From positions 1 through 29,022 of IMG/VR virus record IMGVR_UViG_3300035698_014487: a DNA stretch of 29,022 nucleotides. One strand, written 5' to 3'. How positions within the stretch are numbered: the stretch's first letter is position 1; each line of letters opens with the position of its first letter. This stretch comes from a virus. This document shows positions 1 through 29,022 of this stretch, piece after piece. The notes below the pieces were generated by a model. That model saw only the letters and a program-made list of their open reading frames with translations. It was not told the origin of the DNA and did not search any database. The translations under genes and the position numbers were made by a program.

Positions 1-31
1 ACAAAGCATACACAGTGCATAGATAATAATT

Positions 32-61
32 GACCGGTCAACATTACTTGGCCGGTTTTTT
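32..61 (+). terminator. Rho-independent terminator
   Basis: ACCGGTCAA (33-41) pairs with TTGGCCGGT (48-56) around a 6-nt loop. The stem is 9 bp with one G-U pair and is followed by a run of T to 61. This is the classic shape of an intrinsic terminator on the + strand. It would insulate the region to the right from a transcription unit to the left of the window. Confidence 0.8.
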
Positions 62-161
62 ATTGCCCGATCCCATGTACCGTATACTATAGTAGATTTA
101 CCTTGTTAGCCTTACCTGCACACAAGGTCATCTAAAGTTCTACCGCCATAAAACATCGATA

Positions 162-185
162 GGGCAGGGCAGGGTAGGGTAGGGG
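162..185 (+). repeat. Tandem GGGNA tract, G-quadruplex motif
   Basis: Five G-tracts are spaced by exactly two bases: GGGCA, GGGCA, GGGTA, GGGTA, GGGG. This meets the canonical rule of four or more runs of three Gs with short loops, and the 2-nt loops should favour a stable parallel fold. It lies 63 bp upstream of the direct-repeat boxes. Folding is predicted, not shown. Confidence 0.6.
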
Positions 186-239
186 AGCGGCGAAATTTGG
201 AAATTCAGAATCCAACTCCCCCACCCTCTCACATATTGG

Positions 240-400
240 CAGCGTCGGGTTTTAAGTCGGACTGGTTTCAAGTGGGAGCCTTTTCAAATGGTGCAATTTG
301 CAACAGCGTCGGGTTTTAAGTCGGGGAGATGCGCAGGTTTTAAGTGGGGGTGGAGGCGTAGAACAGTGCGGCACACAGACATAGTGTGGTTTCAAGTAGG
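240..400 (+). repeat. Five GGTTTYAAGTNGG direct repeats
   Basis: Copies lie at 248-260, 264-276, 312-324, 336-348 and 388-400, all in the same orientation. The first and third belong to a longer exact repeat of 21 bp (240-260 and 304-324). The spacing is irregular. Repeated same-strand boxes just upstream of a promoter (415) are typical of regulator binding sites or replication iterons. I cannot tell which applies. Confidence 0.7.
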
Positions 401-414
401 ATGAAAGATTTTAC

Positions 415-443
415 TTGACAAACGGCAAAACATGTGCAATATT
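415..443 (+). promoter_or_regulatory. Candidate sigma70-type promoter
   Basis: A perfect TTGACA -35 box (415-420) is followed after 17 bp by AATATT (438-443), a 4/6 match to TATAAT. It lies 14 bp after the last GGTTTYAAGTNGG box and about 47 bp upstream of the first start codon. The weak -10 suggests dependence on an activator or a phage factor. Confidence 0.45.
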
Positions 444-489
444 TACAAGCAGACAGTAGGTGGGTAGTCTGGAATGGAGGGTAAGTACT

Positions 490-723
490 ATGTGGTTCAG
501 AGATTTGTATGGTGGGTTAGAAGTAAGTAATCGTGGAGAGGGGAGCGCTGTGGAAAAGACCGTAGTGACCGTGGAAAGTAGTAAATCTAAGTACTCTGGG
601 TATCCCGGGTATGGGGAGTGTGCGAAATGCGCAGACATACATTGTAGCTATGGTGACTACCCTTGCTCAAATTGCACATGGGTTGAGCCTGATCCACGAG
701 TTGATCATTGGAAGCCGAAATGA
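490..723 (+). CDS. Small Cys-rich protein of unknown function
   Basis: The product is a 77-residue protein whose C-terminal half carries clustered cysteines (GECAKCADIHC and PCSNC), which suggests a small zinc-binding knuckle. I prefer the ATG at 490 to the upstream GTG at 460 because GGAGG (476-480) sits 9 nt before it. The N-terminal half (MWFRDLYGG onward) is polar and not recognised. Its stop overlaps the next start (ATGA), which indicates translational coupling. It is the first gene after the repeat-rich leader, so it may be the head of an operon. Function unknown. Confidence 0.65.
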   Translation: MWFRDLYGGLEVSNRGEGSAVEKTVVTVESSKSKYSGYPGYGECAKCADIHCSYGDYPCSNCTWVEPDPRVDHWKPK

Positions 724-932
724 TTGAGCTCGCATACAGGGCAGCCGTGAGCATACTGGTGGGTGGTGCGATAGGACTCGGTACTGCCCTCAGCATTACT
801 GCAGTACACCGCAGATGGCGGCACAGGCTGGCAATATGGTGCATGGAGATGATAAATCACATATTCTACTGGGGAATGGATACACTCATGGAGAAACAGG
901 AAGGAGAGGACAATGGGAGAATCACCGAATAG
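720..932 (+). CDS. Small single-pass membrane protein
   Basis: The product is a 70-residue protein starting MIELAYRAAV. It contains one hydrophobic, Gly-rich stretch of about 20 residues (roughly residues 6-27) followed by a basic segment with HRRWRHR, consistent with one transmembrane helix. The ATG at 720 overlaps the preceding TGA. Length and composition recall the many small phage inner-membrane proteins, but no family is recognised. It overlaps the next gene by 20 nt. Confidence 0.55.
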   Translation: MIELAYRAAVSILVGGAIGLGTALSITAVHRRWRHRLAIWCMEMINHIFYWGMDTLMEKQEGEDNGRITE

Positions 933-1095
933 CACAAGTGCAACATTTGGTTTATTTGATGATGACGACGATGCTGGCAGGGAATGGAAGAGACCCCAAA
1001 GGTTTCACTCACCATCAGCATTGCCAGAGCTTATTGATGTGCACTCATCGAGCGTACCCACCATCGATTATGGAGGCTTGGGGATACGGGAATAA
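913..1095 (+). CDS. Small acidic protein of unknown function
   Basis: The product is a 60-residue soluble protein with a run of five aspartates near residue 16 (GLFDDDDDAG). The ATG at 913 is preceded by AAGGAG (901-906). A longer reading in another frame (815-1210) covers the same bases but has no good ribosome site and spans gene boundaries, so I prefer this one. No domain is recognised. It lies between a membrane protein and a methyltransferase. Confidence 0.5.
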   Translation: MGESPNSTSATFGLFDDDDDAGREWKRPQRFHSPSALPELIDVHSSSVPTIDYGGLGIRE

Positions 1096-1124
1096 GAAAC
1101 CACACTGTAGAAAGGGAAAACACT

Positions 1125-2099
1125 ATGACAATGACTGTGGCGAAGTCAAAACTAAAACTAATCAATTTTGCACGGCTGTTCGGCGTGGAGACATCACGCA
1201 TACCCGCTGAGTGCCGCAATCTCATCAACGAGCATGACTTCACCTATGGTAAGCTGGGGGATGCTGCACGGACCGCACAACTACTCCGGGCACTACGCAA
1301 AGCAGACGATATCAGGGGCACGGACATAGCAGGTACTCCCCGGCTTGAACAGTGGGAACGCGGGTGGGAACAGAACCTCACCCAATACCGCGAGAGTGGC
1401 TATGACGTGGCGAAACTCATCCCGATGTACTATCGGCGGGGGCATCACCCGATGAGGCTTGGTGGGGAGTATGTGATGCCTTCAGACCCTATGTTCGAAT
1501 ACAACTTCCTTCAAGTGCTGCTGACATGGGTGGCGATGACATGGATGGGGGATAAGGAGCATGTATATGAGTTCGGGTGTGGGCCAGGGCATAATATTGT
1601 GTCTCTTGCCAAACTCTACCCCTTCAAAGTATATCATGCCTGGGATTGGGCTACATCTTCTCAAAGGATCATCCTCGATCTAAATGACAACCACTTTGCA
1701 GGCTCGGTATGCAAGGTGTACTGTGATCGGTTTAATATGCTCCAACCTCACCCCAAACACTACCCGATAAAGCATCCGTCTGCTCTCCTCACCATAGGTG
1801 CGATGGAACAGCTTGGAGAGGACTTTGAACCGTTCCTCGCCTACATGCTTGACCGGGCACCAGACATCTGCGTCCACATCGAACCCATCCACGAGCACTA
1901 TGACGATGGCCTGTTTGACTATGTGGGGCGGAAATACCACAGGGCACGGGGCTACTTGGAGGGCTACTTGACTTGGTTGTGGGAGCTTCAGAAGGCAGGC
2001 GACATCGAAGTACTCCATGAGAAGAAGGTGTTGGGTGGGCAGTGGCATGATGGGTGGTCAGTGGTGGTATGGCGGTCAACAGGCAAGAAAGGAGTATGA
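1125..2099 (+). CDS. Class I SAM-dependent methyltransferase
   Basis: The 324-residue protein has a central Rossmann-type SAM-binding segment. Motif I reads EFGCGPGHN at residues 149-157, preceded by a hydrophobic strand and followed about 20 residues later by YHAWDWA, which fits the acidic end of strand 2. The N-terminal 140 residues are helical and not recognised; the C-terminal part resembles the helper strands of class I methyltransferases. The cytosine-MTase PCQ motif is absent, and I see no adenine-MTase DPPY, so the substrate may be a small molecule, RNA or protein. It starts at ATG 1125 after AGAAAGGG and ends one base before the next gene. Confidence 0.7.
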   Translation: MTMTVAKSKLKLINFARLFGVETSRIPAECRNLINEHDFTYGKLGDAARTAQLLRALRKADDIRGTDIAGTPRLEQWERGWEQNLTQYRESGYDVAKLIPMYYRRGHHPMRLGGEYVMPSDPMFEYNFLQVLLTWVAMTWMGDKEHVYEFGCGPGHNIVSLAKLYPFKVYHAWDWATSSQRIILDLNDNHFAGSVCKVYCDRFNMLQPHPKHYPIKHPSALLTIGAMEQLGEDFEPFLAYMLDRAPDICVHIEPIHEHYDDGLFDYVGRKYHRARGYLEGYLTWLWELQKAGDIEVLHEKKVLGGQWHDGWSVVVWRSTGKKGV

Positions 2100-2100
2100 C

Positions 2101-2430
2101 ATGGCGGAACAAACACTCTACGTCCACAGATGCAGCCAGTGTGGCAAAACAGAAACCACCATTATAGATCATGCACCTGATACATGGATACGGCTGACCG
2201 GCGACATAACGCTACTGAGGTCGAAGCCACCCATACCATCACCTCTATTCAGGCAGCGCTGGCTCGTGAAGGATGAAGTGTCTTTCTGCTCCGCCTCGTG
2301 CGTGTGGTGTTACTTCATAGACGTACGTCAGGCTATATCATATGCACTCAATGTTGATAGCAGGGCTATAGTCAGTGAGATAAAAGATATACTTGCATCA
2401 GAGGAGACTGATGACACCACGCCTCACTAA
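2101..2430 (+). CDS. Zinc-ribbon-like protein, unknown function
   Basis: The product is a 109-residue protein. An N-terminal CSQCGK and a later FCSASCVWC together look like the four cysteines of a treble-clef or zinc-ribbon fold. The ATG at 2101 is chosen because GGAG lies at 2090-2093 and it begins right after the methyltransferase stop; the reading frame stays open upstream to 2017 but that part overlaps the previous gene. The segment between the two cysteine pairs contains PDTWIRLTGDI. The zinc site is inferred from cysteine spacing only. Confidence 0.6.
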   Translation: MAEQTLYVHRCSQCGKTETTIIDHAPDTWIRLTGDITLLRSKPPIPSPLFRQRWLVKDEVSFCSASCVWCYFIDVRQAISYALNVDSRAIVSEIKDILASEETDDTTPH

Positions 2431-2463
2431 CACGGACAGGGACTAACAGGAAGGGAGATATAC

Positions 2464-2718
2464 ATGAAAGTTACAAAACTTGAGCGTGCGTTGCTGACTT
2501 GCTGCAAAGAAGGGCTTTTGGATGCTAATGAGGCAGCTACCATAAATACATCTGTGAAGGGGCGAGCGGCTATCAGTAAGGAGGATACAATCAGCCGGGG
2601 ACTTGGTACATTCTACAGAGATAAGGCCATTGAGTTGACAAGCACGGGCGATCATAGCATTCACAACATGGTAGGATTTGACATTGCCTGCCCTTGCGAA
2701 GAAACGGAATGCTTGTGA
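2464..2718 (+). CDS. Hypothetical protein
   Basis: The product is an 84-residue, mostly helical and polar protein ending in a Cys-rich tail (CPCEETEC). It starts at ATG 2464 behind a strong GGAAGGGAG site. Its last 10 nt overlap the start of the SF3 helicase gene, so the two are probably translated together. I do not recognise a family. A helical small protein coupled to a replicative helicase could be a loader or regulator, but nothing in the sequence shows this. Confidence 0.6.
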   Translation: MKVTKLERALLTCCKEGLLDANEAATINTSVKGRAAISKEDTISRGLGTFYRDKAIELTSTGDHSIHNMVGFDIACPCEETECL

Positions 2719-4082
2719 ACCCTCGCCTCACTGATACAGGTAATGCTGCCGCGCTCGTGCGCACCCATGGCACCAACATCCGCTACTGCCCCCCGATGCA
2801 CGCATGGTATGTGTGGGATGGGGGTAGATGGCAGGAGGACACCACAGGCCGCCTCCTACGCATGGCACAGGAAGTGGCGGCGAGCTACCTTGAACTTGCT
2901 GCCCATCTCCCTGTCACTGACCTCAACAAGAAACCTCTGATACGCTGGGCACGCACTTCGGAGAGCCTGCGCGGCTTACGTAACATGGTGGAGTTGGCTC
3001 AGAATGCCAAAGGAGTATGTATGGGTATCGACAGCTTCAATCAGGATCCTATGATGCTCAACGTGGAGAACGGCACCATCGATCTCAACACTGGCAAGCT
3101 CAAACCGTTCAACCCATCCCACCTCATCACCGTAACCGCCCCCGTACTATATGAGAAGGGCGTATGGAGTCTGGTATGGGAGGAGTTCCTTGCTCAAGTC
3201 CTCCCTGATCCCGACACACGTGATTATATCCAGGCAGCCGTAGGTTACAGCCTTACAGGGCACACGCGTGAGGACAAGTTATTCATGCTCCATGGGCATG
3301 GTCGCAACGGCAAAACAACATTCCTCGGCACTCTCCTCAACATGCTTGGAGGCTACGGTGCCCAGGCCAGCAGCAAGATACTGGTTGCGAAGAATGATGG
3401 GGGTCCGCGCAACGACCTGTTCGTGCTCATCGGCAAGCGGCTTGTAGCTGCGGCTGAAACAGGCGAAACACACAAGCTTGATGAGGAGTTGATTAAGCAG
3501 ATCACAGGCGGCGACCGCATCAGCATCAATCCGAAATACAGGTCTCAAATGGAGTTCACACCCACATGTAAAACATGGTTCAGCACAAACCACGAGCCTA
3601 TAATAGTGGGTACGGATACGGCCATATGGTCGCGGGTTGTGAAGGTGCCATTCAGTGTCACTATCAGCCCGAGCCAATGCAACACCAAGCTCAAACCCCT
3701 CCTGTTCCATTCGCGCGAGGAACGCAGCGGAATCCTGAATTGGGCATTGGAAGGCGTGAGTATGTGGCTCAAAAATGGGCTGAAAGTCAGCAGTGAAATC
3801 ACTAATTCAACAAAACATTACCGCGCATCCCAAGACCTCACAGGGCAGTTTTTGGCGGAATGTTGTCAAAGTCACCCCAACCTTATGATAGGGAAAACTC
3901 AACTTTATGACGCGTATTTAGTGTATTGCCGTAAAATCAACGAAAAGCCTGCTTGTATGAACACCCGCTCGCACGACCTAAATCGCAGGGGCGTTGGTGC
4001 TTCCAGGCACGCTAAAAAACGCCACTGGATTGGCATAAGTCTCAACACGGGGGTGAGTTTACTTCCATGCGACGCTATTTGA
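2709..4082 (+). CDS. D5/P4-type SF3 DNA helicase (primase C-terminal type)
   Basis: The protein is about 457 residues and resembles the phage/plasmid primase P4 C-terminal family. The N-terminal part (1-110) has the family pattern GTNIRYCPPMHAWYVWDG. D5-type helical sequence follows, then an SF3 ATPase core with Walker A GHGRNGKTT (196-204), a Walker B-like strand RLVAAAETGE (244-253) and the motif C/sensor segment FSTNHEP (291-297). It should unwind DNA at the replication fork as a ring. No primase active-site domain is seen at the N terminus. ATG 2709 is taken as start because it overlaps the upstream gene; GTG 2715 is possible. An AT-rich repeat region follows directly. Confidence 0.85.
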   Translation: MLVNPRLTDTGNAAALVRTHGTNIRYCPPMHAWYVWDGGRWQEDTTGRLLRMAQEVAASYLELAAHLPVTDLNKKPLIRWARTSESLRGLRNMVELAQNAKGVCMGIDSFNQDPMMLNVENGTIDLNTGKLKPFNPSHLITVTAPVLYEKGVWSLVWEEFLAQVLPDPDTRDYIQAAVGYSLTGHTREDKLFMLHGHGRNGKTTFLGTLLNMLGGYGAQASSKILVAKNDGGPRNDLFVLIGKRLVAAAETGETHKLDEELIKQITGGDRISINPKYRSQMEFTPTCKTWFSTNHEPIIVGTDTAIWSRVVKVPFSVTISPSQCNTKLKPLLFHSREERSGILNWALEGVSMWLKNGLKVSSEITNSTKHYRASQDLTGQFLAECCQSHPNLMIGKTQLYDAYLVYCRKINEKPACMNTRSHDLNRRGVGASRHAKKRHWIGISLNTGVSLLPCDAI

Positions 4083-4088
4083 CGATTA

Positions 4089-4234
4089 TGACACAGTGAC
4101 ACACCAAAATCGGGGAAGGTTCTTTGCAGTGGGGTGTAGGACATGGAGTTAAGACAGATGACACACTTTCTCTTACTTTACACTTTATTATTTTTTAAAG
4201 AAATATATAAAGGTTTAGAAAATGAGTGTGTCAT
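4089..4234. promoter_or_regulatory. TGACACA repeats and inverted repeat, candidate origin/operator
   Basis: The TGACACA box occurs at 4089-4095, 4098-4104 and 4159-4165, and in reverse as part of AGTGTGTCAT at 4225-4234. ATGACACACT (4158-4167) and AGTGTGTCAT (4225-4234) form a perfect 10-bp inverted repeat. They enclose 57 bp that are strikingly A/T-rich, with a run of six T and TATATAA. Helicase-adjacent repeats flanking an AT-rich segment are the usual parts of a phage or plasmid origin. They could equally be operators for the ribbon-helix-helix-like gene at 4284. Confidence 0.5.
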
Positions 4235-4283
4235 TAATAGTAAGTAATTCTTAGTATTTATTAATAGGAAGGGGAGAGGTAAT

Positions 4284-4544
4284 ATGCCAGGACCACCGAG
4301 AACAAGTAAAGCATGTGTTGTAAAAACATTTCGTTTCGACCCGTCACTGGTCGAGGACATGGAACGTGTAACTGTTCTGACTGGGAAGGAGGGAACGCCG
4401 AAGTATCCGAGCGTAACCAATTTGATTGTGGTTGCGGTAACAGCATTGATAAAACAAGAAAGGAGGGAGTTGGAAAAGGAAGGTGTGGTCTGGGAACATC
4501 TCAGGCCGGGTTTTAAGCAATCGATAAAGCAGAAGGAGAAGTGA
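4284..4544 (+). CDS. Ribbon-helix-helix-like DNA-binding protein
   Basis: The product is an 86-residue protein. Residues 14-22 (VKTFRFDPS) look like the N-terminal beta strand of a ribbon-helix-helix (CopG/MetJ-like) fold. It is followed by LVEDMERVTVLTG, then YPSVTNLIVVAVTALIKQER as second helix, and a charged tail. Such proteins bind operator DNA as dimers. ATG 4284 follows a strong AAGGGGAGAGG site. The TGACACA repeats immediately upstream are natural candidate targets, giving autoregulation. The assignment rests on pattern and size and is moderate. Confidence 0.55.
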   Translation: MPGPPRTSKACVVKTFRFDPSLVEDMERVTVLTGKEGTPKYPSVTNLIVVAVTALIKQERRELEKEGVVWEHLRPGFKQSIKQKEK

Positions 4545-4547
4545 ACT

Positions 4548-5309
4548 ATGGGTAACGTAAACATTCGCCCTGACCAGGCATCTGAAGGTGGTGGGCTGAT
4601 TGATGACTTCGACGGCACCATCACGGATATGCGATTTATCATGACGGACTACGGCAAACCGATGGATGAGGTTCCTGTCTGCCGCGTGGTGTATGATGTG
4701 GGGGGTGAGGAGCATGACGACCTGCTCTCTGTGGGCGGCGACGGTGATTTCCAGCCAGATGAGTCAGGCCGTGGCATTGACAAGCTCAAAACGAAGAACA
4801 CGCTGACAAAGCAATGCCAATTCATCATGTACTCCAATTCGCTCGTTGAGTCCGGGTTCCCGCTGAATCGAATGGACCTCAATGATGTGACATCGATCAT
4901 TGGGACGAAAGGGCATTTCCTTCGTACGGTGGTGAAGCGCAAGGGCAGTAGTTTTAAGAAGAAGGAGGATGACCGCCCTGAAACTGTGCTGCTCTGTACG
5001 AAGGTGCTGGAGCTGCCAGGTGAGGCGAAGGCCGGGAAAGGGAAAACGAAAGCCAAGCGCACCACGAAGGCCGCGGTTAAGGCTGCCGACCCTGAACTTG
5101 CCGATACCGTTGCCGCCATCATCCAGGAACTCCTGGTGGATAATGAAGGCACCATGTCCAAGACGGCTGTACTGGGGGCGTTGTTCAAGAGTGCGGCTAT
5201 GTCCGAGCTGGATGATAAGAATGCCGGGTTGAAGGTGATGAAAGATGACACCTTTTTACACAGCAGGGAGGAGTGGACGTACAAGGATGGCGTGCTGAGT
5301 ATGGCGTAG
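4548..5309 (+). CDS. Two-domain phage protein, possible ssDNA-binding
   Basis: The 253-residue protein has three visible parts: an N-terminal, probably beta-rich domain (about 1-155), a Lys/Ala-rich flexible linker (about 162-182, with GKGKTKAKRTTKAA) and a C-terminal helical domain of about 70 residues ending in WTYKDGVLSMA that looks like a winged helix. The N-terminal pattern (LTKQCQFIMYSNSLVESGFP, then TSIIGTKGHFLR) recalls conserved phage proteins of replication modules. A single-strand-binding role would fit its place, but that is only a guess. It begins 3 nt after the ribbon-helix-helix-like gene. Confidence 0.6.
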   Translation: MGNVNIRPDQASEGGGLIDDFDGTITDMRFIMTDYGKPMDEVPVCRVVYDVGGEEHDDLLSVGGDGDFQPDESGRGIDKLKTKNTLTKQCQFIMYSNSLVESGFPLNRMDLNDVTSIIGTKGHFLRTVVKRKGSSFKKKEDDRPETVLLCTKVLELPGEAKAGKGKTKAKRTTKAAVKAADPELADTVAAIIQELLVDNEGTMSKTAVLGALFKSAAMSELDDKNAGLKVMKDDTFLHSREEWTYKDGVLSMA

Positions 5310-5320
5310 GGTACGTGTGA

Positions 5321-5402
5321 GGTGTGATTGGCAAGGCGGTTGTAGGCGAACCAATTATCGAGCCGGTGTGATGTTTCCGAGCAAGCACACCCGCCGCCTT
5401 GC
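5321..5402 (+). ncRNA. Structured intergenic element
   Basis: This 117-nt gap between genes contains a 9-bp outer stem, GCAAGGCGG (5331-5339) with CCGCCTTGC (5394-5402). It encloses GGTGTG (5365-5370) with CACACC (5386-5391) and a small GGTT/AACC pairing. A second GGTGTGAT copy at 5321-5328 and the pairing ATTGG (5327-5331) with CCAAT (5351-5355) offer competing folds. There is no U-tract, so it is not a standard terminator. It ends about 12 nt before the ribosome site of the next gene. It could be a cis-acting leader or a small RNA. Function unknown. Confidence 0.45.
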
Positions 5403-5426
5403 TTAAAAATAGCAAAGGAGAAAAAG

Positions 5427-5663
5427 ATGAGACCGAACGGAGAATGCTTTGAAGAATTAGGAGAGTACGAGATGAAAGAGTTTATTCATGTAACGTTTAA
5501 GGAGCTCTCGTCAGGTGATGATAGTGGAAAGTGTGCAATTCGTAAAGGCACAATAGTAAATTATTATGTTCAAGGCGGTCAGATGTGGGTGTTTACAGAC
5601 GAACGCGGCTACAAAGTTAAAGAGTCCTATGATGAAGTTAAGGCTATGATGGAGGAGATATGA
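5427..5663 (+). CDS. Hypothetical protein
   Basis: The product is a 78-residue acidic protein with alternating strand-like segments (IRKGTIVNYYVQGGQMWVFTDERGYKV would make a small beta sheet) and a helical C terminus. ATG 5427 follows AAAGGAG with good spacing and lies just after the structured element at 5321-5402, which may control its translation. It overlaps the next gene by 4 nt (ATGA). No family recognised. Confidence 0.6.
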   Translation: MRPNGECFEELGEYEMKEFIHVTFKELSSGDDSGKCAIRKGTIVNYYVQGGQMWVFTDERGYKVKESYDEVKAMMEEI

Positions 5664-5977
5664 AGAGAAGAACAGTATTGATCGTGTATGTGGACGCAAA
5701 GGTGTTAAAGGAGCCGGATGAGTTATTCCAGGCTGTCTTTGCCCACCTTGTCAAGAAGGGCGTGGACTTAAAGTTGCGGAAGCGGTTCATAGCTGAGTTT
5801 CATAAGGCCCCTACTGCGGAGATGCAGTTGGAGGTCATTGACAACTGGATGCAGGTGAGAGATGCAGCCAACTTTATGCAAAGGAAGGAGCAGGATGAGG
5901 GTACGAAAGCTGAAGGAGGAGTTCCCGTGGACGACGGAACAGTCGGAGAGCCGGAGTCCGGGGCTGCACCTGAGTGA
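5660..5977 (+). CDS. Hypothetical protein upstream of exonuclease
   Basis: The product is a 105-residue protein, mostly helical over residues 1-75, with a low-complexity acidic Gly/Pro/Glu tail. The tail overlaps the next gene for 83 nt in a different frame, an unusually long overlap. The start is coupled to the preceding stop. Its placement before an exonuclease recalls small recombination accessory proteins, but no motif supports that. Confidence 0.55.
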   Translation: MKRRTVLIVYVDAKVLKEPDELFQAVFAHLVKKGVDLKLRKRFIAEFHKAPTAEMQLEVIDNWMQVRDAANFMQRKEQDEGTKAEGGVPVDDGTVGEPESGAAPE

Positions 5978-6470
5978 CGTGATACATGATATGGACAGGG
6001 AGTTGCGTGCTACTACTGACCCCCAGTGGAATATGCCGGAACAGAACACGGCAACTCTGATGCAGTTCGAGAAGGGGTGGCTGTGGGAAGAGACGTTGTC
6101 GCAGGCGTTCGGACAAAAGGCAGCGGTGCGTATTGGTGAGATCGATCTGGATGGGGTTATCATGAGCCCTGATGGGTATACCCGTGATAGTAATTGTGGG
6201 AAAGTAGTGGAGGAATACAAGTGTACTGCCCTGTCCTCAGCCAAATCCCCTGCTGACAACTGGCGTTGGATGATGCAGGTGAAGGGGTACTGCAAGGCCG
6301 TGGGGACACTCAAATGTATTTTCCGTATATTGCACCACATGGACATTATGTGGCATCCTGAGGCATCCTACGGGGTCTGGGAGCTGGTGTTTACGCAGGG
6401 GGAGTTGGATGAGAACTGGGAAGCGGTGTTGAATCATGTGAAGGTGATGAAAGGAAGAAGTAATGAATGA
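5895..6470 (+). CDS. PD-(D/E)XK exonuclease (RecB/Cas4-like)
   Basis: The product is a 191-residue nuclease. The catalytic pattern is visible: GEIDLDG (residues 81-87) supplies the acidic residue, VVEEYKC (104-110) the E-x-K pair, and MMQVKGYC (127-133) the Gln-x3-Tyr motif typical of RecB/Cas4-type phage exonucleases. A helical N-terminal half precedes the core. It should degrade DNA ends to give single strands for annealing, probably partnering the Sak4-like protein at 8577. ATG 5895 is chosen because AAGGAAGGAG ends 4 nt before it; a frame-open ATG at 5862 lacks a site. Confidence 0.75.
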   Translation: MRVRKLKEEFPWTTEQSESRSPGLHLSDVIHDMDRELRATTDPQWNMPEQNTATLMQFEKGWLWEETLSQAFGQKAAVRIGEIDLDGVIMSPDGYTRDSNCGKVVEEYKCTALSSAKSPADNWRWMMQVKGYCKAVGTLKCIFRILHHMDIMWHPEASYGVWELVFTQGELDENWEAVLNHVKVMKGRSNE

Positions 6471-6654
6471 TGCTGAATGGGCAGGAGTACGGAGTGAGTT
6501 AAGCTTTCTAACCGATACCGCGCTGAATACGTGCGCTGCGCTTACCAGAGCAGTGGAGAGAAATACGGACGCTTTGAGAGACTTCCAGGCGGGTGTTAGG
6601 AAGTTTGACCAATTATGCAAAGCTGAGGAGGAGAGAGGCGATGACCAAGGCTGA
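6463..6654 (+). CDS. Small helical protein
   Basis: The product is a 63-residue protein predicted to be entirely helical (LNTCAALTRAVERNTDALRDFQAGVRKF), suggestive of a short coiled coil. ATG 6463 lies behind AAAGGAAG and overlaps the exonuclease by 8 nt; its end overlaps the next gene by 14 nt. No family is recognised. It lies within the recombination gene string. Confidence 0.5.
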   Translation: MNDAEWAGVRSELSFLTDTALNTCAALTRAVERNTDALRDFQAGVRKFDQLCKAEEERGDDQG

Positions 6655-6808
6655 AAAGTTGGAAGGTGCGCGTGCAGCCCGCCGCACCATATACCAGGCT
6701 ATAAATTCGTTTGCTGGCCTTACTCATGCATGTGATTTAGCGGCACACAGGATTACAGCGTTTGGTGAGTCAGCAAAGTCACTCAGGAAACCGAAGGGGA
6801 GGAAGTAG
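6641..6808 (+). CDS. Small basic protein
   Basis: The product is a 55-residue basic protein (MTKAEKLEGARAARRTIY..., ending KSLRKPKGRK). The ATG at 6641 is selected over an upstream TTG because GAGGAGAGAGG lies just before it. Its basic helical character would allow nucleic-acid binding, but no motif confirms this. It ends 3 nt before the coiled-coil gene. Confidence 0.5.
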   Translation: MTKAEKLEGARAARRTIYQAINSFAGLTHACDLAAHRITAFGESAKSLRKPKGRK

Positions 6809-6811
6809 GTT

Positions 6812-7510
6812 ATGGATACCAAAGCAATAGTGGCATACGAAAAAAGTGGCAGCGAGCTATTAGCGGCTGCGGAAGCAATCACGATTGATGATGAGGCCAC
6901 GCGGGAGATAGCGAATGAGTTTACCATAAAGGCTCGCCAAGCCATTAAATTCATCAAGGATGAGTTCAAGGGTGATATTAAGACAGCATACGAACTCCAC
7001 AAGAGTTTATTGGCGCGGCAGAAAAGGCTGGTTGGTCCGTTTGAACAGGCACGGGTGATTGTGGACAAGGAGATCAGCCGGGAATTCATGGTGCGAGATA
7101 AGTTGCGTCGGGATGCGGAGTGGGAGGCACAGAAAAAGGTGGATGCAGAGCGGCGTGAGCAGGAGGCAGCATTGGCCAGAGAGGCTGAAGCCCTTATTGA
7201 TGCCGGAGAGATGGACGAGGCAGAGGCCGTATTGGATTCCGAAGTGGTTGTGGAGTCCGTGGTGCCTGTGGCGGAGGTACAGCGTACTACGAGGTCTGAG
7301 GCCGGGAGTGCTACGGTGAAGATGGGCATCAAGGTTGAAGTGGTGGATAAGGTGGCGGTGATCGAGGCTGTGGCTGCCCGGAAGCTGCCTGCGACCCTGC
7401 TTACTGTGGACTTGGGCAATGCCAAGCGGTATGCGAAGGCGAGCGGGGTGAAGGCGATGCCCGGGTTCAGGATAACGGAAACAGCAGGGGTGAGTGGGAG
7501 GGTGCGATGA
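6812..7510 (+). CDS. Coiled-coil phage recombination-module protein
   Basis: The 232-residue protein has a long central coiled coil (about residues 55-140, rich in E/K/R/A, e.g. AEWEAQKKVDAERREQEAALARE). A compact C-terminal domain of about 65 residues begins near TTRSEAGSATVKMGIKVEVVD. The helical scaffold with a short C-terminal domain matches a common phage protein type located next to exonucleases and annealing proteins, often of unknown role. Its last 4 nt overlap the next start. A structural or nuclease-modulating role is possible but unproven. Confidence 0.65.
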   Translation: MDTKAIVAYEKSGSELLAAAEAITIDDEATREIANEFTIKARQAIKFIKDEFKGDIKTAYELHKSLLARQKRLVGPFEQARVIVDKEISREFMVRDKLRRDAEWEAQKKVDAERREQEAALAREAEALIDAGEMDEAEAVLDSEVVVESVVPVAEVQRTTRSEAGSATVKMGIKVEVVDKVAVIEAVAARKLPATLLTVDLGNAKRYAKASGVKAMPGFRITETAGVSGRVR

Positions 7511-7794
7511 TTAACCTAACAACAGAGGTACATGCGGCTTTGGAGACGGTGTTGGAGGCAGAGGATGAGTTTGCAACCATGTTCAAGGGGTTGGCTGTTA
7601 TGCAGTCTAGTAAGTTGGAATACCCGCTTGGGCATAAAGTGGAGATTCTGGCTGCCCTTACACTCCACCTCATAGCCAACCTGGTGGAGGCGCAGGCCGA
7701 GATAGGGCAACTGAAGGGGCAGATGGCCCTACTCAGAACGGACCTTAATATTCTCTTTGATATAGATACAGGGGGAGAGGAGGATGAGTTATGA
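7507..7794 (+). CDS. Hypothetical helical protein
   Basis: The product is a 95-residue acidic protein, predicted all-helical, with a possible leucine-zipper-like run LIANLVEAQAEIGQLKGQMALLRTDL near residues 56-79. It is coupled to its neighbours by 4-nt overlaps at both ends. No family recognised. Confidence 0.55.
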   Translation: MINLTTEVHAALETVLEAEDEFATMFKGLAVMQSSKLEYPLGHKVEILAALTLHLIANLVEAQAEIGQLKGQMALLRTDLNILFDIDTGGEEDEL

Positions 7795-7973
7795 TGACAC
7801 CTCTAACGTGCTGGTATGGCATCGTTGTGAGCTTTTTATTTATGCTGCTGGGGTGGAAAGGCATTGAGTACGGGGATGGCAGCAATCATCTTCTGACTGC
7901 ATTCTCTGTAGTACTCACCATCGCGGGTTTCGTGGGGACTGTAATGTTAATTGGATATTGGATAGGAGGATGA
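7791..7973 (+). CDS. Small two-helix membrane protein A
   Basis: The product is a 60-residue hydrophobic protein with two predicted transmembrane segments (about residues 8-24 and 36-58), ending IGYWIGG. The site AGGAGG (7778-7783) precedes ATG 7791. Its C terminus resembles that of the next gene, suggesting tandem paralogues. It is too small and generic to assign as a holin. Confidence 0.55.
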   Translation: MMTPLTCWYGIVVSFLFMLLGWKGIEYGDGSNHLLTAFSVVLTIAGFVGTVMLIGYWIGG

Positions 7974-8161
7974 AGCAGGTGGTTAATCCATTATTGGTTT
8001 TAGGAGCTGGAGTATGTCTGCTGGTAGCCGGGATTATAGTAGACGTGATAGCATTCCGCATATACAAAGATTGGTTAATGTTTATATCCACGGTGGTTGG
8101 GATTTGTGGCGGTATTGGCCTAATATTGGCTTCAATTGGTTATTTAATAACAGGAGGATGA
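7970..8161 (+). CDS. Small two-helix membrane protein B
   Basis: The product is about 63 residues with two transmembrane segments (LLVLGAGVCLLVAGIIVDVIA, then FISTVVGICGGIGLILASIGYLI) and the ending GYLITGG, like gene A. The AGGAGG at 7964-7969 abuts ATG 7970 directly, which is too close. GTG 7979, with 9-nt spacing, may be the real start, giving MVNPLLVLGAG. Tandem duplication with the upstream gene is likely. Confidence 0.5.
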   Translation: MKQVVNPLLVLGAGVCLLVAGIIVDVIAFRIYKDWLMFISTVVGICGGIGLILASIGYLITGG

Positions 8162-8164
8162 GTC

Positions 8165-8584
8165 ATGGCAATGCAAAAGACGGTTAAGTTGAATGTGAGT
8201 ACGGGTACGGACTTATGGCCGTATCAGGTCATTGATGAGATACAGAAGGTTATGGAGCAGGGTGCACGAGATGGCAAGACTGGGTGGGAAGGGGAGTATT
8301 CTAGTACCCATATCCATAAGGCCGAGGATCACCTGACGAAGTACTTCCATGATAATAGCGGGGAGGAAGACAATCTCACCCACGCCTTCACACGCATCAT
8401 GATGGCTGTGGCGATTGAGCGCGGGTATGTGAAAGCGGCGGATGAGAGGGCTGTTGACGATGAATTTGCTCGCAGGGATCGTGAAAAGGAAGAGTTTATC
8501 CGTACGGGTAAGCGCACAATTCGCCCTGAAAGGAAGGAAGCAATGAAACGTGCAGGGACATGGAGAGGGGATAAGAATGCCTAA
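8165..8584 (+). CDS. Helical protein with HA/MMA pattern
   Basis: The product is a 139-residue protein. Residues 48-82 (HIHKAEDHLTKYF, then LTHAFTRIMMAVAIERG) form a histidine-containing helical pattern. It faintly resembles phage proteins annotated as dATP/dGTP diphosphohydrolase-like N-terminal domains (pattern HL...HA...A). The C-terminal 50 residues are highly charged. AGGAGG (8152-8157) gives good spacing to ATG 8165. The enzymatic link is weak; unknown function is the safe call. Confidence 0.5.
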   Translation: MAMQKTVKLNVSTGTDLWPYQVIDEIQKVMEQGARDGKTGWEGEYSSTHIHKAEDHLTKYFHDNSGEEDNLTHAFTRIMMAVAIERGYVKAADERAVDDEFARRDREKEEFIRTGKRTIRPERKEAMKRAGTWRGDKNA

Positions 8585-9338
8585 AGGATTCACCAAAGTA
8601 AGCCCTGATGTAATGCCGCCCCGCAGGCTGGTTATGCGGGTAGGTGGCCATGAGAAGGATGGCAAGACACATTTCGCCCTCACTATGCCTGCACCCATAG
8701 CACTACTGAATATAGACCGGGGACTGGAAGGCATGTATGAAAAGTTTGCGCGGGTAAAGGAATTACACCTTTCGGGTGATTTCCGTGCGATGCCATCCGA
8801 AACAATGCAAGACAATGAACGGCGTTGGGAGGCTATTCTGTCCGCCTATAAGAGTGCCCTCAATGACAACCATATCAGGAGTATCCTTTTTGATACGGAT
8901 ACAGAGGCATGGGAAATCGTACGGTTGGCCTACCTTGGTAAACTTGTGGGGGTAAAAGAGCTCCACTACCCAGAGATAAACAGCATATTCAGGGGCATAA
9001 TTGACATGGCGTTGGCTCATGATAAGAATGTGATGTTTACCTGCCGTTTGCGGAAACAGTATGTGAAAACTGGCAAAAAATCGAAGGCTGGCCATCCTGA
9101 ATCTGCATGGAATGGTTTGTATGAGGAGTCAGGGTTCGGCGAGTTTGGGTCGATAGCACAGTGCAACTTACGTGCCCACATTGTTAATGAGGACGGGGTG
9201 AATATACCTACTCTCCGTATCATTAACTGTCGGCAGAATATGAGTATGAATGGGGAAGTGTTCGAGGGGGATGAGGCGTGTTTCAGTTGGGTGGCGGCGA
9301 ATATCATTGATGGCACAAGTCCGGAGGAGTGGGAATGA
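8577..9338 (+). CDS. Sak4-like RecA-fold ATPase
   Basis: The 253-residue protein has a P-loop GGHEKDGKT at residues 23-31 and a Walker B-like strand SILFDTDTEAWE (102-113), the layout of phage AAA/RecA-fold single-strand annealing ATPases of the Sak4 type. It probably promotes strand annealing or exchange together with the exonuclease at 5895. The ATG at 8577 is preceded by GGAGAGGGGATAAG; the frame is open from 8550, but that part overlaps the previous gene. No C-terminal SSB-like tip is evident. Confidence 0.75.
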   Translation: MPKGFTKVSPDVMPPRRLVMRVGGHEKDGKTHFALTMPAPIALLNIDRGLEGMYEKFARVKELHLSGDFRAMPSETMQDNERRWEAILSAYKSALNDNHIRSILFDTDTEAWEIVRLAYLGKLVGVKELHYPEINSIFRGIIDMALAHDKNVMFTCRLRKQYVKTGKKSKAGHPESAWNGLYEESGFGEFGSIAQCNLRAHIVNEDGVNIPTLRIINCRQNMSMNGEVFEGDEACFSWVAANIIDGTSPEEWE

Positions 9339-9478
9339 AAGCATCTATAGTTTTTATTATAACTGTGGCTATTCTATGCACGACCGGGGTTTTGTTCGCA
9401 TTTTCAGGAGCACCTGGGTACGGCTTTGTTATTGTAGCCGTCACGCTTTGTGGAATGCACATTAAGGCGGACTCATGA
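9335..9478 (+). CDS. Small membrane protein (47 aa)
   Basis: This short gene fills the gap exactly: ATG 9335 overlaps the preceding TGA and its own TGA (9476-9478) overlaps the next ATG at 9475. GGAGGAG precedes it. The product, starting MKASIVFIITVAILCTTGVL, has a hydrophobic N-terminal helix that could be a signal peptide or membrane anchor and a second hydrophobic stretch (FVIVAVTLCGM). Function unknown. Confidence 0.6.
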   Translation: MKASIVFIITVAILCTTGVLFAFSGAPGYGFVIVAVTLCGMHIKADS

Positions 9479-9840
9479 ATGTAAAACTGATCGAGATAAA
9501 TGGCATAACTAAGAGCCAGGCGGAATGGGCAAGGGAGCTGGGTATAACGCGGGAAGCTTTCCGGCAGCGAGTTGCAAGGGGCTTGGTAGGGCCGGACTTG
9601 TTGAGCATCAAGCGTAGTGGATCTCCTCTTGGAAGCCGGTACTTGACGAGTAAGTATTTGCGGCGGTTTGGGTTGACTTTACGTGACATGAAGGAGCTAA
9701 CGGGTATTGGTGAGACGGTTATTCTTTACCGTATCAATCAGCTTGATAGAAACCCGCAGTTTAAGAAGCTCCTTAAACTTTTACTATCCGAGAGGGGAAT
9801 TAAGAATGAGACAAGTAATAACGACGCAACGAACGGGTAA
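9475..9840 (+). CDS. HTH DNA-binding protein
   Basis: The 121-residue protein has two helix-turn-helix-like segments. Residues 13-35 (KSQAEWARELGITREAFRQRVARG) are a convincing HTH, and a second candidate lies around LRDMKELTGIGETVILYRINQ. The region after the first HTH is basic. This suggests a phage transcriptional regulator or the DNA-binding part of a mobile endonuclease relative; no nuclease motif is seen. It is coupled to both neighbours by overlaps. Confidence 0.6.
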   Translation: MNVKLIEINGITKSQAEWARELGITREAFRQRVARGLVGPDLLSIKRSGSPLGSRYLTSKYLRRFGLTLRDMKELTGIGETVILYRINQLDRNPQFKKLLKLLLSERGIKNETSNNDATNG

Positions 9841-9994
9841 GGGGCTTAAAGCAAGTTACCTGCTGTCAACTATTGGAATTGTTGTAGGGGTAATGGCTCT
9901 GTTTGAGTCTGTAAGTGTGGGGGTGACGATAATCGTCCTGTGCCTGGCGTGGCGCTGGCTGACTAAGGTTATTATTTGGTGGGAGCATGAGTGA
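9806..9994 (+). CDS. Small membrane protein (62 aa)
   Basis: The product starts MRQVITTQRTGKGLK and has two hydrophobic segments (LLSTIGIVVGVMALF and VTIIVLCLAWRWL), so it is probably a two-pass membrane protein. ATG 9806 follows GAGAGGGG; the frame is open further upstream but without a site and inside the HTH gene. The overlap with the HTH gene is 35 nt. Function unknown. Confidence 0.5.
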   Translation: MRQVITTQRTGKGLKASYLLSTIGIVVGVMALFESVSVGVTIIVLCLAWRWLTKVIIWWEHE

Positions 9995-10026
9995 TGAGGG
10001 CATACATAACAGGAGGGGAAAATAAA

Positions 10027-10713
10027 GTGGAACAGCCGAAGTATCTTGAACGGTCAGATGAATTAACTGAATTTGTGGAACATATTGCGGAACGTGTGTA
10101 TCGTCGTAATCGCAGGCTGGAGCCAGTATGCTTCCGCCCGCAGGTAGGCGATCCTCAGCCAGATGTTCCGTGCGAGACGACGAGTACGGGTGATGGGAAA
10201 ACGTATGTCAAGGCGGAAGAGTCTGCCGTCCCGACGTTTGAAGAGGGTGAGTGGGCTATATGGGACGGGATGGTAGAATATGATGGGGAATGTCGTAAAG
10301 AATCGGAGCCACGAAAGGTGAAAGTAACCGGAATAGGTGGTTACCTTGATTTCACGATTGCGTATGATAACTGCACCTGGCATGTCTACGCCAGCCAACT
10401 CGCCAAAATCCCACCGGAGAAACCCGACAGAGAATACCTTATCAGGTTGCGTGAGGCACTTGTTGAGACTCGTGATGAGAAATGGCTTCCGAGGTCGAAG
10501 GGCGAGATTAGCTTTTCTGGTTGTGCTGTATGCGATTTTATGAAGAAAACATCAGGCGAAGGTTCGAGTAAGTGTTGTATACATTGTGCTCTTAATGACC
10601 CCGATGGTTTTTGTTGTAACGAGTTTAGGGAGTGGGACAAGAAACACACCCCGGGGAATGCTCTCGGTGTCGTCTACCGCCTCAATTATGAGATTGGGGA
10701 GATTGACAGGTAG
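10027..10713 (+). CDS. Protein with C-terminal zinc cluster
   Basis: The product is about 228 residues. I choose GTG 10027 because AGGAGGGG (10011-10018) lies 8 nt upstream; the earlier in-frame GTG 9991 and ATG 9994 have no site. The C-terminal part has a dense cysteine cluster (CAVCDF, KCCIHCALNDPDGFCC) that looks like a zinc-binding module seen in phage hypothetical proteins. The middle part, with VTGIGGYLDFTIAYDNCTWHV, looks like a small beta domain. Function unknown. Confidence 0.6.
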   Translation: MEQPKYLERSDELTEFVEHIAERVYRRNRRLEPVCFRPQVGDPQPDVPCETTSTGDGKTYVKAEESAVPTFEEGEWAIWDGMVEYDGECRKESEPRKVKVTGIGGYLDFTIAYDNCTWHVYASQLAKIPPEKPDREYLIRLREALVETRDEKWLPRSKGEISFSGCAVCDFMKKTSGEGSSKCCIHCALNDPDGFCCNEFREWDKKHTPGNALGVVYRLNYEIGEIDR

Positions 10714-10722
10714 TTGGAAGAG

Positions 10723-11127
10723 ATGGACGTGCCTGAGCCGCTCAAGGTTGGGGATGTGGTGGTGGGCGACAAGGCGGACACACCCGGCATTATTTATGAG
10801 AGTTCCGATATGGGGAAGTGGTTAGTAAACTTTAAAATAACTGATGGAGGCAAAAGGTATGCATTAAATATGTCTGAAGCCTCACTCACCCCTGCAACCA
10901 AAGCGCAGGAAGCCGAGTTCTATACGGTGACGCTTGATGGGGTGAGGTATCGGTTTTACGAAATGTCTGGCGGGATATACATTACGAGAGAGAGAAATAA
11001 GGATCGGATTGAAGCCAATCACTATGTACAGGGGCATCTTATTAGGAATCTCATCAAACAGCACAAGCATCCAGTCTGTCCCGTTGACTTGGTTGAGAAG
11101 ATGGTTCCACCGGAGGAGAAAGGATAA
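10723..11127 (+). CDS. Hypothetical beta-rich protein
   Basis: The product is 134 residues with the SH3-like opening LKVGDVVVGDKADTPGIIYESSDMGKWLVNF, then a second strand-rich part (YTVTLDGVRYRFYEM). ATG 10723 is chosen over TTG 10714. Its 3' end overlaps the first copy of an 18-bp direct repeat (11101-11118) that recurs after the next gene. No family recognised. Confidence 0.5.
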   Translation: MDVPEPLKVGDVVVGDKADTPGIIYESSDMGKWLVNFKITDGGKRYALNMSEASLTPATKAQEAEFYTVTLDGVRYRFYEMSGGIYITRERNKDRIEANHYVQGHLIRNLIKQHKHPVCPVDLVEKMVPPEEKG

Positions 11128-11375
11128 TAGCATGGCAAGGGAATTGGCAAGACAAAGAGCGGCACATGCTTGGTGTACACCTGAAACAGAGCATATTGAA
11201 ATGGATGTAATTCTTGGAGAAGCGTTTGCGGACATACTGGAGGAGGAATGTTCCAAACCTCGGCTTGGCTGTGCCACTACAAGGGAAATACTTGAAGAAT
11301 TAACAGCACGTACTGAGGTCAATGGTCAGTTGGATTATAAGACTATCGATAGATGATATGGTTCCACCGGAGGAG
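11101..11375 (+). repeat. 18-bp direct repeat bracketing one small gene
   Basis: ATGGTTCCACCGGAGGAG occurs exactly at 11101-11118 and 11358-11375. Each copy ends in the GGAGGAG ribosome site of the following gene, and between them lies exactly one gene (11132-11356). The first copy also encodes the last residues of the upstream protein (MVPPEE). The match extends beyond the ribosome site, so shared translation signal alone does not explain it. Duplication or insertion of a gene cassette is the likely origin. Confidence 0.75.
11132..11356 (+). CDS. Small helical protein in a repeat-bounded cassette
   Basis: The 74-residue protein starts MARELARQRAAHAW and has acidic helical segments (GEAFADILEEEC, TTREILEELTA). 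ATG 11132 follows GGAGGAGAAAGG. It is bounded by the 18-bp repeat at 11101 and 11358, which suggests it was inserted or duplicated as a unit. No family recognised. Confidence 0.5.
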   Translation: MARELARQRAAHAWCTPETEHIEMDVILGEAFADILEEECSKPRLGCATTREILEELTARTEVNGQLDYKTIDR

Positions 11376-11382
11376 GGATGAG

Positions 11383-11559
11383 ATGAAACCGAAAACCATG
11401 AAAGTGGAGGTTGAAATCGTCGTCAATGCAGACGACGAGACGCTGTGTAGTAGTAAGTGTATCGGTTATTGGAATGAGTGCCCCCATAAGACTCACCGCA
11501 TAATTGATAGGATGCCTCGCTGCTGGCAGTGTCGTGTTGCGGAGGTGACCGATGACTGA
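11383..11559 (+). CDS. Small CxxC protein A
   Basis: The 58-residue protein (MKPKTMKVEVEIVVNADDETL...) has CSSKC and CWQC pairs and another Cys at PHK, fitting a small zinc knuckle. ATG 11383 follows GGAGGAGGG (11369-11377) at 5 nt. Its layout, a short beta strand with DDE followed by two Cys pairs, matches the next gene, so the two are probable paralogues. Function unknown. Confidence 0.5.
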   Translation: MKPKTMKVEVEIVVNADDETLCSSKCIGYWNECPHKTHRIIDRMPRCWQCRVAEVTDD

Positions 11560-11770
11560 AGTAACGATAGCACTGACGATCCAGGTTGACGATGAGGACA
11601 GGCTGAAGTGTGGTAAGTGCCCCAACTATGCTGAAAAACGCTACTGTGCAATCCCACAATTCGACGAGGATATTATCAACGGTTATCGTTGCCAGGTTTG
11701 TCTCGATGCTGAGAGGGCATTGAGGCGGATGTTGATTATGAGTGGGATTGAAGGGAGAAATAAGTCATGA
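11552..11770 (+). CDS. Small CxxC protein B
   Basis: The 72-residue protein (MTEVTIALTIQVDDEDRLKCGKC...) has CGKC and CQVC pairs plus an intervening Cys, and a helical C-terminal extension absent from protein A. The start overlaps the previous gene by 8 nt and the end overlaps the next start (ATGA). Shared architecture with protein A suggests tandem duplication and divergence. Confidence 0.55.
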   Translation: MTEVTIALTIQVDDEDRLKCGKCPNYAEKRYCAIPQFDEDIINGYRCQVCLDAERALRRMLIMSGIEGRNKS

Positions 11771-11979
11771 AAAAGTATTCACGATGGAAGAGGTATGGAT
11801 TCGGGAAATGGTGCGCAACAAAACCAGTAAATCTATATATTCCCCGTGGATATATCGGAAAAGTGCTTGAATGGGTCGCTATAAAGACTCATAAATGCTA
11901 CGATAAGGGTAAAATCGGTATATGCGATCTGATTTATGCCGTAGAGAAAGAAAAAGAGGATAAAGATGCGTCGAATTAA
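11767..11979 (+). CDS. Small basic protein
   Basis: The 70-residue protein begins MKKYSRWKRYGFGKWC, rich in Lys, Tyr and Trp, and has a charged tail (EKEKEDKDASN). The start is coupled to the preceding stop. Its 3' end overlaps the next small gene by 14 nt. No family recognised. Confidence 0.5.
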   Translation: MKKYSRWKRYGFGKWCATKPVNLYIPRGYIGKVLEWVAIKTHKCYDKGKIGICDLIYAVEKEKEDKDASN

Positions 11980-12124
11980 GATTATACTTTACGGGTGGAT
12001 GTTGAGATTCTGGAATTGGGATATTAAACGGCAACATAGACTTAATGCCGAATCTCTTGAAAGACTACACAAGGCGCGTGAAAATAAACGTGGTATTCTT
12101 GAAGAGATGGGGAGGCTAATATGA
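11966..12124 (+). CDS. Very small basic protein (52 aa)
   Basis: ATG 11966 follows AGAGGAT, and its TGA (12122-12124) overlaps the next ATG at 12121. The product (MRRIKIILYGWMLRFWNWDI...) has a short hydrophobic aromatic N terminus and a basic helical C-terminal half. It may be membrane-associated. The tight fit between neighbours and the ATGA junction are the main evidence that it is real. Confidence 0.5.
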   Translation: MRRIKIILYGWMLRFWNWDIKRQHRLNAESLERLHKARENKRGILEEMGRLI

Positions 12125-12588
12125 CTGAGATTACGGAAGCGAGGTATAAGCTTTTCTTGGACGGAAAGCCCGTGGGTGAGATGCGTATAATGCCATTCAA
12201 TGAAGAAAACCCTCATATCCATATATTCCAGGCGAGATATAGTTTTCATGATCCAGGCGACCTGGTTGATTTAACAGACGGAGAACCAGAACATTGGTTG
12301 CATCCACCTATCAAGCATGATTCCATATCCCCCGGTCTCTTTCTCCCCAAAGATGGCAAGTGGGGGTTTGATGGGGATACGGTGGAACGAGAGCGGAGTT
12401 ATATGCAGTATGGCAGCAAGGAGGGTGATGGGAAAACAGGGCTTATTACAGAAACCGCCGCCGGAACTCTCGTCTGGACAGGATACGAGTGGAAAATTGA
12501 GGGCAGATATGGTGAGTTCTATGATCATATGGGATCAAAGTTCTCATGGGAAGAGATAACGCTGGCAGAAAGGAGGAGTGATGAATAG
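12121..12588 (+). CDS. Hypothetical phage protein
   Basis: The 155-residue, probably beta-rich protein ends in a pattern GTLVWTGYEWKIEGRYGEF...FSWEEITL that is common in small phage accessory proteins. It is acidic overall. ATG 12121 is coupled to the preceding gene and its end overlaps the next ATG by 8 nt. I recognise no catalytic motif. Confidence 0.55.
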   Translation: MTEITEARYKLFLDGKPVGEMRIMPFNEENPHIHIFQARYSFHDPGDLVDLTDGEPEHWLHPPIKHDSISPGLFLPKDGKWGFDGDTVERERSYMQYGSKEGDGKTGLITETAAGTLVWTGYEWKIEGRYGEFYDHMGSKFSWEEITLAERRSDE

Positions 12589-12724
12589 AATAATATTTAG
12601 AAATCACCGGATTGCGTGGTACATAATTCCTTCCATAAAGGTGGAGTTATATCCTTACAAAGAAATTCATTTATCGTGGCTAAAGTGGACAATCGATATT
12701 TCTTATCGTAGGGGATTAAAATGA
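12581..12724 (+). CDS. Very small protein (47 aa)
   Basis: ATG 12581 follows AGGAGGAG (12571-12578) and the TGA (12722-12724) overlaps the next ATG at 12721. The product (MNRIIFRNHRIAWYIIPSIK...) is basic and aromatic, likely a small beta protein. It exactly fills the gap between its neighbours. Function unknown. Confidence 0.55.
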   Translation: MNRIIFRNHRIAWYIIPSIKVELYPYKEIHLSWLKWTIDISYRRGLK

Positions 12725-13260
12725 ACATCATATATCTTGACCCCCGCGAAGCCGCTCATGCCGCCAAGCACCCGAAAGAGATGGTGATTGTACGGCCACT
12801 GAAGGAACAGCCGCCGAAAGGATATAAAAGGTGTCCTGAGCCCTTAGAATCATGCGAGAATGCCTGTTTCAAAAAAGACAATACACCGTTTTATGATTGG
12901 TATATTAAACTCCGCTATCCTGTCGGTAAGGGTAAGTATGTAGGGAAAGAAAGTTGGGGATATGCCTATTCAAATGCAGGCATCAGGTATTATGATTACA
13001 GGGCTAATCCTGACCCCTACTTAATACTTGATGGTAAATGGATGTCCTTAGTAACGATGCCCTACAAAGCCTCACGGTTCAAGAATCTCGTGGTTGTGAG
13101 AAATCGGGTGGATAAAGTACATAAACTTTCCTGGCATGAAATTGAGCAAATGGGGATGGACGCCGAGAAGAATGTCAGCGAATATCCTGATTACATCACA
13201 GCCAAGTACGGCAAGGATGTGTGGGATAAGGAAGCTGAAATTCTCAGAGTGGAGGTGTAA
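12721..13260 (+). CDS. ASCH-like (PUA-fold) phage protein
   Basis: The 179-residue protein follows the layout of phage ASCH-like proteins: an N-terminal VRPLKEQPPKGYKRCPEP region, a middle YPVGKGKYVGKESWGYAYS (the usual 'G-D-x-x-Y-V-R-E-x-W' position), then WMSLVTMPYKASRFKNLVVVRNRVDKVHKLSWHEIEQMG, where the MP-x-x-ASR segment and following strand are characteristic. ASCH domains bind RNA or modified nucleobases in some members. The role in phage is not established. It overlaps the nuclease gene by one base. Confidence 0.6.
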   Translation: MNIIYLDPREAAHAAKHPKEMVIVRPLKEQPPKGYKRCPEPLESCENACFKKDNTPFYDWYIKLRYPVGKGKYVGKESWGYAYSNAGIRYYDYRANPDPYLILDGKWMSLVTMPYKASRFKNLVVVRNRVDKVHKLSWHEIEQMGMDAEKNVSEYPDYITAKYGKDVWDKEAEILRVEV

Positions 13261-13982
13261 TGATCTATGTTGACAACCGTACTGGCAGCAAGGAACTCTT
13301 CCCCCTTTTCCCGCGGGGTACAGCCGAACTCACCCACATGGACTTTGCCGACTTCACGTTCACTGGGCATTATGAGGACGGGGATATACTGGTGGGTATT
13401 GAGAGGAAGACCATTGGGGATTTCATAAACTGTATGTGTAGTGGGCGTCTTAGTGGGAAGCAGTTGATTGGGCTGTTGAACTCATACCACTACATATATT
13501 TGGTCATCGAGGGGGTGTTTAGGGCGGGACCTGAGACGGGTGTGTTGGAGATATACAAGTACGGCGGGTGGTGTGAGTACGAGGTGGGCAGGCGCAGGTT
13601 CATGGCGCGGGATATATGGGCGTTCATGAACACCCTCCAGGTGATATGTGGGTTACACTGTTATCACACGAGTACACCATCGGATACAGCGTATTACATT
13701 AGGGCGTTGAGGCATTGGTGGGTGAAAGAGTATGAGGATCACAGGGGGCATTTACAGCCACATACGGGCGTGAAAGTGGAGTTGACGAAGCAGACATTGG
13801 TGAGGCGCGTGGCGGCGTGCATGGATGGTGTTGGATGGGGGAAGGCGAAGGCGATTGATATGGAGTTCGGAAGTGTGGTGGAATTGGCAGTGGCGTGGGA
13901 GAATGAGTTGATGGAGGTTGAGGGGATTGGGAAGAAGTTGGCAGGGTCGATAGTGAATCAATTACACGGGAGAGTGAAATGA
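13260..13982 (+). CDS. XPF/ERCC4-type structure-specific nuclease with HhH domain
   Basis: The 240-residue protein has an N-terminal ERCC4 nuclease core: VDNRTGS (4-10), GD at 41-42, then IERKTIGDF (47-55), which contains the ERKxxxD catalytic signature, and GRLSGKQL. A C-terminal helix-hairpin-helix pair (about 185-238: MDGVGWGKAKAI and VEGIGKKLAGSI) gives DNA binding and dimerisation. Such enzymes cut flaps, forks or bubbles. The usual glutamate after VDxR is absent here (VDNRTG), which may matter for metal binding. It is coupled to both neighbours and probably works in replication or recombination. Confidence 0.8.
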   Translation: MIYVDNRTGSKELFPLFPRGTAELTHMDFADFTFTGHYEDGDILVGIERKTIGDFINCMCSGRLSGKQLIGLLNSYHYIYLVIEGVFRAGPETGVLEIYKYGGWCEYEVGRRRFMARDIWAFMNTLQVICGLHCYHTSTPSDTAYYIRALRHWWVKEYEDHRGHLQPHTGVKVELTKQTLVRRVAACMDGVGWGKAKAIDMEFGSVVELAVAWENELMEVEGIGKKLAGSIVNQLHGRVK

Positions 13983-14353
13983 CTGCATGTAATGATTGTA
14001 AATTCCTCTGGAAATGGGCGTTCGGAAATATTTGTGTGTCAGGTGACGAGAAAGTATTTGATTGCCTTACCGGAAAAATGGTACCAGTAATTACACTTTC
14101 TAATATCCCGCCCAAGGGGTGTGTTTCTTGTGAGGATAAGAATAAGGGTGATTGTCCTGATTTTACTCCGATAGGGTCAGGGGGTATTGAGCGCACGGAG
14201 GACGATGTAGCCATTACGCAGGTAGATCATTTCGTTACTACCCTGCTGGATGCAGTTACCAGGCGGTATGAGGATGATGAGGAGTTTCGGGCTATGTTGG
14301 ATGCCCGCGCTGCAGAAATGGAGGCATACATGCTAAAGAAGGATAGGGAATAG
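13979..14353 (+). CDS. Cys-rich protein with helical tail
   Basis: The 124-residue protein has cysteines at CNDC, ICVSG, DCLTG, GCVSC and DCPDF that could form one or two metal sites in the first 60 residues, followed by a helical acidic C terminus (FVTTLLDAVTRRYEDDEEFRA). It starts by overlapping the nuclease stop. Zinc binding is inferred from composition. Function unknown. Confidence 0.55.
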   Translation: MTACNDCKFLWKWAFGNICVSGDEKVFDCLTGKMVPVITLSNIPPKGCVSCEDKNKGDCPDFTPIGSGGIERTEDDVAITQVDHFVTTLLDAVTRRYEDDEEFRAMLDARAAEMEAYMLKKDRE

Positions 14354-14372
14354 GGAATGGGGGATAAGTAAT

Positions 14373-14546
14373 ATGATTATGAATATGATTATGGAAACAT
14401 CCATACTACAGTTAGAATACCTGTTACTGCAAATTAAAGATGCCGAGAGATGCCGAGTCGAAGACAATTTTATGGATACGTGGTTTATATGGAATGAGTA
14501 TATGGTATCTATAGGCTCAAACGGCCAAGTGACTATCTCTGAGTGA
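14373..14546 (+). CDS. Small protein (57 aa)
   Basis: ATG 14373 follows GGGGGAT (14359-14365) at 7 nt. The product starts MIMNMIMETSILQLEY, has a helical N-terminal half and a strand-like C-terminal half (MVSIGSNGQVTISE). Other in-frame ATGs at 14379, 14385 and 14391 are possible starts. It fills most of the gap between the Cys-rich gene and the glycosylase. Moderately supported. Confidence 0.45.
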   Translation: MIMNMIMETSILQLEYLLLQIKDAERCRVEDNFMDTWFIWNEYMVSIGSNGQVTISE

Positions 14547-14600
14547 AAGCATTTACACTACTAATATTTCAAACTATGGGCGATAATTTTTGGAGGCAAT

Positions 14601-15173
14601 ATGAGACCATGTAAAGACCATGATGACCTGGGCTGTCCTATGACACGCATCAACCGTGTGGATGGGCAGGGGCCGGTACCGTGCAGTATTATGCTGATCG
14701 GTGAGGCGCCGGGCAAGACTGAGGACAAGAAAGGTAAGCCGTTCGTGGGGAAGAGTGGGAGTGAGCTCGACCACCTGTACCTGGATAAGTGTGCGAACAT
14801 CAGCAGGGAGAATGTGTATGTGACAAATCTGGTGAAGTGCAGGACGAATGAGAAGGACAGGGATCCGACGGTGGCTGAGATGGGAGCATGTTCCCACCTA
14901 TTAGCCGATGAATTACATGTAGGGAAGCCCCGCTTTGTGGGGAGTATTGGGAGCTTTGCAACACAATGGTTTTGGGGGCTTAGTGGTGGGTGCACGATGG
15001 AGAAGGTGCATGGATTTGGTTTCACACATACCCTTGGCTTTATAGTCATGCCCCTCTACCATCCAGCATTCGGCCTGCACAACACCGCCATGATACGGCA
15101 TATTATGGATGACTGGACGAGGTTCGGGAAGATGGTGAGGGGAGATGAGAGTGTAATGTGGAGGGCAAGATGA
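14601..15173 (+). CDS. Family 4-like uracil-DNA glycosylase
   Basis: The 190-residue enzyme should remove uracil from DNA. Visible motifs are GEAPG (34-38), GKPFVGKSG (45-53), TNLVKCR (75-81) and PLYHPA (151-156). Cysteines at 4, 12, 80 and 96 match the positions expected for the [4Fe-4S] cluster of family 4 enzymes. ATG 14601 follows TTTGGAGG. A phage-encoded glycosylase just before the polymerase suggests repair of deaminated phage DNA or exclusion of uracil. Family 5 is the main alternative. Confidence 0.8.
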   Translation: MRPCKDHDDLGCPMTRINRVDGQGPVPCSIMLIGEAPGKTEDKKGKPFVGKSGSELDHLYLDKCANISRENVYVTNLVKCRTNEKDRDPTVAEMGACSHLLADELHVGKPRFVGSIGSFATQWFWGLSGGCTMEKVHGFGFTHTLGFIVMPLYHPAFGLHNTAMIRHIMDDWTRFGKMVRGDESVMWRAR

Positions 15174-15262
15174 AAACATACACTTGGCGTCTTTCATATT
15201 GTTTCTGGGCAGTGTACTGGCGTATTGCCATCAAATGGGATTACTGGAGGAGGGCGCGATGA
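15170..15262 (+). CDS. 30-codon coupling ORF
   Basis: ATG 15170 overlaps the glycosylase end and its TGA (15260-15262) overlaps ATG 15259 of the next gene. The 30-residue product (MKTYTWRLSYCFWAVYWRIA...) is aromatic and basic. The double ATGA junction supports translation, perhaps mainly to couple the downstream gene. It may be too short to have its own function. Confidence 0.4.
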   Translation: MKTYTWRLSYCFWAVYWRIAIKWDYWRRAR

Positions 15263-15489
15263 ATAGACGCGATTTGTTTAAGAGTACCGTCGCCATACCC
15301 TTAGCGGCGATCGGTATTAAAGGCACGATAAGCAGTGAGCAATCTCTTATGCCCATAGCAAGCCTCGGTGGCGTGTTCGTGGCGGAGTATTGGCATGATG
15401 GAGTACTGATGGCCACATCGAAGGTGGAGAATTCTGTTACCAATGAGGGACTGGACGAGATTTTGGTCTGTGGAGGGCAAAATGAATAG
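15259..15489 (+). CDS. Tat-signal-like protein A
   Basis: The 76-residue protein begins MNRRDLFKSTVAIPLAA, a good match to a twin-arginine signal (RRxLFK followed by a hydrophobic stretch). It shares its first 40 residues with the next gene. The mature part (YWHDGVLMATSKVENSVTNEGLDEIL) resembles the N-terminal strand pattern of small phage structural proteins of the 'NxVVNxGLxxIL' type. ATG 15259 is chosen because GGAGGAGGG lies upstream and the homology with protein B starts there. Export is inferred only. Confidence 0.55.
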   Translation: MNRRDLFKSTVAIPLAAIGIKGTISSEQSLMPIASLGGVFVAEYWHDGVLMATSKVENSVTNEGLDEILVCGGQNE

Positions 15490-15700
15490 ACGTGGTTTAT
15501 TTAAGGGGCTTATTGCTACACCCTTGGCGGCGGCACTTAATATTGAGGGTACGGTAAGCGCCAAGCAATTACCCGGGCTTATAAACGGTGTAGGGGTATT
15601 CTCGGGCAAGCGATTGATAGCAAAGACATCATTCCCCGCCAGCAATGTAGCTGTTGGGGATAAGATGGTTATTACTTATACATTAACCGTGGAGCCGTGA
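15482..15700 (+). CDS. Tat-signal-like protein B (paralogue of A)
   Basis: The 72-residue protein begins MNRRGLFKGLIATPLAAALN, parallel to protein A (MNRRDLFKSTVAIPLAAIGI), and continues similar through GVGVF near residue 40. Its C-terminal part (FPASNVAVGDKMVITYTLTVEP) is different and looks like the last strands of the same kind of phage beta domain ('VxxGDxxxVTYTLT'). It overlaps gene A by 8 nt. Together the pair looks like a tandem duplication in which each copy kept a different half. Confidence 0.55.
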   Translation: MNRRGLFKGLIATPLAAALNIEGTVSAKQLPGLINGVGVFSGKRLIAKTSFPASNVAVGDKMVITYTLTVEP

Positions 15701-15704
15701 AAAC

Positions 15705-16919
15705 ATGAGGATAGCAGCCGTTGACACAGAAACCGTAGCTGACGCGCCCTGGAGTATTCAGTCAGCCAGCGACTCATCCCCTGCCGGCATGATGCACTAC
15801 TGTGACCAGCCCAACCACATGACAGCCATCAAGACACGGTTAGAGTGGGCAGAGACACTCACGGTGCTACACAATGCCAAGTTCGACCTGCGTGTGCTGA
15901 ACCAGTGTGGCATACAGCCCCATAAGTACGAGTGTACGATGCAGATGGCCTACCTGCTGGGTATGCCCGCACTCTCCCTCAAAGTCCTTGCCTATCGTAT
16001 TGCAGGTATCGAGATGAGGACGTTCGACGAGGTGACAGAGAAGGCAACGCAGGAGAAAGCGGAAGAGTACCTGTGGGATGTGTTGGGGCAGGAGTGGCCT
16101 AACCCGGATGCCACTATGAAGACGACGAAGGAGGGTGAGGTGAAGTTCTCCTTCCCTAAGAACATCAAAGGCAAGGTGGAGGGGTTGCTCACGAAACATG
16201 CAGGCGACCCCACTATCAACCTGCGTAAGAAGTGGCGGGCAATGGATGAGGCTGGTGGGCGTGGGCAGGTGGAGAAGGTTATGGGTAAGATGGCAAGGGC
16301 GTACCTTGATGAGGTGGATAGGGATGAGGCCGAGGAGTACGCCAAACTCGATGCTGCAGCTACTTTGGCCATCTACCCATACCTTCATGAGCAGATTGAG
16401 CGGTATGGGCTGCAAGAGGTGCTGGAGAGCGATATGGACTGCGTGCCGATGGTGATTGAGATGGAGGACAATGGGGTGTTGCTGGATAAGGCGGTACTGG
16501 AGGAGCTCCGGGTGGATTTAGATGAATTGTCAGCAGGTACACTTATTGATATTGAGCATCTGGCGGGGAAGTATGTGAACCCCAGGAGCAGTCAGCAGGT
16601 GGTGGCGCTGCTTCAGGACAAGGGGATATACACGGACATGGAGACGAGTACCGATGCCAGTGTGTTGGATCAGTATAGGGAGCATACCATCGTGAATAAG
16701 ATACAGGATTATAGGGCATACTCTAAGCTGCAATCGACATACGTGGAGGGGCTGTTGAAGGCGGCAAGGGCGGATGGCAAGGTACATACGACGTTCTCTA
16801 TGACGAGGACAGAGACGGGGAGGTTGGCGAGTAGTAAGCCGAATTTACAGAATATACCAGTGAGGACGGAGTTGGGGAGAAGGATAAGGCAAGCGTTTGT
16901 GAGTGAAAGGAGTGAGTGA
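15705..16919 (+). CDS. Family A DNA polymerase, N-terminal fragment (3'-5' exonuclease plus thumb)
   Basis: The 404-residue fragment carries exo motif I (DTE at 7-9), exo II (HNAKFD, 56-61) and exo III (YAKLD, 212-216), so proofreading is probably active. Polymerase sequence follows: thumb, then TGRLASSKPNLQNIP (371-385) and RTELGRRIRQAFV. The frame stops after SERSE, exactly where the palm strand with motif A should begin. The missing part is encoded at 17272 in another frame. There is no 5'-3' exonuclease domain. The two pieces could assemble into one enzyme or be joined by RNA splicing. Confidence 0.9.
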   Translation: MRIAAVDTETVADAPWSIQSASDSSPAGMMHYCDQPNHMTAIKTRLEWAETLTVLHNAKFDLRVLNQCGIQPHKYECTMQMAYLLGMPALSLKVLAYRIAGIEMRTFDEVTEKATQEKAEEYLWDVLGQEWPNPDATMKTTKEGEVKFSFPKNIKGKVEGLLTKHAGDPTINLRKKWRAMDEAGGRGQVEKVMGKMARAYLDEVDRDEAEEYAKLDAAATLAIYPYLHEQIERYGLQEVLESDMDCVPMVIEMEDNGVLLDKAVLEELRVDLDELSAGTLIDIEHLAGKYVNPRSSQQVVALLQDKGIYTDMETSTDASVLDQYREHTIVNKIQDYRAYSKLQSTYVEGLLKAARADGKVHTTFSMTRTETGRLASSKPNLQNIPVRTELGRRIRQAFVSERSE

Positions 16920-17102
16920 TGCAGCGATTTAAGATGCATGTAACGCATAGGGGTACTGTATACAAAGAGGATCACCCATATGGTGAGTGGGTTCACTTCG
17001 AGGATGTGCGGAGGGCGCTACGGGCTCTGTTCAAGGCGAAGAATCTTTTTGAATGGATAGCTGCGTTGGAGGTGTTGCACGGCTTTCGAAAGGAGTGAGT
17101 GA
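16905..17102 (+). repeat. 15-bp direct repeat in the polymerase gap
   Basis: GAAAGGAGTGAGTGA occurs at 16905-16919 and 17088-17102. Each copy includes a ribosome site and a stop codon, and together they bracket the 59-codon gene at 16919-17098. The first copy encodes the terminal residues of the polymerase N-terminal fragment, so that end may not be native polymerase sequence. Confidence 0.7.
16919..17098 (+). CDS. Small protein inserted in the polymerase locus
   Basis: The 59-residue protein starts MQRFKMHVTHRGTVYKEDHPYGEWV and has a helical C-terminal half (FEDVRRALRALFKAKNLFEWIAAL). ATG 16919 follows AAAGGAG and overlaps the stop of the polymerase fragment. It is bracketed by a 15-bp direct repeat. 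No family recognised. It separates the two polymerase fragments together with the HTH gene that follows. Confidence 0.6.
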   Translation: MQRFKMHVTHRGTVYKEDHPYGEWVHFEDVRRALRALFKAKNLFEWIAALEVLHGFRKE

Positions 17103-17105
17103 GTG

Positions 17106-17279
17106 ATGAAGCAGTCACTAAGGCGTAAAACACACCACATGTCTACCAAGCGGGAGCATGCTAAGATATTGGCTTTGGCGGAGCAGGGTGTAAAGTCTGT
17201 GGATATTGCGGAGCGGTTTGGTATGTCAGGTGCAGCGGTAGCCGACATTGTGAGGAAGAGTAAGGTGTCTGATGGTTGA
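17106..17279 (+). CDS. Small HTH protein between polymerase fragments
   Basis: The 57-residue protein starts MKQSLRRKTHHMSTKREHAK. It has a clear helix-turn-helix: ILALAEQGVKSVDIAERFGM then SGAAVADIVRKSK. This pattern (G-x-S-x-x-D/E-I-A-x-x-F-G-x-S) occurs in resolvase-type HTHs and in the C-terminal DNA-recognition part of HNH homing endonucleases. Its place in a polymerase gap makes a homing-endonuclease remnant attractive, but no nuclease domain is present. It overlaps the polymerase C-terminal fragment by 8 nt. Confidence 0.65.
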   Translation: MKQSLRRKTHHMSTKREHAKILALAEQGVKSVDIAERFGMSGAAVADIVRKSKVSDG

Positions 17280-18018
17280 GTGTAGCTTGTTGGCGTTAGA
17301 TTTTTCACAGATCGAGCTCCGTGTAGCAGCCCACGAGTCCCAGGACCCTACCATGCTGTCCATCTTCCGCAATGACGGGGATATGCACATGACCACGGCC
17401 TGTGAGATGTTCGGGTTGAAGCCAGAGGATGTGGATGACAAGGCGCACCGGCGCCCGGCTAAGACCGTGAACTTTGGCACGATCTATCTGATAAGTGCGA
17501 AGGGGCTGTGGACGCAATTCCAACATGAGGGGTTGGTGCAATTCACTGAGCATGACTGTCAGGACTTCCTGGATAGCTGGCGGGCTACCTACCCAGGCTT
17601 CTTCGATTGGGTACAGGAGGTAAGTGCAGAAGCGCGGCGTACAGGTATGGTGCGGGATATGTTCGGGCGGATACGATGGATACCGGAGTTGAATTCGTCG
17701 CTTAGGTATGTACGGGAAGCAGGGATACGACAGGCTGTGAATGCGCCGATACAGTCTGGTGCGGGCGGTATACTCAAGGGAGCAATAGGGCTGCTCACGC
17801 CTATCGTGAGGCAATGGCAAAGCGATGGTGTTGTGTGCCGCCCATTGCTTCAAATTCATGATGAGTTGATATTTGAAGTGGAGGGTGAGTGGTTGTCGGT
17901 GATTGCGCCACGGTTCCAGCAGGTTATGGTGGGGGCTGTGGAGTTGAGTGTGCCGGTGAAGGTGGATTGTGAAGTGGGAAAGAACTGGAAGGATTTGGAG
18001 GCGTACACTATTAATTGA
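17272..18018 (+). CDS. Family A DNA polymerase, C-terminal fragment (palm and fingers)
   Basis: The 248-residue fragment begins four residues before motif A: LLALDFSQIELR (6-17). Motif B follows as RRPAKTVNFGTIYLISAKGL (60-79), keeping the Arg, Lys, Phe and Tyr of the O-helix but with Leu where nearly all relatives have Gly (YG to YL). Motif C is QIHDELIFEV (HDE at 196-198). All three metal and nucleotide motifs are present, so this fragment should hold the catalytic centre once combined with the N-terminal fragment. ATG 17272 overlaps the HTH gene. Confidence 0.9.
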   Translation: MVECSLLALDFSQIELRVAAHESQDPTMLSIFRNDGDMHMTTACEMFGLKPEDVDDKAHRRPAKTVNFGTIYLISAKGLWTQFQHEGLVQFTEHDCQDFLDSWRATYPGFFDWVQEVSAEARRTGMVRDMFGRIRWIPELNSSLRYVREAGIRQAVNAPIQSGAGGILKGAIGLLTPIVRQWQSDGVVCRPLLQIHDELIFEVEGEWLSVIAPRFQQVMVGAVELSVPVKVDCEVGKNWKDLEAYTIN

Positions 18019-18031
18019 AAGGCAGGGCAGA

Positions 18032-18358
18032 ATGGAAATCAGGGATTTTTTCACAAAGAAAGAAGTAGATACCATGAAAGCCAGAATCATTGAGGATGTG
18101 AAGCTTGCACATTTCTTGGTGGATAAAACAACTGAATACCCTGACGGGGAAATTGTGAAATACCGTAGTATATCGAAGCGTATTGAGCATGTCATTCAAG
18201 ATGTGGTGGAAGAGGAGATGAGGGTGTATGTGAGGGAGTTGGTAAACGCTGTCGTGAAAGATAAGGTTGCAAAAGCAACTGAACGATTTACGGAAAACCT
18301 GTGTGCCCAACTCGACAAGATTACTGAGAAAACCAATTGGTATTGGTCGGTAAAGTGA
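18032..18358 (+). CDS. Hypothetical helical protein
   Basis: The 108-residue protein starts MEIRDFFTKKEVDTMKARI. It is mostly helical and charged, with a possible coiled coil near EHVIQDVVEEEMRVYVRELVNAVVKDK. ATG 18032 is chosen over the upstream-open frame, which runs inside the polymerase. It lies between the polymerase and terminase genes. No family recognised. Confidence 0.55.
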   Translation: MEIRDFFTKKEVDTMKARIIEDVKLAHFLVDKTTEYPDGEIVKYRSISKRIEHVIQDVVEEEMRVYVRELVNAVVKDKVAKATERFTENLCAQLDKITEKTNWYWSVK

Positions 18359-18534
18359 ACTCTAACGATTGGAACTTTGCATTCGGCAGTCTGGGAGACC
18401 CACTTGCTGATATTGAGTGGTGGATGATACAGCCATTCCCACATTGGATGTTTAGGAAGGAGAGGGAGCATGATGACCAAGAACCAAAGACCGGAGAACA
18501 AGCGGCAGTTCCATGCCTTCGAGGTCTACCGTGA
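18355..18534 (+). CDS. Small Trp-rich protein, tentative
   Basis: GTG 18355 overlaps the preceding TGA (GTGA). The 59-residue product has a Trp-rich middle (NDWNFAFG, IEWWMIQPFPHWMF) unlike a random frame. Its last 65 nt overlap the terminase small subunit and no strong ribosome site is visible. I keep it as tentative. The ribosome site for the terminase gene lies inside it. Confidence 0.35.
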   Translation: MNSNDWNFAFGSLGDPLADIEWWMIQPFPHWMFRKEREHDDQEPKTGEQAAVPCLRGLP

Positions 18535-19093
18535 CCTCGGCTATGGGCGCACTTTCCGTGAAGTGAGTCGCCAGATAGGCTCTTCCGTCCAGTCTGTATG
18601 TCGGTGGGCGAAGTCGTATGACTGGGATGACCGCCTGGCCAAGTACAACGTCGTGGTGGCGCAGAAGAAGAAAGAGGGGGCGCTGATAGTGACCGACAGC
18701 AACCCCATCACGTTAAAGATGGTGACTATGCTGGAGCAGGCGGAGGCACTGATTGATAGTGTGTTTATCAAGGATGATACAGGGAAGCTTTCACCGCTAA
18801 TAAAAATCAAGCACGCGGATGAGGTAATTAAGCTGATAGCCGAATACCGGAAACTCCTCGAAACCTATCACAGGTTCGTGGCCGAGCACCTACCTGCCAA
18901 GAAAGAGAAGGACAGGGGAACACAAACCGAAGAACTCAATAGATACCTGGCAAGCATGTCGCAACAAGACCGCATTGCCGCACTGAAAGGGGTAGTAATA
19001 GGTGGGGATGACAAAGGAAGAGATAAGCAGCCTGCAGGAACAGTTCAGGACGCAGATTATACAGAAGTATCTGGACAAGGGTCTAAAGACTGA
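18470..19093 (+). CDS. Terminase small subunit
   Basis: The 207-residue protein has an N-terminal HTH (TFREVSRQIGSSVQSVCRWAKSYDWDDRLAKY) of the kind used by phage small terminase subunits to bind pac/cos DNA. A helical oligomerisation region follows (ITLKMVTMLEQAEALIDSVF, EVIKLIAEYRKLLETYHRF), then a polar C-terminal tail. It directly precedes and overlaps the large subunit by 86 nt. ATG 18470 or 18473 follows AGGAAGGAGAGGGAG. Confidence 0.75.
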   Translation: MMTKNQRPENKRQFHAFEVYRDLGYGRTFREVSRQIGSSVQSVCRWAKSYDWDDRLAKYNVVVAQKKKEGALIVTDSNPITLKMVTMLEQAEALIDSVFIKDDTGKLSPLIKIKHADEVIKLIAEYRKLLETYHRFVAEHLPAKKEKDRGTQTEELNRYLASMSQQDRIAALKGVVIGGDDKGRDKQPAGTVQDADYTEVSGQGSKD

Positions 19094-20489
19094 CCTTGAT
19101 GTGTCCGAGTTCTTAGCGGCATTACAAGTAGCCGTGGTGGGGACGAAATGCCTCTGTGGGAACCCTGACCATACACCGCAATTCAGGGCAGTGTCAGATG
19201 TGTTGCGGGATGTGGCGAGGTACTATGTGATATGGGCGTGTAGATCCGGGAGTAAGACATTCCTGTATGGGGGGCTGAACACGTGGGTGAAGAGTTGCAG
19301 CAAGGCCCGGTATGAGACGCGTATTCTTGGAGGTAGCAAAGACCAGTCACTCTTATCCTATGAGGCCATGAAGCTGTTCAGGGACGAGACTGATCCTGAC
19401 AATAGCCGACTCGTGCGGGACATCATGCAGACCAAGGCGGAGTTTACCAACAAGGCGAGGGTATCGATACTGACCGCAAGCATCACGGCGGTACGTGGTC
19501 CGCATCCACAGGCGTTATTACTTGATGAGGTTGACGAGATAGATGAGGAGGTGTATCAGGCAGCGTTATCACAGCCTACATCCAAGTATGGGCACAAGGC
19601 TGTCCTGGGCATGTTCTCAACCAACCACAACATTATGGGGCAGATGGATAGGGCGTTGGCGAATGCAGCACAACGTGGGCATAGCGTGTATAAGTATTGT
19701 ATTTGGGAATGCTTGGCATCATGCCGTGACTATCGATGCTCGACGTGCCCATTGGCTGAGTTGTGTCCCGGTAAGCAGATGAAGGAGGCTGACGGCTATT
19801 ACCAGGTGGACGACTTCATCGAGAAGCTCAACACACTTTCCTATTCCATGCTGGCGCGGGATTGGCTGTGCATCAAGGTGGGTATGGGCGATACGGTGTA
19901 TGAGCAGGAATGGGATGAGAAGATACACTTGGTGAGTGTGAGCTTGAGGCAGGCGGATGTGGTGTTGTCAGTGGACTTCGGTGGTGTGTCACCGTTCAGT
20001 GTGGGTGTGTGGCAGGAAGCACCGGAAGAGCTTGGGGGTAAGGGCACATGGATACGTGTGACAGAGCTCTATATGCAATCGGCGGAAGAGTCCACGACTA
20101 ACTCCCAGGTCATAGCCAGGGCACTCAAGGCACCATGGGCGAAGATGGTGAGGGAGATCGTGCCGGATAACTCACGCCCAGACAGCATACAGGAGTGGAG
20201 AGAGGCATTTCCTAACGCTAAGATAACCATTGTGACCAAAGACATAGATGGGATGATCGAGCGGGTTAAGTCAGGGCTGCGGCCTGTTCTGGGGGCACCC
20301 AAGATACTGGTCAATCGTATTTGCCTGCATTTCAGGCAGGAGGTGTTGATGTATGCTGTGAAGAATGACAAGCCAGTGGATAAGAACAATCATACGATGG
20401 ATGAGACTGGGTACTTTGCACTGGCCAAGCTTGGTGAGGGTGTAGGGGTGTATGCGGGGACACTTAAACAGGATGTGATGCCGAGATAG
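19008..20489 (+). CDS. Terminase large subunit
   Basis: The 493-residue packaging motor and nuclease has a Walker A-like CRSGSKT (78-84), Walker B LLLDEVDEID (170-179) and a C-terminal RNase H-like nuclease beginning SVDFG (321-325), with later acidic residues at VPDNSRPDS. A six-cysteine cluster (C231, 235, 239, 244, 247, 253; CLASC, CSTCPLAELC) between the two domains looks like a metal site, as in some phage terminases. ATG 19008 is used; the SD-like AGGTGGGG abuts it, so the exact start is uncertain. Confidence 0.85.
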   Translation: MTKEEISSLQEQFRTQIIQKYLDKGLKTDLDVSEFLAALQVAVVGTKCLCGNPDHTPQFRAVSDVLRDVARYYVIWACRSGSKTFLYGGLNTWVKSCSKARYETRILGGSKDQSLLSYEAMKLFRDETDPDNSRLVRDIMQTKAEFTNKARVSILTASITAVRGPHPQALLLDEVDEIDEEVYQAALSQPTSKYGHKAVLGMFSTNHNIMGQMDRALANAAQRGHSVYKYCIWECLASCRDYRCSTCPLAELCPGKQMKEADGYYQVDDFIEKLNTLSYSMLARDWLCIKVGMGDTVYEQEWDEKIHLVSVSLRQADVVLSVDFGGVSPFSVGVWQEAPEELGGKGTWIRVTELYMQSAEESTTNSQVIARALKAPWAKMVREIVPDNSRPDSIQEWREAFPNAKITIVTKDIDGMIERVKSGLRPVLGAPKILVNRICLHFRQEVLMYAVKNDKPVDKNNHTMDETGYFALAKLGEGVGVYAGTLKQDVMPR

Positions 20490-20501
20490 GAGGGGCGAGT
20501 G

Positions 20502-20573
20502 GTGATACAGACAGTATTAGAGTGGGATGCGCTGGGGGTATTGAGAGAGATTGAGGATAGGAGGATAGACTGA
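20502..20573 (+). CDS. 23-codon ORF coupled to methyltransferase
   Basis: GTG 20502 (or 20499) follows AGGAGGGG (20488-20495). The short product (VIQTVLEWDALGVLREIEDR...) ends with TGA at 20571-20573, which overlaps the proposed CTG start of the methyltransferase. Translation may serve to couple the downstream gene. Support is limited because of size. Confidence 0.35.
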   Translation: MIQTVLEWDALGVLREIEDRRID

Positions 20574-21754
20574 GATACTTTTCAATGTTCAGCGGGATAG
20601 GGGGGTTTGAGCATGGGCTTCTGGCAGCTTACCGAGCGCAGAACAGCAGAAGCGAAGAGGGGACGCAGCAAGAGTATGAAGCAGGGGAAAGATTGGAGTC
20701 CTCGGAGGGGGAAGGAGTTGGTTCCCCGTATGGACGGCCTGGCCAATACAGTAACGGCGGTTCAGACGAAGGAGCAACTTGTGTTGGTTACTCCGAAATT
20801 GACAAGTATGCCACAGCCATCTACACTCTCCAATACCCAAACCACATCAACTATGGAGACGCGAATGACATCAACACGGCTACACTCCCAGATTTCGAAT
20901 TACTTGTGGGGGGTTTTCCTTGCCAAGCTTTCTCGATTGCTGGAAAACGGGCAGGGTTCAATGACACCAGAGGTACGTTGTTTTTTGAGATCGCAAGGGT
21001 TCTTGCCGAAAAAAGACCCCGATATTTTGTACTCGAAAACGTTAAAGGTTTACTTTCTCATGACAAGGGACAAACTTTCCAGACAATACTTGGGGTTCTC
21101 TCCAACATTGGGTATGGAATGCAGTGGCAGGTACTTAATAGCAAAGACTTCGGAGTACCGCAGAATAGGGAGAGGGTGTTCATTGTCGGACATATTAGAG
21201 GAGAGCGTAGACCCGAAGTATTTCCTATCGGAGAAGGCGATGGCAACGCTGGTGAAGGCGGCGGAGAACCCGAAGGTAGGGTACTCAATGCAATCGATAG
21301 TCCCTATTACAAAGGAGCAGACGGGAAACGACCAATGATTGCCGTGGGGGTGAACCGGCCGAGTCGCGGATATGAGCCACGCAAGGATGGTGTGTCGTGT
21401 ACTATTAAGGCGGGAGAAAGCGGCTCAAAGAATTTAATATGTCACACAAACAAAAGTGGCACAATGACTGACCACAATGAAGCAATGGCGTTGCGTTCCG
21501 GCGCAAGTCATAACTATCAATCCGTGAACCGCATCCGTAGGCTCACCCCCGTAGAATGTGAAAAATTACAGGGATTTCCGCATGGCTGGACAAAGTACGG
21601 AATGTTCGACGGTGAAGTGAAAGAAATATCTGATACGCAACGCTACAAGTGCATTGGAAATGCCGTTACGACTACCGTTGTACAAGCCATCATGGAGAGC
21701 CTCCTTAAAGTTTTAGCTGTACTGCACCCACACCCCATTGTAGAAATATCTTGA
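20570..21754 (+). CDS. C5 cytosine DNA methyltransferase
   Basis: The enzyme is about 394 residues. Motif I is FSGIGGFE, motif IV GGFPCQAFS with the catalytic Cys, motif VI ENVKGLL, motif VIII QNRERVFIVG, motif IX RRLTPVECEKLQGFP and motif X GNAVTTTVVQ. I place the start at CTG 20570, because AGGAGG (20559-20564) lies 5 nt upstream and relatives begin M-x-Y-F-S-M-F-S-G-I-G-G; the first ATG (20585) has no site and cuts into this motif. About 45 low-complexity residues (SEEGTQQEYEAGERLESSEG...) are inserted between motifs I and II. Probably protects phage DNA from restriction. Confidence 0.85.
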   Translation: MRYFSMFSGIGGFEHGLLAAYRAQNSRSEEGTQQEYEAGERLESSEGEGVGSPYGRPGQYSNGGSDEGATCVGYSEIDKYATAIYTLQYPNHINYGDANDINTATLPDFELLVGGFPCQAFSIAGKRAGFNDTRGTLFFEIARVLAEKRPRYFVLENVKGLLSHDKGQTFQTILGVLSNIGYGMQWQVLNSKDFGVPQNRERVFIVGHIRGERRPEVFPIGEGDGNAGEGGGEPEGRVLNAIDSPYYKGADGKRPMIAVGVNRPSRGYEPRKDGVSCTIKAGESGSKNLICHTNKSGTMTDHNEAMALRSGASHNYQSVNRIRRLTPVECEKLQGFPHGWTKYGMFDGEVKEISDTQRYKCIGNAVTTTVVQAIMESLLKVLAVLHPHPIVEIS

Positions 21755-21779
21755 CAATTCACATCCACCACCATATCAT
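21751..21779 (+). promoter_or_regulatory. Strong sigma70-type promoter for head genes
   Basis: TTGACA (21751-21756), a 17-bp spacer and TATCAT (21774-21779) give 6/6 and 5/6 matches to consensus. Transcription would begin near 21786, about 27 nt before the portal ATG at 21813. It is the best promoter in the window and stands at the boundary to the structural genes. The -10 box lies inside the left arm of an inverted repeat. Confidence 0.75.
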
Positions 21780-21816
21780 GTGTTGCATAATGCACCGTCT
21801 GGAGCACATGATATGG
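21771..21816. promoter_or_regulatory. 12-bp perfect inverted repeat over promoter and portal start
   Basis: CCATATCATGTG (21771-21782) and CACATGATATGG (21805-21816) are exact reverse complements with a 22-nt spacer. The left arm contains the -10 box and the right arm the portal ATG (21813-21815); the ribosome site GGAG (21801-21804) abuts the right arm. The spacer contains a smaller palindrome, TGCATAATGCA. It could be an operator or a translation-blocking RNA hairpin in read-through transcripts. Confidence 0.75.
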
Positions 21817-23078
21817 CCATCCCTACATTCGTCACCAACTACCTCAGCACATTAGCCAACGCCCCGCTCGTCGAGCATAACAAGCTTCTGACGAGGCAAG
21901 TCCGTACCCTTGCGTCACAGGTACAGGGTGGTTTGGACATCACCACAAATACAGATACATCCGAAATCAAAGCCTACATAGGCACCCCCTACAAATACAA
22001 CACCTATAAAAAACAAGTAACCCAGCTCGGAAGGCTCTATGATAATATTGCCGACTGGGGCTGCATGGTTGCCAAGAATGTCATTGATATGCGGACGGCA
22101 TTCTCAGTTGGCACGGGTGTGCGTGTGGTAAAGGAGAAGAACTTCAAAGGGGATGCGACAGCGGAGTTGGATTGGGTGAAAGCGTTCATGCGCTATAACA
22201 ACCTCGATGAAGAGATGCCGCAGGAGTATGCCAAGGAAGCAGAAATAGAGGGCAAGGTGCTGCTCAGGCTGCTATGGGATGAGATGGCTAAGAACGTCCG
22301 TGTGGTGCATGTGCCGTGGCGACAGTTCAACTATAAGGTGGTAACGCCGGACTGGGACTTCTTCAATTATACCCGAGCCAGCTACATTGGCACTGGCGTA
22401 CCTAACGTCAACTTTGACTTGGCCACCCCGCTCTTCGTCTACAAGCGGTTTGGCGGCAGTGCGTCCAAGATAAATGAGACACCACCCAAGACAGCCTTCG
22501 TCATACGTGAGATGGAGGATGTGGATAAGGCGATTGTGGATTGGCGCAAGATAAACAGGCTGTTCTCTGCCCCAACCCCTGTATTCACGGCACCGGATAA
22601 GCAAACAGCTAAGGAGCTTCAGGAATACCTCGATGACATCGACTGGCGTATCGGTATGGCACTTATACTCGGCGGAATCGACGTAACCTATGACTTGGTG
22701 GGCTGGAAAGGTGATGGCTACACCACGATCAAAGAGGAAACTCAGTCACTTGTCAAAACCATATCGGGAACCACGGGCATCCCTGTCCATTTCCTCGGCT
22801 ACCCCGAACTTCTATCCAACCGCGACACCGCAGAAAACCTCATAGAGCTTATTGTCTTGTCCACGAACAAAGAACGCAATACGTGGACAGGCGCATATGA
22901 AGAACTATTCCAGAAGGCTATGGTAATGTATAATACAACGATGGGAACCAGACTTAATCCGGCAGCAGTAGATTCCGTAATTGACAAGCCAGAACTTACC
23001 ACTGTAGGAGGGGCAGCCAATGCGCCAGTACCTAACCGCGCAGCAAGTACAAGCGGCCAATCAAATACCGCTCGATGA
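21813..23078 (+). CDS. Portal protein
   Basis: The protein is about 421 residues. The C-terminal part shows the portal pattern: SLVKTISGTTGIPVHFLGYPELLSNRDTAENLIELI and then NKERNTWTGAYEELFQKAMVMYN, matching 'GxPxxxLG...SNRATAExx...ERxxW' of phage portals. Portals form the 12-subunit ring through which DNA is packaged. It follows the terminase/methyltransferase block and precedes a protease/scaffold gene. ATG 21813 is chosen because GGAG lies 8 nt before; GTG 21780 lies upstream within the promoter hairpin. Confidence 0.8.
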   Translation: MAIPTFVTNYLSTLANAPLVEHNKLLTRQVRTLASQVQGGLDITTNTDTSEIKAYIGTPYKYNTYKKQVTQLGRLYDNIADWGCMVAKNVIDMRTAFSVGTGVRVVKEKNFKGDATAELDWVKAFMRYNNLDEEMPQEYAKEAEIEGKVLLRLLWDEMAKNVRVVHVPWRQFNYKVVTPDWDFFNYTRASYIGTGVPNVNFDLATPLFVYKRFGGSASKINETPPKTAFVIREMEDVDKAIVDWRKINRLFSAPTPVFTAPDKQTAKELQEYLDDIDWRIGMALILGGIDVTYDLVGWKGDGYTTIKEETQSLVKTISGTTGIPVHFLGYPELLSNRDTAENLIELIVLSTNKERNTWTGAYEELFQKAMVMYNTTMGTRLNPAAVDSVIDKPELTTVGGAANAPVPNRAASTSGQSNTAR

Positions 23079-24261
23079 AATGGTGGACGCGGCTACATTG
23101 CGTAACCTCAAGGCACGCGAAGAGCACCCTGAGATACGGCTGTACTCGATAGGGCATGAGGGAAAGGCCAACCTGAATCTGCCAGGCATTGGCGCAAAGA
23201 CATTCACATGGATACAAGCAGCTATCCAGTCCATGGCTGACAAGCTTGGGATTGGCACCGCTGTATTTGATCGTCATAACCCCGACACGAACTCTCATAA
23301 AGGACGTGAGCAGATAGGCGAGGTTGTGGGCAAGACAGTAAGGAAAATAGGTGAGCGTCTCAACACACTTGCGGCAATTTATATTTACCCTGCGTTCAAG
23401 ACCAGACCCTTGGACGTTGCAAGCTTTGAGGCCGAAATGGAGTTTGACCATGATGAAGACCAGGCATGGCCAACCAACATCAGAAACGTGTCTGGGATTG
23501 CACTTAGCAATTCAGGCATCGATAGCCCCGGCTTTCCGGGCGCAACCCTTCTCGATGCAGTGCAGGCATATGCGGTGCAGGCATTTGAGAACGAACCAGG
23601 AGCTAAGAAAATGAACCAGTCTGAAGTGCAAGAAGCAGTAAAGACCCTTGGGTTAAGCCCATCTGACCTGTTTAGTGTCGAAGATGTTGTAGCTGATAAG
23701 AAGGTGAGGACAAACCTTCAGGAAGCTGCAACACGGGTAGGGAATGAGCGTGACACGAGTCGGGAACGGGTAGCTGAATTGGAAAACACGGTTGCTGAAA
23801 GCAACAAACAACTGCAGCAACTTAAAGTGCAATCCAAGAGTGCTCCCGTATTCGATGCGGTGTTGGCCGACCCCGAACGTAAACTCAGCGATAAGGCAAA
23901 GAAGTATGTCCAGCGCAGTCTGAAGAACTTTACCACGACTGCGGAGGATGAGGATGCCTTGAAGGTGGATGTGGGTAAGTTTGTTGACCGTACAGTTGTG
24001 GAGTATGGGGAAGTAGCAAAGGACGTGTTTGGGGTGGATGTGGGCGATAAGCCTGTTGATAACCCCTCAGTGTTTACGCTCCCCCCAAGCCTCACTGTGA
24101 GTGGTCAGGAAGCGCCGGCGGGTGCAACTAAGCTGCCACCCCCGAGTGCGATTCCCACGAGAGAGGTTGAGTTGGCGGCTGAAATGGACCCCGACATCAA
24201 CCCACTCATACCCGGCGGTAAGGCCGCTTCGGAGGCCGCTTCGGGAGCACCGCAGACGTAA
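23020..24261 (+). CDS. Prohead protease/scaffold-like protein
   Basis: The 413-residue protein lies in the usual protease/scaffold position. The N-terminal half (to about 185) has strand patterns with FDRHN (His86) and ISGIALSNSGIDSPGFPGA-like sequence reminiscent of prohead proteases, though a full Ser/His set is not certain. Residues about 230-275 form a coiled coil (ERDTSRERVAELENTVAESNKQLQQL) followed by a Pro/Ala-rich tail, as in scaffolding proteins. A fused protease-scaffold is the best reading. It overlaps the portal by 59 nt and has a strong GTAGGAGGGG site. Confidence 0.6.
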   Translation: MRQYLTAQQVQAANQIPLDEMVDAATLRNLKAREEHPEIRLYSIGHEGKANLNLPGIGAKTFTWIQAAIQSMADKLGIGTAVFDRHNPDTNSHKGREQIGEVVGKTVRKIGERLNTLAAIYIYPAFKTRPLDVASFEAEMEFDHDEDQAWPTNIRNVSGIALSNSGIDSPGFPGATLLDAVQAYAVQAFENEPGAKKMNQSEVQEAVKTLGLSPSDLFSVEDVVADKKVRTNLQEAATRVGNERDTSRERVAELENTVAESNKQLQQLKVQSKSAPVFDAVLADPERKLSDKAKKYVQRSLKNFTTTAEDEDALKVDVGKFVDRTVVEYGEVAKDVFGVDVGDKPVDNPSVFTLPPSLTVSGQEAPAGATKLPPPSAIPTREVELAAEMDPDINPLIPGGKAASEAASGAPQT

Positions 24262-24278
24262 AAAGAAGGAATAGTATT

Positions 24279-24671
24279 ATGGCTTTAGGCGGAACAAACT
24301 TTAAATTACGCTGTTCTACTAACAACGATCCGTATGCCGCCCTTGAATTCACTGCTGCTACCACTTACACGGCAGGGCAGATGATGTTACTGGCGGACAC
24401 GGTGGGTGTTGTTGTTGGAACTGTAGCATCGGGGTCACAGGTCGTGCTTGTGTATCAGGCAGCCAAGATCCTCGTACCGTGTGTTGCAATCACAACTGGC
24501 AACCTGACAAGTATGTCGGTGGGGCACAAGGTATATTTTGATGCAGCCGATGCAGAGGTGAACCCGGATTCTGCCGGAAACACTCTCTGTGGTATTGTTC
24601 TCGAAACACCGTCCGTTGGGGACGAAACGATTCTCATTCATCTTATGGGTGCACTTGGCATCGTAGCCTAA
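24279..24671 (+). CDS. Head decoration protein (DUF2190-like)
   Basis: The 130-residue, Gly/Val/Thr-rich beta protein has segments such as TYTAGQMMLLADTVGVVVGTVASG and VGHKVYFDAADAEVNPDSAGNTLCGIVLE, the alternating pattern of DUF2190-type capsid cement proteins. These stabilise HK97-fold capsids. Its place between scaffold and major capsid genes agrees. The assignment is by pattern and position. Confidence 0.6.
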   Translation: MALGGTNFKLRCSTNNDPYAALEFTAATTYTAGQMMLLADTVGVVVGTVASGSQVVLVYQAAKILVPCVAITTGNLTSMSVGHKVYFDAADAEVNPDSAGNTLCGIVLETPSVGDETILIHLMGALGIVA

Positions 24672-24682
24672 AGGAGATAGAT

Positions 24683-25756
24683 ATGCCACAAGGACAAATA
24701 ATCTCTGACTGGGGTATGGTCAAGGAGATGGGCGGGATTGACAACCCCCAAGTACAAAGAATGGTAAGGGGGGCGCTGAATACTTATCTCAAGCAGCCCA
24801 CGACAGCACCATTCAAAATTGCAGCACAAGCATTTGCCAACACTGGGGATGTAGAAACTGCTCGTACCGCTCTTGTGCAAGCTTTCCGCGAAACACAGGG
24901 GTTTGCCACGTCACAGGACTTCCCGGCCAGCGTGTTAGAAGTGCTGGACAAGTACCACCAGACGCTCTACTTCGATAGCGGCTGGGAACAGATATTCAAG
25001 ACGATTGACTTGCGTAATTCCAAACGTGACAGCTTCGATATTCTGGATGTCATTTCTGGGCTGAGATTCAATCTCACACCAGAAGGATTGAAGACTAAGA
25101 TATATAAGATGTCAGGTGCAAAGGTCAATGTCACTCTTGATATGTATAGTGCTGGGTTGGGATGGTCGAGACGCCTCTTTATGAACGAGGAGTACTGGAA
25201 CTTGGAGAGTAATGCCATTGAGTTCAGGAACAAGGCATTTGAGTCGAAAGCTCAAGACCACTACGACCTCATCGAAGCTGTGCCCACCACGTATGACCTG
25301 GCATGGGTTGCTGTTGAAGGTGCAATTCCTAATACCAACGAGAACTATGTACCGCTACGTGATATACGTACCATCAATCAAGCGTGTGAGAACATATTGA
25401 TTCGCCTGCAGGATTTGGGTATGAGTGTCACGCCAAACAGTGAGTTCATAATTCTTGCTCCGGTACAGCTCAAAAACCGACTGCCACGTGCCCTTGCTAT
25501 GGTGCAGCAGGCATTCGCAAGCAGCCAGCAACAGGCATCTTACAACGTGAGAGTTATCTATACACTCATGCTTACAGACACCAGCGATTACTACGTAATT
25601 CTACCCGGACAGAAAATCCAGTCGGCAACACGGATGGATTTGACCGTATTTAGCGACTTCGACATTGAATCGTTTGCTGAAATCGCGGTAGGGTGGCAGT
25701 GGTACGGTGGTGCTATTGGCGAAACTAAACAAATCGTGCGTTGTGCGACTGCTTAA
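24683..25756 (+). CDS. Major capsid protein (probable)
   Basis: The 357-residue protein lies between the decoration gene and a strong terminator, the usual place of the major capsid gene. The N-terminal 85 residues are helical and polar and could act as a delta domain; the rest mixes strands and helices (e.g. YDLIEAVPTTYDLAWVAVEG, TSDYYVILPGQKIQSATRMDLTVFSDFDIESFAEIAVGWQWYGGA) as expected for an HK97 fold, ending with a beta-rich A-domain-like segment. I do not recognise a specific family. ATG 24683 follows AAGGAGATAG. Confidence 0.7.
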   Translation: MPQGQIISDWGMVKEMGGIDNPQVQRMVRGALNTYLKQPTTAPFKIAAQAFANTGDVETARTALVQAFRETQGFATSQDFPASVLEVLDKYHQTLYFDSGWEQIFKTIDLRNSKRDSFDILDVISGLRFNLTPEGLKTKIYKMSGAKVNVTLDMYSAGLGWSRRLFMNEEYWNLESNAIEFRNKAFESKAQDHYDLIEAVPTTYDLAWVAVEGAIPNTNENYVPLRDIRTINQACENILIRLQDLGMSVTPNSEFIILAPVQLKNRLPRALAMVQQAFASSQQQASYNVRVIYTLMLTDTSDYYVILPGQKIQSATRMDLTVFSDFDIESFAEIAVGWQWYGGAIGETKQIVRCATA

Positions 25757-25784
25757 GGGGGGTCGTATCTAACGCAATGCCCGG

Positions 25785-25818
25785 CAGGGGAGTCGTCGCC
25801 ACCGGCTCCCCTGTTTTA
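25785..25818 (+). terminator. Rho-independent terminator after capsid gene
   Basis: CAGGGGAGTCG (25785-25795) pairs with CGGCTCCCCTG (25803-25813), an 11-bp GC-rich stem with one G-U pair and a 7-nt loop, followed by TTTTA. It should end the head-gene transcript and reduce expression of the glycosyltransferase genes. Confidence 0.9.
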
Positions 25819-25830
25819 TAAGAGGAGTGT

Positions 25831-28200
25831 ATGCTTACAACACGCAATATGCCTAAGAAGCGTAAGGTTTTTGATATAGACACAAAAACAGCGGAATCTA
25901 TCTCAATATCCGATCTGCCCAACAGAGGGCGGAGACGTGAGGCAGACCAGCAGAGGGCTGTTAAGGAGCGGGCTACACCCAAGATACTTACAATAAGCGA
26001 TCTGCCCCGGCGTACACGGGATGCACGGAAAAACAGCATTGTGCGTTCTCAACCTGTGCAGACACTATCTACCCGTAGGCTGCTCGGTCCGAAGGTGTTT
26101 GCCGATTATGTGCATAATGGTGCGTGGAATGGGAGACGGTGCTTTATCATTGGTGGTGGGCCGAGCGTGAAAAGGCTGGACTTGGACATGCTACGGAATG
26201 AATTGACGATTGGCATCAACAGGGCATACGAGTTGTTGAGTCCAAGTATACTGTTTGGTGTGGACGGGCAGCTATGGGGATGGGCTGAACAGGGTAAGCT
26301 GGGTGAAGAATCGAAGAGGAAGTTTATTGCATACGACGGGTACAAGGTGTGGATGGCCTTGCATAAAGTATTCCCACCGGACTTCTATCTCATCGATGTG
26401 GATGATAGAGGTGGGGACAGGATAGGGTCTACCAGGCTGCTGGGATTTAAGAGTAATTCAGGGTACGGGGCAATCAATTTGGCAGCGGCGTTGGGTGCAA
26501 ACCCTATCTACCTGGTTGGATTTGACATGCAGGGAGACAAGCAGGGGAAACAGAAGTGGTGGCATGAGGGCTATCCCATAGATTATGGGGAGAACATATA
26601 TAAAGGGTATATTGAGGATATTAATAAGTTTGCCCCCGTGCTGAAGCGGGCTGGTGTGGATGTGGTGAACCTGAATCCTAAGTCGGCATTGAAGTGCTTC
26701 ACATTTGGCAAGTACGAGCAAGTGGTGGCAACGAAACCCACGATACCTGCAGGCGCAATACGGACTATGGCACGGCCAGACATGATAACAGTGATAACAC
26801 CCACAGGGGATAGGCCGCTGGCCTTCGCACTCTGTAAGCACTGGATGAGCAGGCAGACACGTAAGCCTGACCAGTGGATAGTGGTGGATGACGGTAAGAC
26901 ACCGCTGGTGCCTACGGCTGCAATGACCTATGTGAGAAGGCCGCCGAAACGGCGTGACCCTAAGCACACACTCACAGTCAATATGGATGCAGCGTTGCCC
27001 TATATCCGCGGGAGCAGAATACTGATTATGGAAGATGACGAGTACTACGGCCCGGGGTATATTCAGCAGATGTCTGATGAGCTAAGGAACTATGAAGTGG
27101 TTGGCATGTCCCACGCTAAATACTACCATCTCCCGTCAGGTGGCTGCCACATCATACCGAATACATTACACGCTTCCCTTGCGCAGACAGGCTTCAGGAG
27201 TACATTCCTGCCCTCGGTGCGAAAAGCGCTTAGTATTAAGCATGAGGTATATCTCGATATGAGGATGTGGCGAACGGCACTGGCAGAGCAGAGAGGGTTT
27301 TTGTTTGCCGATGTGGATGATTTGCTGTTTGTGGGGATGAAAGGCATGAGCGGCAGGAAAGGTATTGGATCTGGGCATAATTCTGCGGCATATGCGTCTA
27401 AAGATATTACGCGTGGTACATTGCGGAAATGGGTGAAGAAGGACGCACAAGTATATCTTGATATATTAAGTGGTAAGTTGAACGATGCGACGTGTGAGAG
27501 CTACTTCCGGGCTATCACGGGTATTACAGTGTGCTACAACACCAAAGAGCTTATGCAGAGGGCTTATGAGTCGGTGAGGCATTTCCATCCTGAGATGCCT
27601 ATTGTGATTGTTGATGGGTCGGACGCCAATGATCCCTGTGCAGCTTATGTGAGTGGACTGGCATCTGATCTGACTACTGTTGTGCAGCCGGGACATAATA
27701 TCGGACATGGGGAGGGCATGTGCCTAGGTATCAATACGGCACAGACAGCATACGCCCTTATATTTGATTCAGACATAGAGATGCTGAAGTCGCCGGTGGA
27801 TGCCATGTTCGCCATGATGGAACCGGACACGTACGGTGTGGGGTATACGGAGAAGAGTGGGATGGATGGGTATGAATACGGAGCCCATGTACACCATGCA
27901 GGACAGGAATCCATGCGTATGCTGCATCCGTACTTCCAGTTGCTCAACATTGCCAACTATCGCAAGTTCCACCCCTATGTTCATCACGGTGCACCTTGTT
28001 ATTTAGCGGCACGGGATATACATGAGCAGGGGCTTGAGCACACCATCAAGGAGTTTCCAGGACTGGGGCATTCATCGGGCAAAGGATGGGTGTGGACAGG
28101 CGAACCGAGAGAATACATTCGACATGATCCTGCGGGTACACGGCATAGCAGAAGTGCCAAGGGTCAGAGTGAGATAGAGGGGAATTGGGTGAGAGAATGA
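25831..28200 (+). CDS. Three-domain DUF115-like/glycosyltransferase fusion
   Basis: The 789-residue protein has a basic N terminus (1-90) with two copies of an ISDLP motif (26-30, 55-59). A DUF115-like Rossmann domain follows (about 100-295; FIIGGGPSVKRLDLDML at 105-121, SGYGAINLAAALGANPIYLVGFDM near 210-233). Then come a GT-A glycosyltransferase domain (about 318-540; VVDDG 351-355, MEDDEYYG 400-407) and a second GT-A-like domain (about 553-735; IVDGSDAND 593-601, GHGEGMC 625-631, IFDSDIEM 644-651 with a DxD). Such fusions transfer sugars; the acceptor is unknown. ATG 25831 follows AGAGGAG. Confidence 0.75.
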   Translation: MLTTRNMPKKRKVFDIDTKTAESISISDLPNRGRRREADQQRAVKERATPKILTISDLPRRTRDARKNSIVRSQPVQTLSTRRLLGPKVFADYVHNGAWNGRRCFIIGGGPSVKRLDLDMLRNELTIGINRAYELLSPSILFGVDGQLWGWAEQGKLGEESKRKFIAYDGYKVWMALHKVFPPDFYLIDVDDRGGDRIGSTRLLGFKSNSGYGAINLAAALGANPIYLVGFDMQGDKQGKQKWWHEGYPIDYGENIYKGYIEDINKFAPVLKRAGVDVVNLNPKSALKCFTFGKYEQVVATKPTIPAGAIRTMARPDMITVITPTGDRPLAFALCKHWMSRQTRKPDQWIVVDDGKTPLVPTAAMTYVRRPPKRRDPKHTLTVNMDAALPYIRGSRILIMEDDEYYGPGYIQQMSDELRNYEVVGMSHAKYYHLPSGGCHIIPNTLHASLAQTGFRSTFLPSVRKALSIKHEVYLDMRMWRTALAEQRGFLFADVDDLLFVGMKGMSGRKGIGSGHNSAAYASKDITRGTLRKWVKKDAQVYLDILSGKLNDATCESYFRAITGITVCYNTKELMQRAYESVRHFHPEMPIVIVDGSDANDPCAAYVSGLASDLTTVVQPGHNIGHGEGMCLGINTAQTAYALIFDSDIEMLKSPVDAMFAMMEPDTYGVGYTEKSGMDGYEYGAHVHHAGQESMRMLHPYFQLLNIANYRKFHPYVHHGAPCYLAARDIHEQGLEHTIKEFPGLGHSSGKGWVWTGEPREYIRHDPAGTRHSRSAKGQSEIEGNWVRE

Positions 28201-28895
28201 TGCACGTAAATGTCCTATTGCCTACACGCAGAAGATGGCCTTCCCTGAAAATGACCATTGAGGCGCTACGGCAAAGTACATACAAGGACATGTCTATTCA
28301 CCTCGTTCTGGATGAGGACTACGGAACCATTCCTGAAGACATTGCTTTGTTACTCTCAGGATGGGATGTGAGGCTATACATCGATAGCGGTCAAAACTCT
28401 CTGGTTGCCCAGCTAAACAATGCGTGCAGCCAAATTACCCAGGGTGCAATACTTGGTAGTGGGGATGACTCGATCTTTCATCCTGAGTCAATAGAGATGG
28501 CTGTGAATGCCATGCAACAGTATTTCCCGGACAGGATGGGTGTAGTTGGGTTGAGCCAGCATTTAGAGGGGCATCAAGATGAAGAGGAGGGCATATTTAG
28601 TTTGCTTAACAGGCAGTTCATAGACCATTTTCCAAATAGAAATGCTTTTTGCCCGGACTATAATCATTTTTATGTTGATATAGAGGTGACACGCTTTGCA
28701 AAACTCAGTAACAGTTTCCATTATTGTAAGGATGCAATAGTTGACCACTTACAGTACGATGACGAAACCACACGCAAGGATATTGACCTTCGTTTATTTG
28801 AGGGCTTCGTATATGAGCAACGAGTAAGAAGAAGTTACTTGTGGGGGATGAATTTTAACCTTATCCGTAAGGATGCTGAAGGGGGAAGTAAATGA
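28197..28895 (+). CDS. GT2-type glycosyltransferase
   Basis: The protein is about 233 residues with a GT-A N terminus (VNVLLPTRRRWPSLKMTIEALRQSTYKDMSIHLVLDEDYG) and the acidic motif LGSGDDSIF (DD metal site) near residue 94. The C-terminal part is helical and unassigned. ATG 28197 overlaps the stop of the fusion gene. It is closely related at its N terminus to the next gene, so tandem duplication is likely. The sugar and acceptor are unknown. Confidence 0.7.
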   Translation: MMHVNVLLPTRRRWPSLKMTIEALRQSTYKDMSIHLVLDEDYGTIPEDIALLLSGWDVRLYIDSGQNSLVAQLNNACSQITQGAILGSGDDSIFHPESIEMAVNAMQQYFPDRMGVVGLSQHLEGHQDEEEGIFSLLNRQFIDHFPNRNAFCPDYNHFYVDIEVTRFAKLSNSFHYCKDAIVDHLQYDDETTRKDIDLRLFEGFVYEQRVRRSYLWGMNFNLIRKDAEGGSK

Positions 28896-29022
28896 GTCAT
28901 TATTTGGATGTGGTATTGCCTACCCGTAATAGGTGGGGGATGTTGGTAAAGACAGTTGAGACACTTGAGAGAGGCTCGTACAAAGACTTCCGCATAACAT
29001 TGGTACTTGATGAAGACCACCC
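28892..29022 (+). CDS. GT2-type glycosyltransferase, partial
   Basis: The gene begins at ATG 28892, overlapping the previous stop, and runs off the window end. The visible 43 residues (VVLPTRNRWGMLVKTVETLE then SYKDFRITLVLDEDH) align with the N terminus of the preceding gene, sharing LPTRxRW, SYKD/TYKD and LVLDED. It is a paralogue in a growing glycosyltransferase cluster. Confidence 0.65.
   Translation, partial: MSHYLDVVLPTRNRWGMLVKTVETLERGSYKDFRITLVLDEDH

Follow-up and report, generated by a model that had tools for sequence, protein, structure and literature searches.

How a family A DNA polymerase is made when its gene lies in two pieces is the question raised by a 29,022-base IMG/VR record of an uncultivated virus (hereafter the window, i.e. 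the whole stretch of DNA that was analysed, which is possibly a fragment). In this window, the polymerase is encoded by two ORFs on the plus strand, in different frames and with two small ORFs between them. The first (N-fragment, 15705..16919, 404 aa) comprises the 3'-5' exonuclease, the thumb, and the palm up to RRIRQAFVSERSE and a stop codon, and it also holds the TGR...NIP motif. The second (C-fragment, 17272..18018, 248 aa) contains motif A (LDFSQIELR), the fingers with motif B (RRPAKTVNFGTIY), and motif C (QIHDELIFEVE). A split at this point, with a helix-turn-helix (HTH) gene in the gap, had been claimed in an earlier note on this DNA, and both its coordinates and its frames are confirmed. 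That the C-fragment is in another frame and begins before motif A was also right, but not by the four residues that the note had given, because it starts with MVECSLLALD, in which nine residues precede the catalytic Asp.

The two fragments together account for a whole enzyme. The N-fragment matches Pfam DNA_pol_A_exo1 (7.6e-14) and positions 3-149 of the DNA_pol_A profile, and the C-fragment matches positions 152-381 of the latter (5.5e-63), so that jointly they span the profile with no hole. In an alignment with full-length Taq polymerase, the N-fragment matches up to residue 602 and the C-fragment matches residues 606-828; therefore, no conserved residue is missing between the halves. Motifs A, B, and C align to those of Taq and are invariant across the six loci of the window clade described below, except for DFS/DYS/DLS in motif A. 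With the full profile, the exonuclease domain, and all three motifs present, the locus encodes a family A polymerase with a 3'-5' exonuclease. Where dS could be computed, the N-fragment had a pairwise dN/dS of 0.10-0.15 and the C-fragment one of 0.04-0.14, figures that are rough because dS is near saturation. Both halves are under purifying selection and decay is excluded, which bears out, on Pfam and Taq coverage and low dN/dS, the earlier view that all catalytic motifs are kept and that neither half is decayed.

To locate the break within the fold, an intact relative (L008) was modelled in place of the two-chain complex of the window. The model (mean pLDDT 88.5) is Klenow-like as assessed by Foldseek. 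The residues equivalent to the break, AQPG (about residues 411-414), form a loop before a strand (residues 415-422) that carries motif A. By this model, the break falls in an exposed turn that leads directly into the strand of motif A.

Five other IMG/VR contigs (L001-L005), with C-fragments 78-82% identical to that of the window, have the same break. The clade consists of metagenomic contigs throughout, six contigs from six metagenome records, and both ends of the break are visible in five of these loci, the L002 contig beginning inside the gap. Within the clade, the last residues of the N-fragment are RQAFVSERSE or differ from it slightly, and the C-fragment starts with M[VTI][EDN]CS(L/F)LA(L/I)D. 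Searches for further members with the N-fragment, with a profile, and with the junction pattern returned the same contigs only. No known phage matched the window by DNA similarity, and no relatives were found in bacterial genomes. The gap ranges from 226 to about 570 nt among close relatives and is differently filled in each: a 96-aa ORF in L001, an HTH ORF and a 120-aa ORF in L002, 68- and 69-aa ORFs in L003, an HTH ORF, a truncated duplicate of the C-fragment start, and a 121-aa ORF in L004, and a 77-aa ORF in L005. The window, L002, and L004 share a homologous HTH ORF, the first gap ORF of L003 (ORF68) is a homologue of the gap ORF of L005 (ORF77), and L001 has, downstream of its polymerase, a relative of the L002 gap gene (50% identity). 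Because the gap genes differ around a fixed break, the gap is best described as a slot with changing contents. Across these six contigs, the split is fixed in the window clade while the gap content turns over.

In the window, the slot holds a 60-aa ORF (16916..17098, plus strand, ATG at 16919) and a 58-aa ORF with an HTH (17103..17279, plus strand, ATG at 17106). No Pfam or PHROG family was found for the former, whose first half weakly resembles the start of the L002 gap ORF (tblastn E 0.005). The latter, which has the homologues in the L002 and L004 gaps, carries the only domain recognisable in the window gap with Pfam and PHROGs. Among PHROGs, it scores best against an HNH endonuclease family, in the C-terminal HTH (E 1.4e-5), and further HTH families follow closely. 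Two small gap genes, one of them with an HTH, were thus correctly described in the earlier note, and the likeness to HNH endonucleases was found as well, but other HTH families fit nearly as well. With Pfam and PHROGs, the window gap yielded no homing endonuclease beyond this HTH domain, and the gap ORFs of the clade as a whole yielded HTH domains only. The HTH gene may be an endonuclease remnant, but for the window this idea is a weak one: two relatives have a similar HTH gene, and the HNH part is unseen in the clade.

The junctions on either side of the gap genes are compact. A junction box, GAAAGGAGTGAGTGATG (16905..16921, plus strand), encodes the ERSE tail and stop codon of the N-fragment and, for the gene that follows, contains the ribosome-binding site and extends into the start codon. 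A second copy, GAAAGGAGTGAGTGAGTGATG (17088..17108, plus strand), lies at the head of the HTH ORF, and the two copies form direct repeats that flank the 60-aa ORF. A search for the box with up to 3 mismatches gave 3 matches versus 0.14 expected. With at most one mismatch to the consensus, there are seven sites in the window and L001-L005, every one of them in the polymerase gap, a count in which only the absence outside the gap is informative because the consensus was drawn from these same sites. At the other end of the gap, the start codon of the C-fragment is either ATG, as in the window, or GTG at each of the six loci. An out-of-frame TGA or TAA lies in codons 2-3 of the C-fragment in all six loci and in the L004 partial duplicate, and the preceding ORF stops at these codons or, in L005, at a GTGA overlap. 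Shine-Dalgarno-like pairing is found 5' of the C-fragment despite differing upstream genes (dG -5.5 to -10.7 kcal/mol), at strengths that are moderate, not exceptional, since random positions equal them in 2-32% of cases.

The partial duplicate in L004 (L004:1794-1850) repeats the start of the C-fragment (MINCSLLALDYSQIE, then RRE and a stop codon) upstream of the working copy. It is nearest to L002 (38/45 bases), and the working copy is nearest to the window (35/45). The duplicate ends at GAA/AGGAG, where the next box begins. We infer that it may be the scar of a gene acquired by recombination.

A polymerase broken at the homologous turn exists in a second group of phages. The polymerase of OM43 phage MEP401 has been published as two ORFs with a small ORF between them, for which an intron was suggested (PMC10580990), and its break falls at the turn homologous to that of the window. 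Among 80 related contigs of this OM43-type group, all 76 with both ends readable are split there. Their gaps fall into overlapping ORFs (n = 14), 26-52 nt, in which there is no gene (n = 8), 90-125 nt (n = 10), and at least 222 nt (n = 44). The halves overlap by 1 nt in the Alcaligenes phage isolate QDWS535. In circular MW202796 (L170, phage ct2os315), they lie at 11232-12392 and 6923-7633, i.e. 3.6 kb apart, separated by seven annotated genes, a C5 methyltransferase and six others (L170:6923-12392). Gap contents in this group include an endonuclease gene in L142 (PHROG 3322, E 7.7e-29) and, in circular phage ctOsX528, an R67-type dihydrofolate reductase gene (L166:2282-2488, PF06442 2.7e-22). 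The near-identical L064 and L066 differ by a 223-bp unit that carries a winged-HTH gene (HTH_39; L066:2480-2770) and is bounded by GGAGAATAA(C/T)ATG repeats. The motif A Asp seemed to be missing from L142, but this was rejected because the start is intact and a one-base frameshift follows it. That frameshift (L142:3000-3030), just past the C-fragment start and beside the endonuclease gene, is either a sequencing error or recent damage.

We asked whether these splits share one origin using a tree of 33 sequences, in which long branches are present. The window clade is monophyletic (100/100), sister to L006, and nested inside uninterrupted relatives. The comparison with related phages proposed in the earlier note thus did yield an uninterrupted gene, in L007-L013, whose polymerases are intact at the break site of the window. 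The locus is therefore a natural split, in which one ancestral gene is now two coding regions while relatives are uninterrupted. The OM43 group is likewise monophyletic (100/99), and its sisters are the uninterrupted HTVC033P and HMO-2011. Constraining every split sequence to one group lowers the log-likelihood by 154 units (AU p 2e-69), a wide margin even with the long branches, and a single origin of both splits is rejected. The polymerase of L006 is also broken, but elsewhere, 46 residues earlier, at a point that is again in a loop of the L008 model. This break (L006:3911-6747) lies between the thumb and RLHTYLSMTRTGTGRL, with an N6/N4 DNA methyltransferase gene in the gap. The N terminus of this methyltransferase looks frameshifted. 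H77, considered as another split polymerase, was rejected since its ORF is continuous.

The polymerase may once have been part of a longer chain. A uracil-DNA glycosylase (UDG) gene lies at 14601..15173 on the plus strand (190 aa, Pfam UDG 4.7e-25). In L007, L009, L013, and L015, UDG is fused to the exonuclease and polymerase as their N-terminal domain, and it is a separate gene in the window and in L006, which do not have this SPO1-like fused UDG-polymerase arrangement. If the fusion is older, as the tree suggests, an ancestral UDG-polymerase chain is now in three pieces. In L001, the UDG gene (L001:2290-3900) has, at NLVKC/CRTNEKDRDP, an inserted intein (intein splicing 2e-9) that contains a LAGLIDADG endonuclease (PF03161 1.2e-15). 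The window UDG has no intein. The possibility that the L001 UDG is split by an inserted gene was rejected, as a single ORF runs through the intein. In the window, the interval from UDG to the N-fragment (15184-15700) contains two small ORFs that seem to be tandem paralogues (MNRR(D/G)LFK...PLAA) and may have twin-arginine-like signals. Much further downstream, in the structural gene region (25831-28200), a 789-aa ORF has a glycosyltransferase-type look as judged by eye.

One alternative to two chains, raised in the earlier note, is that the gene is interrupted by a self-splicing intron, now with only an endonuclease remnant, whose removal restores a single mRNA and a single protein. Introns are well known from the family A polymerase genes of phages (PMC11878797), one was suggested for the same split in the OM43 phage study (PMC10580990), and the window HTH ORF weakly resembles an endonuclease HTH. 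However, Rfam at the gathering threshold had no match, and so no group I or II intron RNA, in the window or in relatives, and a permissive search of the window gap returned chance snoRNA matches only. Gap RNAs were no more stable than shuffled sequences (z +1.33, +0.81, and +1.42). In addition, the gaps of close relatives carry different genes over their 226 to about 570 nt, and the C-fragment keeps a start codon with an embedded out-of-frame stop. The zero-gap and 3.6-kb-apart versions in the second lineage also count against an intron there, since splicing of a single short intron cannot rebuild such halves, and this evidence reaches the window by analogy because these cases belong to the other lineage. 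With no Rfam match, no fold signal, and variable gap content, the intron is not supported and we consider it very unlikely. It is likewise improbable in the extreme that the polymerase is decayed, or that the C-fragment is dispensable and another polymerase is in use. Such an enzyme could lie outside the 29-kb window, itself possibly a fragment, but no second polymerase was recognised among the window proteins scanned, dN/dS is well below 1 for both halves, and the catalytic motifs are kept across loci that are 68-82% identical.

Joining of the halves as protein or during translation, by a programmed frameshift, ribosome bypass, or a split intein, would also give one chain. Bypass and split inteins occur in phages, the PolB intein of MIJ3 is a phage precedent, and the L001 UDG intein lies in the same operon. 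The N-fragment, however, has a plain stop and no intein block, and the ends are short; Pfam detects no intein domain in either fragment. In the clade, the gap is at least 226 nt and varies between relatives, and a frameshift could serve only the overlapping arrangements of the second group, so that joining of this kind is barely credible. Finally, an assembly or sequencing artefact might be suspected because the clade is known from metagenomic contigs alone. We regard it as virtually impossible, since the break recurs in all six contigs, each from its own metagenome record, and the gap contents differ. The recurrence of the break in the five other contigs likewise disposes of the assembly chimera against which the earlier note had cautioned.

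The replicative polymerase of this phage clade is thus very probably made as two separately translated chains, as read from its genes. The two-subunit enzyme that the earlier note offered as its other model is strongly supported by the separate starts, the fixed break, selection, and the second lineage. The two chains would fold together into one enzyme and are predicted to bind each other and to be active as a pair. All exonuclease and polymerase residues are kept, and the ends should adjoin in the fold, because the break is in an exposed turn before motif A. The genes are packed as a tight operon, in which the end of the N-fragment supplies the next gene's ribosome-binding site and overlapping start; the stop/start overlaps at both junctions suggest that translation is probably coupled. 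The slot between the halves is occupied by one or two small genes that can be exchanged and do not belong to the polymerase. The original break may go back to an inserted gene, perhaps one for an endonuclease. By analogy with T4-type split genes (PMC2988022) and with the endonuclease in the L142 gap of the second group, a homing endonuclease could plausibly have founded it, although the window clade no longer has one. The junction box might then serve at once as ribosome-binding site, stop/start overlap, and direct repeat, such that small genes could be swapped within an essential operon without harming the two-part enzyme. We tentatively propose, as a generalisation that may well not hold, that phage family A replicases have been broken repeatedly, at least twice, at the turn before motif A, and that this site then becomes a landing slot where the junction box enables gene swapping.

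A two-chain replicase broken nine residues from its catalytic Asp, if true, would show how far this fold tolerates fission, and the break would be a ready split point for controllable polymerases if the two-chain enzyme works. Repeated origin and replaceable gap genes make the origin of phage genes-in-pieces testable, including with the bare-split isolate QDWS535. They also call for caution with automatic intron labels for such gaps, as applied to the OM43 phages.

Natural split phage enzymes are already known, as is this exact break in another group (OM43). What is new is a second independent origin, together with the evidence that speaks against an intron and an interpretation of the break as an exchange slot. 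The closest system is that of OM43 phages MEP401 and MEP402 (PMC10580990; OP830906), which, like the window, have an ORF for the exonuclease and N-terminal polymerase, a small ORF, and a C-terminal ORF, broken at the homologous turn. Unlike the window, they belong to a separate lineage with other gap genes, and the intron of their authors is disputed by our wider comparison. The Aeh1 NrdA gene split by mobE and the T4 gp39/gp60 topoisomerase resemble the window in that an enzyme gene is in two regions with a gene inserted, and their split products reassemble, with function shown for NrdA (PMC2988022). They are other enzymes, a homing endonuclease is present there, and the window pair is read from sequence. 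Split gene 43 of Aeromonas phages 25 and 44RR also gives a replicative polymerase as two proteins, but of family B and with another break (PMC2988022). In Aeromonas phage MQM1, a family A polA is interrupted by ORFs, one of them an HNH endonuclease, and consists of three ORFs for which the authors suggest introns (PMC10410586); its breaks lie elsewhere because the fragments are 590, 115, and 56 aa. The DNA polymerase III alpha of jumbo phages is a catalytic subunit made as two proteins encoded apart, in family C (PMC7824862). Lastly, the group I introns of SPO1/Bastille-type polymerases (PMC11878797) occupy the same kind of host gene, whereas no intron RNA was found in the window.
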